64,000 nucleotides of DNA from Woeseiaceae bacterium. GTDB taxonomy: Bacteria; Pseudomonadota; Gammaproteobacteria; Steroidobacterales; Woeseiaceae. The translations under genes were made by a program, and so were the position numbers. Shown in pieces: positions 1 through 64,000 of this stretch. Under the pieces are notes generated by a model. It saw only the letters and a list, made by a program, of their open reading frames with translations, did no database searches and was not told the DNA's origin. The stretch is taken from assembly GCA_021773035.1 (NCBI GenBank), contig JAJFKU010000056.1, positions 1-64,000 of the forward strand, read 5' to 3'. How positions within the stretch are numbered: the first letter of the stretch is position 1; each line of letters begins with the position of its first letter.

Positions 1-1
1 T

Positions 2-928
<927 letters not shown>

Positions 929-958
929 TTCATGTAGGAGCGACACCCTTCGGAACCG

Positions 959-990
959 AAAAAGCCCGGCCGTATGCCGGGCTTTTTTTT
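959..990 (+). terminator. Intrinsic terminator after hppA
   Basis: A perfect 10-bp stem (AAAGCCCGGC / GCCGGGCTTT) with a 5-nt loop runs straight into a T tract. It lies about 30 bp after the hppA stop codon and fits a Rho-independent terminator for that gene. Confidence 0.9.
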
Positions 991-1059
991 GCTCTGTTGC
1001 GCGGCAGTCCGCCTCAGGTAGAGCGATCGCTTTGAACCGGGCCGAGGGGACTTGGCGGC

Positions 1060-1302
1060 TTGAGCCTCAGCACCATCTTATCCGGCCTGTTTGTCGCTAT
1101 CTCGATGACTGCCGGCGGCGCCTGGGATAACGCCAAGAAGTACATCGAAGACGGTAACTGCGGCGGCAAGGGCTCCGATGCCCACAAAGTGGCTGTGATG
1201 GGCGACACCGTCGGCGACCCTTACAAGGATACGGCCGGTCCCGCGATTAACCCGCTGATCAAGATTATCAACGTTGCGCTGTTGATGGTGCCGCTGCTGT
1301 AA
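1060..1302 (+). pseudogene. C-terminal remnant of a second membrane pyrophosphatase
   Basis: About 80 codons that read as the last part of a membrane pyrophosphatase: [20 protein letters not shown], then [20 protein letters not shown] and a hydrophobic tail. In frame, a stop codon lies only about 27 nt upstream and no N-terminal part is present, so this cannot be a working pump. The fragment is not a copy of the neighbouring hppA end. Its AISMTAGG and [10 protein letters not shown] wording resembles the K+-independent H+-pumping subgroup (family knowledge). It keeps its own terminator. The simplest reading is the leftover of a second hppA that once stood in tandem with the intact one. Confidence 0.8.
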
Positions 1303-1327
1303 CAGCGAAGCAGCTCAAAGGAATAAG

Positions 1328-1357
1328 AAACCGCCGGCAACACCGGCGGTTTTTTTT
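1328..1357 (+). terminator. Intrinsic terminator after the hppA remnant
   Basis: A 9-bp stem (AACCGCCGG / CCGGCGGTT) with a short loop is followed by a run of T. It lies 26 nt after the remnant's stop codon and was probably the terminator of the lost gene. Confidence 0.88.
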
Positions 1358-1451
1358 GCGGAACTTAAAAAGGCTTCCCTTTGCCTAAGAGGGTATTCCA
1401 TGGATACGCGCCAACGTCGTCGGCGCCGTAAATACAAGGACCGCTGCCGGA

Positions 1452-2099
1452 ATGACCGAACAATCCCGAAAACTCACCGCTCTACTGCTGCTGTTCGCCA
1501 CAGTTTCGAACCTCCGCACGGCCAGCGCGCAGGACACACCGTTCAGGTTCGAACTCACGCCTTTCACCGCCTATCGATTGGGCGGGGGGTTTGAGGACAA
1601 TGAGGTCGACGGCGAATTCGACCTGGATGACTCTCAGGCCTACGGCTTCATGCTTAACGGCTACGTAAACCCGAACGGCCAGTGGGAGCTCATCTACGCG
1701 AGACAGGACACCGAGATCGAAACGCAGTCGCTATTCGGCAATGCGCCCGGCCTGGACATGAACGTTGAGTATCTTCAGTTCGGCGGCACCTATCTTTTCA
1801 ACGACGGCAACACGCGGCCGTTTATCGCCCTGACTCTCGGCGCTTCCCGCTTCGATCCACAACCATCCGCGTTCAGTTCAGAGAGCTTTTTTTCCGCCTC
1901 GTTCGGCGCCGGCTACCAGTTGAATGCAGGCAGCAGACTCGGGGCGCGCCTCGAAGGGCGCGTATTCACGACACTGATCGATAGTGACAGCGATATTTTC
2001 TGTGAGAGTTCCGCGATCGCCGGCAGCTGCCTGATTCGGGTTGACGGAACGACTCTTACGCAATGGGAACTCAGGGCGGGATTGGTTTTCCGCTTCTGA
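1452..2099 (+). CDS. Small outer-membrane beta-barrel protein
   Basis: The protein has 215 residues. A Sec signal peptide of about 26 residues ends at TASAQ. The rest alternates polar and hydrophobic residues in the way of a small transmembrane beta barrel (FELTPFTAYRLGG, AYGFMLNGYV, EYLQFGGTYLF, RPFIALTLGA, SFGAGYQL, GARLEGRVF, WELRAGLVFRF). It ends in Phe, the usual C-terminal signature for BAM-dependent outer-membrane proteins. Two Cys near residues 180-190 may form a disulfide in an extracellular loop. It resembles the OmpX/OmpW/OMP_b-brl type in size and shape. The exact family and ligand are unknown. It stands alone between a pyrophosphatase remnant and an unrelated oxidoreductase. Confidence 0.75.
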   Translation: MTEQSRKLTALLLLFATVSNLRTASAQDTPFRFELTPFTAYRLGGGFEDNEVDGEFDLDDSQAYGFMLNGYVNPNGQWELIYARQDTEIETQSLFGNAPGLDMNVEYLQFGGTYLFNDGNTRPFIALTLGASRFDPQPSAFSSESFFSASFGAGYQLNAGSRLGARLEGRVFTTLIDSDSDIFCESSAIAGSCLIRVDGTTLTQWELRAGLVFRF

Positions 2100-2258
2100 C
2101 CACTCCTCCCGCAGCCTGAACGCCTTGTCTTGATTTTGACTCATCCTGTGGCATCCCGGCGCCTGCTGCCGTGGCCATCGGTTACGCTTCGGAGGTATGA
2201 GACAAACCTCAACAACCGGACTTGAGTTTGTTTGTATCGCAGGCTACCGCTGCAGAAG

Positions 2259-4335
2259 ATGAATCCGAATAAGCCGAGTCGGCGCGATTTTCTGAAGCTC
2301 ACGGCGCTTGGCGGCGGCGGGCTCATTCTCGGTATACCGATGGTGACGGCATCAACTTCCGGCACGGCATTGCGCCCCCTGGTCAGGGTCGGCGCTGACG
2401 GCCACATCACACTGTTCGCGCAAAACCCGGATATGGGTCAGGGTGTCAAAACGGCGCTACCCATGATCATCGCTGAGGAACTCGATGTCGATTGGTCAAG
2501 CGTCACCGTTGAGCAGTCCGGCCTGGACACGCGTCTTGAGAATCAATTCTCCGGCGGCAGCCTGAGTGTCCGGCTGAACTTCGACACGATGCGCCGCATC
2601 GGCGCCAGTGCCAGGCAAATGCTGTTACAAGCTGCAGCCGACCACTGGCGGATACCGGCCTCGGAGCTGACGACCCGTGACGGTCGCGTTTTACACGATC
2701 AGAGAGGTTCCCTGGGCTACGGCGAGCTGGCAGAAGCCGCCGCGGCGCTGCCGGTACCCGACGATCCACCGCTCAAAACGAGCAACGAATTCAAGATAGT
2801 CGGGCACTCGATCAGCGACGTCGATATCGGCGCTATCCTTACCGGTACTCAACAGTTCAGCCAGGATCGACGGTGTCATTGGCTTCGAGATGTTGCGAAA
2901 CGAGCAACACGGCGGCCGCATCGCGCTGCCCAACAGTCCGAACTTCGTCTCCGGCGTCGCCGTGATTGCCAGCAGTACCTGGGCGGCGATGCGGGGCGCG
3001 CAACTTCTGCACGTGGAGTGGCGACATCCGGACCCAGTGCCAAGCTCCGAACACCTGATGGCCGAGTTCGAATCGGCCCTGCAAAAAAGCGGTGAACTGG
3101 TTCGCGACGACGGCAGCGTAGAAACTGCAGCAGCGAGCGACGCTGTCAGCGTTAACTCGACCTATCGACTGCCGTTTCTGGCCCATATCCCCATGGAACC
3201 GATGAACTGCACAGTCGACGCGAGCAACGGCAGAGTCGTTGTCTGGGCACCGACGCAGGAACCGCAACTACTTGTAGAAACCCTGGTGGCAACTCTCGGC
3301 GTCGAGCACGATGCCATTACTGTTCACGTACTGCGATCCGGCGGCGGCTTTGGTCGGCGCTACTATGCCGACTTTGCGGTGGACGCGGCTATTCTGTCCC
3401 GTCGGCTGAAGCAAGCAGTCAAAGTAGTCTGGACGCGAGAAGATGACGTTCGGCACGACTACTTCAGGCCGGCCAGCCTGCAGAGAGTCGCAGCCTCCGT
3501 GGACAAGACCGGCAGGATCGCCTCGTGGAACCACAAAGTCATCAGCCATGCACGCTCGGCCTATCTTGAACGCGGCGGCGTGCCAACGGAACTGGATGAC
3601 TACGAATTTCCGGCCGGTTTTGTTCCAAACCTTCGCTACGAATACGTGCACACGCCGGCACGAATTCCGCTCGGCCAGTGGCGGGCTGTTACGCACTCTT
3701 CCAACGTCTTCGTCGTCGCCAGCGCGATTGACGAACTCGCACGGGCGTCCGGCGCGGATCCGGTCGAGTTTCTGTTGCGCCTTGTCGGTAATGAGCAGTT
3801 TGTCCGGATCCGCGAAGATTTCCAGTTCGATGCCAGCCGGCTGGCTCGCGTCGTAGAACGTGCTGCCAGCGCAGCCGGCTGGAACGAAAAACGGCCGGTC
3901 GGGTTCGGCTACGGCATTGCGGCCAGTTACAATCAGGGCGCATGGGTAGCGGAAGTCGCGCAGGTGTCCGTCAGGGATCGTGCCTTAAGAATTGAGCGGC
4001 TCGTCGCAGCGATCGATTGTGGACTGGTTATCAATCCGCAGGCTGCCATCAATCAGGTACAGGGGGCAATCGTCGACGGCGTCAGCGCTGCGCTGCTTGG
4101 CGAAATCACAGTCAGCAACGGTATTGTCGACCAAAGCAATTTTCACGACTACGGATTTGTGCGGATAGGTCATATCCCGGATATCGATGTTCATTTGATC
4201 GCCAGCGACGACAGCCCCAGGGGGCTCGGTGAGGCGCCCTTGCCACCGGTCGCTCCCGCGATCTGCAATGCTATTTGCGACGCCACCGGGCAACGCATTC
4301 GCGAGCTGCCGCTGAAGAAATATTTCACTGTTTGA
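2259..4335 (+). pseudogene. Xanthine dehydrogenase-family molybdopterin-binding subunit, broken by a frameshift with deletion
   Basis: This reads as an IorB-like molybdenum hydroxylase large subunit (isoquinoline 1-oxidoreductase / aldehyde dehydrogenase type) split over two frames. The N-terminal part has a Tat signal (SRRDFLKL, then a hydrophobic stretch) and the DMGQGVKTALPMIIAEELD motif. It reads normally to LTGTQQFSQD near 2868. The C-terminal part resumes in another frame at DGVIGFEML near 2865-2890 and runs to the stop at 4335. It contains STWAAMRGA, SGGGFGRRYYADFAVDAA and the active-site GLGEAPLPP segment. About 30-40 residues usually found between the two parts (the RLPGM...PVFGG region) are missing. 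A deletion whose length is not a multiple of three is therefore likelier than a single-base error. No 2Fe-2S partner or cytochrome gene lies beside it. The start at 2259 (ATG) is preferred over a TTG nine codons upstream because it gives a standard Tat peptide. Confidence 0.8.
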
Positions 4336-4377
4336 AAACGCAATAATTGAAGGGCTCTGATCCCGTTTCGCGAATTG

Positions 4378-6708
4378 CTAGGAGTTCAGCGTGCGATAGC
4401 TGCCGGTAGTGGGAGCTGCCCCCAGTTTCGTTGGTGCTTCGATGAAATAGCCCTGCACGAAGTCGACGCCAACGTCGCGCAACCAGTCAAAGTCGTCCTG
4501 GTGCTCAACCTGTTCCGCCACGACTCTGAACTGCATGGTACGGGCCAGCTTGATCATCGCCGCGACCATCTCCTGGTTGACCAGGTCCGTTTGCAGGTTT
4601 CGCGTATACGTACCGTCTATCTTCAGATAATCGATAGGCAGATGCTTGAGGCTCGAAAAAGAGCCCAGCCCGCTACCGAAGTCGTCCAGGGAAAATTCGC
4701 AGCCGATCCCGTGCAGAACCTCGATGAAGCGCTGCGCGTGCTGCACATTGGACAGTATTGCGGTCTCGGTAACCTCGAAGCAGATAGCGGATGGCGCAAC
4801 GCCGGAACGATCCAGGGAATCGACCACAAAGCCCAGAAACGCCTCGTCGCCCAGTGTCTGACTCGAAAGGTTGATCGCGCAACTGCGTCGCGCGGATAGC
4901 TTGATCTCGCCGCTCGTGATAGCACCCAGTGCCGAATTGATAACCCAGCGATCGATCTGCGGCATCATCTGATAGCGTTCGGCCGGACGCAGGAACTCCG
5001 CAGAATCGGTGCTATGACCTCTGCCGTCTGTGAGGCGAATCAGGACCTCAACAGACGGGCCGGAGTCGGCCTTGCCGCCCATCGCAATGATCGGCTGTAC
5101 CGCGAGTTCGAAGCCGTCCTCGTGCAGCGCCGTTTGCAATTGCCGCAGCCATTGAATATCGCCACGTTCTCTTGCGACCGCTTCGTCTCGGGCGGAATAA
5201 ATATGCACTTGTCCGCGCCCCTGCTGTTTTGCCATGTAACACGCGGAGTCAGCCGCACTCATGACATCCTGCAGAGTACCGCTGGCGTGGCTGATCTCCA
5301 CCAGGCCGATCGAAATACCGATATTGAATATCTTGTCCTTCCAGACAAAACGATAGTCCGCGACGGCGGTGCAGATATCGGACGCGATCTGGCGGGCCTT
5401 TTCGATCGGACAACCGATGAGTAGCGCGCCAAATTCATCACCGCCGAGCCGGCCCACGAAGTCTGAATCGCGAACCTCCGTTTTGATTAACGAGGCCACC
5501 TCCCGAAGCATGTTGTCACCTGCCAGGTGCCCGCAGGTATCGTTAACGGCCTTGAAACGATCGAGATCCATATAGAACAACATATGCACCGCTTCTTCCG
5601 CATGTGCTGAATCCATGGCCTCGTCGAGGCGGCGTTCGAATTCCCGGCGATTGACGAGACCGGTCAAGGGATCGTGAGTAGCCTGATAGGACATCTTACG
5701 CGTCAGTCCCCGCAGCTCGCTGACGTCGTGAAAGACTACGACGGTACCTGAAATGCTGTTACCCGGCCCTCTGACCGGCGACGCCGTAATCTCAACCGAG
5801 TGTTCATGTTCGCCATCCGCGCTGACCATGACAGCGCGGCGTCCCATGTTCACGCGGCGCCGCATCGACAGACAGCGATCGACAGGATCGCCCAACGGAC
5901 GCCGATCGGCATCGTCAACGAGTGTAAACAGCTCGCCCACGCGATGACCGGCAGCGTCATCGCGGTTGGTGCCGATCAGGGACTCCGCGGCCAGATTCAT
6001 ATAGTCGATGCGACCGTCGTTGTCGGTCGTAATGACGCCCTCCGAAATGGACTCCAGCGTGTACTGGGCCTGTCGCTTACTTCGTGACAGCGATACTTCC
6101 AGGCTCTTGCGGTGACTGATATCCCTCGCGACGGTCAGGATCGCCCGCTGGCCGTGGTATTCGATATTCGAACTCTGCGCCTCAACCCACAGGCCGGTCT
6201 GGTTACCGTTGATCAGCTGAATCTCGATACGCTGCGGTGCGCTTTCTCCGGCGAGACGTTTTACCGTCGTCTTCTTGAACAAGGCCCGATAGGCTGGCTT
6301 GACCAGGTCGGCAACATCCCGGCCCACGAGTTGCGCCGGCTCAAGACCCACCAGGCTCGCGGCGGACTCGTTCGGCAACAGGATTTTGTCATCGTGGATG
6401 ATCACGATCTCTGGCAGGGTTCGCGCAAAATCCTTGAACAGGCGATCGCGCCCCTGGATCTTCTCATCGCGCTCACCGAGTGCATCGAACAGGCGATTGA
6501 CCGTATGAGCCAGCTGCGCAGTGGCCGGATCGTTGGGTATCGTCAGGCGATGCCCGACAGAGGCGTCTCTGGAGGCCTCGAGCGCCTCGTCGTTGAGGCG
6601 GCGCAGACGCCGCGCAAGATGTTCGCGAGACAGCCATAAGCACACGGATACGATAACGGCAACAACAGCGAACAACGCGAAGGCGACGATGATGCTGGCG
6701 GGTGTCAT
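4378..6708 (-). CDS. Membrane-anchored PAS-PAS-GGDEF-EAL cyclic-di-GMP protein
   Basis: The protein has 776 residues. One N-terminal transmembrane helix (about residues 6-27) is followed by a HAMP-like linker, two PAS domains (about 95-205 and 210-335), a GGDEF domain (about 340-505) and an EAL domain (about 520-770). The diguanylate cyclase signature is intact (RLGGDEF, residues 422-426), with the [10 protein letters not shown] segment upstream. The phosphodiesterase domain has EVL in place of EAL near residue 552. It keeps the other catalytic positions: INLSSQ, ETE-like VTETA, DDFGSG, YLKIDG and VAEQVE. Both activities are therefore plausible. It probably tunes cyclic-di-GMP levels in response to a signal sensed by the PAS domains. 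It is convergent with the broken hydroxylase gene and divergent from the methyltransferase gene. Confidence 0.93.
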
Positions 6709-6909
6709 GCTAAAGCACGAATCCAGACAGAAAATATCCAGATACAGCCAAGTAAGTGATGTTCATTTGTTATTATTGGGCTCAATACGACACTCCGAAA
6801 ACGGAGATGTCAGGTAAAAGATGCTCACTTAAATCAAGCATCTGTAAGCATATCCCAGCCACGTGACGTCACTGCGGCGATTCACCATAATTCCGGAAGA
6901 GCTTCCAGA

Positions 6910-6957
6910 GGATTATGCGCCCCGGCACGACACCGTGCCGGGAAACGCGCATAATTC
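6910..6957. repeat. Long interrupted palindrome upstream of the methyltransferase gene
   Basis: An inner perfect 9-bp stem (CCCGGCACG / CGTGCCGGG, 4-nt loop ACAC, 6921-6942) is extended by an outer 9-bp stem (ATTATGCGC at 6912-6920, GCGCATAAT at 6947-6955). A 4-nt bulge on one side separates them. No T tract follows, so it is not a standard terminator. It sits 37 nt before the ATG at 6992 and could shape the mRNA leader or be a REP-like element. Confidence 0.7.
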
Positions 6958-6991
6958 GCATGAATTTCAACGATTAACGGATAAGGCACGT

Positions 6992-7642
6992 ATGAACACA
7001 GATATTGCCCGTCAACAGATGATCAAACAACAGGTTCGCGCCTGGGACGTCCTTGACGAGACCGTACTCACCGGGCTCGCCGAAGTAGCCCGCGAGCGCT
7101 TTGTACCCGACGGCTTCGAAGCACTCGCATTTGCGGACACGGAAATACCGATCGGGCACGGGCAACTGATGATGACGCCAACGATCGAAGGCCGTGTTTT
7201 GCAGGCGCTGGCACTCGCGGGCGGCGAAACGGTTCTGGAAGTCGGTACCGGCAGCGGTTTTCTGACGGCGTGCCTGGCAACTCTCTCCGCGCATGTGACG
7301 AGTATCGACGTCTATGACGATTTTCTGAACGCTGCCCGACAAAAGCTATCGGACAATGACATGGGAAATGTGGACTTGCTGCAGATGGACGTAACACAAC
7401 AGCTTCCGGAGGCAAGCTTCGATGCGATTGCTGTCACAGGTTCCCTGCAGAGCTTCGACACGCGGCTGGTCCAGGCTCTGAATCCCGGCGGCCGCTTGTT
7501 CGTCGTCGTTGGCGATGCACCGGCGATGTCCGCCATACGGGTAACGCGTAGCGATGAAGACGACTGGCACAGCGAAGTATTGTTCGAGACACATCTGCCA
7601 GCGCTTGTGAATGGCGCGCTGCCGCCACAATTTTGTTTTTAA
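6992..7642 (+). CDS. Protein-L-isoaspartate O-methyltransferase family protein
   Basis: The protein has 216 residues from the ATG at 6992, which starts MNTDIARQQMIKQQVRAW, the normal beginning of this family. An in-frame ATG at 6863 would translate through the large palindrome and adds nothing recognisable, so I reject it. The SAM-binding motif is present (ETVLEVGTGSGFLTA), as is the RERFVP segment of PCMT proteins. The family methylates isoaspartyl residues so that damaged proteins can be repaired. The divergent short members found beside tolC in gammaproteobacteria are often annotated the same way, but their substrate is uncertain. It probably precedes tolC as an independent or loosely linked gene, with a 135-bp gap. 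Confidence 0.85.
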   Translation: MNTDIARQQMIKQQVRAWDVLDETVLTGLAEVARERFVPDGFEALAFADTEIPIGHGQLMMTPTIEGRVLQALALAGGETVLEVGTGSGFLTACLATLSAHVTSIDVYDDFLNAARQKLSDNDMGNVDLLQMDVTQQLPEASFDAIAVTGSLQSFDTRLVQALNPGGRLFVVVGDAPAMSAIRVTRSDEDDWHSEVLFETHLPALVNGALPPQFCF

Positions 7643-7777
7643 ATTAAAGTGCTGATCAGCGAAACCAGTTGCGTAGCTGCTGCATCTAAAACAGTAGAGA
7701 ACTTTCCAACTGATTTAGTGATGTAGTAGACTATAACACCTCAAGCTGAACAGCTTTCAATTCCGGAACGGGAAAAG

Positions 7778-9202
7778 ATGAAAAAAGCTAAAAATATCAA
7801 ACCTTTACTGACTGTGCTGGCTGCCCTCACGCTAGCTGCGCCCGCTCATTCAGCCTCACTGCTCGAGATTTACCAGCAGGCGCTGCAAGGCGATCCGCAG
7901 ATTCATGAAGCCGAAGCCAGGCGCCTCGCGGCCCTGGAAGCGAAGCCGCAGGCGCGCGGTGTATTGCTGCCGCAGATTGGCTTTGGCGGTTCGTACACGT
8001 CGTCAGAGCGATCAGGCCCCGACCTCGTCGCGAATCCCGACCCGAACCTGCCGCCCGTTCCGGTGACGTCGACCACCGACAACGACATACTGCAGTGGGG
8101 TTTCACCCTGCGGCAATCGCTGTTCCGCTGGGATCAGATCGTCAACCTGAAGCGCGCCGATAAAACGATCACCCGGGCCGAAGCGGTCCGCGAAGCTGCG
8201 CAACAGGATCTTATCGTTCGCGTTGCGCAACGCTACTTCGACGTTCTCGCGGCGGAAGACCGACTGACGTCGATCAACGCCAATCGTGAAGCGATCGCCC
8301 GTCAGCTGGAACAGGCCAAACAGCGTTTTGACGTGGGCCTTATCGCCATCACGGATGTTCAGGAATCGCAGGCTGCGTATGACCAATCCGTGGCAAACGA
8401 AATTGGTGCCAAGCGCACCCTGGCCACAGCACGGGAGTTCCTGCGGGAAATTACCGGGCAGTATGTTGCTGAGCTACACGCACCGGCAGACGATTTTCCA
8501 CTGCTGAACCCGGAACCGAACAACGAAACGAACTGGGTGGACCTGTCACTGAAGCAAAATCTGAACCTGGTCGCCAGCCGGCTCGACGAGCGGCTGGCCC
8601 GCGACGAAATATCGTTCCGTCGAAACGGCTACTACCCGACGCTTGACCTGGTAGTGCGTAACGGAGAGACGGACACCAACTCGGAATACACAGCACCCGG
8701 TATCAGTCAAACCGACGACTTCAAGAATGACAGCAACAGCGTTGCGTTGGAGTTTAGCGTCCCATTGTTTGCAGGTGGCAGCAACAACTCACGGGTAAAG
8801 GAAGCGATTTACCTGCATCGGGCGAGCCGCGAACAATTGCAACGCGTCACCCGGGAAACCGAACGGCAGGCTCGCGATGCCTATCTTGGCGTGCTCTCCG
8901 AAATCAGTCGGGTCCAGGCTCTGGAACAGGCTGTCGCATCCAGCCGAACGGCACTGCAGGCAACTCAGGCAGGCTACGAAGTCGGAACCCGTACCATCGT
9001 CGAAGTACTGAACTCGCAGTTCTCGCTGTACGACGCAATCACGAACTTCTATCAGAGCCGCTACGACTACATCATGAACGCACTGCGCTTGAAGCAGGCC
9101 GCCGGCACCTTACAGGTACAAGACCTCGAACAGATCGATCAATGGCTGAAAGAGCGCCCAACTCCGGAGGAGGCTGCAGCCACAAGAGCTGAAAGCTCCT
9201 AG
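7778..9202 (+). CDS. tolC: TolC-family outer-membrane channel protein
   Basis: The protein has 474 residues. A Sec signal peptide ends near SAS after residue 26, and the mature part begins LLEIYQQALQGDPQIHEAEA, typical of TolC. The two internally related halves expected of the family are visible, each with long Ala/Gln/Glu-rich helices (ITDVQESQAAYDQSV and RTIVEVLNSQFSLYDAITNF). Trimers of this family form the outer-membrane exit duct of type I secretion systems and tripartite efflux pumps. The C-terminal tail is short. The stop codon overlaps the waaA stop on the opposite strand (shared CTAG), so the two genes converge with no spacer and no room for a terminator between them. Confidence 0.95.
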   Translation: MKKAKNIKPLLTVLAALTLAAPAHSASLLEIYQQALQGDPQIHEAEARRLAALEAKPQARGVLLPQIGFGGSYTSSERSGPDLVANPDPNLPPVPVTSTTDNDILQWGFTLRQSLFRWDQIVNLKRADKTITRAEAVREAAQQDLIVRVAQRYFDVLAAEDRLTSINANREAIARQLEQAKQRFDVGLIAITDVQESQAAYDQSVANEIGAKRTLATAREFLREITGQYVAELHAPADDFPLLNPEPNNETNWVDLSLKQNLNLVASRLDERLARDEISFRRNGYYPTLDLVVRNGETDTNSEYTAPGISQTDDFKNDSNSVALEFSVPLFAGGSNNSRVKEAIYLHRASREQLQRVTRETERQARDAYLGVLSEISRVQALEQAVASSRTALQATQAGYEVGTRTIVEVLNSQFSLYDAITNFYQSRYDYIMNALRLKQAAGTLQVQDLEQIDQWLKERPTPEEAAATRAESS

Positions 9203-10473
9203 GCAACTGTCGCATCTTCAAGAACGGGCTCAACCAACACCATTAGCCGTTCCAGCGCACCGCGGTTTCGTGCCAGCACCCCGAAACCGTTGCGACCTAT
9301 TTCCTGTGCCTCATCCGGGTTGCTCAGCAGGCGCGACAGCGTTGCTGCCAGCTCCTCCGCGTCAGCTACGATCCGGCACGCGCCGGATGCAACGAATTCG
9401 TCAGCTATCTCCTGAGTATTGAACAGGTGTTGTCCCGTAACGATAGGCAGACCCTGCGCCGCCGGCTCAAGTAAGTTGTGCCCACCGACCGGAACCAGGC
9501 TGCCGCCGACGAATGCGATATCGCCGGCAGCGAAAAACAACGGCACCTCACCCATGGTATCTGCCAGAAACACATTGCTTGACGGGCTGCAGGGCTGCAT
9601 CGAAGTTCTGCGCACGACATTGAAAGCCTCGCTTTCGATCAACTCAAAAACGCCGTCGAAGCGCTCCGGGTGACGGGGAACCAGGACGAGCAAGGCATCA
9701 GGATGATCTTCAAGCAAGCGCCGGTGCGCGGCCAGGACCTGCTCCTCCTCACCATCGTGGGTACTCGCGGCGACCCAAACCGGGCGCGACCCGAAAAAAG
9801 TACTGCGCAGGACCTCACCCTCCGGTTTGACCTTTGCGTCCAGCTGTACATCGAATTTGATGTTCCCGGTCACCTGTGTACGAGAAGAACTCGCGCCGAG
9901 CTCAAGAAAGCGATCCGCGTCCGCCTGGCTTTGCGCCGCAATGATAATGCCGTGCGAGAGCGTTTCCTTGATCAACGGCAGCAGTCGCCGATAACCGGGA
10001 ACCGATCGTGGCGAAATTCTGGCGCTGACCAGTATCAGTGGAATACCGCGCACGCCACAACCACGGTACAAATTCGGCCAGATCTCGGTTTCCATGATCA
10101 TGGCCGCACGCGGTTGAGTCGACTTAAAGAAACTTCGTACAGCATTCGGGAACTCGAAGGGTATGTAGCAGTGCTCAACGGTATCGCCGAGTGCCGACCT
10201 GACACGCGCTGCTCCGGTGGGCGTAACCGTCGTGAGCAACAGTTTTCGGGCCGGAAACCGGGCACGCAATGCATGTATCAGCGGCACCGCTGCCTGGACT
10301 TCACCGACGGAAACCGCGTGAACCCATATACACTCATCGAACTCCGGAAAACCGAAACCGAAGCGCTGCGGCAGTCGATCGAGATAGTTTCGATTGCCGA
10401 TGCCCCGCACCAGCCAGTAGACGGCAAACGGAATCAGCAGCAGATAAGTCAGTAAGTTGTAGAGTAGGCGCAC
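9199..10473 (-). CDS. waaA: 3-deoxy-D-manno-octulosonic acid (Kdo) transferase
   Basis: The protein has 424 residues, the usual length. It transfers Kdo from CMP-Kdo to lipid IVA at the inner membrane during lipopolysaccharide core assembly. An N-terminal hydrophobic anchor (LLTYLLLIPFAVYWLV) precedes the GT-B fold. Family motifs include WVHAVSVGEVQAA, METEIWPNLYR, LVSARISPRS and the C-terminal GGSLVPVGGHNLLEPAA nucleotide-binding loop. The start is GTG and overlaps the hldE stop by one base (TAGTG), so the two genes are translationally coupled and form an LPS-core operon. Confidence 0.96.
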   Translation of the reverse strand: MRLLYNLLTYLLLIPFAVYWLVRGIGNRNYLDRLPQRFGFGFPEFDECIWVHAVSVGEVQAAVPLIHALRARFPARKLLLTTVTPTGAARVRSALGDTVEHCYIPFEFPNAVRSFFKSTQPRAAMIMETEIWPNLYRGCGVRGIPLILVSARISPRSVPGYRRLLPLIKETLSHGIIIAAQSQADADRFLELGASSSRTQVTGNIKFDVQLDAKVKPEGEVLRSTFFGSRPVWVAASTHDGEEEQVLAAHRRLLEDHPDALLVLVPRHPERFDGVFELIESEAFNVVRRTSMQPCSPSSNVFLADTMGEVPLFFAAGDIAFVGGSLVPVGGHNLLEPAAQGLPIVTGQHLFNTQEIADEFVASGACRIVADAEELAATLSRLLSNPDEAQEIGRNGFGVLARNRGALERLMVLVEPVLEDATVA

Positions 10474-11891
10474 TAGTCGCTGAGCTTGGCGATAATTCGA
10501 CTCGAAGAATGCCCGTCGCGAAAAGCCAGTACGCGAACCTCGCCACCATTCTGCAGCACTTCTTTGGCGCCGACGATGTCTTCGGGCCTGTAGTCACCGC
10601 CTTTCACCAGAACGTCTGGCAGCACTGCAGCAATCAGTGACGCCGGTGTGTCATCGGAAAACGGCACAACCCAGTCAACCGCGGCCAGTCCTGCAAGCAC
10701 CAACAGGCGATCTTCGAGTTCGTTAATGGGCCGTGACTCGCCTTTCAGTCTGCGTACGGAGTCATCATCGTTCACCGCAACAATGAGACGATCGCCGAGA
10801 CTCTTGGCCTCTTCAAGATAGGAGACATGCCCGGCGTGCAAGACGTCGAAACAGCCGTTAGTCATGATGATGCGCTCGTCCCGGGCCCGCGACTCGGAAA
10901 CCATCAACTTGAGTTCGCCCAGCCCAACCAGGCCACGACCGCCCTGCCCTCGCTGATGCAGTGAAACACTGATCTCGCCCGGCGTGACGGTCGCGACGCC
11001 GATCTTGCGAACCACCAGGCCGGCGGCGACGTTCGCAAGCGCCGCTGCCGAGGCCAGGTCCTGGCCGCTGGCAATCGCGCCGGCAAGCGTCGCAATAACC
11101 GTATCTCCGGCACCGGTCACGTCGTAGACTTCGCGTGCCTGTGTCGACAGAAAGATCGGCTCCTGTTCCCTCTCGAGCAACAACATCCCTTTTTCGCTGC
11201 GTGTTACCAGCAACGCCTCAAGGTTCAAATCGTCGAGCATGGCCCGGGCACGACTGACAAGCTCGTCGTCGTCGGCACAATGGCCTGCGACGGCTTCGAA
11301 TTCCGTTTGATTCGGTGTAATTACCGAAGCGCCACGGTATTTGCTGAAGTCGCTGCCCTTGGGGTCGACCAACACGGCTATACCGGCTTGCCGGCACAAC
11401 TCGATCATGCCGGTCACGTCGGTCAGCGCGCCCTTTCCGTAGTCGGACAATACGACCGCGCCCGCACCAGCGATGCTGTTGCCAAACACGCCAAGCATCT
11501 CATCGCCAGGCAGCGAGGCAGTGCTCTCCTGATCCAGGCGAATGAGCTGCTGTCCGCGGCTCTGTACTCGTGTTTTGGTGATTGTCGGTCGATCATCGAC
11601 ACGATGAAAGTCGCACTCGATGCCACGCGCATGCATGATCGTTCGCAGCGACTCACCGGCCTCATCGGCGCCCACGACTCCGACAAGCTGTGTCGTTACC
11701 CCCAGGCTCGCAAGGTTAACGGCAACATTTGCGGCACCGCCCGCACGATCGTCGGTTTCCTCTACATGCACGACCGGAACCGGCGCCTCCGGCGAGATGC
11801 GACCGGTAGAACCGAACAGATAGCGGTCCAGCATTACGTCGCCGGCAACGATCACACGGGTTTTCGAAAAATCGGGAATTGAAAGCGTCAC
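10473..11891 (-). CDS. hldE: Bifunctional heptose-7-phosphate kinase / heptose-1-phosphate adenylyltransferase
   Basis: The protein has 472 residues and two domains, as in E. coli HldE. Residues 1 to about 320 are a PfkB-type sugar kinase (MLDRYLFG, GGAANVAVNLASLG, DVTGAGDTVIATLAG). Residues from about 340 to the end are a nucleotidyltransferase (TNGCFDVLHAGHVSYLEEAK with the HxGH signature). Together they phosphorylate D-glycero-beta-D-manno-heptose 7-phosphate at C1 and later adenylylate the 1-phosphate, giving ADP-heptose for the LPS inner core. It heads an operon with waaA. Confidence 0.96.
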   Translation of the reverse strand: MTLSIPDFSKTRVIVAGDVMLDRYLFGSTGRISPEAPVPVVHVEETDDRAGGAANVAVNLASLGVTTQLVGVVGADEAGESLRTIMHARGIECDFHRVDDRPTITKTRVQSRGQQLIRLDQESTASLPGDEMLGVFGNSIAGAGAVVLSDYGKGALTDVTGMIELCRQAGIAVLVDPKGSDFSKYRGASVITPNQTEFEAVAGHCADDDELVSRARAMLDDLNLEALLVTRSEKGMLLLEREQEPIFLSTQAREVYDVTGAGDTVIATLAGAIASGQDLASAAALANVAAGLVVRKIGVATVTPGEISVSLHQRGQGGRGLVGLGELKLMVSESRARDERIIMTNGCFDVLHAGHVSYLEEAKSLGDRLIVAVNDDDSVRRLKGESRPINELEDRLLVLAGLAAVDWVVPFSDDTPASLIAAVLPDVLVKGGDYRPEDIVGAKEVLQNGGEVRVLAFRDGHSSSRIIAKLSD

Positions 11892-11979
11892 GCGCGAACT
11901 TTATCACGATCGCCTGCGATTTGTAGCGGTGCTCAGGAGCTGTCGTCTACCGCGCTTCGGGGTGCCTGTTGCCGTGCCG

Positions 11980-14208
11980 TCAGCGACCGCCGAAGACGTC
12001 GAAAATGTAGCTGTACTTAAGGATGAACTCGCGGCCGGTAGGCTCTCCGCCCATTCCCCGTTCGTCAACTTCGTTATAGACCAGGAACAGGCCGGCATTC
12101 GCGGACTGCAGCCAGGAAAAACGCAGATTGCTGCCGACGACATCGTTACGTTCGTTGTACTGCAGTAGCGCCTGCAGAAGAATGCTCGGCGTAAACGCAT
12201 ACGATAAACGCAGGCGGGCGAGATTCGCCTTGAAGGTGCCACCCGGCAGATCGAACTCGTTGTATTTGTATGACAGTTCGGAGCTGAAGGCCTCTCCGGC
12301 ACGGTAACGAAGCGTCGGCGAGAGAGAAACTCGATCGCCACCAAAACGCCCGCCGATGGTCGTGTTCAGCGCAAGACTGAGCGGGGCCGCCTGATTGGTG
12401 TGAAAAACGATACTCGTTTCGGAGTGATCGTAGGTGCCCGGCTGAATCGTCACACCGTCGACGATGTCAAAGGCCTCTTTTACGCCTTCCCGTGTCACGT
12501 TAACGCCGGTGTGAACCTCATAACCGTTGCGGAACTCCCAGTGAACATCGTAGTGCGCACGACCGGACTCCTGAAAACCGTCGAAGTCCCAGTAAGCGGT
12601 GTAGGAAGCATGCGGCCGGATTTCGAGCAGGCCCCACAAGTCTCCGGGGCGGATGCGGCGCATCAGAAAACCATCGGCGCGGCGGAAATCCGAGCGTGAC
12701 AGGAAGCCGACCTCAGGATTGAAGTCCTTACCGACCTGGCCGTAACCGAGTCGATAAGCCCACGTGGCCGAGCTGTAGTTCGCTTTTACGGAAAACGCGT
12801 CGTCGCGATCAGTGAGGCCGGGTGTCGACGTTTTCGCGGCCCAGGCCTGCAGCAACAGATTTTCGCCAACCCCCCAGCGCCCGTCGATCGCGTAGGTCTG
12901 GTTTTCATCCTCACCGCTGGGAACGATGTGCGATCCGTCACCGTCACGGTTAACGAACATGAAGCCAAGCGCGGAACGGCCCGGTAACTCCTGGTTGATC
13001 CGGGCGACGGTAAACTTGTTGCCAGGTGCAACGCCGGCCACGGCCTCGGAGCCCATATGCAGAAAGCCGACGTTGGTGCTGCCGCCAAGCTTGCCGGATA
13101 AGCGAACGCCGCCCTCAATAGGTAATTGTTCGCCATCGTCGCCAATGCCGATTCGCCGGCTGAAGAACATTTCCGCTTTCTCGGGATCACCGACGGAAAA
13201 CTGTCCGGCATTCTCGAGAAAGAATGATCGCTTCTCGGGAAAAAACAGGCTGAAGCGATCGAGGTTCACCTGTTGCTCATCGGCTTCGACCTGCGCGAAG
13301 TCCGTGTTGTAGGTCGCGTCCAGCGTAAGACTGGGAGTTACCGAGTATTTGATATCGAAGCCGAGTTCACTGTTGTTCTCGGTATCCACAAGATCCCCAC
13401 CGCGGGAAGAGCTACCCAGAACATAGGGTATGAACTTCAGATTTCTTTGCGATGGCGGCACTATTCCGGCCACGCTACCCGCATCGGAAACCCGGTACAG
13501 GTCGTGCTGACGGGACAGGGGCGCCCAGAATGCGATCTCATTGTTACGCCGGATATTGCGTTGAAAATTAACGCCCCATGTCTGGATGTCACCACTGCCG
13601 TAGCGCAATGTGCGAAACGGAATGCGCATCTCCGCGCTCCAGCCAAAGCCGGACACCTGTGTCGCAACGTCCCAGCTTCCGTCCCAGTTCAGATTGAAGC
13701 CACCGCTACCGGAACCCAACGCGCCACCGGCACCCTCCCGGGTCACCTGTCCGTCGTACTCGATGCCGGCCGGACTGGTGCCGAACACGAAACCGTTTTG
13801 CCCGTCACGCAGTCCGTCAAGAATCACCCGGAAGCTATCGGTATCGGCGAGTTCGGAGTCACGGCGGCTGTCGGTAACAAGAATGCCCCCGGGATCGTCG
13901 TCGTAGGCAACGACACCGATGTACAGGGCATCGTTCGAGTAGCCTATATAGACCTCGGTCTTCTGCGTCGATGGCTCACGGTCGTCGGGTTGTACCTGCC
14001 AGAATCCGCTGGCGGGCTCCAGGCCCGTCCATGCAGGATCGCCAAGTACCCTGCCATCCAGCGCTGGCGGCGAAGCCATCTTCCCGGCCTGCACAACCGG
14101 CCGCTCCGCGGGCAGCTGTGAATACACGGGCAAACTTACGGCAAACAACAGGCCCATGAAGAGTGCGTGGCTGACCGGGGGGCCGGATAAGGATTTCACT
14201 TTGTGCAT
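11980..14208 (-). CDS. DUF5916 protein: CBM9-like N-terminal domain plus outer-membrane barrel-like C-terminus
   Basis: The protein has 742 residues from the ATG at 14208. That start gives a clean signal peptide ending at PVYSQ. An upstream in-frame ATG at 14253 would add 15 residues and run into the end of the decayed M14 gene. After the signal comes a carbohydrate-binding-module-9-like domain (PPALDGRVLGDPAWTGLEP, KTEVYIGYSNDALYIGVVAY, residues about 30-220). Then comes the FFPEKRSFFLENAGQFSVG motif, diagnostic of DUF5916. The rest is rich in alternating beta strands and looks like an outer-membrane barrel. The biological role of the family is not established. It may take part in handling a polymer or peptide at the cell surface. 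A decayed peptidase gene lies just upstream on the same strand. Confidence 0.85.
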   Translation of the reverse strand: MHKVKSLSGPPVSHALFMGLLFAVSLPVYSQLPAERPVVQAGKMASPPALDGRVLGDPAWTGLEPASGFWQVQPDDREPSTQKTEVYIGYSNDALYIGVVAYDDDPGGILVTDSRRDSELADTDSFRVILDGLRDGQNGFVFGTSPAGIEYDGQVTREGAGGALGSGSGGFNLNWDGSWDVATQVSGFGWSAEMRIPFRTLRYGSGDIQTWGVNFQRNIRRNNEIAFWAPLSRQHDLYRVSDAGSVAGIVPPSQRNLKFIPYVLGSSSRGGDLVDTENNSELGFDIKYSVTPSLTLDATYNTDFAQVEADEQQVNLDRFSLFFPEKRSFFLENAGQFSVGDPEKAEMFFSRRIGIGDDGEQLPIEGGVRLSGKLGGSTNVGFLHMGSEAVAGVAPGNKFTVARINQELPGRSALGFMFVNRDGDGSHIVPSGEDENQTYAIDGRWGVGENLLLQAWAAKTSTPGLTDRDDAFSVKANYSSATWAYRLGYGQVGKDFNPEVGFLSRSDFRRADGFLMRRIRPGDLWGLLEIRPHASYTAYWDFDGFQESGRAHYDVHWEFRNGYEVHTGVNVTREGVKEAFDIVDGVTIQPGTYDHSETSIVFHTNQAAPLSLALNTTIGGRFGGDRVSLSPTLRYRAGEAFSSELSYKYNEFDLPGGTFKANLARLRLSYAFTPSILLQALLQYNERNDVVGSNLRFSWLQSANAGLFLVYNEVDERGMGGEPTGREFILKYSYIFDVFGGR

Positions 14209-14236
14209 TGTTCTGCCAATCGCTCCCATCATCGAG

Positions 14237-14630
14237 TCAATCGATGCCCGCACCGTGCAGTGTATTGAAGAGCAGCTTGTAGGTCCCCCCTGGGTTGCCC
14301 ACGAAACTGCGGCCTGAATGCGAATAGAATAACCTCGCCTTCACCGTGCGGCACACGCGCCATCGCCGACTTCAGTGCAATATGTTCTGTACCCTGAGCC
14401 CAACCGCTCATCATAAGCTCCTCTGCGGCGAAACTGACAATGTTATCAAATCTCGACACCGATGCATGCTCCGCCAGCGGCCTGCCGCCGGCGATGGGTT
14501 TTCCGATCACGCTGGCGGCTCTGCTGATTTCCATCGAACCCTTGATCGATATGGCACGCACTGCACTCAACGTGAACGGTGCGATGACCGCCGGTGTGCT
14601 TACAGAATGTGTTCTACGAGAACCTTCAAC
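14237..14630 (-). pseudogene. C-terminal remnant of an M14-type metallopeptidase-like protein
   Basis: An open frame on the minus strand begins just after an in-frame stop at 14633 and reads [20 protein letters not shown], then [19 protein letters not shown] and GEGEVILFAFRPQFRGQPRG. Wording of this kind ends many gammaproteobacterial M14 carboxypeptidase-like proteins (family recollection, not searched). At 14285-14290 there is a run of six C on the plus strand. Removing one base restores TYKLLFNTLHGAGID followed by TGA at 14237, the expected family ending. The fragment therefore lacks its catalytic N-terminal part and also carries a one-base frameshift. The other 5' sequence has been replaced by the PepSY gene, whose stop codon overlaps the start of this frame. 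Confidence 0.55.
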
Positions 14631-15714
14631 TTAGCTCGCGCCCTGGCCGTTCAAGTTGCAGACCATCGGTCGAACGCGCTCGAGGCCGTGTCAAAGCCAG
14701 ATAGGTGCCACTCGTTCCGACGAACAGTAGCGACAGAGACAAAACGCTCAGCAACAGCCGGTATCCTGGCCAACCCGTCTTACCGGCATGGAGCGGATAC
14801 AGTAAATTGCCAATTGTCGGGCCCAGGCCGGTTTTCGTCGCGTCGATACGTTCAAGCACTTCACCATTATCAGGATTCAGAACAAGATAACTTCGACCGT
14901 TGGGGTGCAGTTCTCCGGCGTTTCGCAGACGAACTATGAGCGGCTCATTCGTAGCGTTTGGAATCCCGAGCAGGCTCGGCCTCGCGGCGGGAAACTCGGA
15001 AGACACACTGACTAATGCGTTTTGCCAGTTGATCAGTGCCGACTCGGAATCAACATGTCGCACTGTCGGCCGTATGACTTCTGCAGCGCCGAATATTTTG
15101 TTCAGGCCGGCGGACACCGGGGCTGAGAACGCCATCGCGAGCCCGGTGAACGCGACGAGTAAGAACAAGACTGCCAACGAAACACCCTGTGCTGCATGTC
15201 CGCGCACCAATAGCGGCCGTGACAGGCCTTTCGGCAGGAAATAGCGAATTTGAAGAACTTTTCTGCGACGAGACCAGAGCACCAAACCAAACACGATGTT
15301 CAAGAACAGGAAGACACCGAGCACACCACCGATGTCCGTGCCGATATCGCCTAACAACAAGTGAGCATGCAGTTCGAATAAAAAGGCCGGCAACGCATCC
15401 AATGCACCCCACTCCGCAACCAATGCAGCGGTCTCGGGATGGAACATAGCTTCGCTTCCGTCGGTCAAGTAGGCGCGGTACGCCGGTAGTGACGGCGTCG
15501 GCAGCAGCATCGATCCGACCTGGCCGTTTGCGCTCGACAGTATCTGCTCGATGACAGCGGGCTTCAGAACCGGCGCATAGGGTTGACTTGGAAGCGAGGG
15601 GTAACGCCAACCGTAGTACTCGTTCTCCCACAGGAGCAGAACGCCGGACAGACTGACCAGAACCAGCCAGCCGGCCAGTGCGACACCGATCCATCTGTGG
15701 ACACGCCGGAGCAT
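14626..15714 (-). CDS. PepSY-associated transmembrane protein
   Basis: The protein has 362 residues and four predicted membrane helices in the usual PepSY_TM arrangement. The first begins [20 protein letters not shown], a second lies at [21 protein letters not shown], a third at [18 protein letters not shown] and the last at [20 protein letters not shown]. The extracytoplasmic parts contain PepSY-like repeats ([19 protein letters not shown]). Such proteins often accompany siderophore receptors, and some act as inner-membrane ferric-siderophore reductases. The start lies 3 nt after the stop of the TonB receptor, so the pair is one operon under the Fur-type boxes near 17.9 kb. Confidence 0.88.
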
Positions 15715-15717
15715 CGA

Positions 15718-17853
15718 CTAGAACTGTTGCTGCCAGCCCAGCGTCAGTGTTCGGCCGTTGCCCTGGAAGTAAGTATCGGCCCGGGCAAAAGGCTCTGTCT
15801 GTGCAAAATACGTAAAGTAGTCTTCGTTCGTCAGGTTCTCGACCGCAACGGAGAAGGTACCGACGCTCGTGTCCCAGCCGACGAAGCTGTCGACCAGGAT
15901 ATAGCCATCGAAGTCTCGTCCGACAGGAGCGCCGGGGCCGGCGAAACTTCTATCCTCATAATTCGTCAGCTGCAGCCGCCAGTTGATTGCTTCGCCTGCA
16001 GCCCCGTATGCGTAGAGACTCAGTCGATCTGGTCCTATATTCAAACCGTCGAGGTCGCTGTCAACGGTGTCATTCCCATCCGAGTCGAAGTCCCCGTTCG
16101 TCTGACTGTAGTTTCCACCGACTGTCAGCTGATCGTTGAATCGATAGTCCAGTGTGACTTCAAAGCCGTCGATTTTTGTTCGCTGGCGTTGAACTTCGAA
16201 AACACCGGCAGCGTTGCTGAACAGGCGTGCACCGTTATCGGCCGTGGACTCATAGTAGGTGAGCCGGCCGCTCAGCACATCGTTGTCATATTCGATACCG
16301 ACCTCGATATTGTCGGTTACGATGGGTTCTATCGTCAGCAGACTGTCGACGTCCTGATTCGGTGTGGACACGGCCCGCAGGACCCGCCCAACGTCTGGCA
16401 TGGTAAACCCTTCATTGAAAGCAGCGTATACCGACACCGAGTCGGACGGGCGCCAGATGGCGCCGGCATTGAACAGGGTCTCGTCGAAGTCGGGATCCCC
16501 ACCGGATACAAAGATGCTGTTTGCAGCCGCAATTGTCGTGTAATCGCCGACCTCGAGACCGGCGGCTTCATGTCGGAGTCCACCGGAGAGCGTGAAGCTG
16601 TCGCTGATATCCCAACCCAGTTGCAGGAACGGCGACAGCGTTTCGAAACGTGTCTCCGGAACCCACTCGCGCCCGCTCTGCGCCAGTTCCTGGGCCGAGT
16701 CGTCGCGAAGAAAGTCGAGCCCTGCGGCGAGATTGACCGACGGATCGGCGAAGCTGCGGTTGTAGGTGACTTTTAAGCCGTTCTTGTCCGAGACGATCGC
16801 TGACTGATCCAGAAACGGCTCACCGTCAACCGTGAGCCGGAAAAACCCGCCGAACGTGCCGCCTTCGAACAAGGCCCGGTAGCTCTGATCGTAGACCTGC
16901 GCTTCGATACTGCCACCGAGAAACTCATCGTGACGATAGCTCAGCGAAACCGTTGTGGTTTCGTTGCGCGCCGGATCACCCACATCTGCTGCCGGGCTAC
17001 CTGCTATCGTGCCGGTAGGAATACCGGCAGCGCGGTCGCCGGGAACGCCGCGAAAGTCTCCGTTTCTCTCCAGGTCGAAGTCACTCAGCATGAACGTGAC
17101 CGAACTGTTCTGGGTCGGGCGCCACTCGCCTTTGCCGAAGAGGTTCAGTGTCCTCGAGTCCATGATGTCACCCTGCGTCGGATAGAGGCCTACGGGATCG
17201 CCGTTGCTGTCAAGAAACAGTCCGCGCTCGTGGTACGCGAAGCCGGCAATGAAATCGAAGGACCGGGTGCCATGCCCGGTCAGTACGCTCACTTTGTGAC
17301 CGAACGCATCGGAATCGAAGTCGTCTGCCGTCGTTAAGCGTGCCTGGACGGATGTTTGCCAGGTATCGTTGCGAATCGGCGACCTGGTCACCGTATTGAC
17401 CACACCGCCGGTCGCCCCGACGCCCTGAATGGCATTGGATCCATTGATGACTTCAATGCGTTCGACAAAAACCAGGTCCAGAGTGTGCCCGTCCCGCTGA
17501 CCGTCTCGCAGGGCGTTGTGCTGCGGAATACCGTCAACGAGATAAAGCGGGTTACGGCCACGAAGTGTTTCTCCCCTTCCGGCAAGCTTCTGCGAACTCG
17601 GCGCGAAGCCCGGAATCGTGCGAGAAAGAACGCTTGCCAGATTGTCACTAATCGCGGCCTGTTGCGCGATGGTCGCCGCATCGACAATCATGACGGTCCC
17701 GGCAATGGCTGTGGCGGGCTGACCAGTACGCGCCGCGCGGACGATAAGCTCGTCGATATTATCACCTTCGGCCGTCACCGATTGCGCGATCGTTACCTGC
17801 GGCATCGTTGCCAGAATCAAGGCCGCAAAAGCGCCCGTCGTCATCCGATACAT
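15718..17853 (-). CDS. TonB-dependent siderophore-type outer-membrane receptor
   Basis: The protein has 711 residues. A signal peptide ends near VTIAQ. The plug domain follows (residues about 35-150) with VMIVDAATIAQQAA, RGRNPLYLVDGIPQHNA and VFVERIEVINGSNAIQGVGA. A 22-strand barrel fills the rest, with the TonB-dependent receptor C-terminal pattern ending GNGRTLTLGWQQQF. It probably imports a ferric siderophore or haem-like ligand. Two Fur-box-like sequences lie 45-110 bp upstream of the start and a PepSY membrane protein follows in the same operon, both of which support a role in iron supply. The ligand cannot be told from sequence. Confidence 0.92.
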   Translation of the reverse strand: MYRMTTGAFAALILATMPQVTIAQSVTAEGDNIDELIVRAARTGQPATAIAGTVMIVDAATIAQQAAISDNLASVLSRTIPGFAPSSQKLAGRGETLRGRNPLYLVDGIPQHNALRDGQRDGHTLDLVFVERIEVINGSNAIQGVGATGGVVNTVTRSPIRNDTWQTSVQARLTTADDFDSDAFGHKVSVLTGHGTRSFDFIAGFAYHERGLFLDSNGDPVGLYPTQGDIMDSRTLNLFGKGEWRPTQNSSVTFMLSDFDLERNGDFRGVPGDRAAGIPTGTIAGSPAADVGDPARNETTTVSLSYRHDEFLGGSIEAQVYDQSYRALFEGGTFGGFFRLTVDGEPFLDQSAIVSDKNGLKVTYNRSFADPSVNLAAGLDFLRDDSAQELAQSGREWVPETRFETLSPFLQLGWDISDSFTLSGGLRHEAAGLEVGDYTTIAAANSIFVSGGDPDFDETLFNAGAIWRPSDSVSVYAAFNEGFTMPDVGRVLRAVSTPNQDVDSLLTIEPIVTDNIEVGIEYDNDVLSGRLTYYESTADNGARLFSNAAGVFEVQRQRTKIDGFEVTLDYRFNDQLTVGGNYSQTNGDFDSDGNDTVDSDLDGLNIGPDRLSLYAYGAAGEAINWRLQLTNYEDRSFAGPGAPVGRDFDGYILVDSFVGWDTSVGTFSVAVENLTNEDYFTYFAQTEPFARADTYFQGNGRTLTLGWQQQF

Positions 17854-17890
17854 CTTCTGTTCTCCCGGGTTCGCGTGTCATAGGGCACGC

Positions 17891-17962
17891 TTGCAAATAG
17901 TAATGATTCTCATTCGCTTTAATATCAGCCTGCCGCTGATATTGCAAATAAGAATCATTCGC
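17891..17962 (-). promoter_or_regulatory. Double Fur-box-like control region with central palindrome
   Basis: Two sequences resemble the 19-bp Fur consensus: 17899-17917 (by my count 14 of 19 matches) and, on the minus strand, 17944-17962 (13 of 19). Each is preceded by or overlaps the same TTGCAAATA 9-mer. Between them lies a perfect inverted repeat AATATCAGC / GCTGATATT (17921-17929 and 17935-17943). The block is upstream of the TonB receptor and PepSY genes and probably represses them when iron is plentiful. Confidence 0.75.
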
Positions 17963-18047
17963 ATTCTACTTGGGCGCTAACAACACCGGGCTTGCGGCCC
18001 TGGCGTTGCTGCCGGGATGCTACGAAATCAGGAGCGAAGGTGTTTGC

Positions 18048-18719
18048 TCAGTCTGGCCCCGGAGGAGCCTGCGCCGCCCTCCCCCGAAAATACGCAACGG
18101 CATCAGGACGGGTCAGGCCGTAAACAGCGACAGCGAAAATTGTCAGTTGAATAATACTCGTTGACGAAAAGCGGCCGAACGCCAGCACTATCGCCATGGA
18201 TGCCGGAGCAACAACGAAATAGGCTATGCGTACCCAGTTGATACCGGCAAGGATGCCGGTCCCGACACCAATCTGCAGCAGCGCGGCCAGCGCAAATGGA
18301 CCCAGAATAAGCAGGTAGCGACTATCGAACTCGACCACCGTAGCGATGTACAAAAGGGCGAACAGCCCAATGATCGCCAACGCAATAAGCAGCCAGCCAA
18401 TAGCCGTGACGACGCGGGGCCGTTCCAGGACTTTTACCGGCATGGCGCTCGATTCGTCTGCAACGTCAGTAGGTAACGTGGCCCAGGAATAGATGACAAG
18501 GGCGAACGCCAGAATATAGGCGATCATAAAGAAATCGTTCAGTGAGGATATGTCGAATTGCCCGATATAGCTGGCGATGCGAAACAGTCCGGCAAAAGCC
18601 CACCAGCCAAAGCCGATACTGCCGACTATCCCGGCCCGCGTTCTGCCAAAGCGATACAACATCGCCGCTGCACAGCCGAGGCCGATTACGACATAGGCCA
18701 ACGTGATCCAGACGAACAA
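18048..18719 (-). CDS. Multi-pass inner-membrane protein of unknown function
   Basis: About 224 residues from a TTG at 18719, chosen because a strong AGGGAGG ribosome site lies 7-8 nt upstream and the start falls directly after the stop of the preceding gene. An upstream ATG at 18803 would overlap that gene by 83 nt and gives an unlikely Cys/Arg-rich N-terminus. I count about seven hydrophobic segments, for example FVWITLAYVVIGLGCAAAML, VVTAIGWLLIALAIIGLFAL and YLLILGPFALAALLQIGVGT. No family is recognised. It forms a two-gene unit with the 109-residue membrane protein upstream. Confidence 0.6.
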   Translation of the reverse strand: MFVWITLAYVVIGLGCAAAMLYRFGRTRAGIVGSIGFGWWAFAGLFRIASYIGQFDISSLNDFFMIAYILAFALVIYSWATLPTDVADESSAMPVKVLERPRVVTAIGWLLIALAIIGLFALLYIATVVEFDSRYLLILGPFALAALLQIGVGTGILAGINWVRIAYFVVAPASMAIVLAFGRFSSTSIIQLTIFAVAVYGLTRPDAVAYFRGRAAQAPPGPD

Positions 18720-18720
18720 A

Positions 18721-19050
18721 CTAGCGCCCTCCCTTTCCACCGAGGCGATAGCCGGCAGCGGTCGGCGCGAACAGTATCGCGAACAACAACAGCGTATAGG
18801 CAATCAGGTCTATCGCCGTAAATAGCGGCCGCATCCGACTAATCAGGTCCGAGAGGTCAAAGTAAGCCTCTGAGTAACCGAGGTAGATGCCCAGTATGTC
18901 GAGCGCCCCTGCCAGAAGCCAGATCGTGAATGCCGATCCGGCGAGTATGCCGGTCGGCGAAGCGCGAAAGCGCCTGAGAACGACCAGCGCGGCGGTCAAT
19001 TCGCAACATCGAAACAACCCTAAGGCGATCAAATACGGTGGCAGGTCCAT
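18721..19050 (-). CDS. Small membrane protein of unknown function
   Basis: The protein has 109 residues and three hydrophobic segments (PYLIALGLFRCCELTAALVV, GSAFTIWLLAGALDILGIYL, AIDLIAYTLLLFAILFAP). No conserved domain is recognised. It is followed immediately by another unidentified membrane protein in the same operon. The two may act as partners. It diverges from the lipoprotein gene at 19208. Confidence 0.55.
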   Translation of the reverse strand: MDLPPYLIALGLFRCCELTAALVVLRRFRASPTGILAGSAFTIWLLAGALDILGIYLGYSEAYFDLSDLISRMRPLFTAIDLIAYTLLLFAILFAPTAAGYRLGGKGGR

Positions 19051-19207
19051 CGGGTCCCCACTTGACTTGCAGCCAGTTTAAATCGCCAAAACGCGGATCA
19101 TGCCCAGATCGGGCAAACGTTAAGGAAACGTTACACGCGGACGATGGCTTTCATAGTCGAGGGCTGGCAGTTTCGATGCTCTAACCAATGCATTGGGTTT
19201 CCTCGCG

Positions 19208-20104
19208 ATGATACGACTACGAACGACTCTGCTTCCGTCTTTCCTGGCGGGTAGTTTGCTCGCCTGCACTGCCGCCCCGCCGTCGAGCACGGTCGTGACA
19301 CATGACCCGACACTTGGCCGCAGTGAGGGCGTGGCATTGCTGATCGATGTTTGCCTGCAACGCGACGGCATCGGTGGCGGCGACTATTTCATCATTGGCG
19401 AATCGAAAAAAGGGGCTGATATCTCGCAGCAGCAGTTACGCGGGTATCTGTGGGACAGTGGCATACGAATCCGCGAGCAGGCGACGCTGGTTTGCGGCGC
19501 GCGGCACGGCGACGCCACGCAGATACCGGCGGCGCGCGGCATTGGCGAAACCGTATCGGAGCAACGCCAGCCACTGTCGGCCGACTCGCAACTGGTGCGG
19601 TTGATCGACGACCAGGAATACAGCGACGCGCTCGCAGTCATCAGCTCTTACGCCTTCGAGCGGGCGGCGAGCGAAGAGGACAGCGGCCGTCAGATCTCCG
19701 AAGCCATGTTCCAGAGCGCCGGTCGTATCGTTCGCGATCGCACCAATGCGAGCAGTGTCCTGTTTCTCGGCGCCCTGGGCACGAGTCGCAGCGGCGCACT
19801 CAATACGGTAACGGGCATTGGTCGATTTCTTGTCGGCATGGGCACCGGGCTCGCTACCGCCGGCCTTGGCGGTGACTACTACGCCATATTCGTTCCTGGC
19901 GGAAAAATATCCGGTCGCCTGTACGAAGGCGCATTGATCGACCTCGACAGCGGCGAACTAGCCTGGTCGAACGCCGTTAAGGTACCCGGTAATCCTGCCA
20001 AGGAGGATAACTGGGAAAGCAATCAGCCACTCGACCTGCTGTTCCACGAGCTGCTGTTTCAATCGAAGGGTCAGGAACTGTTGAAGTCCACCACACAGGA
20101 ATAA
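19208..20104 (+). CDS. Lipoprotein of unknown function
   Basis: About 298 residues from the ATG at 19208, preferred over the ATG five codons upstream because it gives a compact lipoprotein signal (MIRLRTTLLPSFLAG, lipobox LLAC). The mature protein has an alternating alpha/beta look with a Gly-rich stretch (GIGRFLVGMGTGLATAGLGG, about residue 205) that could be a membrane-inserting or hinge segment, and EKPxxF-like motifs are absent. No family is recognised. It is followed 12 nt later by a second lipoprotein gene and then by a membrane regulator, so the three may work together at the envelope. Confidence 0.6.
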   Translation: MIRLRTTLLPSFLAGSLLACTAAPPSSTVVTHDPTLGRSEGVALLIDVCLQRDGIGGGDYFIIGESKKGADISQQQLRGYLWDSGIRIREQATLVCGARHGDATQIPAARGIGETVSEQRQPLSADSQLVRLIDDQEYSDALAVISSYAFERAASEEDSGRQISEAMFQSAGRIVRDRTNASSVLFLGALGTSRSGALNTVTGIGRFLVGMGTGLATAGLGGDYYAIFVPGGKISGRLYEGALIDLDSGELAWSNAVKVPGNPAKEDNWESNQPLDLLFHELLFQSKGQELLKSTTQE

Positions 20105-20116
20105 CGGGGAAACTCC

Positions 20117-20662
20117 ATGCAACAACGTAACTGCCGCGTCAGCGGGCTGATCAAGCTCATCTTGAGCACCATCGTTCTGAGCGCCGCCAGCGGATGCGCG
20201 GGCCCGAACGCCGCGAATATGGTTCCAGACGCGGACACACAGCTGGCGCTCCAGACCGGCAAGAGTGTTCGCACCGTTACCGTCCGTGGTGAGCAGGACT
20301 CGGTCTGGGGCGGTGCTGCCTATGCCAAGAAAGAACAAATCCATACCGCTGCTGTAGAGACCCTGACCCGAAGCGGCGTCTTCTCTTCTATCGACGCTGG
20401 TCGGGGTGATCTCGACCTGGAGATCATCGTTCGCTCACAGGGCCAGGAGGTAACCTCGTTCCTTCTCCAATACACCGGCAAGATGACCGTTACCTATCGG
20501 TTTACCGATACGGCTGGTGACGCTGTCTGGTCTACGACGCTCGAATCCAGCGGCAGTTCGAAAGCGTTTTCCGGCGCGAAAAGAACCACTGAAGCACGCG
20601 AGCGAACCGTAAAAGCCAACCTGACTGCGCTGCTCAACGAGCTGAACAAGTCCTGGAAATAG
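20117..20662 (+). CDS. Small lipoprotein of unknown function
   Basis: The protein has 181 residues. A lipoprotein signal (LILSTIVLSAASGC, lipobox ASGC) is followed by a soluble alpha/beta domain (AAVETLTRSGVFSSIDAG, DLDLEIIVRSQGQEV, MTVTYRFTDTAGDAVWSTTL). The pattern resembles small envelope lipoproteins that carry one DUF-type alpha/beta fold, but I do not recognise the family. A good ribosome site (GGGGA) lies 8 nt before the ATG. It is 12 nt downstream of another lipoprotein gene and 87 bp upstream of the winged-helix/STAND regulator. Confidence 0.6.
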   Translation: MQQRNCRVSGLIKLILSTIVLSAASGCAGPNAANMVPDADTQLALQTGKSVRTVTVRGEQDSVWGGAAYAKKEQIHTAAVETLTRSGVFSSIDAGRGDLDLEIIVRSQGQEVTSFLLQYTGKMTVTYRFTDTAGDAVWSTTLESSGSSKAFSGAKRTTEARERTVKANLTALLNELNKSWK

Positions 20663-20749
20663 TTGCCCGACTGCATTCTCGGCTGTCGTTGCTGCTTCGC
20701 GTAACGGCGACTGCAACTTAGCGCCCGCGTTGTTAGTATCGAACGAGCG

Positions 20750-23700
20750 ATGGATAAGATCGACTCAGACGCCCTGCTTCGCCTAAACGGCTGGCTGCTC
20801 GATGCAGCGCGGTTCGAACTGCGGTGTGCGGACGAGACCCGGCGTATTCGACCCAAGGACCTGCTGGTACTGCAGTGTCTTATCGAAAATGCACCGCTGG
20901 TCGTTCCGAGAGCACTGTTACTCGATGCGGGGTGGCCGCGTGGTTTTGTCGATGGCGCCGTACTGGGGAACGCGATATCCCGTTTGCGGCAGCTATTGGG
21001 AGCGCCGAATACCGAGGTGATCGAAACCGTTCCGCGTAAAGGTTATCGCCTGACGGTGGAAGTCGAACGCATTTCCTCTCTGCCCGGCAAATCCTGGAAA
21101 CAGGGATCACCCTATCGCGGCTTTCAGGCGTTCAACGCAGAGTTTGCCCCGGTTTTCTTCGGCAGGTCAGCCGACGTCAACGCCATCCTTCGTGGCCTTG
21201 AACAGCAGAGCGCCCTGGGCCGGGGCTTCATGGTGCTGGTCGGCCCAAGCGGAACCGGAAAAACATCCCTGATTCACGCCGGCGTAATCCCCGCACTCAG
21301 GCTGGCCGACGCGGGCTGCCTGGCCGCTGACTGGCGTGTGGTCCACTGTCTGCCGGCGGTGAACCGTGACTCGATGGCCAGCGAACTCCTGACGAAGGTC
21401 TCGAGTGCGCTACACCTTGATCCGCAGAAACGCGCGACGCAATCCGGTGCAGAACCCGGTGTCGATGCGTTTCTTTCCTTGTTGCCGGATGACCAGCCCC
21501 GCGAAACACGATTGCTGATTGTCCTGGATTCGCTGGAGTCGTTGTTCAGCGGGCGGCAGCCGGATCAGCGCGAAGCGTTCTTCGAGCTGCTGCACGAGTT
21601 GACCCGCAGCGGGCGCTACTGGGTGTTGGCGGGTATACGGAGTAATTTCTACCAGGACTTCATGAACTCTCCATCGTTGGTCGCGATGAAAGGCCTGCAT
21701 GGGCAATACGACGTCGAGAGCCCGGGAGCCGCACACCTCGGGCACATCATACGCAAACCGGCGGAGCTCGCGGGAGTGACGTTCGAGCATCATTCGACTG
21801 AAGGCGTTTCACTGGACGACACCCTGCTCGCCTACGCAGTCAATCATCCGGAAGTGCTTCCACAGCTGCAGTTTATCCTCGATGAGCTTTACACCGCACG
21901 CACGCCCGATAAGGTATTGACCTACAGCGCCTATGAAAAACTCGGCGGGCTCGGACAAGCCACGGGGCGACGTGCCGAGCAGGTTTTTCTGTCGCTGACG
22001 CAGACCGTGCAACAGGAGTTGCCGTTTGTGCTGAGCAAACTGGTCGGCAGTTCCGGTCTGCACGACACCCGGTTCTCGAGGCAGTTTCCGCGCATGCAGG
22101 ACGTCGCGACCAATCACCGGCGCGCGGAACTGGTCGAGCAATTCGTCTCGGCACGGCTGTTCGTAGCCGACAGAATAAACGACGAAGCGGTCGTAACCGT
22201 TGTACACGAAGCCGTGTTCCGGCATTGGCGGCGCGCGCACGAAGTACTGGAGTCGAACCGGGAGTTGCTCGTCCTCGCGGGGCGCTTACGCGCAGCCTGC
22301 TCGACCTGGGTAGAGAAACAGCGCTCGCCCGCTTATCTGCTTGCGAGCGGGCCACTACAGGAGACCGACAAGGTACTTCGCGACGAGACGGCCGAAATCT
22401 CGGCCGTTGAGCAGGAGTTTGTCGAGGCATCGAGAAAACTCGCTAACCGGCACAGGCGGCTGCGGCACTTTGGCATTGGCGCAATGGTCTGCCTGACGCT
22501 GCTCGCCAGCGGACTTGCCGTAACCGCCCTGATACAGCGACATCACGCTGCGCAGGAGGCGCAGCATGCCGAGGCGGTCACCAGCTTCATCATTGGCCTG
22601 TTTGAGCTTGCCGATCCGGTACAGATGAAATCGGGCGAAACCTCTGCACAGCAAGTCATTGACATGGGCGCCCGGCAACTGGCCTTGCAGCATGACCAAC
22701 CGGCCGGCATTAGGGCTTCGCTGTTCCAGACTATCGGCAAGGTATACCTGAGCCTGGGCCAGTTTGAGGCCGCGGAGAAGAACCTTGATCGTGCTCTGCA
22801 ACTACGGCGCACCATCGCCGACAGACGGGGCGCAGCGGAAACACTCAACGCGCTTGGGAAACTGTCTTACCAGACCAGTGACTACGATGCGTCGGAAACC
22901 CACTACCAGAGTGCGCTGGCGGAACTGGATGCCGACAACCAGTCCCTGTCGGGTCTGTACGCCGATACGCTGAACAGTTTTGGCGAACTCACCGCTGCGC
23001 GCGGAGACTACGACCGCGCACTTGGCATACATCGCAATGCCCTCGAAATTCGCCGCCAGCTATTCGGTAACGACAGCTCCGCAGCAGCGACAAGTCTGCA
23101 GAACATCGCCGGCGTGCAGCGCCGTAACGGAGACCTTGCGCAGGCGGAGGAAAACTATCGCCGCGCGATCGAGCTGCAACAGCGCCACCTGGGGCCCAGG
23201 CATGCGGAGGTTGGTACTGCACGCGCCAATCTCGGTCTGCTGCTGACCGAACTCGAGCGTCCGGACGACGCCGAGTTCGAGCTGTTGCAGGCGCTGGAGA
23301 TTCGCAAAGCCGTGTACGGCCCGGAACACTCGCAGACGGCAAATAGCCTACACAACCTGGCGGCACTCGTATTCAAACAGAAAGACTATGTTCGTGCAGA
23401 GCCGTTACTTCGCGAGTCGCTGGCGGTGCACCAGGGGATCTACGGTAACGATCATGTTTCTGTCGCCTACAACCGGAACAACCTCGGCACCTTGTTGCTG
23501 GAGACCGAACGCCCGGACGAGGCGACACCACAGTTCACCGCGGCATTCGAGACCCTGCAGCGCTTACTCGGCGAGGCCCATCCGAACACGGCGCTTATCC
23601 GGGCGAATCTTGCCAAGGCAATGCTGGCAGCCGGCGAAGCGGCGTCGGCGAATGTACATGCTGAAGCCGCCGTTACCGCGCTGACCGAGGCTTTGCCCGA

Positions 23701-23929
23701 AAAACACTGGCGCCTGTCGGTGGTGCGAGGTATTTACGCATCGACGCTGGCACACCTGGGCGACTTCGAGCGCGCCGATTCCATTCTGCAGCAAAGCAGA
23801 ACGGAACTCGTTGCCTCGCACGGCGCCGATAGCGACGTCGTTTCGCAAATTGATACAAAGCTGGCGGATCTTGCGAAGCGGCGTCGGCAACAGGAGGGCG
23901 GAAGAACAGCCGAGAAATCAGGGTTCTGA
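20750..23929 (+). CDS. Membrane regulator: winged-helix DNA-binding domain, STAND NTPase, transmembrane helix, TPR array
   Basis: The protein has 1059 residues in a mosaic order. Residues 10-103 are an OmpR/CadC-type winged helix (RIRPKDLLVLQCLIE, AISRLRQLLG, IETVPRKGYRLTVEVE). Residues about 118-520 are an nSTAND1-type P-loop NTPase, with Walker A GPSGTGKTS near 165 and a Walker B-like LLIVLDSLE. One transmembrane helix lies near 572-594. From about 640 to 1040 there are roughly ten tetratricopeptide repeats (AAEKNLDRALQLRR, AEENYRRAIELQQRHLG). The winged helix and NTPase would face the cytoplasm and the TPRs the periplasm. That suggests a one-component sensor, like CadC, that acts on transcription from the membrane. 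The two lipoproteins just upstream are candidates for a periplasmic partner or target. Confidence 0.85.
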   Translation: MDKIDSDALLRLNGWLLDAARFELRCADETRRIRPKDLLVLQCLIENAPLVVPRALLLDAGWPRGFVDGAVLGNAISRLRQLLGAPNTEVIETVPRKGYRLTVEVERISSLPGKSWKQGSPYRGFQAFNAEFAPVFFGRSADVNAILRGLEQQSALGRGFMVLVGPSGTGKTSLIHAGVIPALRLADAGCLAADWRVVHCLPAVNRDSMASELLTKVSSALHLDPQKRATQSGAEPGVDAFLSLLPDDQPRETRLLIVLDSLESLFSGRQPDQREAFFELLHELTRSGRYWVLAGIRSNFYQDFMNSPSLVAMKGLHGQYDVESPGAAHLGHIIRKPAELAGVTFEHHSTEGVSLDDTLLAYAVNHPEVLPQLQFILDELYTARTPDKVLTYSAYEKLGGLGQATGRRAEQVFLSLTQTVQQELPFVLSKLVGSSGLHDTRFSRQFPRMQDVATNHRRAELVEQFVSARLFVADRINDEAVVTVVHEAVFRHWRRAHEVLESNRELLVLAGRLRAACSTWVEKQRSPAYLLASGPLQETDKVLRDETAEISAVEQEFVEASRKLANRHRRLRHFGIGAMVCLTLLASGLAVTALIQRHHAAQEAQHAEAVTSFIIGLFELADPVQMKSGETSAQQVIDMGARQLALQHDQPAGIRASLFQTIGKVYLSLGQFEAAEKNLDRALQLRRTIADRRGAAETLNALGKLSYQTSDYDASETHYQSALAELDADNQSLSGLYADTLNSFGELTAARGDYDRALGIHRNALEIRRQLFGNDSSAAATSLQNIAGVQRRNGDLAQAEENYRRAIELQQRHLGPRHAEVGTARANLGLLLTELERPDDAEFELLQALEIRKAVYGPEHSQTANSLHNLAALVFKQKDYVRAEPLLRESLAVHQGIYGNDHVSVAYNRNNLGTLLLETERPDEATPQFTAAFETLQRLLGEAHPNTALIRANLAKAMLAAGEAASANVHAEAAVTALTEALPEKHWRLSVVRGIYASTLAHLGDFERADSILQQSRTELVASHGADSDVVSQIDTKLADLAKRRRQQEGGRTAEKSGF

Positions 23930-23968
23930 GTGACTGCAGAAAGTCGAAGGCGGCGGCGCTCACGCAGA

Positions 23969-24841
23969 TTAGATATCGCAGCCGGTCCTTCGATTAAACA
24001 CCCGGAAGGCGTCCGTCATAGCGGCCTGGTTAACTGCGGTCTTCTCAAGATCATATTGGTCGAGCTTCGTATCGACAGCCTTGTAAAGAAATATCACCGC
24101 CGATACACCACTACTCTCGAATGACTCGTGCACTGCATCGGTATTCTTTTTGTCATCGTCGAAGAAGACTATGTTCCGATATTTCTTTGCGGCTCCAAGA
24201 CGGCTGAGTAAGTCGGACAGGGCTGCGCCCTTGTGTTGCCCGGCGAGCATCGCTACACCTGACTGGTAGCTCGCAGCACGAGGCTTTGGAATTTGGTCCG
24301 TCCGATTGGGTGCATAAGTGCCCGGGAAACCCGCATGCCTCACGGGGAGGCTTTTCGAGAAATCAAAACCGTTTGCGGATAACTCCCGTTCCGTAGCGGC
24401 TCTGAACTGCGGGCTCCGCGCCGTCAACGCCATCGCATCGAAGCCTCGTCGCCGCAGCGACTCGACGTAGCTCGCGGAAGCACCCTGCTCCGTGGCGTCC
24501 AGGTGGGCCATGTAATAGGCGGCTCCCTGAAACTGCAGAACACAGTCCACCTTTCGTGGTGAATCGTCTTGCAGAGTCTTTTGCCACTTGTACCACTGAT
24601 CGCTTCCAAGAAACTGGCCGGCAGGACTTTTCAACAGTGTGTTGTCGATATCGAACACAAAAAGTGTCGTCCCCGTGGGCAGGTCCCGCGTGAGTTCAGC
24701 GACTCGCGGGTCTGAATACGATTGGATGGTCAATACCGGTTGATCCGGAACCGTATCGGAGAACTTCGGTACGGTCTGGCACGCTGACAAACAAGCGAAG
24801 ACGGCGGCTAACGTTGGTGTAAATCGTATTTTTTTGATCAT
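23969..24841 (-). CDS. DUF2608 HAD-like lipoprotein
   Basis: The protein has 290 residues. A lipoprotein signal ends at LSAC. The HAD-type nucleophile motif FVFDIDNTLLKS (about residue 60) and a later FFDDDKKN acidic motif fit the DUF2608 family of haloacid-dehalogenase-like proteins. A periplasmic or outer-membrane-anchored phosphatase is possible, but no substrate is known. It converges with the regulator gene at 23929 and stands back to back with adenine deaminase. Confidence 0.8.
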   Translation of the reverse strand: MIKKIRFTPTLAAVFACLSACQTVPKFSDTVPDQPVLTIQSYSDPRVAELTRDLPTGTTLFVFDIDNTLLKSPAGQFLGSDQWYKWQKTLQDDSPRKVDCVLQFQGAAYYMAHLDATEQGASASYVESLRRRGFDAMALTARSPQFRAATERELSANGFDFSKSLPVRHAGFPGTYAPNRTDQIPKPRAASYQSGVAMLAGQHKGAALSDLLSRLGAAKKYRNIVFFDDDKKNTDAVHESFESSGVSAVIFLYKAVDTKLDQYDLEKTAVNQAAMTDAFRVFNRRTGCDI

Positions 24842-24991
24842 CTTCTCACCCTGCCTGAAGCTGCCCCGGTCGAGAAGATTGTTTCACCCGCTTCGGGCAA
24901 TCTCGCGACGCGGTACGTGGTGTCGATATTGACGCCTCCGGCCACGACGATTATCACTGCCTGCATTGAATCACTTCGCAATCTGCACTAC

Positions 24992-25011
24992 TATAGTGAA
25001 ACGTTTAAGTT
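24992..25011 (+). promoter_or_regulatory. LacI-type operator and -10 region of the adenine deaminase gene
   Basis: The 17-mer at 24995-25011 (AGTGAAACGTTTAAGTT, core palindrome AAACGTTT) recurs base for base at 27565-27581, in front of the nucleoside hydrolase remnant and LacI gene. It overlaps a TATAGT hexamer (24992-24997) that could be the -10 element. The add start codon follows 16 nt later. Binding there would block transcription. The nearby LacI-family regulator is the likely ligand-controlled repressor (inference). Confidence 0.72.
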
Positions 25012-25026
25012 TACGGATTACAACAC

Positions 25027-26052
25027 ATGCTGTCCATTCCCCAGCTAATCTCGGAGCTGCCAAAAGCAGAACTTCACGTCCACATCGAGGGGACGCTGGA
25101 GCCGGAGCAGGTCTTTGAACTCGCAGAACGCAATGGCGTATCACTGAACTTCGCTTCGGTCGAAGCGCTTCGAAAAGCTTACGTTTTTTCCGACCTTCAG
25201 GAGTTTCTGGATATTTACTACGTCGGCATGCAGGTCCTGCAAACGGAGCGGGACTTCTACGATCTGGCGCAGGCCTATTTTCAGCGCGCCGCGAAAGACA
25301 AGGTTCGTCATGCAGAGATTTTCTTTGACCCGCAGGCACATACCGGGCGCGGCGTCACAATCGATACCGTCATCTCGGGACTGCTTCGGGCCGCTAGCGA
25401 TGCAAGCAAGCTGGGTATTACCGTTTACCTGATTCCCTGCTTCCTGCGACACCTGCCCGCGAGCGACGCCGAATCGACCCTTGAGTCCCTGACCCCCTAC
25501 CTGCAGCAGCTTCACGCCGTTGGTCTGGATTCCAGCGAACTCGATTTTCCACCAATAGACTTCAAAAACGTTTTCGACCGGGCTGCCTCGCTCGGTTTAC
25601 GTCGAGTCGCGCACGCCGGCGAAGAAGGTCCACCCGAATACGTGCGGCAAGCACTCGACGAACTTCACGTCGATCGAATCGATCACGGAAATCGCGCGCT
25701 GGAAGATCAGAACCTCGTCAGTGAATTAGCAGCCAGGCAGGTTCCGTTGACCGTCTGCCCGCTGTCGAATCTCAGGCTTGGCGGTGTCTCGGACCTGAAA
25801 GACCACCCGTTAAAGCAGATGCTGAATGCCGGACTTCTGGCGACCGTCAATTCTGACGATCCTGCCTATTTCGGGGGATATGTGAATGAGAACTTCCGCC
25901 GCGTTGCAGAAGCGCTGCAGCTATCGGCAGCAGACATCGTGCAGCTTTCGAAGAACTCCTTTATCGGCTCGTTCCTCGACGAACAGACCAAAAAGGACTG
26001 GGTCAGAAGTATCGAAACCCTTGAACAGGAGCTAGGCGTGTCGGCGGAGTGA
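25027..26052 (+). CDS. Adenine deaminase (Add-type amidohydrolase)
   Basis: The protein has 341 residues. It deaminates adenine (or adenosine) to hypoxanthine (or inosine) in purine salvage. Metal and active-site motifs of the adenosine/AMP deaminase superfamily are present: ELHVHIEGTLEPE (first two His), HAGEEGPPEY, RIDHGNRALED, CPLSNLRLGG and NSDDPAYFGGY. The HAGEE sequence and the overall wording match the bacterial and fungal adenine deaminase subgroup (AAH1-like) better than true adenosine deaminase, but the assignment is from memory. It stands divergent from DUF2608 and carries a LacI-type operator at its start. A LacI regulator and the remnant of a nucleoside hydrolase lie just downstream on the other strand, giving a purine-salvage context. 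Confidence 0.9.
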   Translation: MLSIPQLISELPKAELHVHIEGTLEPEQVFELAERNGVSLNFASVEALRKAYVFSDLQEFLDIYYVGMQVLQTERDFYDLAQAYFQRAAKDKVRHAEIFFDPQAHTGRGVTIDTVISGLLRAASDASKLGITVYLIPCFLRHLPASDAESTLESLTPYLQQLHAVGLDSSELDFPPIDFKNVFDRAASLGLRRVAHAGEEGPPEYVRQALDELHVDRIDHGNRALEDQNLVSELAARQVPLTVCPLSNLRLGGVSDLKDHPLKQMLNAGLLATVNSDDPAYFGGYVNENFRRVAEALQLSAADIVQLSKNSFIGSFLDEQTKKDWVRSIETLEQELGVSAE

Positions 26053-26193
26053 GCTGAGTTTGAGGCTCAGTTGCCGGAGTCGAGCGCCGTTCTCGTCGAA
26101 TACCTCGGCAACCAGGATGGGATCAGCAGCGGACACAACATCGCCAACGAGAAGGCCAGCCATGGCTGAAAGTATCTTTCGGCGGCTAATCAC
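26032..26193 (-). CDS. Short ORF (53 codons) with Tat/Sec-like signal, probably a truncated gene
   Basis: A GTG at 26193 overlaps the LacI stop in the GTGA arrangement, typical of translational coupling. The product starts VISRRKILSAMAGLLVG, a twin-arginine-like or Sec signal, followed by a short DPILVAEVFDENGARLRQLS segment. It stops at 26032, inside the 3' end of adenine deaminase. Such a signal without a full mature domain suggests a gene whose remainder was deleted. It could also be a small secreted protein. No family is recognised. Confidence 0.4.
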   Translation of the reverse strand: MISRRKILSAMAGLLVGDVVSAADPILVAEVFDENGARLRQLSLKLSSLRRHA

Positions 26194-27209
26194 AGCTTCT
26201 GTCCTTTGTCGGGAGGGGCCGTCGATTGGCGAACGACCAGTTCTACATCCAATACGACCCGGCTGCGGGCCGCTGGCGCATCCTTCGCTTCCAGTCGTCG
26301 TATAAGCAGGTTGACCGCCTCTTTGCCCATGGTTGCTATCGGCATGTGCACAGTCGTCAGCGCCGGCGTTATAACCGACGCGAAGGGAATGTCATCGAAT
26401 CCTACGACCGACACATTCTCTGGCACCGCTACGCCGGAGTCTCGATAGTGAGCGATAGCGGCCATCGCAATGAGGTCGTTGCCGCAAACAAGCGCTGTGA
26501 TACCGCCGCTATCCAGAAGCGCCTTGGCCTCATCGGTTAGCGTCATGGCAAACGCGTGCTCTTCCTGCCAGACGATATTGCAGTCGTCGGCGATCGACTC
26601 AGCAAATCCGCGAGTACGGGCACGGACACCGGAGACGATACGAGGCCCCTCGAGTACGCCGAAGTTCTTGTGGCCGAGCGAGATCAGATGCTCAGCAAGC
26701 ATTCGCCCGCCTTCGAAGTACTCCGCTTGCACCAGGTCGAGGTCCGGCGTATCGCTATCGAGAACGACAACGGGCACCGGAATCTTGGTCGTTGCGCTCA
26801 ATTCGCTATCGTCGATTGGAAACACAATGACCCCGTCGACGCCCTGCGCGACCAGCCCTTCCATCGCCTTCACCTCACTCTCGTGCGAGCCCTCCGTATC
26901 TACCAGGAAAATCTGATATCCCTTTTTCTGGCTCTCAGCGAGTACCGACTGAGCAACGGTTGCAAAAAACGGGTTCTCAATGTTTGGCACAAGCAGCCCG
27001 AGTATGCTCGATCGTCCCATCTTCATCGCTCGCGCAGCCCGGTTTTGCCGGTACCCCAGTTGCTTCGCTGTACGGCGCACGGCCTTTCTGACGTCGTCGC
27101 TTACCGACCCCTGGTTGTTCAGCACATACGACACCGTAGCGATCGAAACGCCAGCTTTCGCGGCGACGTCGTGCAGGGTGACGCGCTTCTTTGTTTTACT
27201 GGAACTCAT
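26190..27209 (-). CDS. LacI-family transcriptional regulator, probable purine regulator
   Basis: The protein has 339 residues. The N-terminal LacI helix-turn-helix reads VTLHDVAAKAGVSIATVSYVL (residues about 9-29), followed by a hinge helix (RAARAMKMGRS). The periplasmic-binding-protein-like effector domain fills the rest (GLLVPNIENPFFATVAQSV, GVIVFPIDDS, VVGFDDIPFASVITPALTTV). The genes beside it are adenine deaminase and a nucleoside hydrolase remnant, and both carry an identical operator. It therefore probably responds to a purine base or nucleoside (inference). A separate palindrome at 27247-27261 lies 38 bp before its start and may serve autoregulation. Confidence 0.92.
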   Translation of the reverse strand: MSSSKTKKRVTLHDVAAKAGVSIATVSYVLNNQGSVSDDVRKAVRRTAKQLGYRQNRAARAMKMGRSSILGLLVPNIENPFFATVAQSVLAESQKKGYQIFLVDTEGSHESEVKAMEGLVAQGVDGVIVFPIDDSELSATTKIPVPVVVLDSDTPDLDLVQAEYFEGGRMLAEHLISLGHKNFGVLEGPRIVSGVRARTRGFAESIADDCNIVWQEEHAFAMTLTDEAKALLDSGGITALVCGNDLIAMAAIAHYRDSGVAVPENVSVVGFDDIPFASVITPALTTVHMPIATMGKEAVNLLIRRLEAKDAPAARSRVVLDVELVVRQSTAPPDKGQKL

Positions 27210-27246
27210 CCGAATAGGCCTCGAAGTGAAAGTCTGCTAAATATCG

Positions 27247-27261
27247 AGTTAAAGTTTAACT
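27247..27261. promoter_or_regulatory. Palindrome upstream of the LacI gene, possible auto-operator
   Basis: AGTTAAA-G-TTTAACT is a perfect 7-bp inverted repeat around one base. It resembles the AAACGTTT-centred operator motif in its A/T-rich arms. It lies inside the 3' end of the nucleoside hydrolase remnant and 38 bp before the LacI start codon, where it could control the regulator itself. Confidence 0.5.
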
Positions 27262-27551
27262 TCAGATAATGCGGCCCCATAAAGGCGCGATCGATGAGCG
27301 AAATCGGACTGCCGGTGCACCAGGGGTTGCTCAGCACCCTGGTGCACCGTCACTTCCCCCAGACCGAGCGCGGCTAGTGACTCGCGAACGTGTTTCGCGC
27401 AATGGCTTGCCCAGGCATTTCCGGTAACCGTCGTAACGTCTGCCACCTGTGCTTCTCCGCGACCGGCCAGCGTGGCGAGCATCGCCACAGCCTCGTGATC
27501 GTCGGCGTAGCGATGAAAATCCGTAGCGATCAGAATCGGTCGGTTCAACAT
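27249..27551 (-). pseudogene. N-terminal fragment of a nucleoside hydrolase
   Basis: About 100 codons starting MLNRPILIATDFHRYADDHE, followed by AMLATLAGRGEAQVADVTTVTG and HQGAEQPLVHR. The TD...DD spacing near the N-terminus and the AxxVTTVxGN segment are the Ca2+ and ribose-binding region of inosine-uridine nucleoside hydrolases. The usual length is about 310 residues, so two thirds are missing. The frame stops in the palindrome ahead of the LacI gene. The fragment keeps its upstream operator (27565-27581), so it was once the first gene of a regulated purine operon. A functional short protein is unlikely. Confidence 0.68.
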
Positions 27552-27564
27552 TCGTTGGTACTCA

Positions 27565-27581
27565 AGTGAAACGTTTAAGTT
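27565..27581 (-). promoter_or_regulatory. Second copy of the LacI-type operator
   Basis: The 17 bases AGTGAAACGTTTAAGTT are identical to 24995-25011 in front of adenine deaminase. Here the site is 13 bp upstream of the nucleoside hydrolase fragment, on whose strand LacI itself is transcribed. Two exact copies 2.6 kb apart flanking one LacI gene support a local regulon. Confidence 0.72.
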
Positions 27582-27728
27582 CAGTCTACATTACAACGCG
27601 CCGTACCGCAAAGTCACGGCCGACGCTCCTGCCGATGCTAGGATTAAGAAAATATTGGAATGGGCTGCCAGGCTCACACCGGCCGGTCGTCGAACATAAT
27701 TTCAGCCGTAGAAGTGCTCAATCACGCT

Positions 27729-28088
27729 ATGCAATCGCCGGAAAACGACATCCAGAATCGAACACCTGTATGGGACGCTCTACAGATGTTGTTCATGGAT
27801 ACGGACGTAACGCTTTGTTACGACCATATTGTTGAGACGTGTAAGTCTTCGAAATACACGGTCGATGACATAGAAGAGATACTGTTTAACGAGGTAATGC
27901 CGGCCGTTCGATTCAACCTGTTGATGCTCCCGGCCCCGGAGTGGTGCGGCTTTGACGTGGAGTGGCTCAAAAAGCGTGTATTAAAAAAGCACTGCTTCGA
28001 AAGGCGGCGGCCGCTGTGGTTTCGGCGCTACACGGATGACCATTGGAAAAAACTCAGACCGAGAATCGAGGTCACAGCGAATAAGTAA
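27729..28088 (+). CDS. DUF7079 family protein
   Basis: About 119 residues from the ATG at 27729. The upstream in-frame ATG at 27660 adds 23 residues of no family character, so I prefer the later start. The sequence has the DUF7079 pattern: PVWDALQMLFMDTDV, YTVDDIEEILFNEVMPAVRFN and EWCGFDVEWLKKRVL. It is a small, probably cytoplasmic, helical protein of unknown role. Its neighbours (purine genes, M48 peptidase) give no functional hint. Confidence 0.65.
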   Translation: MQSPENDIQNRTPVWDALQMLFMDTDVTLCYDHIVETCKSSKYTVDDIEEILFNEVMPAVRFNLLMLPAPEWCGFDVEWLKKRVLKKHCFERRRPLWFRRYTDDHWKKLRPRIEVTANK

Positions 28089-28207
28089 GCGGCTAAAAAT
28101 GACTTCGGCAAATCGACAGCATTCGTGCGCTGAGGTATCTTGTTGCCTGGGAATAACAAGTAAACATAAAAACCCACGACCTTAGCGGTCTACCCAGGGA
28201 GTGAATC

Positions 28208-29422
28208 ATGGTCCTCGTCTACAAGAATGAGAAGATCCTGTTCGCGATAGCCGCAGTCATTTCTACATTGTTTTGGCTTGGCATCATCGGCATAACCTTT
28301 GGCATTGTCCTGATCTATCTTCTACTGGGCCTGGTAGCCTATTTGTTCGCTCAGTCCGGATTTATCTCCTATATCAAAGGTAACGGAGTCAAAGTAAGCG
28401 CTGCACAATTTCCAGACCTTCAAGATAGTCTGCACAAGTGTTGCGACAAAATCGGCCTGGATGAGGCTCCCGACATGTATTTACTGCGAGCAGATTATTT
28501 CAACGCGCTTGCAACCAAGTTTCTCGGCCGGAACTTCGTCATTTTGTTTACAGACGTTGTCGATGCGCTCGCGGATGAACCGGCCGCGATCGATTTCTAT
28601 ATTGGACATGAACTGGGTCATATTCATCGCAAGCATCTGAAATGGGGCGGCTTCCTGTTCCCCGCGTTGCTGCTGCCGGTACTTGGCGCCGGCTATCGGC
28701 GTGCCCAGGAGTACACCTGCGACAGGTATGGAGCACACTGCTGCGACGCTGATGGAAACGTCTACTCGGCGCTCGCGGCGATGTCCGCCGGCGATACCCG
28801 CTGGAAGCAGTTGAACGTTTCCGCCTATGCGGACCAGGTAATTTCAACGTGCGAATTCTGGATGTCGTTTCACGAATTCACCAATGATTATCCGTGGCAA
28901 TCAAAGCGTATGGCTGCCGCGCTGGCATTTCGCGAAAACACGGACGTCGAGTTTCCACGCAGGAGTTTCTTCGCCGGGCTACTTTCGATGTTCGTGCCCC
29001 GCGTGGGTATTGGCGGCGGCGGGGTATCTTTGCTGGTCGTCATTGCGATGATCGGCATTCTCGCCGCGATTGCTATTCCTGCGTACCAGGACTTCACAGT
29101 TCGTGCCCAGGTTTCAGAGGGACTATTCCTGTCGGATGGTGCAAAAGCCGCGGTAACCGAGTTTGTAAGAGAGTACCGTGAGTGGCCGGCGGATAACGCG
29201 GCTGCCGGACTGATGCCCGAAGGCGATATTGCCGGCAAATACATCACCGAGGTGTCCGTCATCGACGGCGTCGTTGTCGTTGTCTTCGGAAATAATGCGC
29301 ATGCGAACATCGTGGGGAAGACGCTGATATTTTCACCCGACGCTGCGAATCTACCGACCGTTACCTGGGAATGTTACAGCACTGAAATAGCTGACAAGTG
29401 GTTGCCTGCGGCCTGCCGCTGA
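28208..29422 (+). CDS. M48 metallopeptidase fused to a type IV pilin-like domain
   Basis: The protein has 404 residues. Residues 10-55 are hydrophobic and hold one or two membrane helices. An M48 Zn-peptidase domain follows, with HELGH at 134-138 and the downstream QEYTCDRYG segment supplying the third Zn ligand. From about residue 268 the sequence changes to a pilin: [20 protein letters not shown], then [14 protein letters not shown], a pilin-type soluble domain and two Cys near the end (WECYS...AACR) that could form the pilin disulfide. The usual prepilin cleavage motif (GFTLIE) is replaced by GGGGVSLL, so processing by PilD is doubtful. The ribosome site GGAG lies 8 nt before the ATG. The protein may use the pilin helix as a membrane anchor. 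Confidence 0.85.
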
Positions 29423-29494
29423 CAACATTCCTTATGAGCGGCGATCGCTGTCAGTAGCCCCTGAGGAAAATTAGCTGAAGTAGATGTCGGGCTG

Positions 29495-30115
29495 TCAATC
29501 GGCTACCTGAATATCTCTCAGGACCGCCAGAACCCCTGACACCCCTTGAACCTTGTACGATTTGATTCCCAGTGACTGAGCGACTTCGACGTTTTCATGC
29601 GTATCGTCGAAAAAACTGATCTCATCAGGCATACATGCCAGGTCTTCAAGCACGTATTCATAGATATCACGATCGGGTTTGATCAAGCCAAGTTCGTGCG
29701 ACGGGTAGCAATGCTCAAAGAGGACTCCAAACCCCATTTCATCGCGGACTCGTTCCCAGTAGGCCGCGTTGATATTCGTAATACATGCCAGCGTTACTGA
29801 TTCCCTGAGTTCAGTGAGCATTGCCAGAGCCCCGGGATACGGTTGCCGTGCCCAGGTAGAGAACTCCCTGAAGAACAAATCCGGCGCAAGCGGAATCTCC
29901 CATTCCGCGACGAACCCGGCACTGAATTGCGAGGCTGAAATCCGGCCTAGTTCAAATTCCCGGAGTGACGGAGACTTCGGCCATCGCTCGCGAATCTCCG
30001 CCGTCGAAAATCGACCATCCAATAGACCGGACAGTTGTTCGGGACCGTCGAAATCGAGCAAAACGCCACCCAGGTCGAACAGATATATTCGAGATTGTGC
30101 TTGTTCTTTTGACAT
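29495..30115 (-). CDS. HAD-IA family phosphatase
   Basis: The protein has 206 residues. HAD motif I is IYLFDLGGVLLDFD, motif II is in ACITNINAAYW, and motif III/IV is KPDRDIYEYVLEDL with FFDDTHENVEVA. The layout matches YihX-like sugar-phosphate phosphatases. It is the last gene of the leftward run that begins at the TonB receptor, 6 nt after the DUF1907 gene, so it is probably co-transcribed. A sugar or inositol phosphate is a reasonable but unproven substrate. Confidence 0.85.
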   Translation of the reverse strand: MSKEQAQSRIYLFDLGGVLLDFDGPEQLSGLLDGRFSTAEIRERWPKSPSLREFELGRISASQFSAGFVAEWEIPLAPDLFFREFSTWARQPYPGALAMLTELRESVTLACITNINAAYWERVRDEMGFGVLFEHCYPSHELGLIKPDRDIYEYVLEDLACMPDEISFFDDTHENVEVAQSLGIKSYKVQGVSGVLAVLRDIQVAD

Positions 30116-30121
30116 GGCTAA

Positions 30122-31078
30122 TCATGGACTCAAACCCAGCTCATTGTAAATATCTCCGAACCTTATGATCTTGTCTGCCAGATTGAGGTAGCCTCGATAA
30201 TGTACTTCGTCAGGTGAGATATCGCCGTGGTAATGCCCCGCCTGTTGCATCGCATCGTCGCGATGGTGGAAGTGTGTGTGTTCGCCCGACGCCCTGAGAT
30301 TCAGATTCCCACCGCTAGGATCGCCCGTCCAAAGCGCGGTAAAAAGCAACAGGCCTGGTCCCATATGTTCGTAGAATTGCAGAAAATCCTTCACAACCTG
30401 CTCTTTTTCAGTGTCGTAGTAGCCGTCGACTAAACAATCGTAATTCGGCATGACATGGGAGCGAATCTGTCCGGATACCAGCTCAAATACTCCGCCAAGC
30501 CCAATATGCTCATTGCCCTGAACCCCGGATATCAGGCTTTCGCGTATACACTGACTTAGTGAAATCTGGTCACCGATTCTTTTTCGCACGTCGACGTAAA
30601 TCACGTCGCCTGGTGTTCCCTCGCTAACGAACAGGTTGGCGATTGGTCCGCAAACCGTCGAGGGATAAGGCTCGACGATACACTGCTTGTCAGCGCTAAC
30701 CCTGGCGACCCGACTGAGGTTGTCGCCAGCAGGACTGACGTTTGAAATCATCTCGCCGCTGTTGCCGTTGAGGACCGCCATATCCGCCATCGCCGCACCA
30801 AAAACCCTGGCACCGCTCAATCCGCAGGCCTGCAGCATCTCCAGTACGTCAACATTCTTGCCTCGATAGGCCGGATTGTGCGCGTAGGGCTCACCGCCAA
30901 ACTCCATCAAAGCCGTTGCGCCTCCCATGCCGGACGACGCGAGACCGAACGGCCTTAGATCCGGACAGGCGACGACAGACACTTCGACCGACTGGAAGTG
31001 CGCCTGCAGTCCTGTGTTTATTGCGTTCGCAACATCCTGCATATCGCGGCGTTGAAATTCCTGGCTATTGTATTTCAT
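30122..31078 (-). CDS. DUF1907 protein (C11orf54/PTD012-like zinc protein)
   Basis: The protein has 318 residues, the normal length. The family signature is SSGMGGATALMEFGGEPY near the N-terminus, and the zinc-binding cluster EHTHFHHRDDAMQQAGHYHG lies near residue 275 with the HxH...H spacing seen in human PTD012. That human protein was reported to have ester-hydrolase activity in vitro; the physiological substrate is not known. Here it is embedded between a ketopantoate-reductase-like gene (12 nt gap) and a HAD phosphatase (6 nt gap) in a transport operon next to the iol genes. That placement hints at a role in sugar-acid or inositol-derivative metabolism (inference). Confidence 0.88.
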   Translation of the reverse strand: MKYNSQEFQRRDMQDVANAINTGLQAHFQSVEVSVVACPDLRPFGLASSGMGGATALMEFGGEPYAHNPAYRGKNVDVLEMLQACGLSGARVFGAAMADMAVLNGNSGEMISNVSPAGDNLSRVARVSADKQCIVEPYPSTVCGPIANLFVSEGTPGDVIYVDVRKRIGDQISLSQCIRESLISGVQGNEHIGLGGVFELVSGQIRSHVMPNYDCLVDGYYDTEKEQVVKDFLQFYEHMGPGLLLFTALWTGDPSGGNLNLRASGEHTHFHHRDDAMQQAGHYHGDISPDEVHYRGYLNLADKIIRFGDIYNELGLSP

Positions 31079-31090
31079 CTTGCGATTTCT

Positions 31091-32032
31091 TTACCCGTTG
31101 AGATAACGCGCCTGGCGCCCGTGGACCAGTTTGACCAGGGTCTCGTTAACCGGAACCGCTACACCATGTTTGTGCCCAAGCGACACGACAGCCCCGTTTA
31201 TATAGTCAATTTCGCTGGGTCGGCCGTTCTCGATATCTACACGCAGGCTCGATTTGTTTCCCGGAGTTCCGTTAGGCCCGGCGATTTTGCCAAGAATTTC
31301 GTGCGCCTCGTCGACACTCAGCTCAACACCGCTCGCGTTCGCAACAGCAATCGCCTCTTCGAGCGCCGCGTAGGAAACCGCGTCGGCGAGATGCTCGTTG
31401 AATATTTGGCCAATATTTAGTCCAGTGATTCCACTAACGGCGCTAATGGCGATGTTGGCCATGAGTTTTCGCCAGATGTCCTGTCGAATATGCTCGCTCG
31501 GACTCGTCGGCAGCCCGGAGACGGTGAGTAATTCCGCAATCTCTGACACTCTTTTGGAAACACCGCCCGCCATTTCGCCGATGTATGACGGCAGTTCGGC
31601 ATGATTCCTGACGATGCCGGGTCCTTCAATGTTCGCACCTTGCGCGGTGAGTCCACCGAGAACATTGTCTTCGCCGAAGTACTCTGCCAGTTGCTCCTCA
31701 TTGCCCAGACCGTTCTGGAAACTGATTGCGACCGCTTTTGCGGGCGCGGCGAACAGATGTTTGACACTTTTCGCGGCATCCGCATTGAAGTTAGCTTTGC
31801 ACTGTACGAAAACGATATCTGCGTCGGTAACGTCAGCCGCCTTCGTCGTCGCGCCAATCGGGATGTAGCGGTCGCCGCCAAAACCGACCATCTTCAAACC
31901 CTTGGCATTGATGGCGTCGATATGATCTTGCCAGGGGTCGATCAACGTCACCTTCATTCCACCCTCGGCCAGCAGGCCGCCAAACAAGCTGCCCATTGCG
32001 CCAGCGCCGAGTACCACAACGTGTTTTGTCAT
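31091..32032 (-). CDS. 2-dehydropantoate 2-reductase family protein
   Basis: About 313 residues from the ATG at 32032, which has GGAG 9 nt upstream and begins directly with the Rossmann strand (MTKHVVVLGAGAMGSLFGGL). An ATG nine codons earlier is possible. The family signatures are present: GAGAMG NADPH loop, ALEEAIAVANASGV and the C-terminal helical domain with NKSSLRVDIENGRPSEIDYINGA. True PanE makes pantoate, but many paralogues reduce other 2-keto acids. Since this one sits in a TRAP-transporter operon, a catabolic keto-acid substrate is more likely than pantothenate synthesis (inference). Confidence 0.87.
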   Translation of the reverse strand: MTKHVVVLGAGAMGSLFGGLLAEGGMKVTLIDPWQDHIDAINAKGLKMVGFGGDRYIPIGATTKAADVTDADIVFVQCKANFNADAAKSVKHLFAAPAKAVAISFQNGLGNEEQLAEYFGEDNVLGGLTAQGANIEGPGIVRNHAELPSYIGEMAGGVSKRVSEIAELLTVSGLPTSPSEHIRQDIWRKLMANIAISAVSGITGLNIGQIFNEHLADAVSYAALEEAIAVANASGVELSVDEAHEILGKIAGPNGTPGNKSSLRVDIENGRPSEIDYINGAVVSLGHKHGVAVPVNETLVKLVHGRQARYLNG

Positions 32033-32062
32033 CGATAAGTCTCCAGATTCAGGGTTCATGAG

Positions 32063-33340
32063 CTAATTCATCCACAATCCCGGCAACCAGGTGACGATCG
32101 CCGGGAAAGTGCTGATCAACAACAGTGTCATTAGATTGGCAATGAGAAACGGCGCCGCCCCACGAAATACCTCTCCGATGCCGAGCCGCGAAATGGCTGC
32201 ACCCACGTTGAGGCAGTTACCGACTGGCGGCGTACAGGCACCAACTGCGAGTCCGGATATCAGTACAATTCCGAACTGTAGAGGGGACACGCCTGCTGCT
32301 TGTGCCGCCGGCAACAGGGTCGGTGTAAGCAGCAAAATTGCCGGGCTTACGTCGATAAACGTGCCAAGGAAAAGGACGATCAGGTTGATCAGCATCAGAA
32401 CCGCGATCGGGCCCAGATCAAGATCGATAACGAATGCCGCTATTTCCTCGGGAACGCGTTCCAGCACCAGTATCCACACAAACAGCTGGGAAAACGCGAT
32501 GATCATCATGATCTTTCCGCTCATCAGCGCGGCGTTGCGCAACGACTCCGGTAGTTTCTTGAACGATTTCGTTCCAGCGATTATCAGCCCGACCAGCAGC
32601 GCAATAACGACGCCGACAGCGGCAGACTCTGTTGCTGTCGCAATACCGAATGTCACCGAACCGACAACAACCACGGGTAACATAATTACCGCGACCGAAC
32701 CGATAAATTTCTGCGCCATCGTCTCATCGGTCGGCACACGCGTTTCACGCGGATAATTACGACGGCGCGCAACTGCGTACATTATAGCCAGCTGAAGAAC
32801 GCCAATCATTAAGCCCGGGATAATCCCGCCGATGAACAGCTTGCCAATCGACTCCTGCGCAACGATGGCGTACAGAACGATCGGAATACTCGGCGGGATA
32901 ATCATGCCCATCGTCGACGATGCGACAGTTACACCGGCGGCGACGGCCTTGGAATAGCCACGTCGTTGCATCTCAGGGATCATTATCGAGCCAATCGACG
33001 CAGTATCCGACGTCGAAGAGCCTGAAATTCCGCCGAAAATCATGCTCGCCGAAATATTTACCATGCCGAGCCCGCCGCGCAGGCGACCGACCAGCATCAT
33101 CGACAGGTCGATCAGCCGCGCGGTAATACCGCCGGCGTTCATCACCTGCCCCATCAAAATGAACAATGGCAGCGAGATCAGCGCGTAATTGTTAAGTCCC
33201 GAGAATACGCGTTGTGGCATTGCGACCAGCAGCTCCGGGCTGTAAATCAAAAGATAGGTGAGACTCGACAACCCCAGGGCGTAAGCAATCGGGATTCCGA
33301 GGACGAGAAACACGAAAAGCGCGAGGAAAAGAACGGCCAT
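32063..33340 (-). CDS. dctM: TRAP transporter large permease
   Basis: The protein has 425 residues and about 12-13 membrane helices, typical of DctM. Motifs include FVFLVLGIPIAYALG at the N-terminus, SMIFGGISGSSTSDTASIGS and GMIIPPSIPIVLYA in the middle, and the GTFIDVSPAILLLTPTLLP segment. It forms the Na+-driven import channel with DctQ and the binding protein DctP. The three genes are consecutive, separated by 2 nt or overlapping, so they form one complete TRAP set. Substrates of the family are usually C4-dicarboxylates, sialic or uronic acids and other organic acids. Confidence 0.95.
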   Translation of the reverse strand: MAVLFLALFVFLVLGIPIAYALGLSSLTYLLIYSPELLVAMPQRVFSGLNNYALISLPLFILMGQVMNAGGITARLIDLSMMLVGRLRGGLGMVNISASMIFGGISGSSTSDTASIGSIMIPEMQRRGYSKAVAAGVTVASSTMGMIIPPSIPIVLYAIVAQESIGKLFIGGIIPGLMIGVLQLAIMYAVARRRNYPRETRVPTDETMAQKFIGSVAVIMLPVVVVGSVTFGIATATESAAVGVVIALLVGLIIAGTKSFKKLPESLRNAALMSGKIMMIIAFSQLFVWILVLERVPEEIAAFVIDLDLGPIAVLMLINLIVLFLGTFIDVSPAILLLTPTLLPAAQAAGVSPLQFGIVLISGLAVGACTPPVGNCLNVGAAISRLGIGEVFRGAAPFLIANLMTLLLISTFPAIVTWLPGLWMN

Positions 33341-33342
33341 TG

Positions 33343-33819
33343 CTACTTTCCGCTTCTGACAGCAGCAACCGCCGCGAGCAGCTGTCTACAGCAATAGGCG
33401 AAGCCAAGACCGCTGCCGATCGGTACGCTGATCTGGGCAACCCATTGCGGCAGGCCCATTGCAGGCATTAGAAAGTTACCCGTTTGCCTGATCCAGACAA
33501 TCGCGTACAGCAACAGCAGAAAATTGATACCTGCTAAAAAAAGCCATCGAACGACAGCAATAGCCTGGCGCGGCCCGCGAGCTAACTTTTCGGTGAAAAA
33601 TCGCACCGCGATGTGCTCGTCGTCACGCAGTGAGATTGCCGCGGCGATGAGCGAAACGTAGACAAACGCGACCAGTGTTGCTTCGTTACCGCCGATGATG
33701 GTGCTATGAAACACGTACCTGAGGACGACGAGTAAAAACACGATCGACAAGATCGCTGCGAGCGCAACCTGTAGCAGCAGATTCAAAACACGAACGACGC
33801 TCCCGGTGCGCTCAGTCAT
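33343..33819 (-). CDS. dctQ: TRAP transporter small permease
   Basis: The protein has 158 residues and four membrane helices, normal for DctQ (ILSIVFLLVVLRYVFHSTI, TLVAFVYVSLIAAAISLRDD, WLFLAGINFLLLLYAIVWI). The EHIAVRFF segment between the second and third helices is a family hallmark. Its start overlaps the DctP stop in an ATGA arrangement, and its stop lies 2 nt before DctM, so translation of the three is coupled. Confidence 0.93.
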   Translation of the reverse strand: MTERTGSVVRVLNLLLQVALAAILSIVFLLVVLRYVFHSTIIGGNEATLVAFVYVSLIAAAISLRDDEHIAVRFFTEKLARGPRQAIAVVRWLFLAGINFLLLLYAIVWIRQTGNFLMPAMGLPQWVAQISVPIGSGLGFAYCCRQLLAAVAAVRSGK

Positions 33820-34799
33820 CGCGCGCCCTGCGTGATCTTCCGTGCGCGCCTGATGTCGTCCGCGGTGACAACCCCGGACTCGACGTAATGCTCGTAGACA
33901 GGAGCGACCAGGGCTCGAAACGCTCTCTGTTGCTCTGTAGTCAGGACATTTACTGAAAGCTCATCGCGAAGGCGATCAATGTATTCCTGCTCGCTCTGCC
34001 GATTGAGTTCATCCGAGTAGGATATCGCCTCGGCAGCAACTTCGTCGAACAATGACTGCAGGTCTTCTTCGAGACTTTCGTACCAATCCAGACTAACAAT
34101 GAAAGGGTCAGGACCGGTTGAGTAGTGGGTGATCGTCATATAGTCCTGAACTTCGTAAATCTTGTAGTCCCAGATATTCGACGGCGGGTTGTCCTGGCCA
34201 TCGAGTACGCCGGTTTTCAGAGCGCTATAGATATCTGATGCCGGCAACTCCTGTGGACTCGCACCGAATGCACGCGCGGTCAGTACATATATTTCCTGCG
34301 GCGGTACGCGCATTTTCAGGTCCTGTAAATCGTCCGGACTCTGAATAGGCCGTTCATTGTTTGTGTGCGCGCGAAAACCCTGGCTAATGCCAGTCGCCGG
34401 AACGTGGAATCCCCGTTCCCTCGCACCACGATTGATCTCCTGCGCCAGGTCACTGGTCGTCAGTCGCATAGCCTGGTCCCAATCCTCAATGAGAAACGGC
34501 AGCATGAATACGACGTATTTCGGATTTGCGTCTGCAAACAGGCCGCCACGAGTGCCTTGCAATACACCGGTGGCAACCATGTCCATCATCTCGCGTTCGC
34601 TGCCAAGCGTGCCTGAGAAATAGTTTTCGACCCGAATGCGACCAGCGCTGCGCTCTTCCAGCTGTTGTTCGAAATAAGTCATCGACTGGCTGCGTGGCGA
34701 TTGCGGCGGCTGAGAATGTCCGTATCGAAACACAATGTCATCCGTTGCCGGGCCACAGCCGGCCATCAACAAAAGAACGATTACAGCGAGCCGCCGCAC
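33816..34799 (-). CDS. dctP: TRAP transporter solute-binding protein (lipoprotein)
   Basis: The protein has 327 residues. It starts with GTG, overlapping the MFS transporter stop by one base (TAGTG). It has a lipoprotein signal (VIVLLLMAGCG). The DctP fold motifs are present: YFSGTLGSEREMMDMVATGV, FRAHTNNERPIQSPDDLQDLKMRVP (which includes the Arg that binds substrate carboxylate in many DctP proteins) and LDGQDNPPSNIW. It should bind an organic acid in the periplasm. In this locus an inositol-derived acid or uronate is conceivable but not shown. Confidence 0.93.
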   Translation of the reverse strand: MRRLAVIVLLLMAGCGPATDDIVFRYGHSQPPQSPRSQSMTYFEQQLEERSAGRIRVENYFSGTLGSEREMMDMVATGVLQGTRGGLFADANPKYVVFMLPFLIEDWDQAMRLTTSDLAQEINRGARERGFHVPATGISQGFRAHTNNERPIQSPDDLQDLKMRVPPQEIYVLTARAFGASPQELPASDIYSALKTGVLDGQDNPPSNIWDYKIYEVQDYMTITHYSTGPDPFIVSLDWYESLEEDLQSLFDEVAAEAISYSDELNRQSEQEYIDRLRDELSVNVLTTEQQRAFRALVAPVYEHYVESGVVTADDIRRARKITQGAR

Positions 34800-36139
34800 T
34801 ATTCAACCGGCCTCTTATTCCAGGCGAGCAGCGCAAGCAGCAGAGACACGACTGAAGCACCGATCCAGAAGAAAAAAGCGTTATCGAACTGATACGTGGT
34901 TACGCCGTCTTCGATCGTTTTGGATTGCTCAATCAACACGCCACTGATCCAGTCCTGCGACGCTGCACCGAGATAGGAAAACAATCCGATCACGCCTTTG
35001 ACCGCGCCAGCAGCCTTTGTTGGCATCAGGTCAACGGCAATCAGGCCGGCCAGAAAAACTACCAGGCCACCGACCGCAAAACCGAACATCGCCAACGCAA
35101 CGGTATCGATGAGCAACAGTCCGGGCGGCGCGTAGTAGAACAGGCAAAGCGAACCAATCATCAGCATGCCGTACAGCAAGGTAGGAACGTTGCGTCGCGC
35201 ACCAAAGAACTTATCAGACAGGAAACCGGAGAAAACGGCACCAAGCAGTCCAAAGATCGGATATGCCGCCATGGCGGACGCCGCGTCCACCAACTCGTAG
35301 CCTTTGCCTTCCTGCAAATAGAAAATAGCCCAGCTGTTGATCGCATAGCGCCCCATGTACATGCAGGCACTACTAATACCAAGCACCCAGACAATAGGAC
35401 TCTTCAGCACCAGCAATTGCAGCTTGCCGACGCTGTCTGCGCTCGGTTTATCACCTGAATCGTCCTGCTTGTAGTCTGCGACTGACGGCAGGCCGTAAGT
35501 CTGCGGTCGATCTGACAAATTCAGGTACAGGATGATCGCGATGATTATGCAAACCAGCCCCGGCGCCCAGAAACCCCAGCGCCAACCGAAGGCGTTTACG
35601 ACCAGGGCGGTGCCAACGAAAGTAAGACCTTCGCCGATGTTGTGGGCGCCGGCCCACAATCCGTAGCGAGTGCCCCGCTCCTTGTTGCTGAACCATTGGC
35701 AGATGGACACAACGCTCGGTGCAGAACCAATCGACTGGAACCAGCCATTGAAGGCCCACAACGCAGCAAACATCCAGAAGGAGCTGGTGGCGCCAAACGC
35801 GAGGTTGGCCAACGCCGAGCAAAACAGTGCGACCGACATGAATCGACGGATGTTGGCTCTATCCGCAAGAAAACCGTTAAAGAACTTGCCGAAAGCATAA
35901 ACAAAAAGTAGTAACGAGCCGATGATGCCCATCTGCTCCACGGTCATCACGCCTTCGTCGAGCATCGGTTTCTTGGCGACCGACAGACTCAGACGACAGG
36001 TATAGAAAAATCCATAGCCTATGACCAACCAAAAGAAAACCCGCCAGCGCCGTCGTTCAAACAGCTTCCTGATCTGGCTGGAATCACCGAGCGACTGCGC
36101 GTTCGGGCCGGTCGCGAACCACTGGATTATTGATTTCAT
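34799..36139 (-). CDS. MFS transporter of the organophosphate:phosphate antiporter (OPA) type
   Basis: The protein has 446 residues and 12 helices. It opens with RRWRVFFWLVIGYGFFYTCR and the YGFGKF-like FVYAFGKFFNGFLADR loop, and has the FNGWFQSIGSAPSVVSICQW segment. All of these follow GlpT/UhpT-like antiporters that exchange a phosphorylated compound for Pi. A related protein occurs at 49270-50661. A glycerol phosphate, sugar phosphate or inositol phosphate could be the substrate (inference from context). Its ATG follows a strong hairpin-plus-U-tract element by about 10 nt, so it seems to be expressed by partial readthrough from the TonB receptor gene. Confidence 0.88.
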   Translation of the reverse strand: MKSIIQWFATGPNAQSLGDSSQIRKLFERRRWRVFFWLVIGYGFFYTCRLSLSVAKKPMLDEGVMTVEQMGIIGSLLLFVYAFGKFFNGFLADRANIRRFMSVALFCSALANLAFGATSSFWMFAALWAFNGWFQSIGSAPSVVSICQWFSNKERGTRYGLWAGAHNIGEGLTFVGTALVVNAFGWRWGFWAPGLVCIIIAIILYLNLSDRPQTYGLPSVADYKQDDSGDKPSADSVGKLQLLVLKSPIVWVLGISSACMYMGRYAINSWAIFYLQEGKGYELVDAASAMAAYPIFGLLGAVFSGFLSDKFFGARRNVPTLLYGMLMIGSLCLFYYAPPGLLLIDTVALAMFGFAVGGLVVFLAGLIAVDLMPTKAAGAVKGVIGLFSYLGAASQDWISGVLIEQSKTIEDGVTTYQFDNAFFFWIGASVVSLLLALLAWNKRPVE

Positions 36140-36149
36140 CGCGCCCTTA

Positions 36150-36195
36150 TAAAAAGCAGGGCCAGGCTGACGTTGTTTTCAGACCTGGCCCTGCT
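36150..36195 (-). terminator. Strong hairpin with U tract between receptor and transporter genes
   Basis: Read on the minus strand, a perfect 12-bp stem (AGCAGGGCCAGG / CCTGGCCCTGCT) with a 17-nt loop is followed by TTTTTAT. It lies 29 nt after the TonB receptor stop and about 10 nt before the ATG of the MFS gene. With no room for a separate promoter after it, it would act as a partial terminator that lowers expression of the downstream transport genes and protects the receptor mRNA. Confidence 0.85.
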
Positions 36196-36223
36196 GTTCC
36201 CAGGGGGAATGGGATTTCAGTTT

Positions 36224-39028
36224 CTATTCGGAAAAGTTGTATTGAATTCCAATCGCCGATGTCGTTCCGAACTCGTCGTACTGCAGCGCACGACTTCGCT
36301 GGCCTGCATAATAGTATTCCGGTTCATCGCCAAGGTTGGTCACTTCAGCGTACACCTGCCAGTTGTCGGAGAATCGGTATTTGGCCGTGATGTCCCATTG
36401 CGTATGCTCGCCGGTAAAGCGATCCAGTCCCGGATCCGCGAGTTCATCGATGTAGCTGTCCCGATACTTCATAGCCAGCCGAAAATCGAAACCACCCTTT
36501 TCATAGCCCAACATGAAATTCCCGATATTCGCCGACTGTTTCGGCATATCGACTTTCCGATCGCCCGTGTCGGCTTCTGCATCAACATAAGTGTAGTTCA
36601 AGCCGAGAATCAAACCGTCAAAAGGCGGACTCAGGAAGCCGAAATGCTGCTGGTAGTTGAACTCAAATCCAAGCGCCGTTGCGTCGCTTCCGTTCAGAGC
36701 AATCTCAGCCTCATCGAGCGTGCGACCGAGAAAATCGTAGTCGTCAATAACCTGCACGAAAATGAAGTCTTCGATCTTCTTGTAGAATACGCCTGCAGAC
36801 ACGACGCTCAAATCCGTTGGGTAGATCGCGATTGACGCATCGAGGTTCAGGGCCCGGAACGGATCAAGATCCGGGTTACCCAGCGCACCTTCGTCGTCCT
36901 CGATCTCGACCCTGAGCGCCACCTCTTCGACGCGTGGTCGTACGACAGAACGAAAAGCTGATGCTCTTACCACCACGTTTTCTTTCATTTCGAAGCGAAG
37001 ACTCGCACTCGGCAATACGTCGGTGTAAGAGTTTTTAGCATTAATCGCGGTAATGACGACAGTATCTTCCGCCGGATCACCCGGACCGTTGGCGTCCTCT
37101 TCGATCAATTCAACGACATTGCCGCGGTTATCAAGCTCGGTACGCTCAATCCGAACACCCGCCGTAAACGTCGTGCGATCTGTTTCCCAGGTCTTCAGTC
37201 CGTAGACAGCGAAAACATCTTCGTCAAAAGTGAAATCGGCGACATTCGAATCGATTTCAGAGTCGATATCTTCGAAATCGATGCCGGTTTGGCTATTGAG
37301 GATGCTGCGCTCCATGAAGTTGTCCGGAACCGGGTCCAATCCGGTCGGGAATCCATAGGCCGCGCCACCATTCGCAAGTACTGCTTCCGAAAGGAAGATC
37401 GATCCGTCGCCTGACCAGATTTCAGCTCGCTCATCCGTCGTTTTCTCGCGCAGCCGCATTTTCGCACCGAATTTGAACATGCCGCGATCGGTGTCCCGCG
37501 TGAAGTCGGCTGACAGCGACATTGAAGTGTCTTCGTTCTTTTCGTGAAAATTCTCAAGCTCGTCGAGCTCGTACAGACTGGCATCGTTCAGAACGGCCCA
37601 GAAGTCGGATTGCACGACCGGTAACTGAGGATTGCTGCGATCGAGCGTCAGAACCGGCATCCCGGCGGTAATGTTACCGTCGCCGGATTCGAATTCAGCC
37701 ACCCAGGTACCGCTCACCTGATCCGGTGTGCGCTCGCGACCGTAGGAGTAACCGATCTGAGTTTCGATCAGCCAGTCGTCCAGTTGTGTTTCAGAACCGA
37801 GGGCTATGGACAGATTTTCGGCAATCTGTCCCGTGATAAAGCGCCCTTTCGTATCCCGCTCGATTTCGACTTCCGAGTAGTCTGCACTGGTCGCTGTAAC
37901 GCTGGCTTCGTCCAGCCCGTCAAGTCCGAATGACATGCGATTTCGCAATTCGGTATCGGTGAACTTGCTGTACAGCGTGTAAGCGTACAGTCGCGTCGAG
38001 TCTGATAAGTCCAGATCCAGGTTTAGAACGCCGCCTATCCGCTCTCGCCCGATGGTGTACAGTCGCGGCTGAAACTCCTCGGTGAAGTCGCTGCCGTTGT
38101 CCGCTACCTCCCAGTCGTCTAATTCGTTGTTGTTGATGACGAGGTCTCTATCATGCCAACTGATCGCTCCGGCAATGCCGAGACGGCGACCGCTTTTCAG
38201 TTCGAATATATTGCTACCTGCAAACGACAATTTCGGATTCCATTCTTCCGACTGTCCGTTGTAGGAACCCTCAACCCTGGACTTGACGTAAGCGCCCTTT
38301 CGGCTGAAAGCGCTCAGCGTCTTCACGTTGATGGACCCGCCAATAGCATCGCCGTCCATGTCCGCCGTCAGGGTCTTATGAATTTCAAGGCCGTCCAGAA
38401 CGTCCGACGGAATAACGTCAAGCTGCATGGCTCGTCTTGGCTCAGCGGCCGACGCCCTTAAACCGTTAATGGAAGTAGCGTTTAGATCAGGGTCCATACC
38501 ACGAATAACCACGTAGCGACCTTCACCCTGATCGTTCTCAACCGTTACACCGGAAAGACGTCGCAGTGATTCCGCCACATTCTGGTCGGGAAACTGACCC
38601 ATTGCATCGGTATCGAGTACCGAGACGAGATTCTCGGCCGAGCGCTCCTGGCTTAGCGCACCGGCAAGAGCCGCCGACTGTCCGTAAACAATGACCTCTT
38701 CGATGCCGTCGTTGCCTGAACCGATCGCAACAGCCCCCATGTCCAGACCGTTTGCCGTTACAGTGATCGGAACACTCTGATCTGCAGCGCCGACATAAGA
38801 AACGACCAGCGTATATTCGCCGGCAGGAACGTTTGTGAACCGAAACTGGCCACGATCATCAGTGGTTTCGGATCGATTCAGTTCCGCGATGCTAACGTCT
38901 GCTCCCTTGAACACCACCGTGTTGTTCGCGTCAGTGACTTCACCGGTAACGCTTTGTGCGAACGCCGCGGGCGCCGATGCGAACAGTACAAGCCCGGCGG
39001 CGACCAAAGAAAATGTTTTCCGAATCAT
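36224..39028 (-). CDS. Large TonB-dependent receptor with carboxypeptidase-regulatory-like N-terminal domain
   Basis: About 934 residues from the ATG at 39028. An earlier in-frame ATG at 39088 precedes a normal ribosome site (AGGGGTGGAGAA) and is not used in my reading. The signal peptide ends at APAAFAQ. Residues about 26-100 are a CarboxypepD_reg-like domain (TGEVTDANNTVVFKGADVSI). Then come the plug (SAENLVSVLDTDAMGQFPDQ, VIRGMDPDLNATSINGLRA) and the barrel. This is the TonB-Xanth-Caul type, which usually imports carbohydrates or other organic nutrients. It is divergent from the rpiR and iol genes and carries a probable RpiR operator in its promoter. It may import inositol phosphates or a larger inositol-containing compound (inference). 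Confidence 0.9.
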   Translation of the reverse strand: MIRKTFSLVAAGLVLFASAPAAFAQSVTGEVTDANNTVVFKGADVSIAELNRSETTDDRGQFRFTNVPAGEYTLVVSYVGAADQSVPITVTANGLDMGAVAIGSGNDGIEEVIVYGQSAALAGALSQERSAENLVSVLDTDAMGQFPDQNVAESLRRLSGVTVENDQGEGRYVVIRGMDPDLNATSINGLRASAAEPRRAMQLDVIPSDVLDGLEIHKTLTADMDGDAIGGSINVKTLSAFSRKGAYVKSRVEGSYNGQSEEWNPKLSFAGSNIFELKSGRRLGIAGAISWHDRDLVINNNELDDWEVADNGSDFTEEFQPRLYTIGRERIGGVLNLDLDLSDSTRLYAYTLYSKFTDTELRNRMSFGLDGLDEASVTATSADYSEVEIERDTKGRFITGQIAENLSIALGSETQLDDWLIETQIGYSYGRERTPDQVSGTWVAEFESGDGNITAGMPVLTLDRSNPQLPVVQSDFWAVLNDASLYELDELENFHEKNEDTSMSLSADFTRDTDRGMFKFGAKMRLREKTTDERAEIWSGDGSIFLSEAVLANGGAAYGFPTGLDPVPDNFMERSILNSQTGIDFEDIDSEIDSNVADFTFDEDVFAVYGLKTWETDRTTFTAGVRIERTELDNRGNVVELIEEDANGPGDPAEDTVVITAINAKNSYTDVLPSASLRFEMKENVVVRASAFRSVVRPRVEEVALRVEIEDDEGALGNPDLDPFRALNLDASIAIYPTDLSVVSAGVFYKKIEDFIFVQVIDDYDFLGRTLDEAEIALNGSDATALGFEFNYQQHFGFLSPPFDGLILGLNYTYVDAEADTGDRKVDMPKQSANIGNFMLGYEKGGFDFRLAMKYRDSYIDELADPGLDRFTGEHTQWDITAKYRFSDNWQVYAEVTNLGDEPEYYYAGQRSRALQYDEFGTTSAIGIQYNFSE

Positions 39029-39136
39029 TTCTCCACCCCTGAGTATTTTTCCCGGCCGACAGAAATCGGCCCCTGATTTCGTATTCACGTTTTATCCCCC
39101 CGCAAATTCTGTCGTCTTGCAGTCGTATGCAGTATA

Positions 39137-39178
39137 GAACAGATTTTTCGAAATGTAAAAATCATGAAAAATATGTTC
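39137..39178. promoter_or_regulatory. Probable RpiR operator in the receptor/rpiR intergenic region
   Basis: Inverted half-sites GAACAGATTTTTC (39137-39149) and GAAAAATATGTTC (39166-39178) match in 12 of 13 positions when one is inverted. The starts are 29 bp apart, about three helical turns. The site lies 109 bp upstream of the TonB receptor start and in front of rpiR. Similar paired half-sites occur at 41187-41228 and 52853-52895. Confidence 0.65.
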
Positions 39179-39253
39179 TAAACCCTCCTGTCGAGCTAAA
39201 CCCGGCTGCCACGAAGGTAGTTGCTCCTTGTGTAGTTTCGATGACACTTCGGC

Positions 39254-39291
39254 GTGAAACGACTATTCCAAAGTTGAAAAATATGTTTCAC
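39254..39291. promoter_or_regulatory. Second possible operator element before rpiR
   Basis: TTGAAAAATATGTTTCA (39274-39290) contains the same ATATTTTTC half-site core seen at 39166-39178. It also forms an inverted repeat GTGAAAC (39254-39260) / GTTTCAC (39285-39291). It ends 36 bp before the rpiR start codon and may serve autoregulation. Confidence 0.5.
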
Positions 39292-39326
39292 TTTGGGCCG
39301 AACCGCACGCAACGGAACCCGTAAGA

Positions 39327-40193
39327 ATGTCGAAATCACCACCCGATAATCTCGATGCACTGAGAAAAGAGATCGCTGCGCGCTACGAGGAATTGAGCCC
39401 GCGACTCAAGCAAGTGGCAAACTATGTCATTGATAATCCTAATGATATCGGACTGGAAACCTTGTCCGTCATTGCGAGTCGCTGCGACGCCCAACCCTCC
39501 ACGATCGTCCGCTTCGCCAAGGTTTTTGGCTACAAGGGTGCGAGCGACATGCAGCGCCTGTTTCGCGACGAAATCCTAAGCGCCGCACCGGCCCCCAGCT
39601 ATTCCGAACGAATCCGCCAGTTTCGCAAACGCTCCGACGAAGTTGACTGGCTTTCGCCACACAACGTTCTGCACGACTTCGCTGAGAGCAATATCATCGC
39701 GCTTGAGCATCTTCGCGAGGTCGTATCACCGGACGATCTGGAAAAATCGGTCGAGTTGATGCACAACGCCCACACGGTCTACCTCGCGGGTGTGCGCCGC
39801 TCGTTTCCTGTCGCCGCCTACCTCGCGTATTCACTCAGTCATGTTGAAAAACGCGCCTTTCTACTCGACGGTGTCGCCGGCATGACCTCTGAGCAGAGCT
39901 GGATGATCAGCCCTGAAGATGTCGTTATCGCCATATCGTTTCGTCCGTATGCAGACGATACCGCGGCGGTAGCCGAACGCGCGCGGGCGAACGGCGCGCC
40001 GCTGATCGCGATCAGTGACAGCCGCCTGAGTCCCATCGCTAAGGACGCCGCGGTTTGCTTTGAAATCAAAGATGCGGAAGTCCGTCAGTTCCGCTCGCTG
40101 ACAGCCTCCATGTGTATCGCACAAACTCTGGTTATCAGCTACGCCTACAAGTACGGCCTCGAGGGAGCGACACTCGAGGAACTGAAACAATGA
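39327..40193 (+). CDS. MurR/RpiR-family transcriptional regulator of the inositol locus
   Basis: The protein has 288 residues. The N-terminal RpiR helix-turn-helix (SVIASRCDAQPSTIVRFAKV, residues about 48-67) is followed by a SIS sugar-phosphate-binding domain (about 125-260: TVYLAGVRRSFPVAAYLAYS, DVVIAISFRPYADDTAAVAE). In rhizobia and other proteobacteria, IolR regulators of this family repress inositol catabolism and respond to an inositol intermediate. Its gene overlaps iolG in an ATGA arrangement, so it is part of the iol operon and probably controls it. Candidate operators are described at 39137, 39254, 41187 and 52853. Confidence 0.92.
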   Translation: MSKSPPDNLDALRKEIAARYEELSPRLKQVANYVIDNPNDIGLETLSVIASRCDAQPSTIVRFAKVFGYKGASDMQRLFRDEILSAAPAPSYSERIRQFRKRSDEVDWLSPHNVLHDFAESNIIALEHLREVVSPDDLEKSVELMHNAHTVYLAGVRRSFPVAAYLAYSLSHVEKRAFLLDGVAGMTSEQSWMISPEDVVIAISFRPYADDTAAVAERARANGAPLIAISDSRLSPIAKDAAVCFEIKDAEVRQFRSLTASMCIAQTLVISYAYKYGLEGATLEELKQ

Positions 40194-41176
40194 TACGGGT
40201 TGCTGTCATAGGGGCCGGTCGAATCGGCCGGATTCACGCGGCCAATCTGTCCCGGAACAAGGATGCGGACATCGTTTACGTTTCTGACGTCATTGATGCC
40301 GCCGCCGAATCTCTGGCGAAGACCTGCAACGCGGCTGTCGCCAGCGTTGATCAGGTACTGGAAGATTCAACGATAAACGCTGTCGTGATCGCGAGTTCGA
40401 CCGACACGCATGCGGACCTGGTTGAGCGGGCCGCGACTGCCGGTAAGTCGGTGTTTTGCGAGAAACCGCTGGATCTGAATGCCACGCGAGCGCAGGAATG
40501 CTTGTCCGTTGCCGAAAAACACGGCGTCCTGCTTTGCCTGGGATTTAACCGACGGCACGACCCGTCGTTCAGTCGGCTGAAAAACGAGATTGATGCTGGA
40601 ACAATTGGCAATGTGGAGGTTGTGAGCATCACCAGTCGCGACCCGGCGCCACCTCCGGTGCAATATATCGAACGTTCCGGCGGACTGTTTCGCGATATGA
40701 TGATTCATGATTTCGACATCGGACGCTGGCTGCTCGGCGACGAACCGAACCAGGTGTTTGCTACCGGTAGCGTCCTTGCCGATCCGGCGATCGCCACAGC
40801 AGGCGATATCGACACGGCTATTGCCGTGCTGCGTACGGCATCCGGCCGAATGTGCCAGATAACGAATTCCCGACGGTGTGAATACGGCTATGATCAACGC
40901 ATAGAAGTCTTCGGCGAAAAAGGCATGGTCCGGGCAGACAACCAGACCGCGACCAAAGTAGAAGTTGCCGGTGCCGGCGGATTCGCGACAGAACCAGCGT
41001 TACCATTTTTCCTGGAACGCTATGCGGACGCTTATCGAATTCAACTCGACAGATTCCTTCGGGCGAGCGGCGGAGAAAATATCGATATACCGGGCGGGGC
41101 TGACGGATTGCGGGCACTGCAGCTCGCCGATGCCGCCCAAGAGTCGCTCGAAACCGGTAAACCCGTCGACGTCTGA
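40190..41176 (+). CDS. iolG: Inositol 2-dehydrogenase (Gfo/Idh/MocA family)
   Basis: The protein has 328 residues from the ATG at 40190, which overlaps the rpiR stop. A longer reading inside rpiR is rejected. The NAD-binding motif is VIGAGRIGRIHAANL. The EKPLDL lysine and the D...H pair in RDMMIHDFDIG are the catalytic residues of myo-inositol dehydrogenase. It oxidises myo-inositol to scyllo-inosose, the first step of the pathway, feeding IolE. A second Gfo/Idh/MocA gene follows after a regulatory gap, which suggests either a second inositol isomer (scyllo- or chiro-) or another oxidation. Confidence 0.88.
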   Translation: MIRVAVIGAGRIGRIHAANLSRNKDADIVYVSDVIDAAAESLAKTCNAAVASVDQVLEDSTINAVVIASSTDTHADLVERAATAGKSVFCEKPLDLNATRAQECLSVAEKHGVLLCLGFNRRHDPSFSRLKNEIDAGTIGNVEVVSITSRDPAPPPVQYIERSGGLFRDMMIHDFDIGRWLLGDEPNQVFATGSVLADPAIATAGDIDTAIAVLRTASGRMCQITNSRRCEYGYDQRIEVFGEKGMVRADNQTATKVEVAGAGGFATEPALPFFLERYADAYRIQLDRFLRASGGENIDIPGGADGLRALQLADAAQESLETGKPVDV

Positions 41177-41186
41177 TCTCGAAATC

Positions 41187-41228
41187 GAAAGGATTTTTCA
41201 AAATTATTTGATATTGAAAAATTTATTC
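41187..41228. promoter_or_regulatory. Probable RpiR operator inside the iol operon
   Basis: Half-sites GAAAGGATTTTTC (41187-41199) and, inverted, GAATAAATTTTTC (41216-41228) start 29 bp apart, as in the 39137 site. The pair fills the gap between iolG and the second dehydrogenase gene, so a second promoter is likely there. By my count the two arms agree in 10 of 13 positions. Confidence 0.62.
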
Positions 41229-41299
41229 CATTCCGATATTGTTGCAACATCTTTTGGCCGCGCGACGCGCAGGCCAATGCATTCGTGCGGTGAACTGCG

Positions 41300-42454
41300 G
41301 TGAGAAACCTCAAATTTGGCCTTATTGGCACCGGTTTTATGGGAAACGCTCATGCGATTGCCCTGCGTTCGGTCGGCACGGTATTCGATGACATCGCGGC
41401 CCCGACGCTTCACTGCCTGGTCGACGCTGACGTCGCAAATGCAGCGAAGCTGGCCAAAGCCTGGGGCTTCGATCAATCCAGCGACGACTGGCGCTCGGTT
41501 TGCGACGATCCGGATATCGACGTCGTGGATATCTGCACGCCGAATCATTTGCATCGCGAAATGGCTCTCGCAGCGATTGCGGCCGGCAAGCATGTTTATT
41601 GCGAAAAACCGCTGGCGCTTTCATCGGCAGACGCGATATCGATCCGGGACGCGGCCGAAGTTGCCGGAGTCCGAACGGCGACGGGCTTCAACTACATCTG
41701 CAATCCGCTCATCAGTAAAGCGCGCGCGATGATAGCGTCGGGCAGCATCGGCGATATCTACAGTTTTCGTGGCAGCTATCAGGAAGACTACCTGGCCGAT
41801 CCTGCAACGCCTTTCGGATGGCGGCTGCTGCGCAGCCAGGGCGGCGCCGGCGCGCTGGCTGACCTCGGCACGCACCTGATCAATATGGCGGAATACCTGC
41901 TGGGCCCAATGGCGGCCGTGTTGGGTTCTTTGACGACGGTCCATCCGCAGCGTCGTGACTCGCGAACAGGCGACATGCGTACGGTTGAGAACGAAGATAT
42001 CGCACAGGTTCTCGTCCGCTTCGATCGCGGCTGCTCAGGCACGATGGAAATCAGTCGCGTCGCGACAGGCAAGAAGTGCGGTCTGGAGTTTGAGATATTC
42101 GGCAGCGAAGGCAGTATCGCGTTTGACCAGGAACGTATGAACGAACTGCGGCTGTTTTCGAATGGCGGCGCTCAGGATGAGCGCGGATATCGCACTATTC
42201 TGGCCGGACCCGAGCATCCGGATTACGCAGCATTTTGCCCGGCACCGGGCCATGGACTCGGCATCAATGACCTGAAGGTCATCGAGGTTCGCAACCTGTT
42301 ACAAGGAATTTCGAGTGGCGATCATATTTACTCGGATTTTGCGAACGGTTGCCGTGTTCAGGAAATTTCCGATGCTATCGAAACATCTGCTCAAAAATAC
42401 AACTGGATTGACGTCAGCGAAGACGCACTACAATCACTTGGGAAAAACGAATGA
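41300..42454 (+). CDS. Gfo/Idh/MocA-family oxidoreductase, second inositol-type dehydrogenase
   Basis: The protein has 384 residues with a GTG start. It has the GTGFMGNAHAIALR nucleotide-binding loop, CEKPLALSSADA with the catalytic Lys, and LADLGTHLINMAEYLLG with the D...H pair. It is longer than iolG and only distantly similar to it. Related proteins (IolX, IolW, IolN or similar) oxidise scyllo-inositol or other inositol isomers, but the exact substrate cannot be read from sequence. The stop overlaps the iolB start (ATGA), so it is coupled to the operon. Confidence 0.85.
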   Translation: MRNLKFGLIGTGFMGNAHAIALRSVGTVFDDIAAPTLHCLVDADVANAAKLAKAWGFDQSSDDWRSVCDDPDIDVVDICTPNHLHREMALAAIAAGKHVYCEKPLALSSADAISIRDAAEVAGVRTATGFNYICNPLISKARAMIASGSIGDIYSFRGSYQEDYLADPATPFGWRLLRSQGGAGALADLGTHLINMAEYLLGPMAAVLGSLTTVHPQRRDSRTGDMRTVENEDIAQVLVRFDRGCSGTMEISRVATGKKCGLEFEIFGSEGSIAFDQERMNELRLFSNGGAQDERGYRTILAGPEHPDYAAFCPAPGHGLGINDLKVIEVRNLLQGISSGDHIYSDFANGCRVQEISDAIETSAQKYNWIDVSEDALQSLGKNE

Positions 42455-43254
42455 CACTACACATTACTGATCATCGTGACGGCTTCTCGCTGGGCACGAC
42501 TCAGCTTACTCGTGAAGACGACGCCAGCGACAATGTGCCGATAACGCTTGAGGTTGTAAGGCTCAGTGCCGGCGAAAGCGTCAAGCAAACGGCGACGAGT
42601 GAAGTCGCCTGGTTGTTGATGAACGGTGCAGCGCAGGGAAAGGTCGGCGACCTGAGTTTTGTACTCGAACGTTCGTCGCTTTTTGACGAATCGTCAAGTT
42701 GCTTTCACGTCTGCGCAGGGACCGACATAGAATTTTCGTGTGAGACGGACTCCGAGTTCACGGTGTATTCCTGCAACAACACAAAGCCGTTCGATGCGCG
42801 GGTGTTTACGCCCTCTGATGTCGACAATGAACCACGCGGCAAAGGCCAGGTTAATGATCGTTGCCTGCGCTACGTCCGCACGATTTTCGACGGTTCAAAT
42901 TCGGACCCGAATACAGAGTTGGTATTGGGTGAGGTCATAACCTTCCAGGGTGGCTGGTCGAGCTATCCGCCGCATCATCATGCGCAACCGGAAATCTATC
43001 ACTATCGATTCACCGAGCCCCAGGGCTACGGACACAGTGAGCTCGGCGAGACGGTTCTGAAAGTACGCAATTTCGACACGGTGAAAATACTTGATCTGAA
43101 CGATCACGCCCAATGCGCAGCACCCGGCTACGGAATGTACTACTCCTGGGTGATTCGGCATCTGCCGAACGATCGCTATACCGTTCCGGAATTCACTGAA
43201 GAGCACGCCTGGATCATGGACCCTGACAGTAGCTACTGGAATCCCGAAGTCTAG
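42451..43254 (+). CDS. iolB: 5-deoxy-glucuronate isomerase
   Basis: The protein has 267 residues, close to the family length. It converts 5-deoxy-D-glucuronate to 5-dehydro-2-deoxy-D-gluconate after the IolD step. The bicupin fold is visible, with the metal-binding SSYPPHHHAQPEIYHYRF segment (residues about 170-188). It overlaps the upstream dehydrogenase by 4 nt and lies 4 nt before iolC. Confidence 0.93.
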   Translation: MTLHITDHRDGFSLGTTQLTREDDASDNVPITLEVVRLSAGESVKQTATSEVAWLLMNGAAQGKVGDLSFVLERSSLFDESSSCFHVCAGTDIEFSCETDSEFTVYSCNNTKPFDARVFTPSDVDNEPRGKGQVNDRCLRYVRTIFDGSNSDPNTELVLGEVITFQGGWSSYPPHHHAQPEIYHYRFTEPQGYGHSELGETVLKVRNFDTVKILDLNDHAQCAAPGYGMYYSWVIRHLPNDRYTVPEFTEEHAWIMDPDSSYWNPEV

Positions 43255-43258
43255 ACCG

Positions 43259-45211
43259 ATGGCATCCGCAAGAAAATTCGACGTTATTTGCCTGGGTCGC
43301 GCAGCGGTGGACCTGTACGGCGATCAGGTTGGCGGTCGCCTGGAAGACATGCAGAGTTTTTCGAAGTACCTGGGAGGATCTTCCGGAAACCTGGCGGCCG
43401 GTCTCGCTCGACTGGGCTCGCGCTCTTCGATGTTGACGCGCGTCGGCGACGAACAGATGGGACGTTTTGTTCGCGAAGCGCTTGCAGACGAAGGCGTAGA
43501 TGTTAGCCATGTTGTCACCGACCCCAATCGACTAACCGCGCTCGTTATTCTGGGTATCGCAAGCCGCAATTCCTTTCCACACATTTTCTACCGGGAAAAC
43601 TGTGCGGACATGGGTGTTGAAGAAGCGGATTTTGACGAACAGTACATCGGCTCCAGCAGTGCGCTGGCCATTACCGGAACTCACCTCTCGACAGACCGGT
43701 GTTACAAGGTCGTTCGCACTGCAATTGACTATGCCAGGCGCCAGGGAACCCGGGTCATTCTGGATATCGACTATCGACCCGTGCTGTGGGGGCTGACGGC
43801 TGCCGGCGGCGGCGAAGAGCGGTATATTGAATCTTCCGCGGTAACCGCCAAATATCAAAGCGTGCTCGGTGAGCTGGATCTTCTCGTCGGTACGGAAGAA
43901 GAGATCAATATTGCGGGTGGCAGTACCGACACACTGACATCGCTGCGCGCGATTCGCGAACTGTCTGACGCTGCAATCGTTCTCAAACGCGGTCCTCTCG
44001 GATGCTCGATTTATGAAAACGACATTCCTGCCGCTCTGGATGATGGCATTACGGTTCACGGCGCACAGGTTGCGGTACTGAATACGCTCGGCGCAGGCGA
44101 TGCTTTTCTGAGCGGATTATTGAATGCCTGGATGAACGGTCTTTCGTGGCAGGATTGCGCGGCATCGGGCAACGCCTGCGGCGCACTGGTCGTTTCGCGA
44201 CACGGATGCACGCCGGCGATGCCGACGCGTATCGAGTTGGATGACTATCTGCAACGCGCAACGTCGATCTTGCGGCCCGACAAGGACGCACGCATCAACT
44301 ATCTGCATCGTGCGTCTACGCGATCAACGCCCTCCACCCCACTGATGGTGCTCGCATTTGATCATCGCCGGCAACTGGAAGACCTCGTTGTTTCCGTGGA
44401 ACCCGTAACGGACAGGATCGCGGCATTTAAGTCACTCGTATGCAGCGCCGCCGAACAGGTTGCGGAGGAAAGAGGCTCTACCGATAACCTGGGCATGATC
44501 GTTGATGAGCGCTACGGCGAGGCCGTACTGGCAAGAATGAACGGTAAAGGATGGTGGCTCGGTCGTCCGGTGGAAGTCCCTGGATCCCGACCCCTGGAAT
44601 TCGATCCGCGAAACAACATTGGTTTGCCGCTGTTGAAATGGCCAGCGTCGCATGTGGTCAAATGCCTGGTGTTCTACCATCCGGAAGACGATCTCGAATT
44701 GCGTCTGACACAGGAAGAACGAGTCCAGCAGCTGTGCGCAGATTGCAACGCGCTGGGCCGTGAACTGCTGCTTGAGGTTATATCCAGCAACAGCGGGCAT
44801 TCCGTCTCGGACTCGACGGTAGCGAATGTCATGAGGCGATTCTATAACCTCGGTGTTATGCCCGCGTGGTGGAAGCTGGAATCACAGACGGACGCCGGCT
44901 GGCGCGAAATCTCGGCGGTCATTGAGCAAAACGATCCAATGTGCCACGGCGTGTTGATGCTCGGTCTCGATGCTCCGGAAGAGCAGCTGAGGGAGAGTTT
45001 TCGAATCGCCGGAGGGCACCCGGTCTGCAGGGGTTTCGCCGTCGGGCGCAGCATATTTGGTGCAGCTGCCCGCCAGTGGTTTAGTGGCAAATGCGACGAC
45101 GATGCAGTGATTCGCCAAATCGCTGACAACTATTCTAAGATGATTGACTTCTGGCAGGAATCGACCGCCAACAGCGAAGATGTTAGACGGCCTGTTGACC
45201 GGGACCGATAG
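43259..45211 (+). CDS. iolC: 5-dehydro-2-deoxygluconokinase fused to a DUF2090 aldolase-like domain
   Basis: The protein has 650 residues, about twice a plain IolC. Residues 1 to about 335 are a PfkB-family kinase (GRAAVDLYGDQVGGRLEDMQ, GGSSGNLAAGLARLGSRS, NTLGAGDAFLSGLL) that phosphorylates 5-dehydro-2-deoxygluconate. From about residue 345 to the end is DUF2090 (PLMVLAFDHRRQLEDLV, VDERYGEAVLARMNGKGWWL, PVCRGFAVGRSIFG), which resembles class I aldolases. This fusion is known in proteobacteria, and the second domain is thought to take the place of the separate aldolase IolJ. No iolJ is present in the window, which agrees with that idea. Confidence 0.93.
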   Translation: MASARKFDVICLGRAAVDLYGDQVGGRLEDMQSFSKYLGGSSGNLAAGLARLGSRSSMLTRVGDEQMGRFVREALADEGVDVSHVVTDPNRLTALVILGIASRNSFPHIFYRENCADMGVEEADFDEQYIGSSSALAITGTHLSTDRCYKVVRTAIDYARRQGTRVILDIDYRPVLWGLTAAGGGEERYIESSAVTAKYQSVLGELDLLVGTEEEINIAGGSTDTLTSLRAIRELSDAAIVLKRGPLGCSIYENDIPAALDDGITVHGAQVAVLNTLGAGDAFLSGLLNAWMNGLSWQDCAASGNACGALVVSRHGCTPAMPTRIELDDYLQRATSILRPDKDARINYLHRASTRSTPSTPLMVLAFDHRRQLEDLVVSVEPVTDRIAAFKSLVCSAAEQVAEERGSTDNLGMIVDERYGEAVLARMNGKGWWLGRPVEVPGSRPLEFDPRNNIGLPLLKWPASHVVKCLVFYHPEDDLELRLTQEERVQQLCADCNALGRELLLEVISSNSGHSVSDSTVANVMRRFYNLGVMPAWWKLESQTDAGWREISAVIEQNDPMCHGVLMLGLDAPEEQLRESFRIAGGHPVCRGFAVGRSIFGAAARQWFSGKCDDDAVIRQIADNYSKMIDFWQESTANSEDVRRPVDRDR

Positions 45212-45234
45212 CCAAGTTTACAGCGAGAAAGATC

Positions 45235-47082
45235 GTGACAGCCAAGCTTCGATTGACCACCGCGCAAGCCCTCGTGCGCTATCTGGGCGCTCAGTACATA
45301 GATGTTGACGGACGACAACATCGACTCATCAATGGCATATTCGCCATCTTTGGGCATGGCAATGTCGCCGGGCTTGGCGAAGCTCTCGAAGATGCGACAG
45401 ACACGATGCCTGTGTTTCGTGCCCATAATGAACAAGCCATGGCGCACGCCGCAATTGCCTATGCAAAAGCATCACGACGACGGCGAGTGATGGCCTGCAC
45501 AACTTCGGTGGGACCCGGGGCTACCAACATGGTAACCGCAGCAGCGGTCGCGCACGTCAATCGTCTACCGGTATTGCTACTGCCCGGCGACACGTTCGCC
45601 AGTCGACTTCCGGATCCGGTGCTGCAGCAGGTTGAGGATTTCTCAGACCCCACGGTAACGGCCAATGATTGTTTTCGCCCGGTATCGCGCTATTGGGATC
45701 GTATTATGCGCCCGCAACAGCTACTGCAGACTTTACCGCAGGCAATAGCTGTTCTCACAGACCCGGTCGAGTGCGGTCCCGTCACGATCGCCTTGCCGCA
45801 GGACGTTCAGGCGGAAGTTTTTAATTTCCCGGAGTCGTTTTTCGAGATACAAATTCACCGCATTGCCCGCCCGGGCGCAGACGAAAGGGCCCTGCAGCAA
45901 GCCGCAGAACTCATCGCGTCGGCGAAACGACCGCTACTGATCGCGGGTGGCGGCGTTCACTATTCCAATGCAATAGACAGCATCGAAAAATTCGCGACAG
46001 CGCATGCCATTCCGGTTGCTGAAACTCAGGCAGGAAAGGGGGCGTTACGCTGGGACCACCCTGCGAGCGTTGGCTCACTCGGAGTCACAGGCACCAGCGC
46101 AGCGAACAAACTTGCGGAAGATGCGGACCTTCTGATCGCAGTCGGAACGCGCCTGCAGGATTTTACGACCGGATCCGGGCTCCTCGTTCGAAAACCGGAC
46201 TGCAAACTATTGAGCATTAATGTCGCTCGTCACGACTTGAACAAACGCGGTGCAATTGCCCTGCAGGGTGATGCGGACCGCTGCATAAGGGACCTGTCTG
46301 CAGCGATAGACAGCGTTGCCGTAGAAATCGATTGGAAAAAACGTGTTCACGATTTGCGAGTCGAGTGGAATACCGTGTACGAAACGGTAACGGCGCCCTC
46401 TGACGCCGACCTGCCATCCGATGCGCAGGTTCTCGGTGTCGTGAGTGACGTATTCTCAAGCAACGCCACTGTCGTTTGCGCTGCCGGTGGATTGCCAGGA
46501 GAACTCCACAAACTGTGGAGATCCTCTGACGCCAACAACTATCACGTCGAATACGGATTCTCCTGCATGGGTTATGAAATTGCGGGCGGCATGGGCGCAA
46601 AAATGGCGACGCCGGACCGCGATGTTGTGGTCATGGTCGGAGATGGCAGTTATTTGATGTTGAACTCTGAAATCGCGACATCGATCGCACTGCAACAGAA
46701 AATAACCGTTGTCGTCCTCGACAATCGCGGTTTTGCTTGCATCAACCGCCTGCAAATGTCGCTGGGTGGCAAGGGGTATAACAACCTTCTTGACACGAGT
46801 TACGGCGCTACTGACAGTGCGCCGGCGATTGACTTCGCGCAACACGCTGCGTCATTGGGTGCGCATGCGGAAAAAGTACCCTCACTTAGTGAACTCGGTC
46901 CTGCACTGCAGCGGGCGAAGGACGCACCGCACACAGCCGTTGTTGTAATTGATACAGATCCACTGCCCTCGACCGCAGAAGGCGGAACCTGGTGGGATGT
47001 ACCGGTTGCCGCTGCCTCAGACAACGACGCGGTCAAAGACGCGTACAGGAATTATCAGGACAAGACGTCGGAACGAACATGA
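45235..47082 (+). CDS. iolD: 3D-(3,5/4)-trihydroxycyclohexane-1,2-dione acylhydrolase
   Basis: The protein has 615 residues with a GTG start. It is a thiamine-diphosphate enzyme that opens the inositol-derived ring to 5-deoxyglucuronate. The N-terminal Pyr domain contains VFRAHNEQAMAHAAIAYAKA with the catalytic Glu, and the PP domain contains the ThDP motif GDGSYLMLNSEIAT...VLDNRGFACINR. The three-domain layout and length fit IolD. The stop overlaps the iolE start (ATGA). Confidence 0.95.
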   Translation: MTAKLRLTTAQALVRYLGAQYIDVDGRQHRLINGIFAIFGHGNVAGLGEALEDATDTMPVFRAHNEQAMAHAAIAYAKASRRRRVMACTTSVGPGATNMVTAAAVAHVNRLPVLLLPGDTFASRLPDPVLQQVEDFSDPTVTANDCFRPVSRYWDRIMRPQQLLQTLPQAIAVLTDPVECGPVTIALPQDVQAEVFNFPESFFEIQIHRIARPGADERALQQAAELIASAKRPLLIAGGGVHYSNAIDSIEKFATAHAIPVAETQAGKGALRWDHPASVGSLGVTGTSAANKLAEDADLLIAVGTRLQDFTTGSGLLVRKPDCKLLSINVARHDLNKRGAIALQGDADRCIRDLSAAIDSVAVEIDWKKRVHDLRVEWNTVYETVTAPSDADLPSDAQVLGVVSDVFSSNATVVCAAGGLPGELHKLWRSSDANNYHVEYGFSCMGYEIAGGMGAKMATPDRDVVVMVGDGSYLMLNSEIATSIALQQKITVVVLDNRGFACINRLQMSLGGKGYNNLLDTSYGATDSAPAIDFAQHAASLGAHAEKVPSLSELGPALQRAKDAPHTAVVVIDTDPLPSTAEGGTWWDVPVAAASDNDAVKDAYRNYQDKTSERT

Positions 47083-47957
47083 ATGTATCCATAGGCATCA
47101 ATCCGATAACCTGGAACAACGACGACATGCAAAATGTCGGCGCTGACATTTCTTTTCACGCCTGCCTGAGTGGAGCATCGAGTGCGGGCTACGCCGGCGT
47201 CGAGCTCGGTCATAAATTCCCAAGAGATCCTGCTGTACTGAAACCCGAGCTGGATAAGTACTCGCTGTCACTCGTCTCAGGCTGGTACAGCGGCAAGCTA
47301 TTGCAGCGTGACAGTAGCGCAGAGATTGCCGCAATGCAGGAGCACATGAAACTACTGAAGGCGATGGGCTCGGATGTTTTGATATTTGCCGAGGTCACCG
47401 GCTGTATTCACTCGGATATCGACAAACGCCTTTCGCAGCGGCCACGGATTCCAGCCGAGCAATGGCCGACGTTTTGCCGACGCCTGGACGAAGTTGCAAA
47501 AGCCTGCGCCGATACCGGACTGAAACTGTGTTTCCATCACCACATGGGAACTGTCGTCCAGTCGCGTCATGATATCGAAATCATGATGCAGTCGACGTCG
47601 GACGACATGAAGCTGTTGCTGGATACCGGACACGCCCGATTCGCCGGCGCGGATCCGGTCGAACTGGCTAACCAGTACGCCGACAGAATCGGACACGTTC
47701 ATTGCAAGGACGTTCGCGAAAATACCCTGCAGAAAATGCAGAACAGGGACTGCAGCTTTCTCGAAGCGGTTTTAGCCGGCGTATTTACCGTACCGGGCGA
47801 TGGCTGTATCGACTACGACAGCGTATTTAATGCCATAAGAAAAGCAGGCTATAGCGGGTGGGTCGTCGTTGAAGCGGAACAGGACCCCAGCGTCGCGCCA
47901 CCTGACGCGTTCGCAAAGTTGGGTTTTGATAATCTTAAACGACTAACGAAGAACTAG
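47079..47957 (+). CDS. iolE: Myo-inosose-2 dehydratase
   Basis: About 292 residues from the ATG at 47079, which overlaps the iolD stop. It dehydrates scyllo-inosose to 3D-(3,5/4)-trihydroxycyclohexane-1,2-dione. The xylose-isomerase-like TIM barrel is shown by SIGINPITWNNDDM at the N-terminus, AGVELGHKFP, LLLDTGHARFAG, HVHCKDVREN and VPGDGCIDYDSVF, with the metal-binding residues of the family. It is the last gene of the iol operon, convergent 11 nt from the inositol monophosphatase gene. Confidence 0.94.
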   Translation: MNVSIGINPITWNNDDMQNVGADISFHACLSGASSAGYAGVELGHKFPRDPAVLKPELDKYSLSLVSGWYSGKLLQRDSSAEIAAMQEHMKLLKAMGSDVLIFAEVTGCIHSDIDKRLSQRPRIPAEQWPTFCRRLDEVAKACADTGLKLCFHHHMGTVVQSRHDIEIMMQSTSDDMKLLLDTGHARFAGADPVELANQYADRIGHVHCKDVRENTLQKMQNRDCSFLEAVLAGVFTVPGDGCIDYDSVFNAIRKAGYSGWVVVEAEQDPSVAPPDAFAKLGFDNLKRLTKN

Positions 47958-47968
47958 AGAAATTACGG

Positions 47969-48763
47969 TCAGATATCGCCGTCGACGATCGATTTTAACT
48001 CGTCATAAACGCCAGCCGCCGCCGCCAAAGCAAGATTTCCGTCGATGAGCGCCTGATCGTTCGGCAGGCAATCGTTGCTTTTCCCGCCGGCCTCCAGGAC
48101 CATCAGTTCGCCGGCCGCCATATCCCACGCGCACATGTGCGGTTCAAAATAGCCAATCAATCTGCCGGCCGCGACGTAGGCCAGGCTCAGTGCTCCGCTG
48201 CCGCTGCGATGGTACATGCCGTTTGAACGCAGCAATCGACCAAGCGGACCAAGCGTTTGCTCCGGTGTCACGCGAGTGGAATAGCCCACGCTCACGAGAC
48301 CCTCGCTTACACCAGCGACTTCCGCAACCTGAATAGGGCTGCCGTTCAAGCTGGCGCCTTCACCACGAGCGGCGGCAAACAACTCATCGTTCGATGGGTC
48401 GTATATGGCGCCAATCTGCACCCTTCCCCTGGAGTAGTAGGCGATGGAAATACACCAGGTACGCATTCCGCAGATAAACGGCTGCGTGCCATCTATAGGA
48501 TCCACAACCCAGGTCCCCGGCGCATCCGTTACAGCGAATGAATCGCTACTTTCCTCGCCAAGAAACGCGTCATCCGGATATTGGCGCGATATCGCGTCGC
48601 GAATCACGGTTTCGGTGTTGACGTCTGCCTCGGTCGCCATATCCTGTACGCCCTTGCTTCTGACCGTCAACGATCTGAGATCTGCAAAGTACTCCAGTGC
48701 CAGCGCCCCGGCTTCTCTCGCGGTTTTACTCGCAAATTCAAGTCGGTCTGTATTGCTTGTCAT
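47969..48763 (-). CDS. Inositol monophosphatase family protein
   Basis: About 264 residues from the ATG at 48763, 7 nt after the lipoprotein stop. An upstream ATG at 48796 would overlap that gene. Li+-sensitive phosphatase motifs are present: FLGEESSD, WVVDPIDGTQPF and CAWDMAAGELMVLEAGG, which hold the Mg2+ ligands. The family removes phosphate from inositol monophosphates and related compounds. It is the last gene of the phytase operon, so it may turn imported inositol phosphate into inositol for the adjacent Iol pathway (inference). Confidence 0.9.
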   Translation of the reverse strand: MTSNTDRLEFASKTAREAGALALEYFADLRSLTVRSKGVQDMATEADVNTETVIRDAISRQYPDDAFLGEESSDSFAVTDAPGTWVVDPIDGTQPFICGMRTWCISIAYYSRGRVQIGAIYDPSNDELFAAARGEGASLNGSPIQVAEVAGVSEGLVSVGYSTRVTPEQTLGPLGRLLRSNGMYHRSGSGALSLAYVAAGRLIGYFEPHMCAWDMAAGELMVLEAGGKSNDCLPNDQALIDGNLALAAAAGVYDELKSIVDGDI

Positions 48764-48770
48764 CGGTGTT

Positions 48771-49283
48771 TTAGTCCACTCTAAAGATAGGAGCATCGCA
48801 TTGTCGGCTGATGCCGAAACGCTTTGCTGTCGCTGGCGTTGTCACCGACGTTACAACCTCTTCGAGGCCGTCAATATGGTCGAACAAGGTAACGTCGATT
48901 TTGCCGATCTTGTTGTCGGCGCCGCAACTCGCCGCATAACGTACGTCGAGAATGTCGTTCACCCAATTGAGATTAGTAACGGAAATATCGCAGGGAACTT
49001 GCGACTGCAGGGAGAATGTCTTCTCAGTGCTTGCCAGAAGTGTTTCGATACCTGACAGCGTCGTATCGTCAAGAGCGGACTTTGGTACCAGCAAGCGCCC
49101 ACCGAGAGCGCCCTCTTCCGAAAGCTCGATTGATAGCTCTACAACCGAGTCGATGTGACTGGCATGAAATTCGTAGTGATTGTCGCAATAGTCGCCACTA
49201 CCACTTTCACCGCATGCAGTCAGCACAAAAATGATCGCGGCAAGAAAAGCGATATTTCCCGTTTGCTGTCTAATCACTGGCAC
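48771..49283 (-). CDS. Lipoprotein of unknown function in the phytase operon
   Basis: The protein has 170 residues with a GTG start. A lipoprotein signal (FLAAIIFVLTAC) precedes a domain with an alpha/beta look (VVELSIELSEEGALGGRLLV) and four Cys that may pair in the periplasm. I do not recognise it. It overlaps the upstream MFS gene by 14 nt and lies 7 nt before the inositol monophosphatase, so it is translationally linked to both. Part of a periplasmic delivery or anchoring step is a reasonable guess. Confidence 0.6.
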   Translation of the reverse strand: MPVIRQQTGNIAFLAAIIFVLTACGESGSGDYCDNHYEFHASHIDSVVELSIELSEEGALGGRLLVPKSALDDTTLSGIETLLASTEKTFSLQSQVPCDISVTNLNWVNDILDVRYAASCGADNKIGKIDVTLFDHIDGLEEVVTSVTTPATAKRFGISRQCDAPIFRVD

Positions 49284-50661
49284 GAACCTTCCAAAGACTA
49301 CCCGCTAAGATCATTGATACCACCGACGCGCCTATCCAGAACATGATAGGCACCGAGTAGTCATAAAAGAATACGGTTTGCGATGCATCACCTGTAGAAA
49401 ACACAACCTGCATTTCACTGTCGTAAATGAGCTTGCCGCTGACGTAGTCCTGCATACCCGCACCCAGGTAGCTGAATATACCGATAAAGCCCATCGCTGC
49501 ACCGGCCACCTTTTTCGGCGCGATGTCCAAGGCGAACAGGCCGCCGAGTGACGCCAGAATTCCGCTTAAACCGAAACCGTAGACAACCAGCGCTATTGCC
49601 AGCACCGTTGCGTTCGCCGGGCCATAGAATATGACGAACAGCGGCAGCAACTCCATGAGACCGAACAGCAGATTTGCCGGCGGCCGCCGGGCGTTGAAGA
49701 GCTTATCGGACAGGTAGCCATAGGCGACGCAGCCCAATATTCCAGCGGCCGTATTCAAAAAGATAAAGAAGTTCGCGTCGAACAGATCGAAACCACGAAT
49801 CTCTTGCAGATAAACATTGCCCCAGCTATTAACCGCATAGCGTGTGATGTACATGGAGGAACTTGCCAGCGCGATGACCCACATCGATGGAATGGCGATG
49901 ACCTTCAATTGGTCCTTTAAAATGCTGGCTGCGTCATGGGCGGCGGCCATCGCCTTCTCGCCTCCGTCGTTACGCCATTCGGCGACCGATGGCAGACCCA
50001 GTGTGCGCGGCCGATCCGGCAAATAGACGTAGACGATCACGGCGGCTAATACGCATATAGTTGCCGGTACCCAGAATCCGAATTGCCACGACAAACCCAG
50101 TCCCTTCGGCGGCAGCGCGATCAACAATGCAATGCCGAGGTAGGTCAGCCCCTCGCCTATCGCGTGGGCAGTACTCCACAAGCCGTAATATCGGCCACGT
50201 TCACGATTGCTATACCAGCTGGCGAGGGCGACAGCGCACGACGGCGCGCCAAATCCCTGGAACCAGCCGTTCAGAATCCACAGCGTGGCGGACAGCCAGA
50301 CAAGCGAGGAAAACGACATACCGAAATTCATCATCGCCGACAGAAATAGTCCGGCCGCGAAGAATCGTTTGACGTTTGAGTAGTCGGACAACAGTCCGTT
50401 ACTGAACTTGCCCAAGGCATAGCCATACAGCAGCATGGAACCGATCAGGCCGACCTCCTCAGGTGTGAAAATACCGGCATCCATGAGCGGTTTCTTGACG
50501 ACATTGAGCGCCAGCCGACACACATATCCAAGGCCGTAGCACAGAATAATGACGACAATCACGTTTCGCCTGTAATAGCGGAACTGCTCGTCTATTAGTG
50601 CTGTATCCGTCAGTCTCGGTTGATCCGTGCCGGCAGCGAAGAACTTCAGCAATGACTTCAA
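49270..50661 (-). CDS. OPA-type MFS transporter in the phytase operon
   Basis: The protein has 463 residues and 12 helices, with family features shared with the transporter at 34799-36139: YYRRNVIVVIILCYGLGYVC at the start, MLLYGYALGKFSNGLLSDYS, and WILNGWFQGFGAPSCAVALA. It lies 15 nt after the phytase gene and 14 nt into the lipoprotein gene. An organophosphate:Pi antiporter next to a phytase and an inositol monophosphatase is a natural candidate for bringing inositol phosphate into the cell (inference). Confidence 0.88.
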   Translation of the reverse strand: MKSLLKFFAAGTDQPRLTDTALIDEQFRYYRRNVIVVIILCYGLGYVCRLALNVVKKPLMDAGIFTPEEVGLIGSMLLYGYALGKFSNGLLSDYSNVKRFFAAGLFLSAMMNFGMSFSSLVWLSATLWILNGWFQGFGAPSCAVALASWYSNRERGRYYGLWSTAHAIGEGLTYLGIALLIALPPKGLGLSWQFGFWVPATICVLAAVIVYVYLPDRPRTLGLPSVAEWRNDGGEKAMAAAHDAASILKDQLKVIAIPSMWVIALASSSMYITRYAVNSWGNVYLQEIRGFDLFDANFFIFLNTAAGILGCVAYGYLSDKLFNARRPPANLLFGLMELLPLFVIFYGPANATVLAIALVVYGFGLSGILASLGGLFALDIAPKKVAGAAMGFIGIFSYLGAGMQDYVSGKLIYDSEMQVVFSTGDASQTVFFYDYSVPIMFWIGASVVSMILAGSLWKVRASD

Positions 50662-50676
50662 AACGCGTGTCTCATG

Positions 50677-52782
50677 CTAGTTCATCGCCCTCGGATCATA
50701 ACCGGAATGAACTTTCAGGCCCATCGCCTCGGCGATTCTCTCCCACGGCACGATTTTATAATTCTGTTTTTCTGCCGGTGAGATGTTGCGGCCGTCTTGT
50801 ACGATTAACGCCCCGTGTGGAAATGATGGACCGAGGTCGGCACCGGTCACGTCCAGGCCATCCGTTTCGGACGCGCCGTCTATGCCGGTCGCCTCGTCCG
50901 CAACCACATGAAAATGGCCGAGGAACTTATTGTCACCCTGTCGCTCGTAAACGAGATAATTATCAGCCCCCTGATTAGACGCGATAATGTATCCCGTGCC
51001 GCCCGGCCCGTAGTAGATGGACACGCCTTCGATGTCGGCTGTCAGATTCCCCGACTCTACATTGTCGACCATCGTGCGTTCATCTCCACCGTCCGGTTCG
51101 GCCGAATACTTCCACAAGGCGTTGTTCTCCTCGCCGACGTATAAGTCGCCTGTTTCATCGTCAGCAGTACAGCCTTCTGTCTGGGATCCGACACTGAACT
51201 CACGAACCTGTTTGGCGCCGACTTTACCGTTACCGGCATCGATCAGTTGCCATTGCTTGACGACGCCGTCGGTATCATTGATATAGACATAGAACTCCCC
51301 CGTTACGGCACTCTTGTACATGCACTGGCCATAGGGGTCGTCCATGCCGGTTGGAATAATCCCGTCCGCGATTTCAACCAGGGTCCGCGTTACGGGATCG
51401 ACCCTCCAGATACTGAGGCTCTGGTGCGTCCGATTACTGGCGGTAACAATATCGACCGTTTCGCCGCCAAGACTAAATCCATAACGAACATCGGCGTTGT
51501 TAATACGACCGTCCGCTCGGGACTGCAATAATTTTCCATCCATGTCGTAGACATTGATGCCGCGTTTTTTCTGCGTTCCGATGATAATGCTCTTTGCCGG
51601 ATCGTCGGGATGTACCCATATCGCCGGGTCGTCTGCCGCGTCGCCAAACGTCACAACGGGCTCGGTCTGCGCGCTCGGCGACACGGTCGCAACCTTCGCA
51701 GCAAGCGGCAAAGTGGGATCGAATGGATTCGTGGGCGGTAGTGCAATGGCTGCAGCAACGTCCTGCCACGCGACGACCTTGAAGTTCGCATGATCCGATT
51801 CGTTATCGTCATCGGCGAGCACGATCAGGCCGCCGGAAAGCTCGTCGGTGAGGCTCAGACTGCTGGCGACGAGACCCTCTGTTTCCTGTACTCCATCGAT
51901 AGCATCCCTCGCACCGATCGCCAGTGTTCCGACGTGCTTGTGGTTCGTCAGGTCGTAAACCTGAAGCAGGCTGACATCGGCGTCGGAAACGATCAGGTAG
52001 TCGTCATCTTCATGTTCGTATAAAGCGATGCCCTTGACGTCACCGCTAAAGCGCCCGTGGGGTTCCGAGAAATCGATGTATTCGATTTCCGCTTCCGATT
52101 CCGGTTCCGCGTTGAGCGTCGCGACGCCGACAGTCTCCTGCGAGTAGTAGATAGCGCTGTTTCGATCGCTGACGGCGCAATGCGCTGCGCCGGTCCCAAC
52201 CGGTACCGTCCGCGTGAGTCGGCCCTGCACTTGCCCCTGCCGATCAAACAGCTCCCACTGCTGCATGTAACCTGAGCCCAGGACAAAGGCGTACAGCTTT
52301 TGCGAGATCGGGCTTTGATACAAACACAGCCCTTCGGTCTCCATGCCGAGATCGATGGGTGCAGAGATATCCAGCAAGCGCTCTTCGGCCGCATCCCAGA
52401 CGTAGGAAACGAGCTGCGACGTTGACAAATCGTTTGCAACGATCAGCGCAACACGTTCAGCACCTCGCGCGAAATTGTAGCGAACGTCAACAAACGAAGA
52501 TGGCCGTTCGCTGTCTTCACCGACGCGCACGCCATCCAGGGTGTAGACCTCGATTCCGCCGCTTTCGGCAGCCCCCAGAATCAGGCTCGCATCCGCCTGA
52601 GCCGCGTTAATCAGAAGCGCCGGATCATTCGCAGCGTTCTTCATGCTTGGGGCGGTTTCCGCAACCGAGTGGGTGCTCGCCCGACGGTCGTCACCAGAAT
52701 CGGCAGGCTCTGGCTGTTGACTTGCTTTACCGCAGGCGGCAAGGATCAACGCGAGCGTACATGTTAAGGCTTTGTTTTTCAT
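50677..52782 (-). CDS. Tandem beta-propeller phytase (lipoprotein)
   Basis: The protein has 701 residues, about twice a single beta-propeller phytase. A lipoprotein signal ends at LILAAC. The first half (about 45-340) and second half (about 375-695) are both propeller-like. The second has the full family pattern: DDPAIWVHPDD, NADVRYGFSLGG, GQCMY, SQTEGCTADD, DIEGVSIYYG and SETDGLDVTGA, the acidic residues that bind Ca2+ in BPPs. The first half has weaker matches (ADASLILG, FVDVRYNFARG, ETEGLCLYQS) and resembles the incomplete N-terminal domain of known dual-domain BPPs. It releases phosphate from phytate (inositol hexakisphosphate) in the periplasm or at the outer membrane. It starts the operon with the OPA transporter, lipoprotein and inositol monophosphatase. 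Confidence 0.93.
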   Translation of the reverse strand: MKNKALTCTLALILAACGKASQQPEPADSGDDRRASTHSVAETAPSMKNAANDPALLINAAQADASLILGAAESGGIEVYTLDGVRVGEDSERPSSFVDVRYNFARGAERVALIVANDLSTSQLVSYVWDAAEERLLDISAPIDLGMETEGLCLYQSPISQKLYAFVLGSGYMQQWELFDRQGQVQGRLTRTVPVGTGAAHCAVSDRNSAIYYSQETVGVATLNAEPESEAEIEYIDFSEPHGRFSGDVKGIALYEHEDDDYLIVSDADVSLLQVYDLTNHKHVGTLAIGARDAIDGVQETEGLVASSLSLTDELSGGLIVLADDDNESDHANFKVVAWQDVAAAIALPPTNPFDPTLPLAAKVATVSPSAQTEPVVTFGDAADDPAIWVHPDDPAKSIIIGTQKKRGINVYDMDGKLLQSRADGRINNADVRYGFSLGGETVDIVTASNRTHQSLSIWRVDPVTRTLVEIADGIIPTGMDDPYGQCMYKSAVTGEFYVYINDTDGVVKQWQLIDAGNGKVGAKQVREFSVGSQTEGCTADDETGDLYVGEENNALWKYSAEPDGGDERTMVDNVESGNLTADIEGVSIYYGPGGTGYIIASNQGADNYLVYERQGDNKFLGHFHVVADEATGIDGASETDGLDVTGADLGPSFPHGALIVQDGRNISPAEKQNYKIVPWERIAEAMGLKVHSGYDPRAMN

Positions 52783-52852
52783 TTAGAATATCCGCTTATA
52801 CTGGAATCATGCGGTACTTTTGGCCGCGCCAGGATTGATTATCGCAGAAAAT

Positions 52853-52895
52853 GAAATAAATATTCTAGTTTTGTATATAATAGAAATTTATTTTC
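52853..52895. promoter_or_regulatory. Probable RpiR operator in the phytase/phosphatase divergent promoter region
   Basis: Half-sites GAAATAAATATTC (52853-52865) and, inverted, GAAAATAAATTTC (52883-52895) start 30 bp apart and flank a perfect TATAAT hexamer (52876-52881) read on the plus strand. Inverted as 15-mers, the two arms agree in 11 of 15 positions. The layout matches the other two candidate operators, though the half-sites are more degenerate. Binding here would control both the phytase and the metallophosphatase operons. Confidence 0.5.
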
Positions 52896-52944
52896 CAAAA
52901 TAGCTCTAGCGGAGCTCTTTTCAGTCTATTTAGGTCTGTCTGCT

Positions 52945-54234
52945 ATGCAACAAAACACGATCGCGCTAGTTTCAGTAGCTCTTGTTCTTTCTTCCTGTAC
53001 GACCACCGATCTCCCTCCGGCGGATAACACCGGCAACTCGCTAAGCGTGGGCGTTCTCGTCTACGGCGATACCGGGTACCACCCAAAATACCCGGATCAG
53101 GACGACTATGAGGATCTGTTTTCACCCGAAGAATATCTGCAAACGGAATGGGACGACTGGCTTGAGGACAAGCGCCCGGCTGCCGAATACGAGGCCCGCC
53201 CATCCGCCATCTCCCCGGTAACCGGTAAGGTCGTAGCTAAAACCGGGATCTTCGGCATATCTGAAGCCATGACAGCGTTCTGCGGCAAGACAGCGAGCTG
53301 CGACTTCGGCGTCCTGCTTGGCGACAACATCTATCCGTCCGGCGCGACGCTGGGTACAGACGGCTTCGATGACGCTGAGAGATTCAAGGATGTTTTGCAG
53401 GATCCGTTCGGCAATGTTGGCAATGTCGACTCCGGCTACCTGACCTACGTGACCCTCGGTAATCACGATTGGGAAACGTCTCGGGACGGCGGCTTTGCAC
53501 AGATCGATTATCTCCAGACAGCACCGGGCTTTTATATGGACGGGCCGTTCTACACTGTGAAGCCACCATCAGCCAACGGCGAAGTCGAGTTGTTCATTAT
53601 TGACACCAGCATGATTCTCGCCAACTCGGATGTCCGCGAAGACACACTCAATGATGATGGCTCGGAAGGTTCCCTCGGAGAAATTGAAGAGTCTGACTAC
53701 AAGGTTTACCCGCTGACCGAGGCGGAGAAGCAACAGCCGCTATGGCTCGAAAACGCACTGAGAAGCTCGACAGCAAGATGGAAGCTGGTGATCGCGCATC
53801 ACCCGCTCTGGTCCTCTTCAGGCAGCAAGTTCGAACAGGCACGCGTGTTGCGCGAACAACTGATGCCTGCGCTTTGTAAATACGCCGACGCCTACCTGGT
53901 AGGCCATGAGCATACGCTTGAGATTCACACAGACTCCTGCGAAGCGACATTGGGCGAAGCAACAGAGAAACCCCTGGTGCAGATTCTGTCGGGTGCCGGC
54001 GCCAAGCAACGCCCGTTGCACAGCAGTTTTATGTGGCACCAGGAACGTAAGTACCCCGAGCACAAAACACTGTTCGCGGCGGGTATGTTGTGGGGCTTCG
54101 CGCACATGCAAATCGAAGATGACACGGCAAAGGTCGTACTGATTTCGATTCCGGACGACGCCAGTCCGGAGATGACGGTTGAATTCGAGTATGAGTTTGA
54201 GCGCCGCTCCGGCGCAGACAGCGCCACGCAGTGA
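52945..54234 (+). CDS. Metallophosphoesterase (purple-acid-phosphatase-like lipoprotein)
   Basis: The protein has 429 residues. A lipoprotein signal ends LVLSSC. The calcineurin-like phosphoesterase motifs appear in order: VLVYGDTGYHP, LLGDNIYPSG, LGNHDWET, VIAHHPLWSSSG and LVGHEHTLEIH, which give the two-metal site. It should act as a periplasmic phosphatase, perhaps removing phosphate from inositol phosphates left by the phytase. Its stop overlaps the symporter start (GTGA), so the two are co-translated. Confidence 0.88.
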   Translation: MQQNTIALVSVALVLSSCTTTDLPPADNTGNSLSVGVLVYGDTGYHPKYPDQDDYEDLFSPEEYLQTEWDDWLEDKRPAAEYEARPSAISPVTGKVVAKTGIFGISEAMTAFCGKTASCDFGVLLGDNIYPSGATLGTDGFDDAERFKDVLQDPFGNVGNVDSGYLTYVTLGNHDWETSRDGGFAQIDYLQTAPGFYMDGPFYTVKPPSANGEVELFIIDTSMILANSDVREDTLNDDGSEGSLGEIEESDYKVYPLTEAEKQQPLWLENALRSSTARWKLVIAHHPLWSSSGSKFEQARVLREQLMPALCKYADAYLVGHEHTLEIHTDSCEATLGEATEKPLVQILSGAGAKQRPLHSSFMWHQERKYPEHKTLFAAGMLWGFAHMQIEDDTAKVVLISIPDDASPEMTVEFEYEFERRSGADSATQ

Positions 54235-55850
54235 TCGCCGGACTTTCGTTTTTCGCTTTCACGGCGGCTGTGGGTGCCATAGCGTGGTGGGTAACGCGAA
54301 ACGATCGAATGAATACGGCGGAAGCCTATTTCCTCGCCGGAAGAAGCCTGACCGCCTGGGTGATCGCCGGTTCACTTATGTTGACCAATCTCTCGACCGA
54401 GCACCTGATCGGCTTGAATGGCGACGCCTTCAATCACACTGTCGCCGTGATGGCCTGGGAGACCACCGCAGCGCTGGCGATGGTGCTCGCGGCTTTCTAC
54501 TTTGTGCCCAAGTACCTGCGCATTGGTCTGAGCACCATCCCGGACTTTCTCGCCAACCGTTTTGATAGCCGCACGCGCGTTGTAGCAACCTTACTGTTTT
54601 TGTTCTCCTATTCGATTGCCATCCTGCCCGTCGTATTGTTATTCGGTGCTGCCGGACTGGAGAGTCTTTTTAACGTCTCCGAGGTTTTGGGAATTTCCGA
54701 GTCTCAGGCAAATTGGCTGATGGTATTGGGAATCGGCGCGCTGGGTTCTCTGTACGCCATTGTTGGTGGTCTCAAGGCTGTCGCAGTATCCGACACCATC
54801 AATGGCGTCGGTTTCCTGGTAGCCAGCCTGCTTATTCCGGTCCTGGCACTGTCAGTTGTCGGTAACGGCGATGTCCTGGCGGGACTGGATACGGTTTACA
54901 CCGAAGAACACTCGAAGTTCGACATCACGGGAGACGAACCGGGCTCGTTTCTGCCGTTCGGCGTGCTCTTCACCGGGATGATCGTCAACCAGGTATTCTT
55001 CTGGTGCACCAACCAGTCGATTATCCAGCGTGCTCTCGGCGCTCGGAATCTCAAGGAAGCCCAAAAGGGTATTCTGATCGCCGCCGTTTTCAAACTGGTC
55101 GCGCCACTCGCGATTGTCTTGCCCGGCGTCATTGCTTTTCATATGTTCAAAGATACGCTGGGGCCGGATCAGTACCTGCAGGCCTATCCGACTCTCGTAA
55201 AAACCGTGTTGCCCGCTCCGTTAACCGGATTTTTTGCCGCGGTGATGGTCGGAGCGGTTCTCAGTACCTTCAACAGTGTCTTGAACAGTGCAGCAACGCT
55301 GTTCAACGAGGGCGTTTACAAACCACTGTTCCGCCCCGATGCAGATGATCTCAGGCAGGTACGCGCCGGTCGTTTGTGCAGCACGGTTCTCGCTGTGGCG
55401 GCGATTCTCATAGCGCCAACTATCGATACCGGTGGCAGCCTCTACATTTACCTGCAGCAGATCAACGCAACGTTTTTTGGCCCCATGCTGGCTGTCATTC
55501 TCGCAGGATTATTGACACGAAAAGCCACCGCAGAAGCGGCGCTGACCGGACTGATCGCTGGGCCGATTATCTTCTACTTCATCAACTTCGTCTTTAATGC
55601 GGAGATTCAGTCATTGGCCGCCGGTCTGTTTGGTGTCGAAGGCGACGTGCACTTTCTGCATTTCCTCGGTCTCGTATTCTTGTTGACCAGCACATTGATA
55701 GCGATCGTCAGCAAAGTCCGGCCGGCGCCTTATCAGGTTCGGGAACTCGCGGCGGCCCCGGTTGACATGACGCCATGGCGCTACGGTTCGGCGATGGCGG
55801 CCGTCATCGTCGTGACGACGCTCGCTGTTTACATATTCCTCGCACAGTAA
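54231..55850 (+). CDS. Sodium:solute symporter (SLC5/SSS family)
   Basis: The protein has 539 residues, a GTG start, and about 14 helices. It has family features such as AEAYFLAGRSLTAWVIAGSL, TNLSTEHLIGLNG, GLSTIPDFLANRFDSRTRVV, YAIVGGLKAVAVSDTINGVG and TNQSIIQRALGARNLKEAQK. These are typical of SGLT-type transporters that bring sugars or myo-inositol in with Na+. It lies between a phosphatase and a glycerophosphodiesterase and near the iol operon, so inositol is a sensible candidate substrate (inference). Confidence 0.9.
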   Translation: MIAGLSFFAFTAAVGAIAWWVTRNDRMNTAEAYFLAGRSLTAWVIAGSLMLTNLSTEHLIGLNGDAFNHTVAVMAWETTAALAMVLAAFYFVPKYLRIGLSTIPDFLANRFDSRTRVVATLLFLFSYSIAILPVVLLFGAAGLESLFNVSEVLGISESQANWLMVLGIGALGSLYAIVGGLKAVAVSDTINGVGFLVASLLIPVLALSVVGNGDVLAGLDTVYTEEHSKFDITGDEPGSFLPFGVLFTGMIVNQVFFWCTNQSIIQRALGARNLKEAQKGILIAAVFKLVAPLAIVLPGVIAFHMFKDTLGPDQYLQAYPTLVKTVLPAPLTGFFAAVMVGAVLSTFNSVLNSAATLFNEGVYKPLFRPDADDLRQVRAGRLCSTVLAVAAILIAPTIDTGGSLYIYLQQINATFFGPMLAVILAGLLTRKATAEAALTGLIAGPIIFYFINFVFNAEIQSLAAGLFGVEGDVHFLHFLGLVFLLTSTLIAIVSKVRPAPYQVRELAAAPVDMTPWRYGSAMAAVIVVTTLAVYIFLAQ

Positions 55851-55885
55851 CTGTCAATTCGCCGTCGTCTCCAACTACAATCGGG

Positions 55886-56941
55886 ATGATGAGAACTTCG
55901 AAGTTGGCCATTTTTTTTTCGTGCGCGCTCCTGTTCGGTTGCGTTGTCACGGTTAACGATCGCACTCTGATCGGCAAACATCAGCTTGAGTATTGGGAAA
56001 ACAAGCTGGTTATCGCCCACCGGGGTGCGAGCGGCTACCTGCCCGAACACACGATCGCGGCCAAGGCGATGGCCTTTGCGCAGGGCGCGGACTTCATTGA
56101 GCAAGACCTCGTCATGACAAAAGACGATGAGATCGTTGTGCTGCACGATCACCTTCTCGATACCGTCACCAACGTTCGCGACCTGTTTCCGGATCGTGCG
56201 CGAGCGGATGGAAGTTACTACGTTGTGGACTTCACTCTGGCGGAGATTCGACGACTCGCTGTCACCGAGCGGTTTGAGAAAGACGACGTCAAGCTAGCCG
56301 TTTACGAAGATCGATTCCCGCTTGGAAAGTCGTCGTTTCGAATCAACACATTTGCCGAAGAAATCGAGTTGATCCAGGGATTGAATAAAACGACTGGACG
56401 GAACGTAGGTATTTACCCGGAAATCAAGAGTCCCGCGTTTCATCGCGCAGAAAGTAAAGATATCTCTGCGGCGGTTTTACGCACCCTCAAACAATACGGT
56501 TACACGACGAAACAGGACCTGGTTTTCCTGCAGTGCTTTGATACGCACGAATTGCAGCGTATTCACCAGCAACTACTCCCCGGGATGGATATGTCGATAC
56601 CGCTCGTGCAGCTGCTCGGCACAGGACCAAAGTACGAATCGGCATTGACCGAACAGGGTTTGTCGATGATAGCGACGTTCGCAGACGGTATTGGTCCGTC
56701 GATCGAGCTGATCGTTGCCCCGAACTCATCCCGATCCGACCTTAAGGTCAGCGAACTGGTCGACCAGGCGCATAAGCTTGGTCTTGTTGTTCACCCCTAC
56801 ACCTTTCGTCGCGATGAATTACCATCGTACGCCGATAGCTATCAGCAGCTGCTGGAAATCTATCTCGATGATATTGGCGTTGATGGCGTATTTACCGATT
56901 TTCCGGATCTGGCCACAGCGTATCTTGATAACAAACCGTGA
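55886..56941 (+). CDS. Glycerophosphodiester phosphodiesterase (lipoprotein)
   Basis: About 351 residues from the ATG at 55886 (another ATG follows at 55889). The N-terminal lipobox LLFGC marks it as a lipoprotein. GlpQ-type motifs are present: VIAHRGASGYLPEHT (catalytic His), FIEQDLVMTKDDEIVVLHDH, YPEIKSPAFH and GVFTDFPDLA. It hydrolyses glycerophosphodiesters to glycerol 3-phosphate and an alcohol. Glycerophosphoinositol would give inositol, which would link it to the iol genes. It is 35 bp after the symporter and ends the operon. Confidence 0.92.
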   Translation: MMRTSKLAIFFSCALLFGCVVTVNDRTLIGKHQLEYWENKLVIAHRGASGYLPEHTIAAKAMAFAQGADFIEQDLVMTKDDEIVVLHDHLLDTVTNVRDLFPDRARADGSYYVVDFTLAEIRRLAVTERFEKDDVKLAVYEDRFPLGKSSFRINTFAEEIELIQGLNKTTGRNVGIYPEIKSPAFHRAESKDISAAVLRTLKQYGYTTKQDLVFLQCFDTHELQRIHQQLLPGMDMSIPLVQLLGTGPKYESALTEQGLSMIATFADGIGPSIELIVAPNSSRSDLKVSELVDQAHKLGLVVHPYTFRRDELPSYADSYQQLLEIYLDDIGVDGVFTDFPDLATAYLDNKP

Positions 56942-57179
56942 CTGGTCTTAGCCAATCAGCGCCGGGCCTGGCCAAGTCCTGATATTGGTGACTTGCGTTA
57001 CCGGTGATGAGATGACCGGCCGACATCGTTGGCCTTAACACATCTCTGATTTGTCATACACGGCCGGGACAAGCTTGTACCGGAGTGAGACCCGCACAGG
57101 TTTCCATAGCAAGCAGACTGACAGCCAAGTGTCAGTTGCAATGGTTTGCTAAGCGCCGAAGTCATAGCCAAAATTGCCA

Positions 57180-57854
57180 CTAATGCCGTTTCCGTGGAGA
57201 AGGATGTGGAAGCATGTACGTCGGCTCAAGCAACCATTTGTGGTACCAATCGGCAAAAGTCATCTGTTCGCTCGGCGGCGCATCCAAACATCGATTTGCC
57301 CAGCGATCCGATACAACGGAATACGGGAGATCGCTAAAGTCGTCGTCATCTCGAAGCTTAATAGGGTTCTTCAGGTTGGGAATCATATGGTCGAGTTCTT
57401 CGTGATATGTCCAAATCGTGCCTTTATCTGGTCCCACTAGAACGAGATAGTCATCCGTTCCACAACCGTGCTGACACAGACGCAGCATACCCGCCTCACT
57501 GCGATCATTAGAATCATGAGCCCTTTTCGGTCGCGCAAAATTTGCAGAAACATCTGCCGCAGTTCGAACCTCGCCGTGTCTTCCGTATGTCGGGTCTTTA
57601 CCTGTCAACGCACCCTCAAGCGTATATAACCCATGTCCTGGACCCACCCCTCCGCCTCCCACCGCAATTATGAATTCTCGGTAGTCGTCGGGGAGATCGA
57701 TATCGAACAGTTCCTCGAGTCGAGAAACATCTGACGCAGGCGTAGGCGGCAATAAGCGATATTTGTGCTTCTTCACGCCGAGTCCGACCAGACGCGGATC
57801 GTACTCACGTTTGCGAACGAGCATTTGCTCGACGTAATTGGCATCCCAAGGCAT
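57180..57854 (-). CDS. SMI1/KNR4 family protein
   Basis: The protein has 224 residues. The SMI1/KNR4 fold is shown by SRLEELFDIDLPDDYREFII, AVGGGGVGPGHGLYTL and PNLKNPIKL. A CQHGCGTDDYLVLVG segment is typical. In bacteria many such proteins are immunity factors for polymorphic or contact-dependent toxins. No toxin gene is visible nearby, and the closest partner is a secreted pentapeptide-repeat protein on the other strand, so it may be an orphan. The 238 bp before it (56942-57179) hold only an inverted repeat (ACTGACA / TGTCAGT, 57117-57136). Confidence 0.8.
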   Translation of the reverse strand: MPWDANYVEQMLVRKREYDPRLVGLGVKKHKYRLLPPTPASDVSRLEELFDIDLPDDYREFIIAVGGGGVGPGHGLYTLEGALTGKDPTYGRHGEVRTAADVSANFARPKRAHDSNDRSEAGMLRLCQHGCGTDDYLVLVGPDKGTIWTYHEELDHMIPNLKNPIKLRDDDDFSDLPYSVVSDRWANRCLDAPPSEQMTFADWYHKWLLEPTYMLPHPSPRKRH

Positions 57855-58263
57855 TTAACAAGCTCTTCCAAGGGCGAGTCTGTGGAATCCTGTGCGGTGA
57901 AAATCCAATTTGAGAGCCATTTTTGAGAACATAGAAACCTCAATTCAAAACGATAATCACTGAAGTTACGACCGTCTGCTTTGAGTTGCGATACGGCGGC
58001 GCTAGTTGGTCGAACAACTCAGCATTCCATGCCAGGCCAAGCGATCTAATCAGGTCGTTTGGCCTTTTTCCAATTCCACCAACTTGAGTCAGGTGATAGC
58101 CATTTGGGCACGATCTGACTGTAGCCGAATACGCTAGAAATCCCTATTAGATCAACGCGGACGAATTTATGGGAGGGACAACCCGTCAACGAAGATAAAT
58201 GTTGCATTATCCGACCGAGCCGCGCCATTACGAGTAAGAGCACCATTCATATAGGAGAACATC
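57855..58263. other. Gene-free stretch between SMI1/KNR4 and pentapeptide-repeat genes
   Basis: No open frame here looks like a gene. A 66-codon minus-strand frame at 58046-58246 lacks recognisable features. The region must hold the divergent promoters of both flanking genes, but I see no convincing boxes apart from a ribosome site TAGGAGAAC a few bases before the pentapeptide-repeat start at 58264. No repeats, RNA genes or transposon ends are apparent. Confidence 0.5.
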
Positions 58264-59424
58264 ATGAAACTGAATACAAAACTGGTCGCACTCTTGACTC
58301 TGGGCTGTTCGTTGTTGACGGCAGTAGGCACGGCCGCGGCGGAAGAATATGTCCTATACCTCAGATTCGCGGGTAACGGCGCGGGGGAAGCCTTGTTTAA
58401 GACTTATCCCGACGATTACCCGACTTCGAGCGAGCTGGTTTTTGGGTGCGATAGTTCGTTTAATCCCGATGAGCCTGGTTCTATCTGTAATCGCTTTCAG
58501 TTGGGCTATTTCCTCTATGCCGTGGAGGTGACCGCAAATTCCGATTCGGTGGTTTCGGACATTGGGTTGGATAACTGCGTTCCACTCGGCGAAGAAGGCC
58601 TGACTCAAGCTTGTCGATGGTCCTCACCACCAAAGCCGGGGTTCCCACCAATTACAGCACTTTTCACAATCAACAAGCGACTGCAGTCCAACTCAAACTT
58701 TGCCGGTCACGACTTCAGCGGTCAGAAGCTGAGCAAGGTAAATTTCTCGGGCTCCGATTTCACCAATGCCAAATTGGTCGGCGCCGTACTCAAGAACGTC
58801 GACCTGACAAACTCCAAGCTGAGTGGAGCGAATCTTACGAACGCGGACCTGAGCAATGCCGATCTGTCTGGAGCGGATCTTACGGGTGCGATTCTCAAAG
58901 ATGCGAATCTCTCAGCGGCGAACCTCACGGGTACGATTCTTGACGGGGTCGATTTGACCGGAGCGAACCTCACCGGCGTGGACCTGATGAACACGATGTA
59001 TCAGGTGGCAATCACCGTCGGACCGGGCGCAACTTCCGGTTCGAGCTGCAATATCTACGCTGTTCGCTGCGATGCCGCCGGCAATAGGTTTCTCGGTTCG
59101 GCTTCTGGAAGCCACGCTGCCAACGACGTATTTAAGATACATCTGGCCGCCGACAGCGGTACGTGCTTTAGCAATGGTTTTCTTGCCCTGGACATCCTCA
59201 GTGACTGCAGCGACCCTATCGAAATCACGGAAGTCGATTGGGGCAGCCCTACCACTACCTACACGGAATTCAGCGGCGACGGCGCAACGAACAACCCTTT
59301 TGATCCACCCGTCGACACGTTCTGGCTCAGGAACCTGAATAGTACGGAGGGCAAGGGCTCCTGTGTAGAGCACACATTCTATCCGGGGCAATCGATCGAC
59401 GACTGCACAACCGCTGCGCAGTGA
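58264..59424 (+). CDS. Secreted pentapeptide-repeat protein
   Basis: The protein has 386 residues. A Sec signal peptide ends at GTAAAEE. Residues about 20-140 are a soluble N-terminal domain with four Cys. From about 142 to 245 there are around 20 pentapeptide repeats of the A(D/N)LXX type (GANLTNADLSNADLSGADLT), which fold as a right-handed four-sided beta helix. The C-terminal part (about 248-386) has more Cys and resembles an immunoglobulin-like or adhesive domain. The whole protein seems to be exported and held together by disulfides. Function is unknown. It has its own terminator. Confidence 0.82.
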   Translation: MKLNTKLVALLTLGCSLLTAVGTAAAEEYVLYLRFAGNGAGEALFKTYPDDYPTSSELVFGCDSSFNPDEPGSICNRFQLGYFLYAVEVTANSDSVVSDIGLDNCVPLGEEGLTQACRWSSPPKPGFPPITALFTINKRLQSNSNFAGHDFSGQKLSKVNFSGSDFTNAKLVGAVLKNVDLTNSKLSGANLTNADLSNADLSGADLTGAILKDANLSAANLTGTILDGVDLTGANLTGVDLMNTMYQVAITVGPGATSGSSCNIYAVRCDAAGNRFLGSASGSHAANDVFKIHLAADSGTCFSNGFLALDILSDCSDPIEITEVDWGSPTTTYTEFSGDGATNNPFDPPVDTFWLRNLNSTEGKGSCVEHTFYPGQSIDDCTTAAQ

Positions 59425-59483
59425 TCTGACCGTAATTGTGACCAACCCTTCGCAGGTGAATCGTACTCGCGATAGCGAAAACG

Positions 59484-59520
59484 AAAGAGCCGGTCCCAAC
59501 GGGCCGGCTCTTTTCATTTT
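59484..59520 (+). terminator. Intrinsic terminator after the pentapeptide-repeat gene
   Basis: A perfect 10-bp stem (AAAGAGCCGG / CCGGCTCTTT) with a 10-nt loop is followed by TTTTCATTTTT. It is 60 nt after the stop codon at 59424. The reverse strand also has an A/T-rich flank, so it could serve the convergent gene at 59570 as well. Confidence 0.82.
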
Positions 59521-59569
59521 TGGTAGCGGGGGCTGACTTTTGGATTAGCGTCGCGACCATTTTGCGTTC

Positions 59570-60040
59570 CTAGCGCTCGATTGTGGGGTCTTGAAGCGTA
59601 AATCTATCCCATCCGTCGGCAGCTAAGGCATCGCTTCGAACTTTTTTCACCTGCTTAATCGCATGTTCCGGTGAAACGTCAAACTGCTTGTAATTGCAGT
59701 ACGCGAGGAACATCCCGGTTCTGTCTCGGCCTTGACGGCAATGGACGAGCGTTTTTCGACCCATTTCTCGGTTCTTCGTTACGAATTCGAATCCTACCCG
59801 AAGGCTCTCCAGGCAAATCTCGATATCGCCTTCGCGCGGCGGAGCATTTTCGGATAACGGCGCACAGAGGTAATCGATTCCCAAGACGTTCAGGTCTTCG
59901 ACATGAACAAGTTCCCCATCATTGACGGATAAGATCGCCCGAATTCCTCCATCCTTTAGATCGCTCAAGTTCCACGAAATCAGGTTCGGTCCGGGCCTGC
60001 CGCCGACCAAACCGTCATGTATCCAGTATATGTGCTCCAT
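59570..60040 (-). CDS. Dual-specificity/tyrosine phosphatase-like protein
   Basis: The protein has 156 residues. The active-site loop HCRQGRDRT matches the Cys-X5-Arg signature with the Cys nucleophile and Arg. The segments GLVGGRPGPN, GIRAILSVNDGEL and YLCAPLSENAPP, the acid loop, follow the DSP fold. It should hydrolyse phosphate monoesters on proteins or small molecules such as inositol phosphates. The family covers both. It is convergent with the pentapeptide-repeat gene and 40 nt downstream of the VOC gene on the same strand. Confidence 0.85.
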   Translation of the reverse strand: MEHIYWIHDGLVGGRPGPNLISWNLSDLKDGGIRAILSVNDGELVHVEDLNVLGIDYLCAPLSENAPPREGDIEICLESLRVGFEFVTKNREMGRKTLVHCRQGRDRTGMFLAYCNYKQFDVSPEHAIKQVKKVRSDALAADGWDRFTLQDPTIER

Positions 60041-60080
60041 CGAATAGTCGTCGACTCAAGGCTGAAAGCAGGCATACGAT

Positions 60081-60494
60081 TCAAATCGCCAAAGGATGAT
60101 CGGGAACATACTCGATCAAATCCCAAAGGTTTCCGTACAAATCTTCAAATACAGCGACGCGCCCATAGTCGGCTTTTTCGGGGTCTCGAACGAATTTTAT
60201 CCCGCGCTCCACCATGTTGTTGTAATCCCGCCAGAAGTCATCTGTGCTAAGAAATAGAAAGACTCTACCGCCGGATTGATCGCCAACAAATGCCTGCTGC
60301 TTTTCCGTCGATGCCCGAGCCAATAAGAGTGTTGACCCATCGGACCCAGGCGGCGCTACGACAACCCATCGTTTGTCTTGCTCCGGTTGATAACTATCTT
60401 CGACAAGATTGAAATTCAGCTTTGCTGTAAAAAACTCGATTGCCTCATCGTAATCTTTGACGATGAGCGCTACATGTGCGATGCATTGTTTCAT
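60081..60494 (-). CDS. VOC (glyoxalase/dioxygenase superfamily) protein
   Basis: The protein has 137 residues with the paired beta-alpha-beta-beta-beta modules of the VOC fold (HVALIVKDYDEAIEFFTAKL at the N-terminus, RVAVFEDLYGNLWDLIEY at the C-terminus with the typical D/E-GN-LWDL metal-side motif). Such proteins include glyoxalases, fosfomycin-resistance proteins and many with no known role. It is 26 nt downstream of nrdJb and could share its transcript. Confidence 0.85.
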   Translation of the reverse strand: MKQCIAHVALIVKDYDEAIEFFTAKLNFNLVEDSYQPEQDKRWVVVAPPGSDGSTLLLARASTEKQQAFVGDQSGGRVFLFLSTDDFWRDYNNMVERGIKFVRDPEKADYGRVAVFEDLYGNLWDLIEYVPDHPLAI

Positions 60495-60520
60495 TAATCA
60501 GTGGGATTAAGTAACCACAA

Positions 60521-61228
60521 CTAACCGCACTTCGAGTCGCCGCATGCCAGGCAGGTCATACAACCATCCATCATGATCAACGCCACCGTGTTGCACTTGT
60601 TACACAGCTGGGCACCCTCCGGATAGTCGCTGTCCGAGAACGCGTCCCGCTGTTTCTTTGACTCTTCGAACTCGGCACGCTTCTGATCGATCAGCTGTTT
60701 CTGCCCGGGGTCGAGTTCCGGCGATACCATCAGACCAATCATGATCAGGTGCTTTTCAACGATATGACCGAGTTCGGCAATGATCGATGGCATGAACTTA
60801 CCACCCGGTTGCCAATAGCCGCCGCGCGGGTCGAACACCGCTTTCAGCTCTTCAACCAGGAACGCCACATCGCCGCCCTTGCGGAAGACAGCGGAGATAA
60901 TACGTGTCAGCGCAACGATCCACTGATAGTGGTCGAGATTCTTTGAATTGATGAATATCTCGAAGGGCCGGCGTTTCTCGTACTCGGTGCCCTCGTTAAG
61001 AACGATGTCATTGATCGTAATGTACATCGCATGATCCGAGACAGGCGTCTTTATCTTGTACGTCGAGCCAATCAAAACCTCGGGTCGTTCGAGTTTTTCG
61101 TGCATGCGAATAACGTCGGCACGATCGGTCCCGCCGTTTTCACGCTTGAATTCCCGTTTGACTTCTTTTTCTTCGGCCGACGGCTGATTCACCGCGTAGC
61201 CGACTATCTTTTTATCTACTTTAATCAT
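60521..61228 (-). CDS. nrdJb: Class II ribonucleotide reductase, small C-terminal subunit NrdJb
   Basis: The protein has 235 residues. It carries the TSCPD-type domain (residues about 70-170: ITINDIVLNEGTEYEKRRPF, SAVFRKGGDVAFLVEELKAV) and ends in a Zn-binding CNKC...CLACGDSKC array. In Pseudomonas aeruginosa the split class II enzyme consists of NrdJa and NrdJb, with the small part needed for activity with adenosylcobalamin. Its start is 24 nt after the nrdJa stop, so the two form one operon. Confidence 0.9.
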   Translation of the reverse strand: MIKVDKKIVGYAVNQPSAEEKEVKREFKRENGGTDRADVIRMHEKLERPEVLIGSTYKIKTPVSDHAMYITINDIVLNEGTEYEKRRPFEIFINSKNLDHYQWIVALTRIISAVFRKGGDVAFLVEELKAVFDPRGGYWQPGGKFMPSIIAELGHIVEKHLIMIGLMVSPELDPGQKQLIDQKRAEFEESKKQRDAFSDSDYPEGAQLCNKCNTVALIMMDGCMTCLACGDSKCG

Positions 61229-61252
61229 TAGTTATATCGTCAGTTATCGCTG

Positions 61253-63409
61253 TCAAAATTTACCGTAATAGCCTTCTTTCAAAGCATCGAACAAATTGGC
61301 CGCCGTATGCACCTCGCCATCGTACTCGATTTCCTCGTCGCCCTGCAGGTCAACGGTCGAGCCATCTTCGAGCGTAAACGTGTACTTCGTATTCTTGAGG
61401 TCTTTTTCCTTCACCAGTACACCCTGGAACGCTTCCGGATTGAAACGGAACGTCGTGCAACCCTTCAGTCCCTGCTTATAGGCGTACAGGTAGATGTCTT
61501 TAAAGTCCTCGTACCGGTAATCCGTGGGCACATTGGCCGTCTTGGAAATAGACGAATCGATCCACTTCTGCGCCGCTGCCTGGATATCGACATGCTGGCT
61601 CGGCGTCACTTCGTCTGCCGTGATGAAATAATCCGGCAGATTGCTCGCCGGTGAATCGTCACTCGCCCCTACAGGCATAGCCTCCGGGTCAATGGCGTCA
61701 CGATAGGCCAGCAGTTCGAAGGAGAAAACATCCACTTTCTCTTTCGTCTTCTTGCCCTGACGAATCACGTTACGGAAATAGTGATGCGCAAAGCTCGGCT
61801 CGATACCGTTGCTGGCATTGTTGGCAAGCGACAGGGAAATGGTTCCTGTCGGCGCGATCGAGCTGTGGTGCGTAAAGCGCGCCCCAACTTCGGCGAGCTT
61901 ACTCACCAGTTCCGGTGCCTCCTCGGCAACGCGCTGCATGTAGCGGCTGTAGCGCGCGTGCAGGATACGGCCCGGCACTTTGTCACCGGCCTGGTAGCCA
62001 TCGGCACGCATCTCCGGACGCTTGCGCAGCATCTCGTCGGTCACCTCGAACGCTTCATTCATGATCGGCGCCGGCCCTTTTTCCTCTGCCAGCTCAAGTG
62101 CTTCTTCCCAGCCGGCCAATGCCAGCTGGCGAGACACTTCTGCAGTGAACTCAACCGCCGCCGGCTCACCGTATTTCATACGCAGCATCGTAATCGTCGA
62201 ACCCAGGCCGAGAAAGCCCATGCCGTGGCGACGCTTGCGCTGGATCTCATTGCGCTGCTGCGGCAGCGGCAAGCCGTTGATTTCAACCACATTGTCAAGC
62301 ATGCGAGTGAACAGCTTTACAACCTTCCTGAAGTTCTCCCAGTCGAAATCGGCTTCCGCCGTGAACGGCTTGCTGACAAACCGCGTCAGATTTACCGAGC
62401 CCAGCAGGCAGGAACCATACGGCGGCAACGGCTGTTCGCCACAGGGGTTGGTTGCACGGATGTTTTCGCAGAACCAGTTGTTGTTCATCTCGTTGACCTT
62501 GTCGATCAGTACGAAGCCCGGCTCCGCAAAATCGTAGGTCGATGCCATGATGATGTCCCAGACGCGTCGAGCCGGCAGCGTCTTGTAAATCTTGCAGGCC
62601 GCAAGCCCCTCCTTATCCGTGACGTAATTACGGGCTTCCGGCCACTCCCGCCAGACGAACTGCGTCTCATCTGAAGTATCGAGCCCATCGACATCGACTT
62701 CTTTCGGCGTCACCGGAAAAGCGAGCTTCCACTCGTCTTCGTTGATGACTGCCTGCATGAATTCGTCGGTGACCAGCAACGATAAATTGAACTGCCGCAG
62801 TCGGCCGTCCTCGCGTTTCGCCCGAATGAACTCCATGACGTCGGGATGGCCGACATCGAAGGTACCCATCTGAGCACCACGACGACCGCCCGCGGACGAC
62901 ACGGTGAAACACATCTTGTCGTAGATATCCATGAACGACAACGGACCCGATGTGTAAGCACCTGCGCCGGTGACATAAGCCCCTTTCGGTCGCAGCGTCG
63001 AAAACTCGTAGCCGATGCCACAACCGGCCTTCAGCGTCAGTCCGGCCTCGTGAACCTTATTGAGGATATTGTCCATCGAGTCACCAACCGTACCCGACAC
63101 GGTGCAGTTGATGGTCGACGTCGCCGGTTTATGCTCCTGCGCACCCGCATTGGAGATAATACGGCCGGCCGGAATCGCTCCCGAGCGCAGTGCCCAGACG
63201 AATTCCCTGAAATAGTGCTCGCGCTTTGATTCTACCTCTACGTCAGCGAGCGCCTGAGCCACTCGTTTATACGTATCGTCAATATTCTCGTCGATTTTCG
63301 AACCGTCTTTGGCGGTCAATCGATACTTGGCATCCCAAATGTCGAGGGATGCTGCTTGAAATTGAATGTCGGTAACCGTGTGCGTATCCAAATTAACGGC
63401 AGACTTCAT
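61253..63409 (-). CDS. nrdJa: Adenosylcobalamin-dependent class II ribonucleotide reductase, large subunit NrdJa
   Basis: About 718 residues from the ATG at 63409. The upstream in-frame ATG at 63538 is rejected because the extra 43 residues do not fit the family and lie in the leader hairpins. The enzyme makes deoxyribonucleotides with a B12-derived radical. Motifs include PAGRIISNAGAQEHKPATST at the substrate end, GCGIGYEFSTLRPKGA, SSAGGRRGAQMGTFDVGHPD, ATNPCGEQPLPPYGSCLLGS with the catalytic Cys/Glu loop, and the PTGTISLSLANN turn. The protein is large-subunit only; the C-terminal Zn domain is on NrdJb. Confidence 0.93.
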   Translation of the reverse strand: MKSAVNLDTHTVTDIQFQAASLDIWDAKYRLTAKDGSKIDENIDDTYKRVAQALADVEVESKREHYFREFVWALRSGAIPAGRIISNAGAQEHKPATSTINCTVSGTVGDSMDNILNKVHEAGLTLKAGCGIGYEFSTLRPKGAYVTGAGAYTSGPLSFMDIYDKMCFTVSSAGGRRGAQMGTFDVGHPDVMEFIRAKREDGRLRQFNLSLLVTDEFMQAVINEDEWKLAFPVTPKEVDVDGLDTSDETQFVWREWPEARNYVTDKEGLAACKIYKTLPARRVWDIIMASTYDFAEPGFVLIDKVNEMNNNWFCENIRATNPCGEQPLPPYGSCLLGSVNLTRFVSKPFTAEADFDWENFRKVVKLFTRMLDNVVEINGLPLPQQRNEIQRKRRHGMGFLGLGSTITMLRMKYGEPAAVEFTAEVSRQLALAGWEEALELAEEKGPAPIMNEAFEVTDEMLRKRPEMRADGYQAGDKVPGRILHARYSRYMQRVAEEAPELVSKLAEVGARFTHHSSIAPTGTISLSLANNASNGIEPSFAHHYFRNVIRQGKKTKEKVDVFSFELLAYRDAIDPEAMPVGASDDSPASNLPDYFITADEVTPSQHVDIQAAAQKWIDSSISKTANVPTDYRYEDFKDIYLYAYKQGLKGCTTFRFNPEAFQGVLVKEKDLKNTKYTFTLEDGSTVDLQGDEEIEYDGEVHTAANLFDALKEGYYGKF

Positions 63410-63428
63410 TGATCCTGTTACTCCCTGT

Positions 63429-63520
63429 ACTCCCGAAGGGAGTCCCCAAAAATTCCATAACCAGCTTTTTCTTAAGGGAAAAGGACCCCGCTCGTCGGCG
63501 GCCAGAAAACGCGCGACGAG
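63429..63520 (-). other. Structured mRNA leader of nrdJa (two hairpins)
   Basis: Within the nrdJa leader, a perfect 6-bp stem (ACTCCC / GGGAGT) with a 3-nt loop lies at 63429-63443, 20 nt before the start codon. A 7-bp stem (CTCGTCG at 63491-63497, CGACGAG at 63514-63520) lies farther upstream. No B12-box motif of a cobalamin riboswitch is visible. The hairpins may affect translation or be incidental. Confidence 0.4.
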
Positions 63521-63552
63521 AACCGTTGCCGGCCTCATTTCCTCTTTGATAG

Positions 63553-63572
63553 AGACACAAGATGTTGTGTCT
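63553..63572. promoter_or_regulatory. NrdR-box-like palindrome upstream of nrdJa
   Basis: AGACACAA-GATG-TTGTGTCT has perfect 8-bp arms and fits the NrdR box consensus (ACAC...GTGT around an A/T core). It lies about 145 bp upstream of the nrdJa start. NrdR boxes usually come in pairs about 31 bp apart; I find no second box at that spacing. Confidence 0.6.
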
Positions 63573-63733
63573 GAGTGGTGACAAGATTATGCCCGTGACG
63601 GACTTCTGTCAAGCGTTTTGCGCAAATTATTCTTGGGACCTTTTTAATAAAAAATCAATGACTTATGCATCCTTCGCGAGTAAGTGCTTTAAAAATAGAG
63701 GAAAAAAAATGGCACTTTTATGAAATTTTCTAC

Positions 63734-63749
63734 CCACTAGATATAGTGG
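63734..63749. promoter_or_regulatory. Second NrdR-box-like palindrome
   Basis: CCACTAGATATAGTGG has 6-bp arms (CCACTA / TAGTGG) around GATA and closely fits the CACTATATATAGTG-like NrdR box. It stands about 325 bp upstream of nrdJa and 148 bp upstream of the Hsp20 gene. It is far from the 63553 site, so its target is unclear. Confidence 0.45.
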
Positions 63750-63816
63750 CCCGAATCAGGGGTCAACAGCACGGCCATTCGTGGTCAATAAGTGCATTTT
63801 TTGCGACGAAACGCGA

Positions 63817-63844
63817 CTTGAATTATCCGCTGAAGGCCCTAGAT
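63817..63844 (+). promoter_or_regulatory. Sigma-32-like heat-shock promoter
   Basis: CTTGAA (63817-63822), a 14-nt spacer and CCCTAGAT (63837-63844) closely match the sigma-32 consensus CTTGAA ... CCCCATnT. The site is about 38-65 bp upstream of the Hsp20-family start codon, which fits heat-shock control of that gene. Confidence 0.72.
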
Positions 63845-63881
63845 CGGCGTTCAACAACAGAATCCCTGAGAGGAGAAAATC

Positions 63882-64000
63882 ATGAAAATTGCTCGTTTTG
63901 AAGCCTGGCCTTACGTCGATATGGTACATCGCGATATCAGGCGCCTGGCAACCCCCGATGGCGGCACACAATGGACGCCGGCCGTCGATATTATCGAAGA
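63882..64000 (+). CDS. Hsp20/alpha-crystallin family small heat-shock protein, N-terminal part
   Basis: The gene runs off the right edge, and only about 39 codons are visible: MKIARFEAWPYVDMVHRDIR, then RLATPDGG and WTPAVDIIE. The last stretch (WxPAVDIxE) is the start of the alpha-crystallin domain in bacterial Hsp20 proteins. A strong ribosome site (GAGAGGAGAA) lies a few nt before the ATG, and a sigma-32-like promoter stands just upstream. Together these support a heat-shock chaperone that holds unfolded proteins. Confidence 0.75.
   Translation, partial: MKIARFEAWPYVDMVHRDIRRLATPDGGTQWTPAVDIIE

Follow-up and report, generated by a model that had tools for sequence, protein, structure and literature searches.

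Could a type IV pilin serve as the last membrane helix and the outer arm of a membrane-bound zinc protease? This question is raised by a single gene in the stretch of DNA analysed here (the window, 64,000 nucleotides, which are positions 1 to 64,000 of the forward strand of contig JAJFKU010000056.1, assembly GCA_021773035.1, from a Woeseiaceae bacterium). The original prediction, made from the letters of the sequence, was that a peptidase is fused in this gene to a pilin-like domain without the GFTLIE processing motif. We found that Pfam indeed matches both parts: Peptidase_M48 scored 59.5 bits against a cut-off of 20.3, in two stretches of which the better covers residues 66–144, and Pilin (PF00114) scored 70.3 bits against a cut-off of 22, with residues 298–404 aligned to positions 1–108 of the 108 in the profile, which makes the match complete. 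A hydrophobic helix and a conserved Cys had also been pointed out. Both are present, and this description proved too modest, as a whole pilin domain is there. No domains other than M48 and Pilin were found in the fusion protein by Pfam at E 1, and M56 was not matched. The top match among solved structures in a phmmer search was Neisseria PilE (102.6 bits, E 2.4e-28, residues 273–377), and other PilE structure entries align as far as residue 389. The GFTLIE prepilin site is not present in the fusion; mature pilin positions 1–5 read GGGVS, and thus Phe1 and Glu5 are both lost. The Pfam score, together with the HExxH motif and the downstream Glu, places the protein with the M48 family, and proteolysis itself is predicted. 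The NCBIfam HtpX equivalog cut-offs were not reached (best 28.4 vs 341 bits). Most likely, judging from the sequence and the model, the gene encodes a putative inner-membrane M48-type zinc protease (Table 1).

Table 1. Features of the M48-pilin fusion gene, in positions of the window.
Feature	Positions	Strand	Basis
M48-pilin fusion gene, 404 aa plus stop, ATG start	28208..29422	+	ORF and Pfam
AGGGAG, ribosome-binding-like, 5' of the ATG	28196..28201	+	Sequence
N-terminal helical hairpin, residues 6–59, two predicted membrane helices	28223..28384	+	AlphaFold2 helices 6–30 and 33–59; hydropathy
M48 peptidase domain, approximately residues 66–242	28403..28933	+	Pfam PF01435; fold match to ZMPSTE24, BlaR1, BepA, HtpX
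Zinc motif HELGH, residues 134–138	28607..28621	+	HExxH in every one of the 19 rows
Glu168 in EYTCD, expected third zinc ligand	28709..28711	+	Kept in all 19 rows
Long pilin helix alpha1 with its glycine-rich start, residues 270–323, GGGVS for FTLIE	29015..29176	+	AlphaFold2 helix 271–323; PilE alignment; position 5 acidic in none of the 19 rows
Conserved pilin hinge Gly14–Tyr24, residues 283–293	29054..29086	+	75.5% mean pairwise identity, 19 rows; overlap with the segment unfolded in assembled pili (excerpt of PMC5059446)
Pilin globular head, residues 324–404	29177..29419	+	PF00114; VIA-align match to 4v1j (Z 16.1, 112 residues)
Cys389, first of the C-terminal pair	29372..29374	+	Sequence
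Cys403, second of the C-terminal pair	29414..29416	+	Sequence

How widely does this join occur? With the whole protein as the query, full-length relatives were found in 2 of 59 other genomes, G025 (60%) and G043 (52%); the whole protein was also matched by two named Methylobacter records and by a distant locus (L039) that was excluded from the counts (28% identity). An alignment of the M48 part, searched at E 1e-25, identified matches within the order (7 of 296 genomes), the class (6 of 369) and the phylum (8 of 398), with the own genome counted each time. Because the alignment used as the query ends before the pilin helix, save for a few glycines, the helix was not demanded in those searches; the loci of the window, G025, G043 and Methylobacter were the ones found with the whole protein. 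Weak hits to the M48 part only were left uncounted (G056:C7 and G043:C129, both without the pilin, and G051:C3). This resulted in 22 counted loci from 22 genomes, namely the own locus, G025, G043, the two Methylobacter records and the further E 1e-25 hits. The proposed check for the two-domain layout in other genomes found it in 19 of these 22 related loci, which carry the pilin helix, and the helix is absent in L051, L082 and L083. In the tree of the M48 part, the 19 fusion loci form one group (98/97) with these three outside it, and in the pilin-free relative L082 the third membrane helix looks ordinary. The distribution of the fusion across genomes is thin and patchy, and the M48 part matched only 1 of 72,556 plasmid records (Persicobacter, 28% identity). 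Among the literature matches listed (titles and abstract openings, with subscription papers mostly outside), an M48-pilin fusion was not found. Taken together, the sequences and the model describe an M48 protease subfamily with a pilin-derived third helix, whose function we infer. The M48 protein of G499 (L051:995-2140, + strand) has a C-terminus that resembles T2SS protein G (PF08334, E 0.0014, 19.1 bits, below the cut-off of 21), which hints at a second pairing of M48 with a pilin-type domain. Modelled alone, this C-terminus had a pLDDT of 43, too low for use, and a search of two genomes for kin of the protein returned only itself.

The structure of the joined protein was predicted with AlphaFold2 using 19 alignment rows (mean pLDDT 86, pTM 0.68). 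In the model, two helices (residues 6–30 and 33–59) are followed by a mixed catalytic domain, a single helix (271–323) and four strands. Local confidence was lowest at residues 261–280 (block means 67 and 61) and was 73–78 at residues 331–370, and the arrangement of the protease half relative to the pilin half was not fixed by the model. We compared the folds with VIA-align, which re-ranks Foldseek hits only, such that folds absent from that list stay possible. Neisseria pilins ranked first, with 4v1j at Z 16.1 (rmsd 1.7, 112 residues aligned, 39% identity) and 2hi2 at Z 15.7 (rmsd 2.0, 133 residues aligned from residue 270). The N-terminal part matched ZMPSTE24 (Z 10.1, rmsd 4.5, 192 aligned), BlaR1 (Z 9.6, rmsd 4.7, 182 aligned), BepA (Z 9.6) and HtpX 3cqb (Z 7.0). 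It had been considered that the pilin-like part might be a transmembrane anchor with no pilin fold. However, a pilin helix of 53 residues and a beta-sheet head were both modelled, and this predicted pilin fold indicates that the part is more than a membrane anchor. Four of the 19 relatives (L037, L038, L048 and L077) keep the helix only and have no head after it.

The pattern of conservation is informative as to which portions of the pilin the family has retained. The catalytic residues H134, E135, H138 (HExxH) and E168, the last of which we take to be the third zinc ligand by analogy with M48, are kept in all 19 fusion rows. An acid at pilin position 5 occurs in none of them; a glycine-rich start is found instead. 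Mean pairwise identity among the 19 rows amounts to 55% for the catalytic domain; the pilin helix has 58% (residues 273–293) and 62% (residues 280–300), and the remainder of the tail 25%. The helix is therefore as conserved as the catalytic domain, which is more than a mere anchor should need. Within the helix, identity is 38% at positions 6–10, 40% at 11–13, 75.5% at 14–24 and 51% at 25–31, compared with 94%, 96%, 88% and 61%, respectively, in canonical pilins (17 of 45, picked mostly outside the genus). An excerpt of PMC5059446 describes a stretch of alpha1, including Gly14–Pro22, as unfolding in assembled type IV pili. The aligned residues show that the family dropped the processing and packing residues and retained the meltable hinge. 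As for the head, the Cys pair is missing from one head-bearing row, L044, and L049 has two extra Cys. The L044 gene (L044:1492-2796, +), the M48-pilin of G265, seems to be out of frame near its C-terminus, without the Cys pair of its relative L046.

Could the pilin part nevertheless have been exapted as no more than a third membrane anchor that carries a passenger domain, on an HtpX-like protease that is unrelated to pili? This is quite possible, if on balance doubtful. The low identity past the hinge and the headless rows speak for it, and so do the scanned neighbours, which include no pilus gene, and the weak co-occurrence with pili (see below). On the other hand, an anchor should not need Gly14, Ala17, Ala18, Pro22 and Tyr24, which are kept in 17, 19, 19, 19 and 19 of the 19 rows, respectively; furthermore, heads are found in 15 of the 19 rows, and 14 of these 15 have the Cys pair.

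The reading that we place first, and hold tentatively, is that of an HtpX/Ste24-like protease with its active site in the cytoplasm, in which an uncut pilin would supply the third helix and a periplasmic head that docks onto or senses a partner. The mean net charge of the 19 rows is +1.95 before the pilin helix (residues 244–268) and +0.42 after it (residues 294–312), which fits an N-in, C-out topology with the M48 domain in the cytoplasm and the head in the periplasm, and the prevalence of the Cys pair in the heads likewise fits a periplasmic location. It is from such features that we infer the side of the membrane on which each part lies. The two N-terminal helices would hold the catalytic domain on the cytoplasmic face, and the third membrane helix would be alpha1 of a type IV pilin without Phe1 and Glu5. 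With these two residues lost, PilD should not cut the pilin helix and no polymerisation is expected. The helix would carry the head into the periplasm, where the head or the retained meltable hinge (Gly14–Pro22) may dock onto or sense pilins or another periplasmic partner. Docking or sensing would then control or aim proteolysis on the cytoplasmic side, much as the extracytoplasmic sensor of BlaR1 governs its protease. A pilin may be the partner in question, which goes a step further than docking or sensing itself. That the join is kept in related bacteria suggests a present role for the pilin part as hinge, sensor or docking arm. However, the head, being poorly conserved and missing from some rows, cannot be needed in every member, and the loss of the filament-packing positions 1–13 makes a weaker case for direct pilin–pilin contact. 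Also counting against a sensor are the scanned neighbours, without a pilus gene, and a co-occurrence with pili that is modestly above background.

Compared with known systems, the fusion shares with HtpX and Ste24/ZMPSTE24 (M48) the HExxH and downstream Glu, the membrane helices and the catalytic fold, but it has a single hairpin at its N-terminus, and its third helix comes from a pilin. In BlaR1/MecR1, membrane helices lead to a cytoplasm-facing metalloprotease, a last membrane helix and an extracytoplasmic domain; in the fusion, according to the model and hydropathy, a hydrophobic helix and then a C-terminal domain likewise come after the metalloprotease domain, on predicted sides of the membrane. 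In BlaR1, as stated in an excerpt of PMC9834060, acylation of the sensor activates the protease domain that faces the cytoplasm. The likeness of the fusion to BlaR1 is one of fold and layout only, with 7–9% identity and Z in the range that VIA-align calls common. BlaR1 and MecR1 belong to family M56 and have a penicillin-binding sensor and a repressor partner. Unlike them, the fusion has an M48 domain and a pilin head, and a partner gene was not found.

Is the fusion linked to pili at the level of genomes and gene neighbourhoods? Of the 22 genomes that contributed a counted M48 locus, 19 had a match to PilB over the cut-off; among the 19 whose locus has the pilin helix, the number was 17. The two exceptions are G179, in which different parts of PilB are matched on different contigs, and G774, which is 78% complete and has its best match below the cut-off. 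The background was 115 of 185 genomes in an even sample of the class, counted at an E limit of 1e-220, which is stricter than the cut-off and which the 17 positive fusion genomes pass as well. The enrichment (Fisher one-sided p 0.012, genomes treated without kinship correction; p 0.003 to 0.022 depending on whether shared or out-of-class genomes are dropped) lends weak support to the suggested co-occurrence with pilus genes. The own genome has a canonical pilin gene just upstream of pilB, on another contig. Close to the fusion itself, neighbouring genes were scanned with Pfam, 10 from the window and 10 from six relatives, and no pilus gene was found among them, the rest being inspected by eye.

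Furthermore, an all-against-all blast of the ORFs from 14 stretches (18–42.5 kb of the window, L052–L062, L037 and L038) revealed no widely shared neighbour gene. A group spanning eleven loci was the antisense reading of the fusion gene itself. An HD-domain gene adjoins the fusion in the two Methylobacter records and in G512, unnamed neighbour groups are shared by L059/L060/L062 and by L057/L061, and several neighbour genes are common to the close-relative pairs L055/L057, L037/L038 and L056/L058. Hemerythrin domains are joined to the HD domain in the Methylobacter neighbours (L037:6963-8540, +; L038:7042-8619, +), G562 has a hemerythrin as a separate protein beside the fusion (L062:7364-7816, +), and the HD-domain neighbour in G512 (L061:5783-7384, +) has a LuxR-type DNA-binding domain instead. 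TRAP transporter (permease) genes lie near the fusion in the window (32063-33819, −; 2.6 kb off, with genes between) and in G382 (L059:9115-11045, +; adjacent), which may be chance. A DUF7079 gene (84.2 bits) is located directly upstream in the window (27660-28088, +), and positions 20750-23929 (+) encode a protein of 1059 aa that combines many TPR repeats with an nSTAND1 NTPase and a transcription-regulator domain.

The history of the tails was examined separately from that of the protease. In the M48 tree, the window and G025 are sisters (100/97). In a tree of 68 pilin domains, on the other hand, the window tail falls among the pilins of its genus, nearest to two DUF2628-fused tails (92/66), the G025 tail pairs with the G043 tail (100/94), and the G512 tail pairs with a pilin of its own genome (98/84). 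The window head is 55.9% identical to the G036 pilin vs 29.6% to the G025 tail, whereas the M48 parts of the window and G025 are 69% identical. These comparisons suggest that tail heads may have been replaced from resident pilins. In AU tests, p was 0.41 with all 15 tails held together (0.46 without L049), 0.099 with window and G025 together, and 0.52 with window, G025 and G043 together. In the last case, the likelihood was slightly above that of the free tree, which means that the tail tree is poorly resolved, and exchange is not claimed. No near-copy of a resident pilin gene was found in the DNA near the helix; therefore, any exchange would be old.

These histories bear on another explanation, in which the protein would be an inner-membrane quality-control or processing protease for prepilins or pilins, whose pilin tail recruits pilins as substrates. 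The HtpX/Ste24-like fold with its intact zinc motif would suit such a role, and so would a window head that is nearer to a genus pilin than to the orthologue's tail and a G512 tail that groups with its own-genome pilin, as if tails were refreshed from resident pilins. We consider it unlikely, however: the AU tests do not reject a single origin of the 15 M48 tails, or firmly reject window and G025 as sisters, the nearest neighbours of the window tail are, with weak support, DUF2628-fused tails and no plain pilin, and the fusion gene is absent from most PilB-bearing genomes.

Similar uncut pilin tails also occur, within the same group, on membrane proteins unrelated to M48. Eleven long frames without M48 (at least 298 aa) were read among the matches in 60 genomes, the own genome included, and nine of them end in an uncut pilin tail. 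Since the fused tails were picked out with a pattern that requires the hinge, its presence in them carries no independent weight. According to Pfam, the tail follows DUF2628 membrane proteins in four genomes of the genus (L064:3055-4488, −; L065:1858-2751, +; L066:1998-2948, −; L067:2161-3132, +) and a DUF805 membrane protein in one locus (L073:2243-3148, −). In four others it follows a module of ~600 residues; L068 and L070 have Pfam matches to Pilin only, and L069 and L071 were grouped with them by eye. The L070 frame is in the own genome (G000:C48:220473-222713; L070:2474-4714, +), where 747 aa end in an uncut pilin (PF00114, 51.6 bits); its N-terminus is signal-peptide-like, which would reverse the orientation of the pilin helix in the membrane. 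Secreted-looking proteins with pilin-like heads but without the pilin helix are encoded at L072:1810-2805 (+) and L074:1568-2665 (−). In G265, a pilin-like head without the helix follows what look by eye like Sel1-type repeats (L108:562-1809, +).

The boldest version of the docking or sensing reading would make the pilin a signalling arm of a BlaR1-like protease, with the hinge relaying the condition of the pool of resident pilins, or tension or packing around it, to the protease on the cytoplasmic side, the head perhaps refreshed from resident pilins in at least two lineages, and the uncut tail reused on the DUF2628, DUF805 and ~600-residue module proteins. We regard this version as speculative and improbable.

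Could the fusion instead be built into a pilus or pseudopilus and display the peptidase, as was proposed at the outset? The pilin fold is complete, and the likeness to Neisseria PilE, a type IVa major pilin, includes the complete PF00114 match, the long alpha1 with Gly14 and Pro22 and the C-terminal Cys pair. However, unlike PilE, the fusion has no leader, no GFTLIE and no Glu5, and it should not be processed or polymerise as pilins normally do. With Phe1 and Glu5 missing in 19 of 19 rows, and with the N-terminus of the helix running on from the catalytic domain and two further predicted membrane helices, such that position 1 is preceded by ~270 residues of membrane protease, incorporation of this kind is very improbable, and the loss of pilin positions 1 and 5 in every row led us to reject the pilus subunit as a candidate. 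In modular minor pilins, an excerpt of PMC10191384 describes an unrelated domain grafted onto a filament subunit. Both cases combine a pilin with an unrelated domain, but in the fusion the extra domain stands N-terminal to the helix, and the pilin has no processing site. Finally, a merger of two genes by an assembly or sequencing error, which would have undone the prediction, is ruled out for practical purposes by the same join in 18 other genomes, two of which are the named Methylobacter records.

What would such a protein mean? For annotation, a PF00114 match that ends a long protein should not by itself be read as a pilus subunit. Even if the function of the fusion is unrelated to pili, its pilin helix and head can be a reusable C-terminal membrane module, and what selection retains is the meltable hinge rather than the end that serves packing or processing. 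For pilus biology, a putative protease with an unprocessable copy of a pilin would make it testable how cells gauge their pool of unassembled pilins in the inner membrane.
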